From a virus, in the IMG/VR virus record IMGVR_UViG_3300042695_000441, positions 1 to 34,499 of that record: DNA of 34,499 nt. One strand, 5' to 3'. Under the pieces are notes generated by a model, which was given only the letters and a program-made list of their open reading frames with translations, had not been told where the DNA came from and did not search any database. Positions 1-34,499 of this stretch are shown piece by piece. The translations under genes were made by a program, and so were the position numbers. The first letter of the stretch is position 1. Each line of letters starts with the position of its first letter.

Positions 1-127
1 CGACAAACTTCCTATAAGTGCGTATGTATGGAAACCAGTAACATATATGTTACCTTTGGATTATTTGCAGATATGGGATTGCTTGTCTTACGACATGGCG
101 GTAATTGAGAAATCAAACCTGCGTGGG
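1..127. repeat. Terminal overlap: identical to 34373-34499
   Basis: The first 127 bases are repeated without mismatch at the end of the window (34373-34499). The reading frame of the gene at the right end runs directly into the frame open at the left end, so the contig closes into a circle of about 34,372 bp. A length of exactly 127 is a usual maximum k-mer of short-read assemblers, so this is more likely an assembly overlap of a circular or circularly permuted genome than a biological terminal repeat. Confidence 0.95.
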
Positions 128-469
128 TTAAAGGTTAAATACTTTGGTAAGGATAAGCAGTTTCACTTTGGTAACTACTTGTTTACGATAGACTTTGCCG
201 ACCCTGACAGTAATCGTTTGGATACAACCTTTAGCGAAGGGGTTGAGGAACACAAGTCGTACAACTTTATTAAGCTAGATAACGGTCAATTTGCTTGCCA
301 GCCTAACAACCGCTGCCTTTGGTACGATGTTTCGCTTGTGCCAGCTGTGCTAAAAACGCCCGACTTTAAGATACCGACTGAGATTTACAGCGTTGAGAAC
401 CATGCTAAATGGTCAGCAAAAGACGAATGGTTTTATAACTTTGAAGAATTAAGGAAAAATAATGAATGA
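2..469 (+). CDS. Conserved phage protein of unknown function (3' part of the gene spanning the contig joint)
   Basis: This is the C-terminal 155 residues of a gene whose start is at 34197 at the other end of the window; joined across the circle it encodes about 214 aa. The internal ATG at 47 is not the start, because the frame is open back to base 2 and continues upstream in the overlap copy. The protein is soluble-looking, rich in aromatic residues (Trp, Tyr, Phe), with no membrane segment and no catalytic motif I recognise. It lies in the rightward early operon between a small membrane protein and the nuclease genes, and its stop overlaps the start of the next small gene at 462. A role in recombination or host takeover is possible from position only. 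Confidence 0.85.
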   Translation, partial: DKLPISAYVWKPVTYMLPLDYLQIWDCLSYDMAVIEKSNLRGLKVKYFGKDKQFHFGNYLFTIDFADPDSNRLDTTFSEGVEEHKSYNFIKLDNGQFACQPNNRCLWYDVSLVPAVLKTPDFKIPTEIYSVENHAKWSAKDEWFYNFEELRKNNE

Positions 470-617
470 CGATTACGCATTACCTTTAATTGTTTTACGC
501 AGACTTAGCCAAGAATACGAAACTGCTATGCTAAAAAAACAAACTGCCTTGGCCTATCAAACGGCTGAAGAAATGGTTGAAATGGCATTAAAGCTGCAAG
601 ATGTAGCTGATGACTAA
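462..617 (+). CDS. Small helical protein, 51 aa, unknown function
   Basis: A short ORF starting with ATG at 462, overlapping the end of the previous gene by 8 bases and itself overlapping the nuclease start at 610 by 8 bases. The product begins MNDDYALPLIVLRR and is predicted to be almost wholly helical, with Leu/Met/Ala heptad-like spacing and an acidic C-terminus (DVADD). The tight overlaps on both sides and absence of any other gene in 470-609 argue that it is translated. Function is unknown; it could be an adaptor or antitoxin-like helical peptide, but nothing in the sequence shows this. Confidence 0.65.
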   Translation: MNDDYALPLIVLRRLSQEYETAMLKKQTALAYQTAEEMVEMALKLQDVADD

Positions 618-969
618 TGCAATGCGTAATCCAAACGCTAAACATATAGATTATGGGTTTTTGCAAGGGGAAATACCTGACAATCCTAACTTTATGCCTA
701 GCAACATTGACGGCATTATTGAACGCAATGGCACGTTTATGGTGCTTGAATGGAAACGCAGAAACGAAAAGATTAGTAAAGGACAAGAGCGCTTATTAAA
801 AGCACTAGCCCAAAACAATATAACCGTAGCCATAATATGCGGTGATACTGATAACGGGCTTAATTTTGAACATTGTTGGTTATTGAACAACAAGGGCGAA
901 CCTGAAGTAAAGTACACCGAATACGAAGATTTTTTGGAATACTATAAGTTTTGGTATAGCCTGGCATGA
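610..969 (+). CDS. PD-(D/E)XK-type nuclease, 119 aa
   Basis: Residues D34 (in NIDGIIER) and E47-W-K49 (in VLEWKR), followed by Q59 in a helix (KGQERLLKAL), give the D...ExK...Q arrangement of the PD-(D/E)XK fold, as in small phage endonucleases and Holliday-junction-resolvase-like proteins. The length suits a single-domain nuclease. ATG at 610 overlaps the previous stop, and its own TGA overlaps the next start as ATGA, so translation is coupled. It is the first of three consecutive nuclease genes (with the Ref-like and RusA-like genes), which suggests a role in processing recombination or replication intermediates, or degrading host DNA. Substrate cannot be told from sequence. Confidence 0.7.
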   Translation: MTNAMRNPNAKHIDYGFLQGEIPDNPNFMPSNIDGIIERNGTFMVLEWKRRNEKISKGQERLLKALAQNNITVAIICGDTDNGLNFEHCWLLNNKGEPEVKYTEYEDFLEYYKFWYSLA

Positions 970-1235
970 CTAAAGAACAAAAGAAACACTATGATAGAGT
1001 GGCGAGATTGGGTTGCATCTTGTGTAAAAGACAAGGCAATGAGGGAACACCGTGCGAAATTCATCACATTAGACGAGGTGGCATACGAAGCAGCTCGCCT
1101 GTTATCGGCCTCTGTACCTATCACCATCGAGGAGCAAATACCAGTATTCACGGAATGGGTAGAAAACGCTTTGAAAGGGAATACGGAGTTACAGAAGAAC
1201 AGTTACTTGAACAAACATTGACGCTGATATGTTAG
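966..1235 (+). CDS. Ref-like (RecA-dependent) HNH-type nuclease, 89 aa
   Basis: The protein carries C17-x2-C20, C30, H33-H34 (EIHHIRRGG), C50-x2-H53-H54 (GLCTYHHRG) and a C-terminal HGMGRKRFEREYG block. This layout is that of the phage P1 Ref family (RecA-dependent nuclease, PF16786), an HNH-superfamily zinc-binding nuclease that cuts DNA at RecA-bound sites. It lacks the long basic N-terminal extension of P1 Ref, being only the nuclease core. ATGA overlap with the upstream nuclease and a 7-base overlap with rusA place it in one translational chain. It probably acts with host RecA in recombination or break generation; that is inference from the family. Confidence 0.8.
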   Translation: MTKEQKKHYDRVARLGCILCKRQGNEGTPCEIHHIRRGGIRSSSPVIGLCTYHHRGANTSIHGMGRKRFEREYGVTEEQLLEQTLTLIC

Positions 1236-1588
1236 TCCTAAACCTGCCTTTACCTCCTTCAGTTAATAGTTACCGCACCATATTCCGTAACAGGATGGGT
1301 ATAAGCAAGGCTGGCAAAGAGTTTAAAGCACAGGTCAGCGACTATGTGATTGAGTACAAAGTACCCAAGCTGGGCGCAGCAAGGCTGGAAATGAAAGTGG
1401 TGCTATATCCCCGTGACCGCAGAAAGCAAGACATTGACAACCGAATTAAGGCTTTATGGGATGCGCTAGGCGATGCTGGTGTCTTTGATGATGACGAGCA
1501 GATTGATGTTTTGATGATTGAGCGTGGTGAAATCAAAAAAGGCGGTGGGTGTCTTGTAATGATTGATGTTTTGGAAGATAATAAGTAA
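1229..1588 (+). CDS. rusA: RusA-like Holliday junction resolvase, 119 aa
   Basis: The start LNLPLPPSVNSYR and the block RDRRKQDIDNRIKALWDAL with D68, D70 and N71, followed by FDDDEQID (D87-D89) and a terminal hydrophobic strand, are diagnostic of the RusA family. The acidic residues match the metal-binding Asp triad of E. coli RusA, and the length (119 aa) matches E. coli RusA (120 aa). RusA cuts four-way junctions symmetrically; in phages it resolves branched DNA before packaging. It overlaps the Ref-like gene by 7 bases and ends the nuclease group, followed by a strong terminator hairpin at 1604. Confidence 0.93.
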   Translation: MLVLNLPLPPSVNSYRTIFRNRMGISKAGKEFKAQVSDYVIEYKVPKLGAARLEMKVVLYPRDRRKQDIDNRIKALWDALGDAGVFDDDEQIDVLMIERGEIKKGGGCLVMIDVLEDNK

Positions 1589-1603
1589 AAGCGTGAGGCT
1601 TTT

Positions 1604-1628
1604 AGCCCCCCTAAAAAGGGGCTTTTTT
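1604..1628 (+). terminator. Rho-independent terminator after rusA
   Basis: A perfect 6-bp stem (AGCCCC / GGGGCT) with an 8-base loop is followed directly by a run of six T. It lies 15 bases after the rusA stop and just before the Shine-Dalgarno of the Dps-like gene, so it may partly limit transcription into the genes from 1642 onward. Confidence 0.8.
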
Positions 1629-1641
1629 CAAAGGAATAGCC

Positions 1642-2001
1642 ATGAACGATAATGTTGCCCTATTTGCCGCCACTTTGTTGCACTCAGCGACTAATACCCA
1701 TTTCTTTCATTGGTCTACCGATTCTTACGCAAGGCACATTGCCCTGGCTGAATATTACGACAGCATCGTAGAACTCACAGATGCGTATGTAGAGGCCTAT
1801 ATGGGCGTGTACGAGCAAATTAAGTCTTTTCCAAGCGTGTATCACCAGCCTAAAGAGCCGGTAAAGTACCTGCAAAGCCTTCAAAAGTTTGTAAAAGAAG
1901 CTCGAAAAGACTTGCCTGAAGATGACCAGCTCAACAATTTGGTTGATGCTATTGCTGACCAGATAGATTCAACGACTTATAAACTCCGTTATTTAAAATA
2001 A
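1642..2001 (+). CDS. Dps/ferritin-like phage protein (DUF5856-like), 119 aa
   Basis: An all-helical protein whose first part, THFFHWSTDSYARHIALAEY, resembles the Dps helix-turn-helix with the HW motif. H20, H32, D47 and E51 keep the spacing of the Dps ferroxidase ligands (12, 15 and 4 residues), although the residue four after H32 is Ala rather than Asp, and H23/D40 are alternative ligands. Length is shorter than bacterial Dps (about 160 aa). Related small Dps-like proteins (DUF5856) occur in other tailed phages. Shine-Dalgarno AAGGA precedes the ATG. The next gene begins inside its stop codon (TAATG). A role in iron/oxidative protection or DNA binding is possible; iron binding is not certain. 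Confidence 0.6.
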   Translation: MNDNVALFAATLLHSATNTHFFHWSTDSYARHIALAEYYDSIVELTDAYVEAYMGVYEQIKSFPSVYHQPKEPVKYLQSLQKFVKEARKDLPEDDQLNNLVDAIADQIDSTTYKLRYLK

Positions 2002-2669
2002 TGCAGTTAGTAGGGCTGTCTGCTCTTGAGTACGATGAACAGTACTATTCAGAGCATAAAGAGGCCAATTTAGATTACCTAGGACACGGGTATTGGCAAG
2101 AAGAATACGCAAAAATGGTATCTACGGGTTTACCCGTAGGCTCAGTCGTATTTGATGGCGGATGTGCTTGCGGTTCTATTCTCAATGGATTCAAGAAGCT
2201 AGGCCATAAAACAATAGGCATGGACTTATCCGCTTACATGGTTGAATTGGGTACAGAACACTTTGATAATGACCAGCTTATTTGCGGCTCACTTACTAAA
2301 ATCCCATTAGAAGATAACAGCGTAGACCTTGTGCATTCAGCGCAGGTTTTAGAACACATCCCACAAGAACTGATGGATGACATCATTGCCGAGTTTGAGC
2401 GAATCCTAAAGCCTAGCGGAAGAATGTTCCTATGCTTAGATGCAATAAGAGACGGTGAAACCAAAGATATGTATATGGGAGACCCTACCCATGTAAACAT
2501 TCAACCTATTGAATATTGGGCAAAATTAGTTAAAAAAGGTAATTTACTATTTGATGTTCAACGGTATAATGACTTTGTACGCTCAGAGTACAGACCCACA
2601 GAAGGGGACAACTCCAACTTCTTTCAGGCATACCCTTATTGGAGCGTGTTTACTTTAATTAAGGAATAG
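2001..2669 (+). CDS. Class I SAM-dependent methyltransferase, 222 aa
   Basis: A Rossmann methyltransferase of the Methyltransf_11 type: motif I FDGGCACGS (51-59) for SAM binding, acidic D75 after strand 2 (IGMDLS), and motif IV/V region NSVDLVHSAQVLEHIPQEL (106-124), then LKPSGRMFLCLD. The motif I has Cys in place of the more usual Gly at two positions. No target-recognition or DPPY/NPPF motif of an N6-adenine or N4-cytosine DNA methylase is present, so the substrate is more likely a small molecule, sugar or protein than DNA. It is coupled to the Dps-like gene by a one-base overlap. Possible roles include modification of a lipid, glycan or host metabolite. Confidence 0.85.
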   Translation: MQLVGLSALEYDEQYYSEHKEANLDYLGHGYWQEEYAKMVSTGLPVGSVVFDGGCACGSILNGFKKLGHKTIGMDLSAYMVELGTEHFDNDQLICGSLTKIPLEDNSVDLVHSAQVLEHIPQELMDDIIAEFERILKPSGRMFLCLDAIRDGETKDMYMGDPTHVNIQPIEYWAKLVKKGNLLFDVQRYNDFVRSEYRPTEGDNSNFFQAYPYWSVFTLIKE

Positions 2670-2671
2670 CT

Positions 2672-2863
2672 ATGCCACTCGACAAGTCAGGGTCAGTCCA
2701 ATCAGTAGGTAAGAACATTAAAGCTGAAATGAAGGCCGGAAAGCCAAAAAAACAGGCAGTCGCAATCGCTCTCAATGTAGAGCGTGACAATGCCAAGGGC
2801 AAACGCAAGGCCAAGCTAGAAGAAGCCTATGGTCGTTTCTTAGGAAAGCGTGATGAGTCGTAA
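2672..2863 (+). CDS. Small Lys-rich phage protein (DUF6496-like), 63 aa
   Basis: The protein has the pattern MPL-KSGS-SVGKNIKAEM-AGKPKKQAVAIA, which I recognise from a widespread small phage protein family (DUF6496-like). It is strongly basic (many Lys/Arg) with a helical C-terminus and no membrane segment. It begins 2 bases after the methyltransferase stop, with AAGGAA upstream, and overlaps the next gene. The basic character suggests nucleic-acid binding, but the function of the family is not known. Confidence 0.75.
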   Translation: MPLDKSGSVQSVGKNIKAEMKAGKPKKQAVAIALNVERDNAKGKRKAKLEEAYGRFLGKRDES

Positions 2864-3119
2864 AGACCAAATTCGTGCCGCAGTAGAAAAGCACGAAAAG
2901 CCCATACCCAAGACAACAAAGGGTAAGGACAGGAATTACCTGCCAGCCGAAGAAGGCGCAGGAATGACAGCAAAGGGCAGGGCGGCTTATAACCGCAAGA
3001 ACAACGCAAACTTACAAGCACCTCAGTCAAGTGGGCCAAGACACGACAGTTTTTGTGCAAGGTCTTCAGGTTGGACAGGGGAACGGGGCAAAGCAGCACG
3101 AAAAAGATGGAGTTGTTGA
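2853..3119 (+). CDS. Small basic phage protein (DUF6321-like), 88 aa
   Basis: The C-terminal half (AKGRAAYNRKNNANLQAP, then RHDSFCARSSGW and a Lys/Arg-rich end finishing in Cys) is the conserved block of a small phage family (DUF6321-like). Two near-identical Ser/Cys-Arg segments may bind metal or nucleic acid; that is inference. ATG at 2853 is preferred over GTG at 2850 because AGGAAA lies about 6 bases before it. The start overlaps the previous stop by 11 bases. Function unknown. Confidence 0.72.
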   Translation: MSRKDQIRAAVEKHEKPIPKTTKGKDRNYLPAEEGAGMTAKGRAAYNRKNNANLQAPQSSGPRHDSFCARSSGWTGERGKAARKRWSC

Positions 3120-3120
3120 A

Positions 3121-3303
3121 ATGAAAGACGGACTTTATGCAAATATTCACAGAAAACGGGCTAGGATAGCAGCCGGTTCAGGTGAAAAGATGAACAAACC
3201 AGGTAGTAAAGGCGCTCCAACGGCTAAAGACTTTAAAGAGTCAGCTAAGACCGCCAAGCCTACCCGTAAAGAAATGATTGCCTCAAAGATGAAGGATATG
3301 TGA
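3121..3303 (+). CDS. Small Lys-rich conserved phage protein, 60 aa
   Basis: The protein starts MKDGLYANIHRKRARIAAG and continues GSGEKMNKPGSKGAP with PTAKDFKESAKTAK, a sequence pattern common in small proteins near packaging genes of many podoviruses. The frame is open upstream to 3031, but the ATG at 3121, one base after the previous stop, gives the conserved N-terminus. Very basic, no membrane segment. Function is unknown; a nucleic-acid-binding or virion-associated role is only a guess. Confidence 0.75.
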   Translation: MKDGLYANIHRKRARIAAGSGEKMNKPGSKGAPTAKDFKESAKTAKPTRKEMIASKMKDM

Positions 3304-3527
3304 TGACACCAATGAGCCGAAGCTACAAGAAAGAAGATGCCATGTTACGACCAGAGCATGAGTCTACCCTTGAGAAACAGCAAAAAAAGCGCATGAAACC
3401 AAAGCCGCAGGAGTTAGCAGTAGGCGGCAAGGGTGACATCCTTAATAGAAAGACCAATGAGCGCATGAAACGCAAAGAGGCCTTACTCGCTGCTATGAAC
3501 AAGATTCACGATGCGGATATTGCATAA
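3303..3527 (+). CDS. Small basic helical protein, 74 aa, unknown
   Basis: Starts at ATG 3303 (MTPMSRSYKKEDAMLRPEH), with AAGGA six bases upstream; GTG at 3300 and ATG at 3312 are other candidates. Lys/Arg/Met-rich, predicted helical, last gene of the rightward early block. It overlaps the previous stop by one base. No known domain. Together with the three genes before it, it forms a run of four small basic proteins. Confidence 0.65.
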   Translation: MTPMSRSYKKEDAMLRPEHESTLEKQQKKRMKPKPQELAVGGKGDILNRKTNERMKRKEALLAAMNKIHDADIA

Positions 3528-3528
3528 A

Positions 3529-3600
3529 TTCTTCAGATTGTCACGGGTATAACCCTAGATTTTGGGAATTTTCTTCAGATAAACAGTACCCCAACCCTAG
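3529..3600. repeat. Two degenerate 42-bp direct repeats in the convergent gap
   Basis: The 10-mer TTCTTCAGAT occurs at 3529 and 3571, and the 8-mer AACCCTAG at 3551 and 3593: both pairs are exactly 42 bp apart, so the gap between the rightward gene ending at 3527 and the leftward gene ending at 3621 is built of two diverged 42-bp units. The second unit ends in the terminator-like hairpin at 3593-3621. Confidence 0.7.
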
Positions 3601-3621
3601 TTTTTACAAAAAACTAAGGTT
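3593..3621. terminator. Hairpin between convergent operons, probable bidirectional terminator
   Basis: A 13-bp inverted repeat (AACCCTAGTTTTT / AAAAACTAAGGTT, one mismatch that is a G-U pair on the minus strand) with a 3-base loop. The T-rich arm gives a U-run for either strand. It sits where the rightward block (ending 3527) meets the leftward operon (ending 3621) and overlaps the last base of the regulator stop codon. Confidence 0.55.
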
Positions 3622-3794
3622 TAAGACTTATTTATCATCTGTTCATAGTTAAGGCAGGCCATCCTTATCAATTTAGGCATGGCACAAGCTCCAGTCTCCC
3701 ACCTAGCTATCGTGACCCTATGCACCCCCAAAAGCTCGGCTGCAGACTCTTGCGTTAAGCCAAGCCTTAGCCTCCAGGCCTTTAAGTCGAACAT
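3621..3794 (-). CDS. XRE-family HTH regulator, 57 aa
   Basis: Translation from the ATG at 3794 gives MFDLKAWRLRLGLTQESAAE followed by LLGVHRVTIARWETGACAMP, a textbook helix-turn-helix of the XRE/Cro type: the LTQESAAELLGV helix, turn, and recognition helix HRVTIARWETG. The protein is little more than the DNA-binding domain. It is the last gene of the leftward operon, overlapping the preceding gene by 13 bases, and ends at the shared hairpin. It probably represses or activates one of the two divergent control regions (4887-5045 or 31844-32002). Small enough to be missed by ORF callers with a 60-aa cutoff. Confidence 0.85.
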   Translation of the reverse strand: MFDLKAWRLRLGLTQESAAELLGVHRVTIARWETGACAMPKLIRMACLNYEQMINKS

Positions 3795-3937
3795 TTAATT
3801 ACCCCCTCATCTAATCCAAAGTAATACCAAGATGGCGAATCCAACCTTTGAGCCGTCATCCTGGTTAGCTTGATATATTGCACCCCGTGAAGGCTAAAAA
3901 CCGCCTTCACTTGGAGATTGCCGAACACGGTTTTCAA
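3782..3937 (-). CDS. Small beta-rich protein with TTG start, 51 aa
   Basis: Read from TTG at 3937, the product is MKTVFGNLQVKAVFSLHGVQ followed by YIKLTRMTAQRLDSPSWYY and FGLDEGVIKC. The pattern of a short strand, Gly, strand, Tyr-x-Lys, then Thr-Ala resembles small phage proteins with a KOW/SH3-like barrel (consensus like GxxFxxxGxxYxKxxxxTA). TTG overlaps the upstream stop as TTGA, the same coupling seen at 18584. An ATG at 3970 lies in frame but inside the upstream gene by 37 bases, so I prefer TTG. Function unknown. Confidence 0.6.
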   Translation of the reverse strand: MKTVFGNLQVKAVFSLHGVQYIKLTRMTAQRLDSPSWYYFGLDEGVIKCST

Positions 3938-4185
3938 TACTCTAGCCCTGCATAATCCATCATGCTGCATTGATTGGCTATAAGCAAAGTTCTCAAGCCC
4001 TGCAATGATTTGCGGAGCTGGTACTTATTCGGCTCTGGACTCTCTGCCTCGTTAATGATGAGATATAAAAGGCCGAAAACATCGTCTTGGTCTTGGTAGG
4101 CTTGATATAGGGCAGATTCAAGAATAGATATATTTCGCTCTAATTCTTGGACTTTAGTGAGCTTTTTTGGTGTAGCTGTTTTCAT
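3934..4185 (-). CDS. Small helical protein, 83 aa, unknown
   Basis: Starts at ATG 4185 (MKTATPKKLTKVQELERNIS), two bases after the stop of the small membrane gene, with AAGGAA upstream. The frame is open further up to 4305, but that extension overlaps the membrane peptide gene and lacks a ribosome site. Predicted helical with a coiled-coil-like segment (VQELERNISILESALYQAYQ) and an acidic middle; no known domain. Member of the five-gene leftward operon. Confidence 0.65.
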   Translation of the reverse strand: MKTATPKKLTKVQELERNISILESALYQAYQDQDDVFGLLYLIINEAESPEPNKYQLRKSLQGLRTLLIANQCSMMDYAGLEY

Positions 4186-4187
4186 AA

Positions 4188-4277
4188 TTAAATTATTCCT
4201 TTTCCAGTTAAATAGAACCCAATTTGTGCTAAAATGAACACGAAAACCAATAGTAATAAGGCTTGATAGTTTTTCAT
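4188..4277 (-). CDS. 29-aa single-pass membrane peptide
   Basis: ATG at 4277 with AGGGG five bases upstream gives MKNYQALLLLVFVFILAQIG ending FYLTGKGII. One hydrophobic stretch of about 19 residues spans the membrane with short charged ends. It fits neatly between the upstream gene (ends 4287) and the downstream ATG at 4185. Small phage membrane peptides often act in lysis timing, superinfection exclusion or membrane depolarisation; which applies here cannot be seen. Confidence 0.65.
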   Translation of the reverse strand: MKNYQALLLLVFVFILAQIGFYLTGKGII

Positions 4278-4286
4278 GGTGTCCCC

Positions 4287-4886
4287 TTATGCGTAAGCAG
4301 TCCAATGAGATGACTCAAAAATGGGCTTGTTTTCAATAATTGCGACAGGCTGCATTTTGAAAGCGGTAGAGTAACTGTTCATAGTGAGATAAGCCTCAGA
4401 ATCTACCGAACGCTTTTGTATTAGCTTTTTCTTAGGTTTGCCGATAAAAGCGCCTAACTGCGGTACTGAATTACCTTGTAAAAAGCCGGTTTCTTCGGAA
4501 AGGCAACCAATCCGGCAAATAGTGGCAGATTTACCAGTAACGGCAATGACTTCGTAATAATCTATATTGGTTTGGTCGTAACCCCAAGAGCAACGAAACA
4601 CATCGCCAACGACTACACCATGATTAGCTAGTGCAACCGCTTTAGAGGCTTTAGCTTGGTTCTTACGCTCAAGACGCTCAGAGACATCCTTAAAGGTCTT
4701 GGTAACTTCTGCCATACGCTGTTCTGCACTCTTGAATCTATAGTGCCAAGTAGGATTAACAGCCTTGCCAACAAAACATAAACCACCAATTACAGCACCT
4801 TCTTTATAGTAAACCTGTATAGCTAAGTCCTTGTCATCCCATGCTAGTTCATAGCCTTCTGGTATATAGCGCTCTGTATTTCTCAT
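4287..4886 (-). CDS. Conserved phage/plasmid-type protein of unknown function, 199 aa
   Basis: First gene of the leftward operon, with AAGGAG before the ATG at 4886. The central part, VVGDVFRCSWGYDQTNIDYY (92-111) followed by EVIAVTGKSATICRIG, is a block I associate with uncharacterised plasmid and phage proteins with a small beta-barrel. An N-terminal beta segment (GYELAWDDKDLAIQVYY) and a Lys/Ala-rich helix (60-85) precede it. No catalytic residues are evident. Its position first in an operon ending in an XRE regulator hints at an early or regulatory role. Confidence 0.75.
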   Translation of the reverse strand: MRNTERYIPEGYELAWDDKDLAIQVYYKEGAVIGGLCFVGKAVNPTWHYRFKSAEQRMAEVTKTFKDVSERLERKNQAKASKAVALANHGVVVGDVFRCSWGYDQTNIDYYEVIAVTGKSATICRIGCLSEETGFLQGNSVPQLGAFIGKPKKKLIQKRSVDSEAYLTMNSYSTAFKMQPVAIIENKPIFESSHWTAYA

Positions 4887-5045
4887 TTGTATTACTCCTT
4901 GTCATCAATTAATAGGTCAACACTTACTACGCCTCTACTGTAACACATTGCTACACATTTACACAGTTTTAGTTAAATATTTTTGATGTGTTGTTTTTTT
5001 GTGAAGTGTTATATACTCAGGCTATACGAATCAAGGGGTTATATC
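4887..5045. promoter_or_regulatory. Divergent control region between the leftward operon and the terminase operon
   Basis: An AT-rich 159-bp gap between divergent genes. Rightward: an extended -10 (TG at 5007, TATATA at 5010-5015) or TATACT at 5012-5017, with TTGTTT at 4991 as a weak -35. Leftward: TACAGT preceded by TGT on the minus strand is a weak candidate. ACACATT at 4943 and 4953, then ACACA at 4961, give repeats 8-10 bp apart on one face of the helix, possible sites for the XRE or Cro-like regulator. Strong Shine-Dalgarno sites flank both ends (AAGGGG before 5046; AAGGAG before 4886). Confidence 0.5.
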
Positions 5046-5375
5046 ATGGCTCACAGTAAATTAGAGAAATCTGCAGATATGGCTAAGCCCAAGGCCAAAA
5101 GGATGCCCCCAAGGGCTGGAATGGGTCGCCCTGCCGGTGTTCCCAACAAGGCCACAGCTAAGGCAAGGGAAGCCTTTGCGGCCTTTGTAGACGGTAATAG
5201 CGAGCGTATGCAGGAATGGATTGAGCAGATAGCAGCAGACCCTAAACATGGCCCTAAGGTAGCTTTCGATTGCCTTATGGCGGTAAGTGAGTACCATGTC
5301 CCCAAATTAGCCAGGACTGAGGTTGTTGGAGATAAGACCGCCCCTCAACGGATGGTCATAAGCTGGAAGAAATGA
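5046..5375 (+). CDS. terS: Terminase small subunit, putative, 109 aa
   Basis: Starts at ATG 5046 (MAHSKLEKSADMAKPKAKR) with AAGGGG upstream; an in-frame ATG at 4983 would run through the promoter region. The N-terminus is basic with a GRPAGVPNKATAK motif, an AT-hook-like element seen at the front of many small phage proteins of the terminase-small type (DUF5681-like), followed by helices. It ends 4 bases inside the large-subunit gene (ATGA), as usual for terS-terL pairs. It should bind the packaging site and hand DNA to the large subunit. Identity rests on motif and position. Confidence 0.72.
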   Translation: MAHSKLEKSADMAKPKAKRMPPRAGMGRPAGVPNKATAKAREAFAAFVDGNSERMQEWIEQIAADPKHGPKVAFDCLMAVSEYHVPKLARTEVVGDKTAPQRMVISWKK

Positions 5376-6718
5376 GCGAACCAGTCCTAGAAGTAGAGCT
5401 TGATTACAAGCCGAGGGAAGTATTCGAGGATTTCCACGATAGACAACAGCGTTGGAGTGTCATCGTAGCCCATAGACGCTGTGGTAAGACGGTACTCTGC
5501 ATCAATGACCTGATATATAGAGCATTGACCGAAAACAAAGAAGACGGGCGATATGCTTATGTAGCCCCGTATTATGGTCAATCCAAGACTATCGCCTGGG
5601 ATTACCTAGTTCACTTCTCTCAGCCGGTATTAGCCAAAGCCAATCAATCTGAGCTCTGGGTAGAGCTGCTCAACGGGGCGAGAATCAGGCTATTTGGTGC
5701 TGATAACCCCGATGCCTTGCGTGGTCTATACCTAGATGGTGTGGTCTTAGATGAGTACGCAGATATGAAGCCCTCTATTTTCGGAGCTGTTCTCCGGCCT
5801 TTACTATCTGACCGCCAGGGATGGGCTACCTTCATCGGAACTCCGAAGGGTCATAATGCCTTCTGGGATATATACCAAAGCGCAGTAAAGAGTGACGATT
5901 GGTATGTCAAAGTTCTCCGAGCTAGTCAGACGGGATTGCTCCCACAGGATGAGCTTGACGATGCAGCCAAGACAATGTCACAAGACCAGTATCTCCAAGA
6001 GTTCGAGTGCGACTTCGAATCGGCTATTCTGGGAGCTTATTACGGTAAAGAGATGCGCCAGCTTACGGATGACGGCAGGATAAGGGATGTAGAGTATGAC
6101 CCAATGTTCAAAGTGAACACGGCTTGGGATTTGGGGTATTCGGACGATACGGCTATTTGGTGGTATCAGGTAGTTCACGGAGAGATTCGCTTACTTGACT
6201 ATCATTCCTCAAACGGTCAAGGCGTGGCCTTTTATGCCGGAATCATCCAAAGCAGGGAGGCAGAGCGAGGATATCAGTACGGCTATCACTATCTACCGCA
6301 TGACGCTAGAGCCAAGACTTTATCTAGTAATCGGTCAGTTATCGAGCAATTAAGCGATAAGATACCCCTAAAGACTATCAAGATAACCCCGAACCTAAAG
6401 CTCCAGGATGGTATACAAGCGAGCCGATTGGCATTAACTCGGGCATGGTTTGACCGTAAATGTACGGATGGCATTGAGTGTCTTAGACAGTATCAGCGAG
6501 AATATGACGAGGACAAAAAGGTCTTTAGAGATAAACCTCGCCATGATTGGACATCTCACGGGGCGGATGCTTTTAGATATTTGTCAATCGTATGGAAAGA
6601 AGAAGCTCGCATCATTACCAAAGACGAGCCAATCCGAGGCGTTTTCGTTGGTCAGACCGATGTGACCATAAACGACTTATGGAAAGAAACTAAGACAAAA
6701 GTGAACCAAAGATATTAA
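5372..6718 (+). CDS. terL: Terminase large subunit, 448 aa
   Basis: ATPase domain: Walker A AHRRCGKT (33-40), Walker B VVLDEYAD (124-131) with catalytic E128, and coupling motif FIGTPKG (154-160). Nuclease domain: D253 in TAWDLGYSDDTAIWW, D311 in LPHDAR, and D399 in HGADAFRYL, the RNase H-like metal triad. Length is normal for a large terminase. It pumps DNA through the portal and cuts the concatemer. ATGA coupling to terS upstream. The circular contig suits headful cutting, which is inference. Confidence 0.96.
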   Translation: MSEPVLEVELDYKPREVFEDFHDRQQRWSVIVAHRRCGKTVLCINDLIYRALTENKEDGRYAYVAPYYGQSKTIAWDYLVHFSQPVLAKANQSELWVELLNGARIRLFGADNPDALRGLYLDGVVLDEYADMKPSIFGAVLRPLLSDRQGWATFIGTPKGHNAFWDIYQSAVKSDDWYVKVLRASQTGLLPQDELDDAAKTMSQDQYLQEFECDFESAILGAYYGKEMRQLTDDGRIRDVEYDPMFKVNTAWDLGYSDDTAIWWYQVVHGEIRLLDYHSSNGQGVAFYAGIIQSREAERGYQYGYHYLPHDARAKTLSSNRSVIEQLSDKIPLKTIKITPNLKLQDGIQASRLALTRAWFDRKCTDGIECLRQYQREYDEDKKVFRDKPRHDWTSHGADAFRYLSIVWKEEARIITKDEPIRGVFVGQTDVTINDLWKETKTKVNQRY

Positions 6719-6773
6719 CTTTAGGTAAAATAAGACAACATTTCGCCAAATTCTCCAACATTAGGGCAACATT

Positions 6774-9062
6774 ATGGCAAACGACACAGCAACGGTAGAC
6801 CACACCTACGAAGATTGGTACAAGACAATTATGTCCTACGAGCGTCAGTACAAACGCTGGGAAGCTAGGGCAGACCGAATCGTTAAGAAGTACAAAGACG
6901 ATAGTCGTTATGACCGTAATCCAAATGCTCGTTTTAATATTCTTTGGAGCAATGTCCAAACAATTCAGCCAGCCATCTTTGCTAGACTGCCTCGCCCTGA
7001 TGTAAGCCGCAGATTTAGAGACAATGACCCAATAGGCCGAGTCGCTTCTATGATGCTAGAACGAGCCTTAGAATTTGAGATTGAGCATTATGGCGATTAC
7101 AAATCCGCTATGAATAACTCAGTACTAGACCGTCTTTTAGGTGGTCGAGGTGTTGCATGGGTACGGTACGAGCCCCATTTTGCAGTCGATGAACCAGGCG
7201 AACCCGATGATGGATTCCAAGTAACCGAAGATTCAGACGAATCAGAGACACCCGAAGGAGAAGCAAATGAAAACCCTGAAAGAATTGAGTACGAGTGCGC
7301 TCCAGTCGATTATGTCCATTGGAAAGAATTTGGACATACGCCAGGTGCTAGGACATGGGAAGAAGTTACTTGCGTATGGCGCAAAGTCTATATGTCACGC
7401 CCTGCATTGGTCGAAAGATTTGGTGAAGAACTTGGTTACAAGATTCCGCTAGACACTAAACCTGCAGACGATAAAAACTCCTATAAACCTGTAGACGGTG
7501 TTTATGAAGCCGTAATTTATGAAATTTGGGATAAGGAAACCGGCAAAGTCTTATGGATTTCCAAGTCTTTGGGCAAGATTATTGACGAGCGAGATGACCC
7601 TCTGCAATTAGAGAACTTCTTTCCTTGTCCTAAACCCTTGTATTCCACTCTCACAACCGATTCACTAGAGCCAATCCCCGACTTTGTAATCTACCAAGAC
7701 CAGGCAAGGGAACTTGACACTTTATGTGACCGAATTGATGGGTTGATTAACGCCTTGAAAGTGCGTGGCGTATACGATGCCTCGTCTAGCGAACTACAAA
7801 GACTGTTTTCTGAGGGCGAAAACAATACCTTAATTCCTGTAGATAACTGGATGGCTTTTGCTGAGAAGCAAGGCATGAAAGGGGCGATTGATTTAGTAGA
7901 CATTACCCCATTCGCTCAGGCTTTAAACCAATGCTATATGGCAATGGAGCAGGTTAAGGGTCAAATCTACGAATTGATGGGTATTGCCGACATTCAACGG
8001 GGACAGACTGACCCCAATGAGACGCTTGGCGCACAGATTATCAAGTCCAACAACGCATCGGGTCGATTAAAGACCATGCAACACGCTGTAGTCGATTTTG
8101 CAACAACCATTTTGTCGATTAAAGCGCAGATTATCTGCAATCACTTTACCGATGAGACATTGGTGCAGATTTCGGGCGCAATGCAGCTATCTGACCAAGA
8201 TAAACAACTGATTCCGCAAGCGATTGCCCTGTTAAGAGACCAAGCAAGCAAAAATTTCCGCATTGAAGTCACTTCTGACTCGATGATTTATCAGGATGAA
8301 CAGCAAGAAAAAGCTGACAGAATGGCGTTTTTGCAGGCTGTAGGCGGTTTTATGGCGCAAGCTGTACCAATGGTACAAAATACCCCTGAACTCGCTCCTA
8401 TGGCCTTAGAAATGCTGAAATTTGGCGTAACTGCGTTTAAAGCCGGTAAGCAATTAGAGGGAATTATTGACGAAACAGCAGATAAACTGCGAATCATGGC
8501 ACAACAACAAGCCGGACAGCCTAAGCCGCCTTCTCCTGAAGTCCAAAAGATTCAAATGCAGATGCAGATTGAACAAGCCAAGATGCAAGCCCGTCAAGGT
8601 GAAATGCAAGCCCAAGCACAGCTTGAGCAGGCTAAACTCCAAGGTCAAATGCAGCTTGAAAAAGCCAAGCAGGAATACCAAGCCCAAGAGAATCAACTCA
8701 AATTCCAGCTTGAGGAACAGCGCAATATGATGGATAGAGAGATGGAAATGAAAGTAGCTCAGATGAAGATGATGACTGAGCGAAACACTCAAGTCTTACT
8801 AGCCCACATAAACAACGGAGCGAAGATTGAAGTAGCCCGTATTGGTGCTGATGAATCTGACGGAACAATGGCTTATATGACCGAGCAAGACATGGCAAAG
8901 TCGATGGAGTCTCCAATGCAACCGATTGCTGACGCTATTGGACAAGGAAATATGCAAATGGCACAAGCGATTTCCGCTTTAGTAGAGACAATCAATGCAC
9001 AACACAATAGACCTAAGACTGTCGTGCGTGGGGCTGACGGCAAAATTATCGGAGTCCAATAA
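6774..9062 (+). CDS. Portal protein, P22-like, with Gln-rich C-terminal helix, 762 aa
   Basis: A large portal of the podovirus type: N-terminal helical start (YEDWYKTIMSYERQYKRWEA), a wing/stem core with GIADIQRGQTDPNETLGAQI, typical of these portals, and a C-terminal region from about residue 590 to 700 made of Gln/Met/Lys heptads (EVQKIQMQMQIEQAKMQARQ and on). In P22 such a C-terminal coil forms a barrel inside the capsid; the length (762) is close to P22 gp1 (725). A short acidic insert lies near 145-165. The ATG follows AGGG; a 55-bp leader separates it from terL. Confidence 0.9.
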   Translation: MANDTATVDHTYEDWYKTIMSYERQYKRWEARADRIVKKYKDDSRYDRNPNARFNILWSNVQTIQPAIFARLPRPDVSRRFRDNDPIGRVASMMLERALEFEIEHYGDYKSAMNNSVLDRLLGGRGVAWVRYEPHFAVDEPGEPDDGFQVTEDSDESETPEGEANENPERIEYECAPVDYVHWKEFGHTPGARTWEEVTCVWRKVYMSRPALVERFGEELGYKIPLDTKPADDKNSYKPVDGVYEAVIYEIWDKETGKVLWISKSLGKIIDERDDPLQLENFFPCPKPLYSTLTTDSLEPIPDFVIYQDQARELDTLCDRIDGLINALKVRGVYDASSSELQRLFSEGENNTLIPVDNWMAFAEKQGMKGAIDLVDITPFAQALNQCYMAMEQVKGQIYELMGIADIQRGQTDPNETLGAQIIKSNNASGRLKTMQHAVVDFATTILSIKAQIICNHFTDETLVQISGAMQLSDQDKQLIPQAIALLRDQASKNFRIEVTSDSMIYQDEQQEKADRMAFLQAVGGFMAQAVPMVQNTPELAPMALEMLKFGVTAFKAGKQLEGIIDETADKLRIMAQQQAGQPKPPSPEVQKIQMQMQIEQAKMQARQGEMQAQAQLEQAKLQGQMQLEKAKQEYQAQENQLKFQLEEQRNMMDREMEMKVAQMKMMTERNTQVLLAHINNGAKIEVARIGADESDGTMAYMTEQDMAKSMESPMQPIADAIGQGNMQMAQAISALVETINAQHNRPKTVVRGADGKIIGVQ

Positions 9063-10693
9063 TGGCTATTACCGTAACCCATACTAAGGTTTCCACGATA
9101 CCTGACGGTGATGACTCATCCCTAATCCGCCCTAGCGATTGGAATGAAACCCACACTTTGACAGGTTTGGGGACAATGGCAGAGCAAAACGCCAATGCCG
9201 TAGCCATTACAGGTGGCACGATTAGCGGTGTAACCATTCCAGCTTCTAACATTACGGGTACGCTTGGCGTTCCTAATGGCGGTACAGGTGCTACGACTCT
9301 GACAGGCTATGTCAAGGGTACTGGCACTACGGCTATGACCGCTTCTGCTACTATTCCAAATACGGATATAACTGGATTAGGCACGGCTTCTACCAAGGAT
9401 GCTGGCGCAGCACTAGGCGTAGCTACCTTAGATGCAGGCGGTAAAGTGCCTGTTTCTGAACTTCCAGCCGCAGTATTGGGCGCACTAAGCTACCAAGGAA
9501 CATGGGATGCAAGCACTAATACCCCTACCCTTACTTCTTCTGTTGGTACTAAGGGTTATTACTATGTGGTTAGCGTTGCTGGTAATACTAACCTTAACGG
9601 CATTACTGATTGGCTTGTGGGCGATTGGGCAGTATTTAATGGTTCTATTTGGCAAAAAGTAGATAACACCGAAACTGTAACCAGCGTAAACGGACAGACG
9701 GGCGCAGTCGTATTAACCACTACAAACATTGCCGAAGGTACAAACCTTTATTACACGGATGTACGGGCTAGGGCAGCAATCAGCGCAGGTACAGGCATAA
9801 GCTATGACAATACGACAGGCGTAGTAACAAACGCTGCACCTGACCAAACTGTTGTTTTAAGTGCTGGAACAGGAATATCGACTAGCGGTACTTACCCTAG
9901 TTTTACAATAACTAATACTGCTCCAGACCAAACAGTATCTATTACAGGCGCAGGCACTAGCGTAGTAACTGGTACTTATCCTAATTTCACCGTTACTAGC
10001 AATGATGCTTTTGTAGGCACAGTCACTAGCGTAGCCGCAACAGCAGGTACAGGAATTAGCATAACGGGCAGCCCAATTACGACAAGTGGCACATTAAACA
10101 TTACCAATACCGCACCTGACCAGACCGTAGTTTTAACAGCCGGAACGGGCATAAGCACCAGCGGCACTTATCCTAACTTTACTATTACCAACACTAGCCC
10201 ATCTTTGGGCGGTGATGTAGTAGGGCCTGCATCTAGCACCGACAACGCAATAGCTCGTTTTGACACCACAACAGGTAAATTACTGCAAAACAGCGTAGTA
10301 ACAGTAGACGATACAGGCGCAGTATCAGGCGTTACAACACTAGCGGCTTCTACTAGCGTAACTACCCCAATAATTCAGGCTACCAATTCTGCTGGTTTAG
10401 CCCTTAGAAATTCTGCTGGAACAACCCAAATTAGTATGGGTGGCGGTGGTGGCGATAATGTAACCATTGCTGTAGCTACAAATATTAACGGTGCAAACGC
10501 ACAAATTGACATTAGTCCTACGGGTACTGGTCACGTACACATTAAGCCTACAGGCACAGGGTCACTTGAAATTGCACCTACTAATGTAGGAACAATAAAC
10601 AATATGACGATTGGCGCAACAACCGCTAGAGCCATTACTGGAACTACTATTACTGCTACTACTTATGTAGGCGTATCAGGTGGTACTTTCTAA
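9062..10693 (+). CDS. Repeat-rich fibre-like structural protein, 543 aa
   Basis: Low-complexity Gly/Thr/Ser protein with features of phage fibres: PNGGTGATTLTGYVKGTGT near 71-90, AEGTNLYYTDVRARAA near 224-239, and three copies of a unit beginning APDQTV (residues about 259, 286 and 350), each with GTYP-FTITN. The end, TTYVGVSGGTF, resembles the end of the small tail-adaptor ORF at 23851. It starts one base inside the portal stop (TAATG) with GGAG upstream. Its place between portal and scaffold genes is unusual for a tail fibre; it may be a head fibre or a second receptor-binding protein. Confidence 0.75.
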   Translation: MAITVTHTKVSTIPDGDDSSLIRPSDWNETHTLTGLGTMAEQNANAVAITGGTISGVTIPASNITGTLGVPNGGTGATTLTGYVKGTGTTAMTASATIPNTDITGLGTASTKDAGAALGVATLDAGGKVPVSELPAAVLGALSYQGTWDASTNTPTLTSSVGTKGYYYVVSVAGNTNLNGITDWLVGDWAVFNGSIWQKVDNTETVTSVNGQTGAVVLTTTNIAEGTNLYYTDVRARAAISAGTGISYDNTTGVVTNAAPDQTVVLSAGTGISTSGTYPSFTITNTAPDQTVSITGAGTSVVTGTYPNFTVTSNDAFVGTVTSVAATAGTGISITGSPITTSGTLNITNTAPDQTVVLTAGTGISTSGTYPNFTITNTSPSLGGDVVGPASSTDNAIARFDTTTGKLLQNSVVTVDDTGAVSGVTTLAASTSVTTPIIQATNSAGLALRNSAGTTQISMGGGGGDNVTIAVATNINGANAQIDISPTGTGHVHIKPTGTGSLEIAPTNVGTINNMTIGATTARAITGTTITATTYVGVSGGTF

Positions 10694-11158
10694 ATGTTTC
10701 AAACTGCTTTCCAGCCTAATGCGTTTCAAAATGACGCATTTCAAATTGTTATTACCCCTATTGAACCAACTAAAAAGGGTGGGGATGATGCCTGGACAGC
10801 CGAAGAAAGAAAACGCTATAAAGCACTACAAAAGAAATTAAAACTTGCTGAAGAAAAACGCATGGCTGCTCAAAAGGCAGACCAAGAAGCTCGTAAAGAT
10901 TTTATCCGTGAACAAGTATCACCAACACCAAAAGCGGATGTTGTAGAATTACCACAGAAAATTGTTGAAGCAAAGCAAAAAGAAATAGTAAATTACGATG
11001 CTCTGATTGCCAATTTACAGCGACAGTCTCAAGATTTATTAAATGCAATATTAATTCGCCAGGCTAAAGAGCGTTTAGAGCAAGAAATTGCAATACTAGA
11101 AGCTAAAAGGCTTGCTGAAGAAGATGATGAGGATGGAATTTTAGCGTTGTTTTTATAA
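10694..11158 (+). CDS. Coiled-coil structural-region protein, 154 aa
   Basis: Begins with a repeated aromatic motif, MFQTAFQPNAFQNDAFQ, that I have seen at the start of small phage proteins following fibre genes, then a long Lys/Glu/Gln-rich helix (AEERKRYKALQKKLKLAEEK) and a second helix near 95-140. No enzymatic motif. It starts directly after the preceding stop (TAA-ATG). Probably a virion or assembly protein, function unknown. Confidence 0.7.
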   Translation: MFQTAFQPNAFQNDAFQIVITPIEPTKKGGDDAWTAEERKRYKALQKKLKLAEEKRMAAQKADQEARKDFIREQVSPTPKADVVELPQKIVEAKQKEIVNYDALIANLQRQSQDLLNAILIRQAKERLEQEIAILEAKRLAEEDDEDGILALFL

Positions 11159-11185
11159 AGGAGAAGGCGATTACTTGCCTGAAAC

Positions 11186-12079
11186 ATGACAGCTTATAGA
11201 CAGTACAAAAAAGGTGTAGACCTACTACACATGGGCCATTTCCAAGCAGGATTTAGGCTATTTGAGTTCCGTTGGCATCCATTGGTGATGCAAGCAACGG
11301 GAGAAAACTGGAAAAAATGGATAAAAGCACCTAAATGGGATGGCGAGAGGCTTATTGGTAAGCATATTACTGTCCAAATGGAGCAGGGATATGGCGATAT
11401 TATCCAATTTGCTCGATTTTTACCCATGCTTAAGGCTTGGGGAGCTAAAACACTCTCCGTTATGTGCCATGAATCCATGATGCAGCTACTTGGAACAATG
11501 GATTGCATAGATTACATCTCTTGTTCTAAGACTGATGGCCCACCATTAGAGGCAGATTACTGGATTGGGTCTATGTCTCTACCCCATTTTGCCACTTATG
11601 CACCCCCTTTTGTAAAACAGTCCTTTCCTATAACAACCCAGAAGATTGTTGGCTCTGAAGGCTATTTTGAGGCTAGACCATCTAATATTGAGCGCAAAGT
11701 AGGGGTAAATTGGTCTGCATCTAATGGGCCACTTCATTACACCAAGTCAATTCCTTTAGAAATTATGCGAGAGCTGGTTGGAGACGATGTTTATTCACTC
11801 CATGTAGAGTTAGACGATGTGTTTGACCCATTACCCAATGATGGCTGGAAACGCAATTTCTATAAGACTGCCTGCCACATGAAGGCAATGAAAGCAGTAG
11901 TAGCACCTGATACTGCCACCGCACACTTAGCCGGTGCATTGGGTGTAAAGTGCTTTTTATTGCTTCCAGACCATGATTACATCTGTTGGCGTTGGAAAAA
12001 CGCAACATGGTATGACTCAATCGTACCTTTAAAGAAAGAAGAATGGCATTTATTACCCTCATTATTGGAGAAAGTATGA
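11186..12079 (+). CDS. Glycosyltransferase-like protein with N-terminal TPR remnant, 297 aa
   Basis: The first 30 residues (KKGVDLLHMGHFQAGFRLFE) match the last TPR repeat seen before glycosyltransferase domains in bacterial TPR proteins. The rest matches the GT9/GT41-like fold: GKHITVQMEQGYGDIIQFAR (nucleotide-sugar loop region) and the C-terminal VVAPDTATAHLAGALGVKCF then LLLPDHDYICWRWKN, the usual donor-binding signature. An in-frame TGA lies at 11180-11182, so the ATG at 11186 is the earliest start; the AAGGAG at 11158 is too far (22 bases) for direct use. A sugar may be added to a capsid or fibre protein, or to host LPS. Confidence 0.75.
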   Translation: MTAYRQYKKGVDLLHMGHFQAGFRLFEFRWHPLVMQATGENWKKWIKAPKWDGERLIGKHITVQMEQGYGDIIQFARFLPMLKAWGAKTLSVMCHESMMQLLGTMDCIDYISCSKTDGPPLEADYWIGSMSLPHFATYAPPFVKQSFPITTQKIVGSEGYFEARPSNIERKVGVNWSASNGPLHYTKSIPLEIMRELVGDDVYSLHVELDDVFDPLPNDGWKRNFYKTACHMKAMKAVVAPDTATAHLAGALGVKCFLLLPDHDYICWRWKNATWYDSIVPLKKEEWHLLPSLLEKV

Positions 12080-12450
12080 TTTGCCCTAAATGCGGTTATA
12101 CCGAAGGAAACCACATAGAAACCAAAACAGATAAAGAGTATTACTTAGAGTTTTGGGGGTATACCCTTGGTAGTCCTGAAGCAGAACAAGCCTGGAAAGA
12201 AAAGCAGGAAATGACCCGTAGAGAAGCCCCTATGGTTATGTCCGATATTCAACCCTACATTTCGCAAGTAGACGGTTCAGTCATTGAAAGCCGGTCTAAG
12301 CACAAAGCACACCTAAAACAACACAAAATGATTGAGTTAGGCAACGATGTACCAACGCAGCACAAACCCCCTGAGTTAAGCAGAAAGTCGATGGAAGCTA
12401 GAAAGCGTCAAATAGCCGAATTAACTTATGCAAAACTCAATTACCGATAA
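12076..12450 (+). CDS. Zinc-ribbon-like conserved phage protein, 124 aa
   Basis: Starts at ATG 12076 (MICPKCGYTEGNH), with GGAG upstream and ATGA overlap with the glycosyltransferase stop; the longer in-frame ORF from 12043 is inside that gene. CPKCG is a zinc-knuckle, but no second Cys pair follows. The block DIQPYISQVDGSVIESRSKH followed by KAHLKQHKMIELGND is a conserved signature of small phage proteins lying before scaffold/capsid genes. Function unknown, possibly assembly. Confidence 0.75.
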   Translation: MICPKCGYTEGNHIETKTDKEYYLEFWGYTLGSPEAEQAWKEKQEMTRREAPMVMSDIQPYISQVDGSVIESRSKHKAHLKQHKMIELGNDVPTQHKPPELSRKSMEARKRQIAELTYAKLNYR

Positions 12451-12470
12451 TCCGATACCTTGGAGATACC

Positions 12471-13490
12471 ATGTCAGAAGAACAATTAGACCGTAGAGAT
12501 GTATTAATGCAAGCAATGGAAGCTGCTGAAGAAGGCACTTTAGAGCCAGTAGAGGAAGCCCCTGCTGAACTTGAACCTGTAGACGATATTGCAGAAGAAG
12601 CCGAAAAAGTAGAAGAAATTGAAGCTGCACAAGAGGAAGAAGTTGAGGAAGCACCTCAAGAACCTGCTCTACAGCGCCCTTCTACATGGAAAAAAGAGTA
12701 TTTACCTATTTGGGATAAGTTGACGCAAGGCGAGCAATTAACCAAAGAAGAAGCTATTAAATTGGCTCAATACTCCAATCAACGGGAATCAGAGTATAAG
12801 AAAGGCGTAAGTACTTACAAGGCTGAAGCAGACCGAGCAAAGCCGTTTGTAGAGGCAATCGCACCTATTGAGCAAAATTTGGCAAAGCGTGGAATCAATC
12901 CTACTCAGTATGTACAGAACCTAGTTCGAGCAGAACAAATCCTTGCAAATGCACCTTATCAACAAAAAGTGCAAATATTTCAACAACTAGCAGCCGATTA
13001 TGGAATACAATTAAACAATAATGGTCAAGCAACACAGCTAGACCCTTATACGCAACAACTGATGAACCAATTAAATATGGTTAATCAAGAAGTTTCATCT
13101 ATCAAAGGTAGGTTTGCCCAAGAGGAAAACCAACGCTTAATGGGTGAAATTGAAAGAGTAAGAAGTGATGTGGAGAAGTTCCCTCACTTTGATGTGGTAA
13201 GGGAAGAAATGGCTCAACTACTTGAGCTAGGGAAAGCCCAAGACCTAGAAACGGCTTACAAGAAAGCCGTGCGTATGAATGATGATGTATGGGCATTGGA
13301 ACAGGATAGACTCCTAAAAGAAGCCAAACAATCAGCAATCAAAGCACAGCAAGTACAGAAAGCTAAGGCTGCTGCTGTTAGTCCAAAATCCGTTACACCT
13401 AGCGGAAAAGTGACAGACACAGGAGATAAAAAGGATAGACGGTCAATCCTTGCCGAGCAAATGGGTGAGGCAATGAGCCGTAGGGTTTAA
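12471..13490 (+). CDS. Putative scaffold protein, 339 aa
   Basis: An acidic, helix-rich protein immediately before the major capsid gene, the standard scaffold position. Residues 17-65 are almost wholly Glu/Ala/Pro/Asp, followed by RPSTWKKEYLPIWDKLTQGE, a sequence common at the head of podovirus scaffold proteins, then long amphipathic helices and a Lys/Ala-rich basic tail (KQSAIKAQQVQKAKAAA). Basic C-terminal ends of scaffolds bind coat protein. Start at ATG 12471 with GGAG 6 bases upstream. Confidence 0.82.
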   Translation: MSEEQLDRRDVLMQAMEAAEEGTLEPVEEAPAELEPVDDIAEEAEKVEEIEAAQEEEVEEAPQEPALQRPSTWKKEYLPIWDKLTQGEQLTKEEAIKLAQYSNQRESEYKKGVSTYKAEADRAKPFVEAIAPIEQNLAKRGINPTQYVQNLVRAEQILANAPYQQKVQIFQQLAADYGIQLNNNGQATQLDPYTQQLMNQLNMVNQEVSSIKGRFAQEENQRLMGEIERVRSDVEKFPHFDVVREEMAQLLELGKAQDLETAYKKAVRMNDDVWALEQDRLLKEAKQSAIKAQQVQKAKAAAVSPKSVTPSGKVTDTGDKKDRRSILAEQMGEAMSRRV

Positions 13491-13493
13491 CTA

Positions 13494-13514
13494 GCCAATT
13501 TTGGCGCATTTTTT
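13494..13514 (+). terminator. Weak hairpin plus T-run before the capsid gene
   Basis: GCCAA/TTGGC with a very short loop followed by GCA and six T, in the 39-bp gap before the capsid gene. It could attenuate transcription or protect the capsid transcript's 5' end; the stem is only 4-5 bp. Confidence 0.35.
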
Positions 13515-13529
13515 AACTAAGGATATATC

Positions 13530-14516
13530 ATGGCATTCGCTAACTCAGCAATTACCGATATTATCGCTACCACGATTCAAAGTCGTAGCGGTGAACTCGC
13601 AGACAACTTAACAGAAAACAATGCAATTCTTACCCGTTTGAACCAGAAGGGCAATGTTCGCCCATTCTCAGGTGGTAATGTGATTTTGGAAGAAATCATG
13701 TACAACGACCCAAACACCGACAACGCAAACAGCTATTCGGGCTACGAAGTATTAAATATTTCCCCCGATTCGCCTATCAGCGCTGCCCAATACAAGATTG
13801 CTCAGTACGCAGACAGCGTTACTATGAGTGGTCTCGAAATGTTGCAAAACAGCTCTAAAGAAGCAATCATCGACCTTTTAGATGGTCGTATGCAAGTTTC
13901 CGAAGCTCGTCTGTTGAACCGCATTTCGGGTGACTTGTTCCTTGACGGTACAGGTAACGGTGGTAAGAACCTTGACGGTCTAGGCGCTGCTGTTTCAGCA
14001 ACTCCTACTACCGGCACTTACGGTGGTATTAATGCCGCTAACTGGGACTTCTGGCGCAATCAGATTACTACTGGTGTAACCACAACTCCTTCAACAACCA
14101 ACATTCTTGCCAAGATGACTGAAGCTGCTATCAAGCAGATTCGTGGTACTGACAAGGCTGACCTGATTGTTGCTGGTAACACAATGTATCAACTGTATGT
14201 AAACAGCTTGCAAGCTATCCAGCGTATCGCTTCTGAGGAATCAGGCGCTTCTGGTTTTGCTTCCTTGAAGTTCTACGGTGGTGGTACATCTGCTGATGTG
14301 GTACTTGGTGGTGGTTATGGTTCACAAGAGACAGCTACTTATATGTATATGCTCAACACGAACTACATTTTCTTCCGCCCTCACAAAGAGCGTAACTTTG
14401 TACCTATCGGTGGTGAGCGTCAAGCGATTAACCAAGACGCAATCGTGAAGTTATACGGTTGGGCTGGTAACTTGACAACATCTAACCGCTTCTTGCAAGG
14501 TTTGTTGACAACCTAA
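13530..14516 (+). CDS. Major capsid protein, 328 aa
   Basis: Directly follows the scaffold gene, strong Shine-Dalgarno AAGGA. The N-terminus (MAFANSAITDIIATTIQSRS, GELADNLTENNAIL) and the later GGNVILEEIMYNDPNT and SYSGYEVLNISP are typical of HK97-fold capsids of this podovirus group, as are the central ADLIVAGNTMYQLYVNSLQA and the C-terminal FRPHKERNFVPIGGERQAIN. Codon use looks regular and highly expressed. It forms the head shell around the portal; no cleavage protease gene is visible. Confidence 0.9.
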   Translation: MAFANSAITDIIATTIQSRSGELADNLTENNAILTRLNQKGNVRPFSGGNVILEEIMYNDPNTDNANSYSGYEVLNISPDSPISAAQYKIAQYADSVTMSGLEMLQNSSKEAIIDLLDGRMQVSEARLLNRISGDLFLDGTGNGGKNLDGLGAAVSATPTTGTYGGINAANWDFWRNQITTGVTTTPSTTNILAKMTEAAIKQIRGTDKADLIVAGNTMYQLYVNSLQAIQRIASEESGASGFASLKFYGGGTSADVVLGGGYGSQETATYMYMLNTNYIFFRPHKERNFVPIGGERQAINQDAIVKLYGWAGNLTTSNRFLQGLLTT

Positions 14517-14517
14517 T

Positions 14518-14539
14518 AAGTAGGGGGAAACCCCTATTT
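14518..14539 (+). terminator. Stable hairpin after capsid gene (GNRA loop)
   Basis: TAGGGG-GAAA-CCCCTA with two further A-T pairs and a G-U pair makes a 9-bp stem with a GAAA tetraloop, immediately after the capsid stop and followed by TTTAAT. The short T-run argues for a partial terminator or an mRNA-stability hairpin raising capsid yield. Confidence 0.55.
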
Positions 14540-14574
14540 AATCTTGTCCACTCAATTAATTTAAGGAAATAATC

Positions 14575-14871
14575 ATGGCATATTCAACACTCCCCATCGC
14601 TGGCATTGATTTGAACAGCACTCAATCTGCAGCCGACATTGCAGCTTACGGTGAACCAGTAGACTTTGGCCCACTCGGAACACAAACTTTCGCTTCTGAC
14701 GGTTTGCGTTATGTTTGGGCTGTAGCAGCTGCTACTATTGCTCCAAGCACGACTGTTTGCAACATCAACACAACAGCCTTTACTGTTGCTGCTACTGGTG
14801 GAGCTTATATCTCCCCAGCAGTTTCAATGGTTTCAGGTGACTACGGTTGGTTTGGTAAAGCATCTGTTTAA
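14575..14871 (+). CDS. Small structural protein, putative capsid decoration, 98 aa
   Basis: Lies between the capsid and head-completion genes with its own Shine-Dalgarno (AAGGAA) and is bracketed by two hairpins, so it can be made at high level. The sequence is Ala/Thr/Gly-rich and beta-like (FGPLGTQTFASDGLRYVWAV). It has no enzyme motif. Position and composition suggest a decoration or head-cement protein; there is no recognised domain. Confidence 0.65.
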   Translation: MAYSTLPIAGIDLNSTQSAADIAAYGEPVDFGPLGTQTFASDGLRYVWAVAAATIAPSTTVCNINTTAFTVAATGGAYISPAVSMVSGDYGWFGKASV

Positions 14872-14891
14872 TCAGTAACTTGTAGTACCAT

Positions 14892-14926
14892 AGGGCTGTC
14901 CCCAAAAGGGGCAGTCCTTTTTCTTT
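14892..14926 (+). terminator. Rho-independent terminator after the decoration gene
   Basis: AGGGCTG-(T)-CCCC / GGGG-CAG-T-CCT, 11 pairs with one bulged T and one G-U pair, an AAAA loop, then TTTTTCTTTT. A convincing intrinsic terminator 20 bases after the stop; some read-through must occur for the downstream head-tail genes or they have a promoter in 14927-14955. Confidence 0.8.
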
Positions 14927-14955
14927 TAATAACCCTAACTACTTAGGAGATTTAA

Positions 14956-15585
14956 ATGGCACTTCCATCCGATGAAATGGGCGCAGACAGCCGCCTAGCA
15001 GTAACTTTCTACAAACGCTCAATGAAACAAGATGATGAGTCAATAGCCGCAGGCAGACCTATTTTTAAAGAGTTTGACTTTATTCGTATTTGTGTACCAG
15101 GTGATTCATTAACAGAAATTGACACTTACGCTCAAGAATCCCATAAATCTCGTTTTCCCCGTCAATGGGCGCATTACATGAATCAAAATGCAGGCCATGA
15201 GCAGATTGTTGGCACTCCGATTGAGGAATGGACAATTATTAGTCGCTCGCAAGCCGATGAATTAAAAGGAATTAAATTTTCTACCGTAGAATCTGTAGCC
15301 AATGCTTCAGACCTACAAATTCAGCGTATTGGCATGATTGCAGGCATGAATCCTTACTCGTTTAGGGACAAAGCCAAGGCATTTTTGAACCTTGCTGACC
15401 AAGTTGGCGAGACCAATCAACGGGAAGAAGAGCTGTCTAAATTGCGTCAGGAAAACGCTGCAATTAAGATGGAAGCCGATGCTAAGATAGCCAAACAACA
15501 AGAGCAAATTGATGCTTTGATGGCAATGATGGCAGAAAAAAAACCCAAAGGTCGTAAACCGAAACAAACTGAAGAAGTAGAATAA
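14956..15585 (+). CDS. Conserved structural-region protein with C-terminal coiled coil, 209 aa
   Basis: Good Shine-Dalgarno AGGAG. The N-terminal half contains KEFDFIRICVPGDSLTEIDT and SRFPRQWAHYMNQNAG, a block shared by podovirus proteins between capsid and head-tail connector genes; the C-terminal half is a Glu/Gln/Lys coiled coil ending in basic KPKGRKPKQ. A helix-hairpin-helix-like stretch (IQRIGMIAGMNPYSFRDKAK) sits in the middle. Possibly a virion accessory or DNA-binding protein. Terminators at 14892 and 15588 isolate the gene as a separate transcription unit. Confidence 0.72.
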   Translation: MALPSDEMGADSRLAVTFYKRSMKQDDESIAAGRPIFKEFDFIRICVPGDSLTEIDTYAQESHKSRFPRQWAHYMNQNAGHEQIVGTPIEEWTIISRSQADELKGIKFSTVESVANASDLQIQRIGMIAGMNPYSFRDKAKAFLNLADQVGETNQREEELSKLRQENAAIKMEADAKIAKQQEQIDALMAMMAEKKPKGRKPKQTEEVE

Positions 15586-15587
15586 AG

Positions 15588-15614
15588 AAAAGGGGGATAT
15601 TTCCCCTTTTTTTG
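15588..15614 (+). terminator. Rho-independent terminator
   Basis: AAAAGGGG/CCCCTTTT stem of at least 8 bp (extendable by G-U and A-T pairs to a small TAT loop), with a T7 tract, starting 3 bases after the stop of the preceding gene. Confidence 0.82.
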
Positions 15615-15669
15615 TTTATAATCGGTACAAATACCCAACTACTTGGGGAAACCAAGTAAAAGGATATAT

Positions 15670-16575
15670 ATGTCATCTACTATGTTGCAAATGGTTCAGC
15701 AAGTCACAGCCGAACTTAACCTTGCAGTACCAACCTATGTTGCCGGAAACCCATCTCAGGATGTCCAACAAATATTGGCCCTGATGAATGGTCAAGGCTA
15801 TGATTTAATTAAAGAATACGATTGGCAGGCTTTACAGGTTCAATACCGTTTCTACACCCAGGCTATTAACTGTGATGCAACAACCGTAAATGGTTCTACA
15901 ACGATGGTCGTAGAGGCAGGCGTTGATTTAAGCGCAGTAGACAAACAATGGCAGGTTACAGGCAATAACATTAACCAAGATACCAATGTGGTAAGCGTAG
16001 CTGGTCAAACAGTTATCATAAGCCAACAGGCTTCTGGTACAGGTACAGGCGCTATTGTATTAGCCCAAACAGCTTACGATTTACCTGCCGATTTTCAGAA
16101 TATTACCAATAGAACTCAATGGGATAAGACTAAACATTGGGAAGCTCTTGGACCTGAAGATGCACAACAATGGCAATGGCTCAAATCTGGTTATATATCG
16201 ACTGGCCCTAGAATCCGTTGGAGAATTTTAGACAATCAATTTCAAGTATGGCCTCCAATGAACACCAATGAATACATTGGTTGGGAGTATCGCTCAAGAG
16301 GTTTTGCCAAAGGTGCTGACGGAGTTATTAAGAATAGCTTTACACAAGACTCGGACACTTCAGTTTTAGATGACCGCATTATTGTTTTAGGTACTAAAGT
16401 CAAATATTGGGCAATTAAAGGTTTTGATACGACTGCGTTAATTCAAGAATATCAACGCTATTTATCGGTTGCCAAGGCCATTGATAAAGGCGCTCCTAAT
16501 CTATCGTTTGCACCATACCCATCTAAAGTCCTTATTGGTTACGCTAACATCCCTGATACTGGCTACGGCTCATGA
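15670..16575 (+). CDS. Head-to-tail adaptor, P22 gp4-like (putative), 301 aa
   Basis: Start at ATG 15670 with AAAGGA 7 bases upstream (an in-frame TTG at 15643 is less likely). N-terminus SSTMLQMVQQVTAELNLAVP is helical, DVQQILALMNGQGYDLIKEY DW continues the adaptor-like helix pair; later WDKTKHWEALGPEDAQQW and FQVWPPMNTNEYIGWEYRSR give the conserved aromatic core, as in podovirus adaptors that sit under the portal. An inserted beta-rich segment (about 65-125) splits the fold. It overlaps the hub gene by 4 bases (ATGA). Confidence 0.6.
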   Translation: MSSTMLQMVQQVTAELNLAVPTYVAGNPSQDVQQILALMNGQGYDLIKEYDWQALQVQYRFYTQAINCDATTVNGSTTMVVEAGVDLSAVDKQWQVTGNNINQDTNVVSVAGQTVIISQQASGTGTGAIVLAQTAYDLPADFQNITNRTQWDKTKHWEALGPEDAQQWQWLKSGYISTGPRIRWRILDNQFQVWPPMNTNEYIGWEYRSRGFAKGADGVIKNSFTQDSDTSVLDDRIIVLGTKVKYWAIKGFDTTALIQEYQRYLSVAKAIDKGAPNLSFAPYPSKVLIGYANIPDTGYGS

Positions 16576-18587
16576 TATTCGGTCAAGCAAAGCAAAATAC
16601 TGCTCAAACTGCATCTATACCTGCCCCCATTGGGGGGTGGAACGCTAGGGACTCGTTGGCAGCTATGGCTCCAACGGATGCCGTACAGTTAGTGAATTGG
16701 TTTCCGACTCCTACTGATGTGACCATGCGTAGGGGGTATATTGCAGGTTCAATTTTGACCACTTCAACAGGTGTTCAAACTATTTCTAGTATTACTTCTG
16801 TAGGAACGGTTGCTACATTAACTACTGCTGCTGCTCATGGTTTATCTACAGGCGTTTATGTGTCTATTACCGGCACAACCCCTGCTGGATATAGCGGTGT
16901 ATTTAAGATAACCGTTACAAGTACAACAACCTTTACTTATCGTCTAGTTACTGCGGTTTCAGGCAGCGCTTCAGTAGTAGGAGTGTATAAAAATCAAGCA
17001 TTTACACCTGTAAACACTTTAATGAATTACACAGAAACGGTGTCATACAAACTGTTTGCGGTGGCTGGCGATACTATTTATGAGTCCAAGCAAAACCCTG
17101 CATTACCTGTATTTACGGGTTTAACTAGCGATAAAATGCAATCGGTCAATTTGACCAATACGGCAGGTCGTTTCTTGATAGCTTGTAACGGGGTAGACCC
17201 TGTAACCATTTATGACGGCACACGCTGGTTTTTTGTAGCTACAACCACAACTGCTCAAACAATAAGCACTATTACACGGGGTGGCACAGGTAACTTAACA
17301 GCTACTCTGACTACTGCTGCACCGCATGGGTTGGTAGACGGTAATCGAGTAACTATCTCAGGTGCTACAGAATCCAACTATAACGGCACTTATGTTATTG
17401 ATGTAACAGGCGCAAGTACCTTTACTTACACAATGGCTACTGCCCCTACCGCAGATGCTACGGTAGTAGGAACATACACCGTTATTGGTATTACAGGGGT
17501 TAATTCAAATACATTTATCAATGTCAATTTGTTTAAAAACCGCCTGTATTTTACCCAAAAAGACACTTTAGCGTGTTGGTATTTAGACCCTGACGCTATT
17601 GGTGGCCCAGCTTCACCCTTATATTTTGGTGGAATTGCCCGTAATGCTGGTTATTTGCAGGCAATGGGTACATGGACTCTTGACGCAGGTCAAGGCGCAG
17701 ACGATTACGCTGTATTTGTCACCAGTATGGGTGAAGTCATCGTTTACAACGGTACTGACCCTGATGATGCAACTACTTGGGCTTTAAAAGGAGTATGGCA
17801 ATTAGGTCAAACCTTTGCTCGTAGGTGCTTCTTTAAATGGGCTGGAGACCTTCTTTTACTGACTCAAGATGGTTTAGTTCCTCTTGCTTCTGCCCTTCAA
17901 TCTAGCCGTTTAGACCCTAGAATTAATCTAACAGACAAGATTTTCTATGCTGTAAGTCAAGCTGCAACTACTTATTTTGCTAATTTTGGGTGGCAAATTA
18001 ACTTTTTTGCCTCTGAAAATATGTTGATTCTAAACATTCCAATTACCAATGGAACAGAACAATATGTAATGCACAGTATTACAAAGTCTTGGGGTCGTTT
18101 TACTGGCATTGAAGCCCATTGTTGGGAAGTATCAGGTGATGCAGACATCCACTTTGGTGGAAACGGCATTATTGGAGACTTTTACCATATAGATTCTGAT
18201 GACGGTAATAACATTACTGCTGCAGCCCAACAGGCTTATTCTTACTTTGACTCTCCAGGACAATTAAAACGCTTCACAATGGTAAGACCTACCCTGCAAT
18301 CTTCAGGTGGCATGCCTAATGTATTCTGCGGTCTAAGCACCGATTTTCAAACTGAAATTAATCTTGGGCAGGTTTCGTTTAACCCTGCTGCTGGAAATGA
18401 CGGAATTTGGGACACTTCTAAGTGGGACAACGCTAATTGGGCTGGTGGTCTTACAACGACTAAAGTATGGCAAGGAGTCACAGGATTAGGCTTTACTGGC
18501 TCTATTAATTTGAATGTGGCAGCTAGAAACATTGAATTGCATTGGGTATCTACCGACTACATTATGGAGCGAGGTGGGGTAATTTGA
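16572..18587 (+). CDS. Tail hub / DNA stabilisation protein, P22 gp10-like (putative), 671 aa
   Basis: The N-terminus IPAPIGGWNARDSLAAM-PTDAVQLVNWFP with MRRGY is characteristic of the podovirus hub proteins that close the head under the adaptor. Two tandem-like inserts (about residues 67-140 and 226-300) both read QTIS-IT...HGL...VTISG...Y-G...TFTY, a small beta-sandwich repeat seen in other phage virion proteins. The remaining C-terminal half is beta-rich with conserved Trp residues. ATGA overlap with the adaptor gene. Slightly longer than P22 gp10 (472 aa) because of the inserts. Confidence 0.65.
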   Translation: MIFGQAKQNTAQTASIPAPIGGWNARDSLAAMAPTDAVQLVNWFPTPTDVTMRRGYIAGSILTTSTGVQTISSITSVGTVATLTTAAAHGLSTGVYVSITGTTPAGYSGVFKITVTSTTTFTYRLVTAVSGSASVVGVYKNQAFTPVNTLMNYTETVSYKLFAVAGDTIYESKQNPALPVFTGLTSDKMQSVNLTNTAGRFLIACNGVDPVTIYDGTRWFFVATTTTAQTISTITRGGTGNLTATLTTAAPHGLVDGNRVTISGATESNYNGTYVIDVTGASTFTYTMATAPTADATVVGTYTVIGITGVNSNTFINVNLFKNRLYFTQKDTLACWYLDPDAIGGPASPLYFGGIARNAGYLQAMGTWTLDAGQGADDYAVFVTSMGEVIVYNGTDPDDATTWALKGVWQLGQTFARRCFFKWAGDLLLLTQDGLVPLASALQSSRLDPRINLTDKIFYAVSQAATTYFANFGWQINFFASENMLILNIPITNGTEQYVMHSITKSWGRFTGIEAHCWEVSGDADIHFGGNGIIGDFYHIDSDDGNNITAAAQQAYSYFDSPGQLKRFTMVRPTLQSSGGMPNVFCGLSTDFQTEINLGQVSFNPAAGNDGIWDTSKWDNANWAGGLTTTKVWQGVTGLGFTGSINLNVAARNIELHWVSTDYIMERGGVI

Positions 18588-18976
18588 TATTGCTAAATCA
18601 GCAAAATCTAAAGGATTGGGCAAAAACACACAAAATGCCAACCCCTGATGATGCTCATTATTTAGGTCAAGTTCTTGATGGACAGATTAGAGCAGTAGTA
18701 GTGTATTGTGGATTTTATGGTAAATCTTGCATGATTCATGTAGGGTCGGAAGGGCAACATTGGGCAACTAAAGACTTTTTAAAAGAAGTTTTTAATTACC
18801 CATTTAATAAGTTGAAACTCAAGGTTATAATCGGTACAGTAGCAGGGAGCAATGAAAAAGCCCTAAAACTAGACCGACACCTTGGTTTTCGAGATGTTGC
18901 CACAATTCCTGACGCACACGATGATGGGGATTTGGTGATATTAGAAATGCGCCCAGAATATTGTAAATGGGCATAA
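18584..18976 (+). CDS. GNAT-like acyltransferase-type virion-region protein, TTG start, 130 aa
   Basis: The TTG at 18584 overlaps the hub stop as TTGA and is preceded by GAGGTGGGG; an in-frame TTG at 18542 is buried in the hub gene. C-terminal part IIGTVAGSNEKALKLDRHLG followed by FRDVATIPDAHDDGDLVILE is the late part of a GNAT fold (the NEKALKLDRHLGF helix before the last strands). The T7 gp13-like proteins, which share this fold and lie between tail and internal-core genes, are the closest positional analogue. Acetyl-CoA use is not proven because the P-loop-like Q/RxxGxG/A motif is not evident. Confidence 0.65.
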   Translation: MILLNQQNLKDWAKTHKMPTPDDAHYLGQVLDGQIRAVVVYCGFYGKSCMIHVGSEGQHWATKDFLKEVFNYPFNKLKLKVIIGTVAGSNEKALKLDRHLGFRDVATIPDAHDDGDLVILEMRPEYCKWA

Positions 18977-18986
18977 GGAGAAGGTT

Positions 18987-20258
18987 ATGGGTGGTGGAGC
19001 TGGAATGTTTAACAATATTGCGCCAAGTGTAGAAAATGCACTTAATCCGGGTGCAATGAATTTGTCAGGAGCACCAACTTCTGCCCTAAACGCAATGGCA
19101 AGCCCTGTATCTGCTGTAGCTCCAACTGCTGCCATGCAAGAGCCTATGGCTTCTAGTACAGGCAATCCAAATACCGCTACTTTGGGTACAGGACAGACTA
19201 CCAACCCATTTAATGCCGCTACAAATCCTTACATTCAAGCTGCACAAGCAACCACAATGGGCAATCTGTATGGCGCACAAGCAGCTACGCAAGCTAACCG
19301 TATTAACCAAAATACACCTTACGCAAACCTTAGTTACACTCAAGGCGTAGACCAATTTGGCAATCCTACATGGACTGCTAATCAACAATTAGCCGCCCCT
19401 TTACAGTCAGCTTTAGGCAACATTCAAGGTCAATTAGCTTCCTCTACTGCAAGCCCTTTTGATGTTAGCCAATATCAAGCTCAAACAGGTCAAGGCTTTA
19501 CAGGAATGGAAGGCTGGGACAGAGCTACAGGTCTTATTAATCAACGACTTCAGCCACAAATTGCTCAAAGCCAAGAGCGTTTACAAGCGCAATTAGCCAA
19601 TCAAGGTATTGCACCTGGCACAGAAGCGTATAACCGAGCAATGACGCAACAAGGCCAACAAATTAACGACTTAATGAATCAAGCTCAATTAGCTGGTTCA
19701 CAAGTACAAAACCAAATGCAAGGGCAAAGTCTTGCTCAACAACAAGCTAATAACGCTGCATTGCAACAAAATTACGCACAAGCATTACAACAAAGAAACC
19801 TGCCATTGTCACAACTTGGCGCTTTCCAGCAAGCTACACAGCCTGGTTACATTAACCCATATAGTCAAGCTGCCGTTGCTGGCCCTGACTACCTTGGTGC
19901 GTTTACTACCTCAAGAGCTGCTGATATTGCACAACAAAACGCTGCCAATGCTAAAGCTGCCAACTTGCAATCAGGTCTATTTGGATTAGGTTCTTCTGCA
20001 ATTCTAGGCGCTGGCGGCATAGGTAATGCCATTGGTAGCACCGGCACAGGCGGTACAGGTGGTTCAGGATTATTAGGACTTGGAAGCTCTGCCTACAATT
20101 TCTTTGGCAATAGTGGCATAAATAATCCGTTTGTAAGCAGCACAGATTACATGAACAACATTGGCGCTGTAGGTAGCGGAATGTTTGACCAATCAATGTC
20201 TAGTGCTGATTATTTGAATGACTTGTATGGCGGTTATGACTTTGGAAGCATATTCTAA
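18987..20258 (+). CDS. Ala/Gln/Asn-rich virion protein, candidate ejection protein 1, 423 aa
   Basis: AAGGAG at good spacing. Composition is dominated by Ala, Gln, Asn, Gly and Ser; a middle segment (QPQIAQSQERLQAQLANQGI, APGTEAYNRAMTQQ) is helical and conserved in podovirus internal proteins, while the C-terminus is Gly-rich with a hydrophobic stretch (SGLFGLGSSAILGAGGIGN). First of four adjacent large proteins between hub and fibre genes, the position of the P22 gp7/gp20/gp16 and T7 core proteins that form a channel for DNA entry. Function inferred from place and composition. Confidence 0.6.
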   Translation: MGGGAGMFNNIAPSVENALNPGAMNLSGAPTSALNAMASPVSAVAPTAAMQEPMASSTGNPNTATLGTGQTTNPFNAATNPYIQAAQATTMGNLYGAQAATQANRINQNTPYANLSYTQGVDQFGNPTWTANQQLAAPLQSALGNIQGQLASSTASPFDVSQYQAQTGQGFTGMEGWDRATGLINQRLQPQIAQSQERLQAQLANQGIAPGTEAYNRAMTQQGQQINDLMNQAQLAGSQVQNQMQGQSLAQQQANNAALQQNYAQALQQRNLPLSQLGAFQQATQPGYINPYSQAAVAGPDYLGAFTTSRAADIAQQNAANAKAANLQSGLFGLGSSAILGAGGIGNAIGSTGTGGTGGSGLLGLGSSAYNFFGNSGINNPFVSSTDYMNNIGAVGSGMFDQSMSSADYLNDLYGGYDFGSIF

Positions 20259-21178
20259 TGAGCATACTAAAGAGCAAACATAGCGGCTGGACTTGGGAAA
20301 GCAAACGCACCCCTTTTGGCGGTGGAAATCCTATTTCTGGTATTACTGACTCTATTTCTAGTGCTATTGGTACTGATGGTGGCGGTGGTGGTGTTTTAGG
20401 TGCGTTGGCAGATATTGACCCTGGCCCTGCTATTGGTAGCGGTTTGGCAGAAGTAGATACTTTCGTAAATCGTGAAATACCTGGCGGATGGGTTTTACCT
20501 GCCGCCCTTGCTGCTGCTTACGCTACAGGATATATTGACCCTACTTTATTTGCTACTGAAGCTGCTGCTACTGCTGCTGCCGAAGCTGGTGCTGGAGCTA
20601 TTGCAACTGAAGCTGGACAAGCTGCTTTTTTTGAGGCTTTAGCTGCAGGTGCTACAAGTGCTGAAGCGGTAAATGCAGGCTTAGCCGTAGAAGCTCTAGC
20701 TTCAGGAACAGCGTCTTTTTTAACTCCTGAGTTAATGGGGCCAAGCTACGGAGAATTAGGACTTACAGGCGTAGAAGGCGGACTTGCAGGCCCTACTTAT
20801 AGTGAGCTTGGCTACACAGGGCTAAATAATGCTGAAGCCATTGCTGCTGCTGATGCTGCTTCGCAAAGTGTTTCTGGTACAGATGCTTTAAAAAACGCTA
20901 ATCGTTTAAGAAATATTGCAAAGATGTTGACTGGTTCAGAAACAGCGCCAATTTACGGCAGAAATGTACCTACAGCCAATCAATTTTCTGCTTATCAACA
21001 AATGGCACAACCTGTTCAAGAACAATTTGGTGGCTATTATCAAATGAATCAAAATCCATTTACTTTTGCAAACCCATTGGCTGCCGCATTAAAAAATAAA
21101 GATTCTACTGGTTATGATGTTTCAGGTACAGGTGGAACAACATTACAATCACAAAATTTAGCTAAATTATTGGCATAG
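20258..21178 (+). CDS. Ala/Gly-rich virion protein, candidate ejection protein 2, 306 aa
   Basis: Starts in the previous stop (TAATG). A short basic N-terminus (MSILKSKHSGWTWESKRTPF) is followed by Gly-rich and Ala-rich sections (ATAAAEAGAGAIATEAGQAA) with a likely membrane-active helix near 79-95 (WVLPAALAAAYATGYI). A double motif PSYGELGLTG / PTYSELGYTG (about 165-190) is repeated. Its place in the ejection cluster and the amphipathic composition suggest release into the cell envelope on infection. Confidence 0.55.
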   Translation: MSILKSKHSGWTWESKRTPFGGGNPISGITDSISSAIGTDGGGGGVLGALADIDPGPAIGSGLAEVDTFVNREIPGGWVLPAALAAAYATGYIDPTLFATEAAATAAAEAGAGAIATEAGQAAFFEALAAGATSAEAVNAGLAVEALASGTASFLTPELMGPSYGELGLTGVEGGLAGPTYSELGYTGLNNAEAIAAADAASQSVSGTDALKNANRLRNIAKMLTGSETAPIYGRNVPTANQFSAYQQMAQPVQEQFGGYYQMNQNPFTFANPLAAALKNKDSTGYDVSGTGGTTLQSQNLAKLLA

Positions 21179-21186
21179 GAATTATT

Positions 21187-22335
21187 ATGGCACTTGCTCC
21201 TGAACAACAAATCTTAGGGTCAACCCCTGAATTACAAGATGTAAGCCGTCAACGGAAATTGGCTGAATTGCTTATGGCACAAGGTATGCAACAGCCACAA
21301 GGTCAAATGATTAGTGGTTATTATGTAGCCCCTTCTTTTGCACAGCAATTAAACCCTTTAGCTAACATTATGGCAGGACAGGCTGTAGGCGAAAGAGCAG
21401 ACACCAAACAAATGCAAATGGCAGACGCTTTACGCAAAAAACAAGCTATGCAGATTCAACAATACGGTGAATTAGAAGCCAAAGATAGGTCTGCTGCATT
21501 GCGGTATGCTTTGTCTACCGACAATCCAATATTGCGTAATATTGCTCAAGAAGAATTAAAAGGCGTTAAATTAGGCAAAGGCGATATATTTACTCGCACA
21601 TCATTAAGTGGTGGCACTACAAAAATGGAAGGCGCTCCTGATTTACCAGACTCAATTCGATACGCAATTAGCGTAGGACAATTACCGCAAAACCCAACAA
21701 CATGGAATCCACAACAAGCAGCTTACGCAAAACGATTAATTGAATCTAAAGCAACTGCTGGAGCTAATCGTGAATTCTTAAACATTCAAAACCAGTTGCC
21801 ATTTAATGAGCAAATTCAGCAAGAAATGGGCAAAGATTTAATTAAAGAATATTCGCTTCTTAAATCTATTCCATCTCAAGTACAAAACTTGGATAAAATT
21901 GAAAAATTGGCTGTTTCACCTGCATATCTTGGTAGTGGTGCAGAGGTTAAATTGGCTGTTACTAAGTTCTTTAATAATAACTTAGGTACAAATGTTAACG
22001 CTGACAAAGTTGCTAATACAGAAGAAATGCGGTCTGCGTTGTTCCAAAGCACAATGGAAAACCTCAAAAAGGTTGATGCACAACCATCACAAATGCAACA
22101 GCAAATTATGCAACAGGCTTTTGGTACGATTGGAACAGACCCAGCAGCTATTCCAAAGATTGTTACTGTGTATAAAGACATTCTTATCTCTAAAGCCAAT
22201 GAGCATAATGCAAGGGTAAAACAGTCTGAAGAAGGCCCTGCTAAGATTAAATATGCATATGACATTACAGTAAAAGTTCCTGAACCAAAAGCACCGCCTA
22301 CTGGTTCTTGGCGCATTAAATCGGTAACACAATAA
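21187..22335 (+). CDS. Internal virion protein, candidate ejection protein 3, 382 aa
   Basis: Own Shine-Dalgarno AGGAA. Helical, Gln/Ala/Lys-rich; N-terminus ELQDVSRQRKLAELLMAQGM followed by PLANIMAGQAVGER is a sequence type shared by ejection-cluster proteins of podoviruses and related aquatic phages. No enzymatic motif such as a lytic transglycosylase is visible. Its TAA overlaps the ATG of the next gene. Confidence 0.6.
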   Translation: MALAPEQQILGSTPELQDVSRQRKLAELLMAQGMQQPQGQMISGYYVAPSFAQQLNPLANIMAGQAVGERADTKQMQMADALRKKQAMQIQQYGELEAKDRSAALRYALSTDNPILRNIAQEELKGVKLGKGDIFTRTSLSGGTTKMEGAPDLPDSIRYAISVGQLPQNPTTWNPQQAAYAKRLIESKATAGANREFLNIQNQLPFNEQIQQEMGKDLIKEYSLLKSIPSQVQNLDKIEKLAVSPAYLGSGAEVKLAVTKFFNNNLGTNVNADKVANTEEMRSALFQSTMENLKKVDAQPSQMQQQIMQQAFGTIGTDPAAIPKIVTVYKDILISKANEHNARVKQSEEGPAKIKYAYDITVKVPEPKAPPTGSWRIKSVTQ

Positions 22336-23858
22336 TGGCTCAATATACTGTAGTTGCCCCTGACGGAAAAGAAATAACTTTAGAAGGCCCTGCCGGTGCT
22401 TCTGAAGCAGATGTAATTGCTCAAGCGCAAAGGTTATACCAATCACAAGCAACGCCTACAAAGGCTACTATACAGCCTGATGTGCCATTATTGGCTAGTG
22501 AAATGCCAAAACAAGTACCTATTGAAGAACCTAAAACTTCAATGATGGACAAGTTAAAAGCATTGTATGAAGTGCCAACGGCTTTGGCTAGTGGCATTGT
22601 TGCTCAACCTGTAGGCGCTGCTTATGGCGCTGCTAGAGGCATCTTAGGGCCTAAAAACCCACAAGCTATGCAAGAAGCTCAACAAGCAGGTAGCCAATTA
22701 GCTCAAAAGTTGCAATATCAGCCAACATCACCTGCCTCTACCGATGCTTTACAAGCCATTGGTGGTGCATTAGAAACAGCCAAAATACCTCCTTACATTG
22801 GAAGTATTGGTGCAATTCCATCTTTTGTACAAAAAGCGCCTAATGTAAAGCCGGTTATGCAAGAGACCGTAATGCCTGTTGCTAACAGAATGGCTGGTGC
22901 ATTGCGTGACGAAGGCCAAATGGTTGCCCAAGCTGCTCAACCAACCATTAACAGAATTGCACAAGCTACAGCTCCCGTTACTAATAAATTGGCTGAAACC
23001 CTACGCATAACTCCTTCTATTACTAAAACAGCGCCTACTTCTGAAAAGCTATTAGAGCAATCTAAAGCAGCATTTACTACAGCTAAAGAATCTGGCATGG
23101 AGTTTAATCCAAAAAAGTTTTCTGCCAAAATGGAAGAAATTGGCACAGATTTAAGAAAAGAAGGTTATACCAAGCCTCCTCCTGGCGAAACTGACCCCTA
23201 TGCAAAGATAACTGGCGCATTGCGTAATCTGACGGATGTAAACAATCCTAAAGATTTTGAAGAATTATCTACCTTGCGTACTATTATTAGAAACGCACAG
23301 AAAAGTAATGACGGCACAGAACGCAAATTAGCGACTGTTTTGAAAGACAGGTTTGATGATTATGTCTTAAACGCTCCTGAATCAGATGTTCTCAATGCAA
23401 GCAAACAAGGTGCAGAAGCATGGAAAACTGCTAGAGATACCTGGTCACGCCTAAGCAAGTCTGAAATTTTTGAAGATATGCTGGATAAAGCAGAAATTAA
23501 TGCTTCTAAAGTTGGCACAGAAAAATACTTACACAACAAGTTATTAGAGCTTTCTAACAACGATAAGAAGATGCGTCTTTTTACCCCAACAGAGCAACAA
23601 GCCATTAAAGATGCTGCTAAAGGCGGTAAAATACAAAATATATTAAAGGTTGCTGGTAAATATAGCCCAGAAAGCATGATTGGTTTGGCTACTGGCTCTT
23701 ACATGGGAGCGCAGATGTTAGGCCCTGCTGGAGCAGCTATAGCACCTATTGTTGGCGGAGCTTCTAATATTGCCGCTACACAAATCAGAAAGAGTGATGT
23801 AAATAAGTTGGCAGCTTTAATGAGGGCTGGCACACCTAAAGGAGCAAAAAATGAGTAG
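22335..23858 (+). CDS. Internal virion protein, candidate ejection protein 4, 507 aa
   Basis: The N-terminus YTVVAPDGKEITLEGPAGAS EADVIAQAQRLY is a small domain often found at the front of large phage virion proteins. Long helices follow, with a hydrophobic, membrane-active C-terminal stretch (MIGLATGSYMGAQMLGPAGA, AIAPIVGGASNIA). It is the largest of the ejection group and overlaps the next ORF by 8 bases. No muramidase catalytic site can be seen. Confidence 0.65.
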   Translation: MAQYTVVAPDGKEITLEGPAGASEADVIAQAQRLYQSQATPTKATIQPDVPLLASEMPKQVPIEEPKTSMMDKLKALYEVPTALASGIVAQPVGAAYGAARGILGPKNPQAMQEAQQAGSQLAQKLQYQPTSPASTDALQAIGGALETAKIPPYIGSIGAIPSFVQKAPNVKPVMQETVMPVANRMAGALRDEGQMVAQAAQPTINRIAQATAPVTNKLAETLRITPSITKTAPTSEKLLEQSKAAFTTAKESGMEFNPKKFSAKMEEIGTDLRKEGYTKPPPGETDPYAKITGALRNLTDVNNPKDFEELSTLRTIIRNAQKSNDGTERKLATVLKDRFDDYVLNAPESDVLNASKQGAEAWKTARDTWSRLSKSEIFEDMLDKAEINASKVGTEKYLHNKLLELSNNDKKMRLFTPTEQQAIKDAAKGGKIQNILKVAGKYSPESMIGLATGSYMGAQMLGPAGAAIAPIVGGASNIAATQIRKSDVNKLAALMRAGTPKGAKNE

Positions 23859-24090
23859 AAACGGTAGCGGAGTCTATAACCTCCCAGCAGGAAACCCAGT
23901 AGTCACAGGCACAACCATTGATTCTGCATGGGCTAATACAACCATGCAAAACATTGCTGATGCCCTTACTCAATCTGTTGCTTCTGATGGTCAAACACCC
24001 ATGTCAGGGGCTTTAAACATGGCAACAAACAACATAAACAATGTTGGTACACTAACAGCTCTAACAGGCATTTTTGGCGGAACTTACTAA
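23851..24090 (+). CDS. Stand-alone tail-fibre N-terminal domain, 79 aa
   Basis: SRNGSGVYNLPAGNPVVTGT TIDSAWANTTMQNIADALT is the well-known head domain by which many podovirus tail fibres begin, here ending after 79 residues in LTGIFGGTY. AAGGAG precedes the ATG. The following fibre gene starts two bases after its stop in a different frame with its own distinct head domain. It may be a short tail-attachment piece or connector that joins the fibre to the tail. Confidence 0.75.
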   Translation: MSRNGSGVYNLPAGNPVVTGTTIDSAWANTTMQNIADALTQSVASDGQTPMSGALNMATNNINNVGTLTALTGIFGGTY

Positions 24091-24091
24091 T

Positions 24092-26080
24092 ATGGCGCAG
24101 ACAAACTTTACCCCTATCAGCCTTTACTACTCGACTACGGCTGCTGCAGCTCCTACTGCCGGTAACTTAGTAGCCGGTGAGCTTGCTATTAATACTGCAG
24201 ACGGTAAGCTGTTCTATAAAGATTCTTCAGGTGTAGTCCAAACTATTGCCTCTAAAGACACAAATTCAGGTACTTTTACTAACATAACTGTTAGTGGAGT
24301 AGCTAGTTTTGCTGATGGCACAGTATCTTTGCCTTCCATTACAAACATTGGCGATACCAACACAGGTATCTTCTTCCCAGCAGCCGACACTATTGCCTTT
24401 ACAGAAGGTGGTGCAGAGGCAATGCGTATTGATAGCTCTGGTCAAGTTGGAATTGGTACTACTAGCCCAAATGGTTTGCTTCATGTAAACGGCACTATTA
24501 ACATCGGGTCGCAAACGCAAAACTCTACATCTACCGCTGTATTGGAAAATAGAGTTACTTCAGACCCAGCTTCTACGGCTAGAGCTGCCATTACTTTAGG
24601 TACAACAGCTGGCACATCAAGTAGTGATAGTTACATTGCATTTACAACTAATCAATATGGTGTAAGTCGTGCAGAACGGATGCGTATTGACTCTAGTGGT
24701 AATGTAGGTATTGGTACAAGTAGTCCTTCTTCTTATTTTTCTGAAGCCCGTCAATTAGTAATTGCTTATTCAAGCGGAAGTACAGGGGCAACTATTGTTG
24801 CAAGTACAGCTGGTAACAGCAATTTATTTTTTGCTGATGGGACAACAGGAGATGAACTATACAGAGGCTTTGTTCAATACGGACACGGCAATGATTCCCT
24901 AAGGTTGGGCACAGCAGCTACAGAGCGGATGCGTATTGACTCTAGTGGTAACTGCGGTATTGGTACTAGTAGTCCTAGCAATAAATTAACTGTTGTGGGT
25001 GGAGTTCAGCTACAAACAGGTACTTTTCCAGCTTCAGGCAATGGACTTGAATTAACTTTTACTTCTGCTAATACTGCATTTATTCAAGCATATGATAGAG
25101 GTACAGCTACTTGGAGAGATATTTCAACTGGTGGAGCTACCTTGCAATACTCTACTGGCGGCACAGAACGGATGCGTATTGACTCTAGTGGTAATTTGTT
25201 GGTTGGAACTACAACAGCATTACATAAACTTACTATAGTAGACACCAATCCTGTAACAGCAACATTTAAATCAGATTCAGCTAGCGGTTCAGGTTTTTAC
25301 ATTGATAACTCAGGTAGGGCTTCAGGTAAAAAATACGGCATTATTGTTGGCAATGTGGCTAATGGCGCATTGAGTATTAAAGATGAAACAGCAGGGGCTG
25401 AAAGGTTGGTTATCGACTCTAGTGGTAATTTGTTGGTTGGTACTACAGTTTATAACGATGCTTTTAAAGGAATTTTGCTTAGTAATAATGGTAGGCTTTA
25501 TGCTATTGCAGATGGCGCACCATCATTAACAATTAATCGATTAACTAGCGATGGTGATTTAGTTGAATTTAAACAAGCTGGAACTGTAGAAGGCACAATT
25601 TCTGTATCAGGCACTACCGTTTCATACAACGGTGGACATTTATCTCGCTACGCACAGACAACCACAGCAAAAGACGAGTCATTAGTCAAGGGCACAGTAT
25701 TATCTAACTTAGACGAAATGAATGTGTATGTAGATTCTGAAGGCAATCCAGTATCAAATGAACAGTTAAACAAAGTCAAAGTATCCGATGTAGAAGGCGA
25801 TGGTAATGTAGCTGGTGTGTTTGTAAACTGGTCACACGATGAACAGCATAATGTTGATGAAATCAATATGGCTATGACAGGCGATATGATTATCCGCATT
25901 GCAGATGGTGTCGTAGTTCAAAAAGGTGACTTGCTAATGTCTGCTGGTGACGGCACTGCTAAACCACAAGGCGATGATATTGTTCGTTCTAAAACAATCG
26001 CTAAAGTAACTTCAAACTATGTAACTTGCACATACGCAGATGGTTCATACTGTGTACCTTGTGTACTAATGGCTTGCTAA
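24092..26080 (+). CDS. Tail fibre with C-terminal autoprotease/chaperone domain (Peptidase_G2-like), 662 aa
   Basis: ATG 24092 is preferred; the frame extends to TTG 24074 inside the previous gene. The head (NFTPISLYYSTTAAAAPTAG) is followed by the ELAINTADGKLFYKDSSG unit, then five copies of a short shaft repeat of the type AMRIDSSGQVGIGTTSP (about residues 110, 195, 278, 360, 438). The C-terminal 135 residues (VSDVEGDGNVAGVFVNWSHD, GDLLMSAGDGTAKPQGDD, RSKTIAKVTS) match the intramolecular chaperone Peptidase_G2 seen at the ends of phage tail fibres, which trimerises and is cleaved off. Likely the receptor-binding protein. Confidence 0.85.
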   Translation: MAQTNFTPISLYYSTTAAAAPTAGNLVAGELAINTADGKLFYKDSSGVVQTIASKDTNSGTFTNITVSGVASFADGTVSLPSITNIGDTNTGIFFPAADTIAFTEGGAEAMRIDSSGQVGIGTTSPNGLLHVNGTINIGSQTQNSTSTAVLENRVTSDPASTARAAITLGTTAGTSSSDSYIAFTTNQYGVSRAERMRIDSSGNVGIGTSSPSSYFSEARQLVIAYSSGSTGATIVASTAGNSNLFFADGTTGDELYRGFVQYGHGNDSLRLGTAATERMRIDSSGNCGIGTSSPSNKLTVVGGVQLQTGTFPASGNGLELTFTSANTAFIQAYDRGTATWRDISTGGATLQYSTGGTERMRIDSSGNLLVGTTTALHKLTIVDTNPVTATFKSDSASGSGFYIDNSGRASGKKYGIIVGNVANGALSIKDETAGAERLVIDSSGNLLVGTTVYNDAFKGILLSNNGRLYAIADGAPSLTINRLTSDGDLVEFKQAGTVEGTISVSGTTVSYNGGHLSRYAQTTTAKDESLVKGTVLSNLDEMNVYVDSEGNPVSNEQLNKVKVSDVEGDGNVAGVFVNWSHDEQHNVDEINMAMTGDMIIRIADGVVVQKGDLLMSAGDGTAKPQGDDIVRSKTIAKVTSNYVTCTYADGSYCVPCVLMAC

Positions 26081-26092
26081 AAGGAAAATAAA

Positions 26093-26401
26093 ATGGAATT
26101 TACATGGAATGTAGTACAAACAGACTATAACACCTCAGACAAATTTATTACAACTGTTCATTACACAGTAAACGCTGTTGATGGTGATTACATCGCTTCT
26201 ACTTACGGCACAGTAGGCTATACAGAGGAAGGTGCTTTTACTCCTTATAGCCAATTAACTGAGGCTGTAGTAGTCGGCTGGGTGCAAGAATCGCTTGGCA
26301 AGGACACAGTAGAAGAAGGTTTGGCAGCACAGATTGAAGCGCAAAAGAATCCAGTACAAGAATCAGGAGTTCCGTGGGTTACTTTAGAAGCACCAGTTTA
26401 A
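26093..26401 (+). CDS. Small conserved beta-protein after fibre gene (DUF7936-like), 102 aa
   Basis: MEFTWNVVQTDYNTSDKFIT TVHYTVNAVDGDYIASTYG and the end ESGVPWVTLEAPV are a pattern found in small proteins directly after tail-fibre genes of many phages; consistent with DUF7936. AAAGGA upstream, all beta, no membrane segment. May be a fibre-assembly or fibre-associated protein. Confidence 0.7.
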   Translation: MEFTWNVVQTDYNTSDKFITTVHYTVNAVDGDYIASTYGTVGYTEEGAFTPYSQLTEAVVVGWVQESLGKDTVEEGLAAQIEAQKNPVQESGVPWVTLEAPV

Positions 26402-26407
26402 GGCAAT

Positions 26408-26427
26408 CCACTAGCCTCTTTTAGTGG
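26408..26427 (+). terminator. Short hairpin between fibre accessory gene and lysis genes
   Basis: CCACTA/TAGTGG, a perfect 6-bp stem with an 8-base loop, 7 bases after the stop at 26401, not followed by a T-run. May mark an mRNA processing site or weak terminator before the lysis cassette. Confidence 0.35.
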
Positions 26428-26444
26428 AATATTAAGGAAATAAC

Positions 26445-26660
26445 ATGGAAAACATAAAAAAAAACCAAGTTACGATTGACGATGTAGAGTACGCATTTGA
26501 AGATATGACACCAGAACAACAGGCTATGGTCAATCATTTAGTTGATTTAGACCGTAAGATTGGTTCTTCACAATTTAATCTTGACCAGCTTAATGTTGGA
26601 AAACAAGCATTTTTGTCTATGTTGCGTGATTCTTTGGCTAAAGTTGAAGTAGTACAGTAA
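26445..26660 (+). CDS. Small helical protein (DUF6447-like), 71 aa
   Basis: KNQVTIDDVEYAFEDMTPEQ followed by AMVNHLVDLDRKIG gives the two-helix pattern of small phage proteins of the DUF6447 type, usually found with structural or lysis genes. AAGGAA before the ATG. Function unknown. Confidence 0.7.
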   Translation: MENIKKNQVTIDDVEYAFEDMTPEQQAMVNHLVDLDRKIGSSQFNLDQLNVGKQAFLSMLRDSLAKVEVVQ

Positions 26661-26668
26661 GGATGAAT

Positions 26669-26899
26669 ATGGCGTTTGAAATCGACCCTGTTAAATATGG
26701 CGTACTTTGGCAAAAGGTCGAGGATTACGAGCGTAAGTTTGATTCTATGGAAAAGAAAATTGATGCTATGGACAGCGATGTTAAAAAACTTCTTGCTATG
26801 GCTGAACGCTCTAAGGGCAGTCTTTGGGCGTTAATGGGCGTTGCTTCCGTTGTTGGTGGCATGGTTACTTGGGTATCTGATGTATTTTTTAAACGATAA
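26669..26899 (+). CDS. Holin-like protein with N-terminal coiled coil and C-terminal TM, 76 aa
   Basis: Start ATG 26669 fits AAGGA 5-6 bases upstream better than ATG 26663. A helix with heptads (VEDYERKFDSMEKKIDAMDS) precedes one membrane segment (LWALMGVASVVGGMVTWVSD, about 53-72) and a basic tail FFKR. The type is common beside phage lysis genes. It could be a pinholin, an antiholin or an endolysin-control protein. Confidence 0.6.
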   Translation: MAFEIDPVKYGVLWQKVEDYERKFDSMEKKIDAMDSDVKKLLAMAERSKGSLWALMGVASVVGGMVTWVSDVFFKR

Positions 26900-26923
26900 A
26901 CCTTGCCAAAGCAACGCAGTTTT

Positions 26924-27535
26924 ATGCCTGAAAAGTTAAATGCAAACGATACGCTGACTAAAGTATTGGCGTATGTAGATTCACCATTCAAGCTATTTGC
27001 CATTGTTTTGATGGCAGTTTTTGCATTTACGGGCTATCTTATTTATGACCACCGAGAGTTAATTGTTGGTACGTACAAGGAAAGCCAAAAGTTACCTAGT
27101 ATTAACAAAGACAGAGTTGATGAAGTAGCGGTTCATTTGTTTAAAACGACCGATGCAGCTGTAGTAACGATATTTAAAGTTAATCCCTTGCTTGCCACTC
27201 GAATACAGTACCGTGCCTACACAACGAATGGTCGGGATAAAACAAACGATGGCTTAGATGTAGGGTTGTTTACTTCTAATCAAGCAAATAACCAAGATGT
27301 AGTAGCTTTAATGGCTGGCAATATACCTTGTGGTGAATATAAAACGGCCCAGTCAGAAATTGGCTTGTGGTATTTAGAAAAGGGTATGCGGTATGGTTGC
27401 AGAATTAGTGTGCCGCCTGACCCCAGTAAGTTTGTAGGGCAGATTACGGTTGGCTGGGAAAAACAACCCGCAGATTTAGAACAAACCAAAGCTATGCTTT
27501 TTATTGCAGCAACTATGTTATCGAGGAAAAAATAA
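26924..27535 (+). CDS. Membrane-anchored lysis-region protein, about 203 aa
   Basis: N-terminal segment KLFAIVLMAVFAFTGYLIYD (about 23-42) anchors an otherwise soluble domain of about 160 residues, of which AVHLFKTTDAAVVTIFKVNP and RYGCRISVPPDPSKFVGQIT VGWE resemble GAF-like sensory folds; that similarity is weak. Neither ATG 26924 nor the upstream TTG 26903 has a Shine-Dalgarno, so the start is unsure. It lies between holin-like genes and overlaps the holin start by 1 base. Could sense membrane state or form part of lysis control. Confidence 0.55.
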   Translation: MPEKLNANDTLTKVLAYVDSPFKLFAIVLMAVFAFTGYLIYDHRELIVGTYKESQKLPSINKDRVDEVAVHLFKTTDAAVVTIFKVNPLLATRIQYRAYTTNGRDKTNDGLDVGLFTSNQANNQDVVALMAGNIPCGEYKTAQSEIGLWYLEKGMRYGCRISVPPDPSKFVGQITVGWEKQPADLEQTKAMLFIAATMLSRKK

Positions 27536-27939
27536 TGCTAGGACTAGAAACCATTGTTGGCGTAGGAATGAAGCTGATAGATAAGTTAATTCCTGACCCA
27601 GCCGCTAAAGCCCAAGCCCAATTAGAACTAGCCAAACTTGCCCAAGAAGGCAAACTGGCTGAAATACAGGCAGATACCGCAGAATCCCAAGAAGTAACCA
27701 AACGGGCGCAAGCGGATATGGCTAGTGATAGCTGGCTATCCAAGAACATACGCCCCATGACTTTAATCTTTATTCTTGGCGGTTATTTTGTATTTGCCAT
27801 GATGTCTGCTTTTGGCAATAACGCTAATGAAAAGTATGTAGAACTGCTAGGCCAATGGGGGATGCTGGTCATGTCATTCTATTTTGGCGGCAGAACCCTT
27901 GAAAAAATCATGGACATGAAAGCTAAAAAAGATGCTTGA
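27535..27939 (+). CDS. Holin, GTA-type 3TM family, 134 aa
   Basis: Amphipathic N-terminus (LETIVGVGMKLIDKLIPDPA), a charged middle rich in Ala/Lys/Glu, then SKNIRPMTLIFILGGYFVFA (TM about 75-94) and LLGQWGMLVMSFYFGGRTL (TM about 104-120). The pattern NIRP-T--ILGGYF with a second TM ending GGRTLEK matches the GTA-holin 3TM family (PF11351). Opens the inner membrane for the endolysin encoded 4 bases overlapping downstream. GAGGAA upstream. Confidence 0.85.
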   Translation: MLGLETIVGVGMKLIDKLIPDPAAKAQAQLELAKLAQEGKLAEIQADTAESQEVTKRAQADMASDSWLSKNIRPMTLIFILGGYFVFAMMSAFGNNANEKYVELLGQWGMLVMSFYFGGRTLEKIMDMKAKKDA

Positions 27940-28519
27940 GTCTCAGTTACTTGCTCTAGGCATTGAAGGTAAGTGGTTAGAACCCCTTTTAGAGACTTTT
28001 GAGAAGTACGATATTTCTACCCCTAAGCGCCAGGCATACTTTATTGGTCAATGTATGCACGAATCAGGTGGCTTTAAACAGTTAAAAGAGAACTTAAATT
28101 ATTCTGCTAGAGGTCTTATGGCTACTTGGCCTAGTCGTTTTCCTGACATGGACACCGCAGAAAAGTTTGAGCGTAACCCTGAAAAAATAGCCAACAAGGT
28201 CTATGCAGGTCGTATGGGCAACACCGAAGATGGTGACGGTGCAAAGTACATTGGCAGAGGACTTATTCAGCTTACCGGCAAAGAGAACTACGCTAACTGT
28301 GGAAATGCCATAGGAGTCGATTTAGTGGCTAATCCTGACCTTTTATCAACACCTAAGTATGCTGCCCTATCCGCAGGCTGGTTTTGGAATAGGAAGGGTT
28401 TAAATGCCCTTGCTGACGCAGATGACATTGACACCATAACAAAGCGGATTAACGGTGGATTAATCGGTCTTGCCGACAGAAAAGCCAAAGTTGAAATGGT
28501 GTCAAAGTATTTAGTCTAG
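27932..28519 (+). CDS. GH19 chitinase-like endolysin, 195 aa
   Basis: HESGGF (43-48) with catalytic E44, YIGRGLIQLTGKENY (106-120) and AGWFWNRKGLNALAD near 147-161 are the signature of GH19-type lysozymes that hydrolyse peptidoglycan glycans. No signal peptide or TM, so release depends on the holin; the gene overlaps the holin stop by 8 bases. It is a single-domain enzyme with no wall-binding domain, as usual for Gram-negative hosts. Rz/Rz1 spanin genes are not recognised nearby. Confidence 0.94.
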   Translation: MLESQLLALGIEGKWLEPLLETFEKYDISTPKRQAYFIGQCMHESGGFKQLKENLNYSARGLMATWPSRFPDMDTAEKFERNPEKIANKVYAGRMGNTEDGDGAKYIGRGLIQLTGKENYANCGNAIGVDLVANPDLLSTPKYAALSAGWFWNRKGLNALADADDIDTITKRINGGLIGLADRKAKVEMVSKYLV

Positions 28520-28783
28520 TTACTTGGGTAAACCGCTTGCAATTCGGTTGGCTTTAAACAAGTAGTCATTGCGAATTGTAGACGGTGGCACAAAACCAAA
28601 AGCCTTCCATGTCTTTAAAACATCGCTACCTGATGAATACTTAAAAGTGCTTTTTGGTGCTATTGCAAATTTGTCATTTTCCATAGATTGCTCCACATTA
28701 ATAGTAAATGAACCATCATTTTCCCTGTAAATCCCATAAAAAGGAATTGGATGGTCTAACTCAGATAATGTAAAAATTGCCAT
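28520..28783 (-). CDS. Small protein of unknown function, 87 aa
   Basis: Perfect AGGAGG before the ATG at 28783. Beta-rich start (IFTLSELDHPIPFYGIYREN), no membrane segment, basic C-terminus. Last gene of the leftward block and directly abutting the endolysin stop with no spacer between the two convergent genes. No homologous family recognised. Confidence 0.75.
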   Translation of the reverse strand: MAIFTLSELDHPIPFYGIYRENDGSFTINVEQSMENDKFAIAPKSTFKYSSGSDVLKTWKAFGFVPPSTIRNDYLFKANRIASGLPK

Positions 28784-28791
28784 ATTTCCTC

Positions 28792-29130
28792 CTAAACAGT
28801 TGATTTTTCAATAAAACGATTATTTGCTTGGTTAGTACGCCAAATATCAACTCTTAACTGAGCGCCAATAAGTTGAAATTTCAGCTTTTCTTCTACTTCT
28901 ATTGCTTCTTTTAAACCTTTTAACAACTCCTGATATTCAGTCCTTGCGTAGGCATCACGCTCTTGTGCTGCCATTGTTTCTACGCCTACCATAAACGCTT
29001 CTTGCATAAGTAGGGCTTTCTTTGACTTTCTAAACTCCTCTAGGTATACCCTTTCTGCTTTCGCTTTGGCAAATAATCCTGAGTTTTTAAGTAAAAAATC
29101 TACTGCTTTGTTTGGGTCAATATCTTCCAT
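28792..29130 (-). CDS. Conserved helical phage protein, 112 aa
   Basis: ATG 29130 has AAGGAG 5 bases upstream (GTG at 29133 is too close). Helical with KAERVYLEEFRKSKKALLMQ and AAQERDAYARTEYQELLKGL and a final WRTNQANNRF; I recognise this as a widespread phage family found beside replication or recombination genes, without known function. Rich in charged residues, likely a coiled coil. Lies between the Mom-like gene and the last gene of the block. Confidence 0.75.
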   Translation of the reverse strand: MEDIDPNKAVDFLLKNSGLFAKAKAERVYLEEFRKSKKALLMQEAFMVGVETMAAQERDAYARTEYQELLKGLKEAIEVEEKLKFQLIGAQLRVDIWRTNQANNRFIEKSTV

Positions 29131-29139
29131 CACTTCTCC

Positions 29140-29796
29140 TTATCCGAACAACAATCCTTGGGTTTCTACCTTATCGCCTGAGTCGTATTTCTGCGAATCA
29201 CCTTTAGGGTAGGGTTCTACTGCGTATTTCAATAAAGTATTCATGGTTTTCTTTTGGCGCTTATCCCCATGAAAATAGATGTATCTATGCTTTCTACTGC
29301 GCTCCGTATAATAAAAATCATCTCCGTACTTTTCCTTAATAGATTCCAAGGTCATACCATCTGATAGGGTCTTAGAGTGTTTATGTTCTAAACCCTTGAC
29401 AGTCCAATCCACTCGGTTAGCAGAAAGCCCTGTATAGAGGAAATTGGTAGCTTGATAGACATACCCTACATGACCCTTTCCAGTATCAGCATAGGACACT
29501 ACTATGGTCGGTTTTGGCAGTAATTTTATGGAGTTAGCCACTAGAAAACTAGCCTGATTCTTAGTGTTATCCATCAAACAAACCCTGTTTAGTTCCAAAA
29601 CCTTATCTGAGTATTCTTTGCCACAAATCCCCATACATAGGCTTGGACTAGCTGGTATGCCATAAGTGCAAACGCCAACCAACTGGTTGTCCTCATAAAG
29701 ACCAAAGGCAAACATAATCTGCGGAATCCGCTTGGCATAATGCTTATTTAGCAACCAAGGGTAACTTTCCTCATTTTTGATGGGTAGGACTAGCAC
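29140..29796 (-). CDS. mom-like: Mom-like adenine hypermodification enzyme, 218 aa
   Basis: Pattern of the phage Mu Mom family, a GNAT-related enzyme that converts adenine in DNA to N6-methylcarbamoyl-adenine and so blocks host restriction: GVCTYGIPASPSLCMGICGK, VLELNRVCLMDNTKNQASFL, VSYADTGKGHVGYVYQATNF followed by LYTG, then RKHRYIYFHGDK (168-179) and EPYPKG (194-199). Starts GTG at 29796, overlapping the helicase TAG by a base, with GGAG upstream. Mu needs the Com protein to translate mom; no com is visible here. Substrate and modification are inferred from family. Confidence 0.85.
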   Translation of the reverse strand: MLVLPIKNEESYPWLLNKHYAKRIPQIMFAFGLYEDNQLVGVCTYGIPASPSLCMGICGKEYSDKVLELNRVCLMDNTKNQASFLVANSIKLLPKPTIVVSYADTGKGHVGYVYQATNFLYTGLSANRVDWTVKGLEHKHSKTLSDGMTLESIKEKYGDDFYYTERSRKHRYIYFHGDKRQKKTMNTLLKYAVEPYPKGDSQKYDSGDKVETQGLLFG

Positions 29797-30704
29797 TACA
29801 TCTCCAAAAAGTTAGTGATGCCCATGCCATATTCTTCAGTAAATAGTTGGCTACGCCTGTCATACCAAAAGCCTAAAGTACCTTCCCATTCGCCATTTCT
29901 TTGCTTGGCACACACTAAAAAGGTATCAGGCTTGGTATTGTCAGGAAGCATATTGACTTCTGTTTCCTTTTCTTTTTTGCGATTTCTTGCAATTAGGAAC
30001 ACATTGTCTACAAGGTCGGTAATGATTCCTGACCCTTTAATGTCCTTTTTCTCTGCAATCCTATCGCCTTCCCCTGATTTTCTAAGGTGGTGGACTAGGT
30101 GAATATGAAGTTGGGTTTCTTTGGCTACATCACATAGGGCATCTACAAAGTCTTTTTGTCCGTTGTAGTCATCTTCTCCTCTTACGCACTTCATCATAGA
30201 GTCAATAATTAGGTGCTGAATACCCAATTCTTTAGCAGCGTACCGACACAGCGCAACGGCCTCCCAAGGCTCTAAACGACCAACATGGTCATACAGGTAT
30301 GCCCTATCTATTTTCCAAGCTGAAAAGGCCTCTATATCGCTTCTAAGGGGCATTGGTTTGCCAGTAAACTGTCTTGTCATACGAGCAATGGTTTTATAGG
30401 GCTGCATTTCTAGACTTGCAGTAAGTACTTTTTTGTCCTGAGCAAGTAACCCTAATTTCAGTTGGCCTAAAAGCATTGACTTACCTGAACCGTTTTCACC
30501 AGCCCAAATACTGACCTCAGACTTTCTTAGCCCGATAAGCTGGTCTGTCTTTTTAAAAGGCAGTTTGTCACCGTCTATGCCGTATTGCCGAGTCTCAAAG
30601 TACTCGATTACCTCATCCTCATACTCCGACTTTTCGCCAACACGATTGCGTATGTTCATGTTTTCAGCATAGGCAGATAAATCAACATGGTTGGTTATTT
30701 GCAA
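29796..30704 (-). CDS. DnaB-type replicative helicase (helicase domain only), 302 aa
   Basis: RecA-like ATPase: Walker A GENGSGKS (69-76), catalytic Glu in SLEM (97-100), Walker B LIIDSMM (165-171), and HLVHHLRK (202-209), the DnaB/T7 gp4 motif H3 region. The N-terminal DnaB domain and any primase domain are missing, so it starts from a short linker; length suits T7-like helicase cores. TTG at 30704 with AAGGAGA about 7 bases upstream is the start (an in-frame ATG lies at residue 16). Probably loaded by the DUF1376 protein encoded two genes upstream; primase must be from the host. Confidence 0.88.
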   Translation of the reverse strand: MQITNHVDLSAYAENMNIRNRVGEKSEYEDEVIEYFETRQYGIDGDKLPFKKTDQLIGLRKSEVSIWAGENGSGKSMLLGQLKLGLLAQDKKVLTASLEMQPYKTIARMTRQFTGKPMPLRSDIEAFSAWKIDRAYLYDHVGRLEPWEAVALCRYAAKELGIQHLIIDSMMKCVRGEDDYNGQKDFVDALCDVAKETQLHIHLVHHLRKSGEGDRIAEKKDIKGSGIITDLVDNVFLIARNRKKEKETEVNMLPDNTKPDTFLVCAKQRNGEWEGTLGFWYDRRSQLFTEEYGMGITNFLEM

Positions 30705-30982
30705 AATATCTCTCCTTGTGAATCCATAGCAAGCAAAAAGCTAGGTTTTGCATTAATTATCTCTGCATACCACTTGGCGAATACCTCATCCTTACCGCTT
30801 TTATGGATAAGCTGTACCCGTTTTCCTTGCAGAATTGCCATGTCGTTAGGCTTAGGCCTTGAGTTTTGGGTATACACCATCGGTATATCGCCTTGGTCTT
30901 TACCATCAAACCAAGATGGATTCTTGCCAACAACAACGATTACATCCTTTGTTTCTTCAGTAATTGAAAATTGACCAATCAT
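30695..30982 (-). CDS. Small protein between replication genes, 95 aa
   Basis: ATGA overlap with the DUF1376 gene and 10-base overlap with the helicase show tight translational coupling. Beta-strand-rich (DVIVVVGKNPSWFDGKDQGD, IPMVYTQNSRPKPNDMAILQ) with no membrane segment or known motif. Possibly a helicase-loading or replication accessory protein by position; function unknown. Confidence 0.75.
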   Translation of the reverse strand: MIGQFSITEETKDVIVVVGKNPSWFDGKDQGDIPMVYTQNSRPKPNDMAILQGKRVQLIHKSGKDEVFAKWYAEIINAKPSFLLAMDSQGEIFCK

Positions 30983-31644
30983 ATAAATTTCACTTTCTCC
31001 ACTTGTTGAACAGCACTTGTCTTTTGGTTACGAATCCAATTACGCCAGGTTGCAGTCCAATCCAACTTAACTCCCTTAGAACCAGCAACAGATACCCAAT
31101 AATCCCTAAATCCATCAAAGACCACAGAAGGGTTTAAGTCACTACGCTCTTTCCTGCAAAACAAAACCCATTCTTCAGGTATTGCAATCAAGTCAAATCT
31201 AGTACCCTTGGTAGCTTTAGCTACACCAATACTGGTTAATGGTTTATGGTTAGTGGTTAGGGTTATTTGTGGGTTATTTTTGAAAACCGTTTGGGTTATT
31301 TGTGGGTTATTGTCTAAGTCATTGATTTTCTTAGGCCTTCCACCGAGTTTTCCTACTTTCTGGTTAATTTCTGCCTTGTGATGGTACTTTTGTATCTCAT
31401 CATCACACCTTAAATGATGCCAACCATCTTCTTGCAAAACAAAAAACTCTTGTAGCACTAACCCAACGGTTTCCTTTTGAGAACCCAAGCGTAACCGTCT
31501 GATAACCGACTGGGTTTCCAATGGGATAGGGCTTTCTGTATCGTAGTAAAAGTTGATTAGCTTGAAATACACAGCTTCTTCCTCAAGACTAAGATGGCTA
31601 GTAGCTAAGTGCCAATCTGCTATGTTGAACTTGTAATAGTGCAT
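30979..31644 (-). CDS. Replication initiator, DUF1376 / YdaU type, 221 aa
   Basis: N-terminus HYYKFNIADWHLATSHLSLE EEAVYFKLINFYYDTE SPIP is the DUF1376 (YdaU) domain of phage replication proteins, a winged-helix-like domain often fused to replisome-organiser domains. A linker with duplicated NNPQIT (about 112-128) follows; it is encoded by iteron-like DNA. The C-terminal part (IPEEWVLFCRKERSDLNPSV, VFDGFRDYWVSVAGSKG, DWTATWRNWI) is the typical replisome organiser end. AAAGGA precedes the ATG. It should bind the origin and load the helicase. Confidence 0.85.
   Translation of the reverse strand: MHYYKFNIADWHLATSHLSLEEEAVYFKLINFYYDTESPIPLETQSVIRRLRLGSQKETVGLVLQEFFVLQEDGWHHLRCDDEIQKYHHKAEINQKVGKLGGRPKKINDLDNNPQITQTVFKNNPQITLTTNHKPLTSIGVAKATKGTRFDLIAIPEEWVLFCRKERSDLNPSVVFDGFRDYWVSVAGSKGVKLDWTATWRNWIRNQKTSAVQQVEKVKFI
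31234..31311. repeat. Iteron-like GGTTA repeats in the DUF1376 gene (candidate replication origin)
   Basis: Seven GGTTA units plus one GGTTTA (31234, 31241, 31248, 31255, 31261, 31272, 31294, 31305) in 78 bp, with 7-bp, then 11-bp/22-bp spacing, close to helical turns. A 19-bp unit GGGTTATTTGTGGGTTATT occurs exactly at 31260-31278 and 31293-31311, 33 bp apart. An initiator gene that carries its own origin iterons is the arrangement of phage lambda O. Coding with two NNPQIT repeats may be secondary. Confidence 0.55.
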
Positions 31645-31645
31645 A

Positions 31646-31843
31646 TCAGTCCTTTTTAAATAGGTCTGGTCGTAGCTGTTCTCTTGTTAAACGAAGCTCT
31701 GTAAGCTGCTCAATTTTTGATAAGTATTTCAATGGAATCTTCTGAATCCCCCATAAATACACAGTTCCAGGCTTCAAATCTAGCTTTTCAGCCAAATCCT
31801 TTAAGCTACCAAATTCAATCTTTAATAAATCCATCGGGTTCAT
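31646..31843 (-). CDS. Cro/YdaS-like HTH regulator, 65 aa
   Basis: LKIEFGSLKDLAEKLDLKPG TVYLWGIQKIPLKYLSKIEQ and the end TREQLRPDLF are the Cro/YdaS-type pattern: FGS--DLAE-L helix, turn, TVYLWG recognition helix and LRPDLF end. AAGGAG upstream of the ATG at 31843. First gene of the leftward replication operon and adjacent to the divergent control region, so it probably regulates itself and the rightward early promoter, as Cro does. No CI-type repressor was found. Confidence 0.87.
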   Translation of the reverse strand: MNPMDLLKIEFGSLKDLAEKLDLKPGTVYLWGIQKIPLKYLSKIEQLTELRLTREQLRPDLFKKD

Positions 31844-32002
31844 TTACATCTCCTTTTGTTGGAATATACCATCTTTTAGAATAGTTGGTAAATATTTTAT
31901 ACTAGGGAAAGCACTTAGATAAAAAAATCAAAAAAACTATTGTTAATCTATTATTTCATGTATAGTGGAGTCTAGTTCAACAAGTGATGAAGGGAAAGAA
32001 AG
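31844..32002. promoter_or_regulatory. Divergent control region for the leftward replication and rightward early operons
   Basis: AT-rich 159-bp gap. Rightward promoter candidate: TTGTTA at 31940-31945 and TATAGT at 31961-31966, spacer 15. Leftward candidate: TATAAA on the minus strand at 31901-31896 with an AT-rich -35 region. GTTGG(A/T)A(A/T)AT occurs near 31857 and 31884 as a possible repeated operator half-site, and ACCA/TGGT arms flank 31867-31888. The likely binder is the adjacent Cro/YdaS-like regulator or the XRE protein from 3621. Confidence 0.5.
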
Positions 32003-32296
32003 ATGGGAATGTCTAAACATGATGCGTATTACGAGCCAACCGATTACGATGACCGTTCTGATGAAATTGAGGAGCGTACATGGCAGTTAATGAAACCTGG
32101 TGCTGAGTACGATTACAGAACAACTCAAGCAATAACAGAAGCTCTGGGTGACTTAGATACAGAAAAAGCCGATGCTTTACAAGCAATCATTGATACCCAA
32201 GACTATGAGCAAATTGGTCGTAAGGTAATGATGATGGCATTAGATTACATGGAGCGATATGCCAAAGATGCAGCAGAAAACGAAATCAACGACTAA
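32003..32296 (+). CDS. Acidic first early protein, unknown, 97 aa
   Basis: First gene of the rightward early operon after the divergent promoter, with AAGG about 10 bases upstream. The protein contains 25 Asp/Glu against about 10 Lys/Arg, a strong net negative charge, and no membrane segment. Short, acidic early phage proteins include DNA-mimic anti-restriction proteins (such as T7 Ocr), but no family match is evident; the composition alone does not prove such a role. Ends a few bases before the annealing-protein gene. Confidence 0.7.
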   Translation: MGMSKHDAYYEPTDYDDRSDEIEERTWQLMKPGAEYDYRTTQAITEALGDLDTEKADALQAIIDTQDYEQIGRKVMMMALDYMERYAKDAAENEIND

Positions 32297-32306
32297 GGAA
32301 CAAGTG

Positions 32307-32843
32307 ATGACCACATATAACGAAATACGCAAGATTAATGTAAACGAGCATACAGACAAAAAAGGTAAATTTACTTACTTGTCATGGGCATGGGCAGTAG
32401 ACCAGCTCCTACAGATTGACCCATCCGCTACCTGGGACTACCAAGCCCCTATGCAGTTTGGCGATACTTTGATGGTGTTCTGCTCTGTTACCGCTTTTGG
32501 TAAAACCATGACTTCCCAGCTACCTGTTCTAAACCACCAAAACAAAGCTATATCCAACCCTAACGCTATGGATGTCAATACGGCTATGCAACGCTGCCTA
32601 GCCAAAGCCATTGCTTTACATGGCCTAGGTTTATACATTTATGCCGGTGAAGATGTGCCTGACGAGCCAACACCTGATTTAACAGCAGATGCTACTTTAT
32701 GGGTAGATTCAATAAACGGTTGCAAAACCATTGATGAACTTAAAGCCACATACGGCAAAGCCTACGCAGCTATAGCTAAAGACAAAAATGCAGTCCAAAT
32801 TATTGCTAATGCTAAAGACCTAAAGAAAGTGGAATTAACATGA
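32307..32843 (+). CDS. Single-strand annealing protein, Sak3/DUF1071 type, 178 aa
   Basis: ATG 32307 with AAGGA upstream; the ORF opens further upstream to 32259 but lacks a site there. INVNEHTDKKGKFTYLSWAW is the DUF1071 signature, followed by QLPVLNHQNKAI, DVNTAMQRCLAKAIALHGLG and LYIYAGEDVPDE. DUF1071 is the Sak3 family of Rad52-like recombinases. Works with the YqaJ-type exonuclease coupled by ATGA: strand annealing after end resection, as in lambda Red. Confidence 0.9.
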   Translation: MTTYNEIRKINVNEHTDKKGKFTYLSWAWAVDQLLQIDPSATWDYQAPMQFGDTLMVFCSVTAFGKTMTSQLPVLNHQNKAISNPNAMDVNTAMQRCLAKAIALHGLGLYIYAGEDVPDEPTPDLTADATLWVDSINGCKTIDELKATYGKAYAAIAKDKNAVQIIANAKDLKKVELT

Positions 32844-33445
32844 TTGAACAAGGCACACCCGAATGGCATGAGCTTCGTAGGGGCAAAGTAACCGCTTCTA
32901 GGGTAGCTGACATCCTTTCGAGGACAAAGACTGGCCCTTCAGCTAGTAGGCAAAACTATCTGATTGAGCTTGCCTTACAACGAACTACAAAGGCCATAGA
33001 ACCATCATATACCAATGCAGCAATGGAATGGGGAACACAAACCGAACCCCAGGCTAGGGTGGCATACGAGGTCAAAACAGGTAACTTTGTAGACCAAGTG
33101 GCTTTTATTGACCATCCTACGATTAAATGGTTTGGATGTTCACCTGATGGTTTGGTTGGTGAAAATCTTATTGAAATCAAATGTCCTAACTCTGCAACGC
33201 ATTGGGAGTACTTTAAGGCCAAAGAACCACCTAAGAAGTACTTTATTCAAATGCAGGCTCAAATGGCGGTGACAGGGGCTAAATGGTGCGACTTTGTATC
33301 TTTTGACCCTAGGATGCCGGAACGCAGTCAGCTTTTGATAGTCAATGTACCTAGAGACCCTGAGTTTATTTTGTATATGGAAGCAGAAGTACAACTTTTT
33401 TTAAATGAAGTAGCAGCAGAAATAACCTTAATGGAGAATCAATAA
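32840..33445 (+). CDS. YqaJ / lambda-Exo-type recombination exonuclease, 201 aa
   Basis: QGTPEWHELRRGKVTASRVA is the YqaJ N-terminal signature; E69 in WGTQTEP, D103 in CSPDGLVG, E112-x-K114 in LIEIKCP, and Q141 in QMQAQM complete the PD-(D/E)XK nuclease site. Length matches the family. ATGA coupling to Sak3 shows they form a resection/annealing pair. Produces 3' single strands for the annealing protein. Confidence 0.92.
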   Translation: MIEQGTPEWHELRRGKVTASRVADILSRTKTGPSASRQNYLIELALQRTTKAIEPSYTNAAMEWGTQTEPQARVAYEVKTGNFVDQVAFIDHPTIKWFGCSPDGLVGENLIEIKCPNSATHWEYFKAKEPPKKYFIQMQAQMAVTGAKWCDFVSFDPRMPERSQLLIVNVPRDPEFILYMEAEVQLFLNEVAAEITLMENQ

Positions 33446-33699
33446 TGGCAATTCAATATTTTGTAAAAGCAGCAGTATCGGAATACGAAGATAAAGCCGA
33501 TGGCAAGATGAAAAAACGCTATCAGAGCATTGGCGTAATCATGGAAACGAAACACGGTCTTATGCTTAAAATTGAGACTTTACCGTTGTTTGCCTTAAAA
33601 GATGGTGGTTTATTGGCTTATCTAAACCCACCTGAAGATAAAGCAATCCCCACACAACAGGTATCTAAGTCGTTTGTAGATGATTCAGCACCATTTTAA
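33445..33699 (+). CDS. SSB-like small protein with acidic C-terminal tip, 84 aa
   Basis: GGAG upstream, one-base overlap with the exonuclease gene. Beta-strand-rich core (YQSIGVIMETKHGLMLKIET) suits a small OB fold, and the last residues DDSAPF copy the acidic tip of bacterial SSB (DDDIPF), used to bind partner proteins. Third gene of the recombination module after Sak3 and exonuclease, as SSB often is. No direct evidence of DNA binding is visible. Confidence 0.65.
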   Translation: MAIQYFVKAAVSEYEDKADGKMKKRYQSIGVIMETKHGLMLKIETLPLFALKDGGLLAYLNPPEDKAIPTQQVSKSFVDDSAPF

Positions 33700-33817
33700 A
33701 CAACGGGGCGAAAGCGGATGCTAGACCATAGGCGTAAGGTTGTTATACAGCCGCCATGTATGCGTATAACAGAGTAGCAATAGTGCAGCGAGTAGCCCCA
33801 CCCAACAGGAGTAAGTG
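33700..33817 (+). other. Structured 118-bp intergenic region; candidate RNA or regulatory site
   Basis: No convincing gene in the gap between two genes of the early operon. A 7-bp perfect inverted repeat GTTATAC/GTATAAC (33742-33748 / 33764-33770) has a 15-base loop; GGGGC near 33706 and GCCCC near 33797 can pair at long range. The segment is GC-richer than its surroundings. It ends in the AGGAG of the next gene. Possibilities are a structured leader, a small RNA or an operator; it does not fold as a tRNA. Confidence 0.4.
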
Positions 33818-34102
33818 ATGAAAGAACTGATTATTTTTTTAGTAGGATTTGTAATTGGCGGTTGGGCGCAGGTATCAGAAGCTCAAACCTATGTCATAAC
33901 CAACCCACAAGGCTACAACAAGGGAACGGTACAAGTCCAAGGCAACCAGGCGCAGGTTGTAAACAATGCAGGGTTTATAACGCAATCCTTAACGGTTTAC
34001 CCTACCCAGGTTGTTACACCACAAAGTTACGCCATTGGAACTCCTAGCTATACAGTCCCATCAACACCTATGTCACCCCCATCCCCAAGGGTGCTGCAAT
34101 GA
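33818..34102 (+). CDS. Exported Pro/Gln-rich small protein, 94 aa
   Basis: ATG 33818 with AGGAG upstream (GTG at 33815 is also in frame). MKELIIFLVGFVIGGWAQVS, then EAQTY, looks like a signal peptide with a possible cut after SEA. The mature part is Gln/Val/Thr/Pro-rich with imperfect TYVITNPQGYNKGTVQVQGN and TPQSYAIGTPSYTVPSTP segments. Probably periplasmic or surface located; early expression suggests altering the envelope, for example superinfection exclusion. Its stop overlaps the next gene by ATGA. Confidence 0.72.
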   Translation: MKELIIFLVGFVIGGWAQVSEAQTYVITNPQGYNKGTVQVQGNQAQVVNNAGFITQSLTVYPTQVVTPQSYAIGTPSYTVPSTPMSPPSPRVLQ

Positions 34103-34200
34103 TTGAAACCGTAATGATTGTGTTTGCCATTGGTGTATTTGCTATATTTTTAGTTTTAATGGTACTTGCTGCCGCACTTCTTTATTGGACAGAACAATGA
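34099..34200 (+). CDS. 33-aa single-pass membrane peptide
   Basis: MIETVMIVFAIGVFAIFLVL continuing MVLAAALLYWTEQ is almost wholly hydrophobic. ATGA overlaps at both ends with the exported-protein gene and the gene crossing the joint show translational coupling, so it is likely expressed. It may assist the exported protein or act in exclusion. Function unknown. Confidence 0.7.
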   Translation: MIETVMIVFAIGVFAIFLVLMVLAAALLYWTEQ

Positions 34201-34499
34201 CATTTTTAGTCGCTAACATACCCCCCGTTAAATGCTTTGTGCGTAAAGAGTACCTTTACAACCAAGAAAAAGGACACGGTGAATTAGAACCTTGTGTATG
34301 GATGACCGCCAAAGCAATTAAAGGCCAAGCGTTTCGTATTGAATCCATGCTGACTAACTACGGTGCGCTGTACGACAAACTTCCTATAAGTGCGTATGTA
34401 TGGAAACCAGTAACATATATGTTACCTTTGGATTATTTGCAGATATGGGATTGCTTGTCTTACGACATGGCGGTAATTGAGAAATCAAACCTGCGTGGG
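34197..34499 (+). CDS. Conserved phage protein, 5' part of the gene spanning the contig joint
   Basis: Starts MTFLVANIPPVKCFVRKEYL at ATG 34197, overlapping the previous stop by ATGA, and runs off the right edge. Bases from 34373 repeat the window start, where the same frame continues to the stop at 469. The 59 residues before the overlap include a Cys-Phe-Val-Arg-Lys start, LEPCVWMTAKAIKGQAFRIE and a likely small soluble domain. See the entry at 2-469 for the rest; no function assigned. Confidence 0.85.
   Translation, partial: MTFLVANIPPVKCFVRKEYLYNQEKGHGELEPCVWMTAKAIKGQAFRIESMLTNYGALYDKLPISAYVWKPVTYMLPLDYLQIWDCLSYDMAVIEKSNLRG
34373..34499. repeat. Terminal overlap, second copy (identical to 1-127)
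   Basis: Exact copy of bases 1-127; joins the ends of the contig to a circle. Count it once when annotating the closed genome of about 34,372 bp. Confidence 0.95.

Follow-up and report, generated by a model that had tools for sequence, protein, structure and literature searches.

A Com-less Mom-family gene in a phage replication operon, at a putative exchangeable DNA-modification slot

In phage Mu, the toxic protein Mom is restrained by Dam, C and Com, and to our knowledge the regulation of Mom is known almost only from that phage. A mom-like gene in a 34,499-base virus record from IMG/VR (taken whole and henceforth called the window) raises the question of whether it encodes a true Mom, and how it could be expressed and what it could do outside the Mu setting. 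A sequence-only reading had proposed that the gene is translated independently of Com within a replication operon, and that its product gives the phage DNA methylcarbamoyl-adenine or a related modification and resistance to restriction. The gene turned out to be a functional and unexceptional representative of the known Mom family that sits in an unusual and informative position.

We confirmed that the open reading frame at 29140-29796 (-) encodes a true Mom-family protein. All four sequence blocks that had been taken as marks of the family were found in its 218-aa product, and the database matches were beyond chance: Pfam Mom (PF25680) matched with 136.3 bits against a cut-off of 27.1 (E=1.4e-39) over profile positions 4-202 of 202, i.e., the entire domain; PHROG 1384 (‘Mom-like DNA modification protein’) matched at E=2.9e-58; and the sole convincing match in a PDB sequence search was 8bv8, the structure of Mu Mom (E=2e-11). 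The comparison of a predicted structure with Mu Mom, which the sequence-only reading had suggested as a check, agreed with this assignment. Specifically, with an AlphaFold2 model as query (pLDDT 87, pTM 0.80), 8bv8 ranked first both in Foldseek (3.7e-11; next GNATs at about 4e-4) and in VIA-align (Z 19.1 over 175 residues; next 12.8). The GNAT fold is common to many protein N-acetyltransferases, and the product could in principle be an acetyltransferase whose substrate is a protein, a tRNA or a small molecule instead of DNA; we regard this as very unlikely, given the wide margin by which Mu Mom outscores every GNAT in the structural comparison and given that the other large genes found at this genomic position (see below) are mostly DNA modification enzymes.

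Although identity to Mu Mom is only about 26-30%, an alignment of 55 Moms, Mu-like ones included, contained 22 invariant columns. S83 aligned to Mu S124, the residue altered in the inactive mutant (S124A) of 8bv8, with serine in 55 of 55 sequences, and H19, R71 and Y114 corresponded to Mu H58, R111 and Y159. Relatives of the protein are present in 275 phage records. The called start and length are supported by relatives, the majority being 217-219 aa long with the start codon at the equivalent place. Compared with the closest relatives, dN/dS was 0.010-0.029 at a dS of about 0.4, indicating strong purifying selection, and the gene therefore works. Nothing beyond its sporadic presence would suggest that the gene has decayed or is a functionless passenger, and with such dN/dS values and full-length frames in nearly all relatives this explanation can practically be dismissed.

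The gene is part of a run of seven consecutive minus-strand genes, from a YdaS-like regulator to orf87, with junctions of -10 to +8 bases (Table 1). The replication-operon setting described earlier was borne out; both a helicase and a DUF1376/primosomal gene lie in the same run. Equally visible were the GTG start, the GGAG located 5 nt ahead of it and the overlap with the upstream stop codon: the helicase TAG (29798-29796) and the mom GTG (29796-29794) share one base (GGAGATGTAGTG). Given this location, the DNA could be modified while it is being copied, and not late as in Mu.

Table 1. Features of the mom-containing operon in the window (coordinates in window positions).
Feature	Coordinates	Strand	Details
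YdaS/Cro-like regulator, operon's first gene	31646..31843	-	PF15943 E=1.2e-12
DUF1376 / primosomal-like replication gene	30979..31644	-	PF07120 E=3.2e-25, phrog_3992 E=4.3e-42
orf95, same operon	30695..30982	-	no family match
DnaB-like replicative helicase, left slot wall, upstream of mom	29796..30704	-	PF03796 E=6.5e-12, phrog_239 E=3.9e-56
mom translation start region	29794..29806	-	GGAG, 5-nt spacer, GTG on helicase TAG
mom-like gene	29140..29796	-	218 aa, GTG start, TAA stop, S83 = Mu Mom S124
orf113, right slot wall	28792..29133	-	common in phages without Mom
orf87, end of minus-strand gene run	28520..28783	-	

That no Com partner is visible held up. The Com profile (PF10122) had no match in the record at E<=10, a CxxC..LL..CxxC frame was found on neither strand, and the record has no zinc-finger com overlapping the mom start in the manner of a Mu-type com-mom operon. 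The same profile detected Com in Mu, our positive control, and gave no match in the 31 sampled Mom records other than Mu. A motif search of the sequence directly preceding mom covered 249 loci and detected Com in 49 (the pattern missed Com in at least one further locus, L200), and every sampled Com row in the tree fell inside the Pseudomonadota/Mu-like clade. Com is a speciality of the Mu-like clade, and Moms usually come without it. Its absence, the norm in all sampled Mom clades except the Mu-like one, thus loses weight as a distinctive argument.

How, then, might mom be translated? The GTG start, which had been offered as a sign of Com independence, is uninformative because GUG is the start codon of Mu mom as well (PMC6483171), and we discarded it. 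As for the overlap with the upstream gene, mom overlaps the preceding frame by exactly 1 or 4 bases in 71 of 98 window-clade loci and in 15 of 21 unrelated upstream gene clusters (counted with Mu left out). This recurrence with diverse upstream genes suggests translational coupling, and the pattern favours either such coupling or plain Com-free initiation. The more specific proposal of coupling to the helicase stop stands only in part: the one-base overlap is there in the window, but the link to a helicase is limited to few phages (8 of 84 loci) and was ruled out as a general feature. Com-independent expression of the window mom nevertheless appears well supported by the Com-free clades and the recurrent stop-start overlaps; translation would proceed from the gene's own GGAG and through coupling to termination at the helicase stop. 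No GATC that could serve Dam-methylation control was found upstream of mom, the record-wide count being 0.

We also considered an inhibitory hairpin like that of Mu. The predicted RNA fold places the start codon in a stem containing both SD and GTG (unpaired probability 0.03; Mu 0.00), so access to it in the single strand may be limited. The hairpin was, however, neither significant (z=-1.6, with 16 of 200 shuffles folding as well) nor conserved: L027, L036 and L050, relatives that also have mom linked to a helicase, did not show the stem. A predicted paired start codon would also fit a scenario in which Com has been replaced by another trans-acting translational activator, such as a small protein that escaped recognition or the adjacent orf113, which was found behind Mom in 21 of the loci examined. 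Yet only 4 of 80 orf113 loci have Mom; occurring so often in relatives that lack Mom, orf113 is no dedicated Mom partner and was excluded as a dedicated replacement of Com. With the hairpin not conserved either, a substitute activator seems to us distinctly improbable.

DNA comparisons with many relatives gave matches limited to the mom gene itself. Retrieving relatives without Mom by an orf113 search, we found the empty site: in 13 loci the helicase stop abuts the orf113 start in one junction (TAA/ATG or TAA/GTG), and in three more the gap between them is within 20 bases. In other relatives the slot is filled by C5-cytosine methyltransferases (PF00145) of two kinds (L251 and L258; L275, L284 and others), by a phrog_757 DNA methyltransferase (L290, L291) or by a TET-associated glycosyltransferase (L261; PF20691, E=6.5e-43). 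A further occupant beside orf113, a 338-aa protein (L252:980-1993, L253-L255:977-1990), had no Pfam or PHROG match and a structure model too poor to use (pLDDT 39); we treat it as a candidate DNA modification enzyme. Separately, we observed that a second open frame in the +1 register, L275:1062-1982, covers almost the whole of the m5C methyltransferase gene L275:1058-2011. The second frame, of 233-307 aa and with a phrog_1008 match (E=6e-31), may form a fully overlapping gene pair with it, and likewise overlapped are the genes in L256, L276, L278, L280, L284, L285, L287, L289, L304, L347 and L348.

A similar alternation was found in two further replication-gene contexts, where the cargo lies directly behind the replication gene, mostly joined to it by ATGA. 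Here phrog_757, C5 and N4/N6 (PF01555) methyltransferases alternate with Mom, and the cargoes include a transglycosylase-like protein (phrog_887) that we infer to be DpdA-like; DpdA modifies phage DNA (PMC6884629). Behind replication genes where other phages have Mom we also found ABC-ATPase/GNAT fusions (phrog_11143; L369:1403-2485, L451:1699-2778), a combination predicted to modify DNA bases by another acyl modification (PMC7824862). The presence of such a predicted modifier in equivalent slots, together with the breadth of the Mom family and the low identity to Mu Mom, gives some weight to the view that the window protein is a Mom-fold DNA modifier with a different acyl group or sequence preference, whose product is not methylcarbamoyl-adenine. 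We consider this possible but doubtful, as this clade and Mu agree at all 22 invariant positions, among them the serine whose mutation inactivates the enzyme in 8bv8. As the sequence-only reading proposed, the modification may be methylcarbamoyl-adenine, and the phage DNA may resist restriction.

Among 31 non-redundant large slot genes, 21 were DNA methyltransferases and 2 were Mom. The methyltransferase share of the non-Mom cargo (21 of 29) compares with at least about 11 among the matches listed for 100 other genes of these loci (Fisher p=3e-10), and assuming a hypothetical background of 25 of 100 still gives p=5e-6. Because the slots were chosen for the occurrence of Mom and not for methyltransferases, this test is not circular. 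From these gene arrangements, Mom appears to be a cassette in an exchangeable DNA-modification slot between replication gene and orf113, a reading that is new here. Its exchange with other DNA-modification enzymes strongly supports a DNA-modification role and, as the slot is shared with them, modification against restriction is very likely what the window Mom does.

The window itself shows marked avoidance of palindromes. The zero count of GATC contrasts with about 69 expected under a first-order Markov model (P(0) about 1e-30), and GATC is also at 0 in the near relatives L002-L004; CGCG is absent from the record, ACGT occurs 3 times against 75 expected, and six-base palindromes number 215 against 566 expected (0.38 of expectation). 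Relaxed palindrome avoidance, a conceivable footprint of Mom protection, was not seen: the observed-to-expected ratio of six-base palindromes is about 0.4 in Mom phages, as strong an avoidance as in relatives without Mom. Since the two groups are alike, the avoidance marks a long-standing pressure on the lineage and is not a footprint of Mom.

As a whole, we consider the following explanation probable: a GNAT-fold Mom, made without Com from a replication operon, would act on adenines of the phage genome, modifying them and thereby hiding the DNA from host restriction enzymes, the gene being a mobile cassette that fills an exchangeable slot between replication gene and orf113. Extending this beyond the window, we lean, if only slightly, towards the idea that a replication gene in small freshwater phages is followed by a dedicated plug-in slot, where DNA-protection enzymes of different chemistry interchange and where Mom works early without Com. 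The cargo would then comprise Mom, at least two families of cytosine methyltransferases, N4/N6 methyltransferases, a DpdA-like transglycosylase, the ABC-ATPase/GNAT fusion and the TET-associated glycosyltransferase. If so, with cargo mostly joined stop to start to the upstream gene, modification would be made together with the replication machinery. The slot would also be a simple route to further DNA modification enzymes, with uncharacterised occupants (e.g., the 338-aa protein of L252-L255) as candidates, while the large Com-free clade, with its mom genes in replication operons, lends itself to studying alternative ways of controlling Mom and might supply an enzyme with which the unsettled methylcarbamoyl chemistry is easier to solve.

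The window Mom belongs to a freshwater viral clade (79-99% identity) with no isolated member in the phage collection searched. A megablast search against phages gave no match, and a host search found no close cellular relative (best 58%). The terminase is closest to that of Rhodoferax phage P26218 (46%), which does no more than hint at a betaproteobacterial host living in freshwater. We made three further observations. Window positions 47-469 carry an auxiliary metabolic gene that matches the PHROG ferredoxin family (E=5.3e-51); in L009 and L010, mom is directly preceded by another Mom-family gene, whose diverged product has 175 aa (PF25680, E=3.4e-15), the tandem genes being joined by an ATGA overlap; and in L028, L031, L033, L034 and L037 a GNAT acetyltransferase gene (L028:914-1498) separates mom from the helicase.

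Compared with Mu, the window Mom shares the fold and the 22 invariant residues, including S124/S83, of 8bv8, and both genes start with GUG and overlap an upstream reading frame. By contrast, Mu has com whereas the window record has none; Mu mom belongs to a late operon and the window mom to a replication operon; and Mu mom overlaps com by about 50 bases, the window mom its helicase by 1 base. Mu Mom is toxic when produced early or in excess (PMC4461284, PMC12707154), with which a presumably early operon for the window mom sits awkwardly. Outside Mu, the Moms of Listeria, Proteus, Staphylococcus and Roseobacter phages (PF25680 / PHROG 1384) belong to the same family, are likewise without Com in the records examined, and are roughly 40-46% identical to the window Mom at their closest. 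The Mom domains of jumbo phages are also members outside Mu, typically fused to endonuclease domains (PMC7824862), whereas the window Mom is a stand-alone gene. Finally, lactococcal 936 phages acquired orphan methyltransferases at insertion hotspots and, like the phages studied here, have variable DNA modification genes, in their case in packaging and replication regions and with protection from endonucleases (PMC4190342); while the alternatives in 936 phages are methyltransferases, here Mom, several kinds of methyltransferase and a glycosyltransferase occupy one slot.
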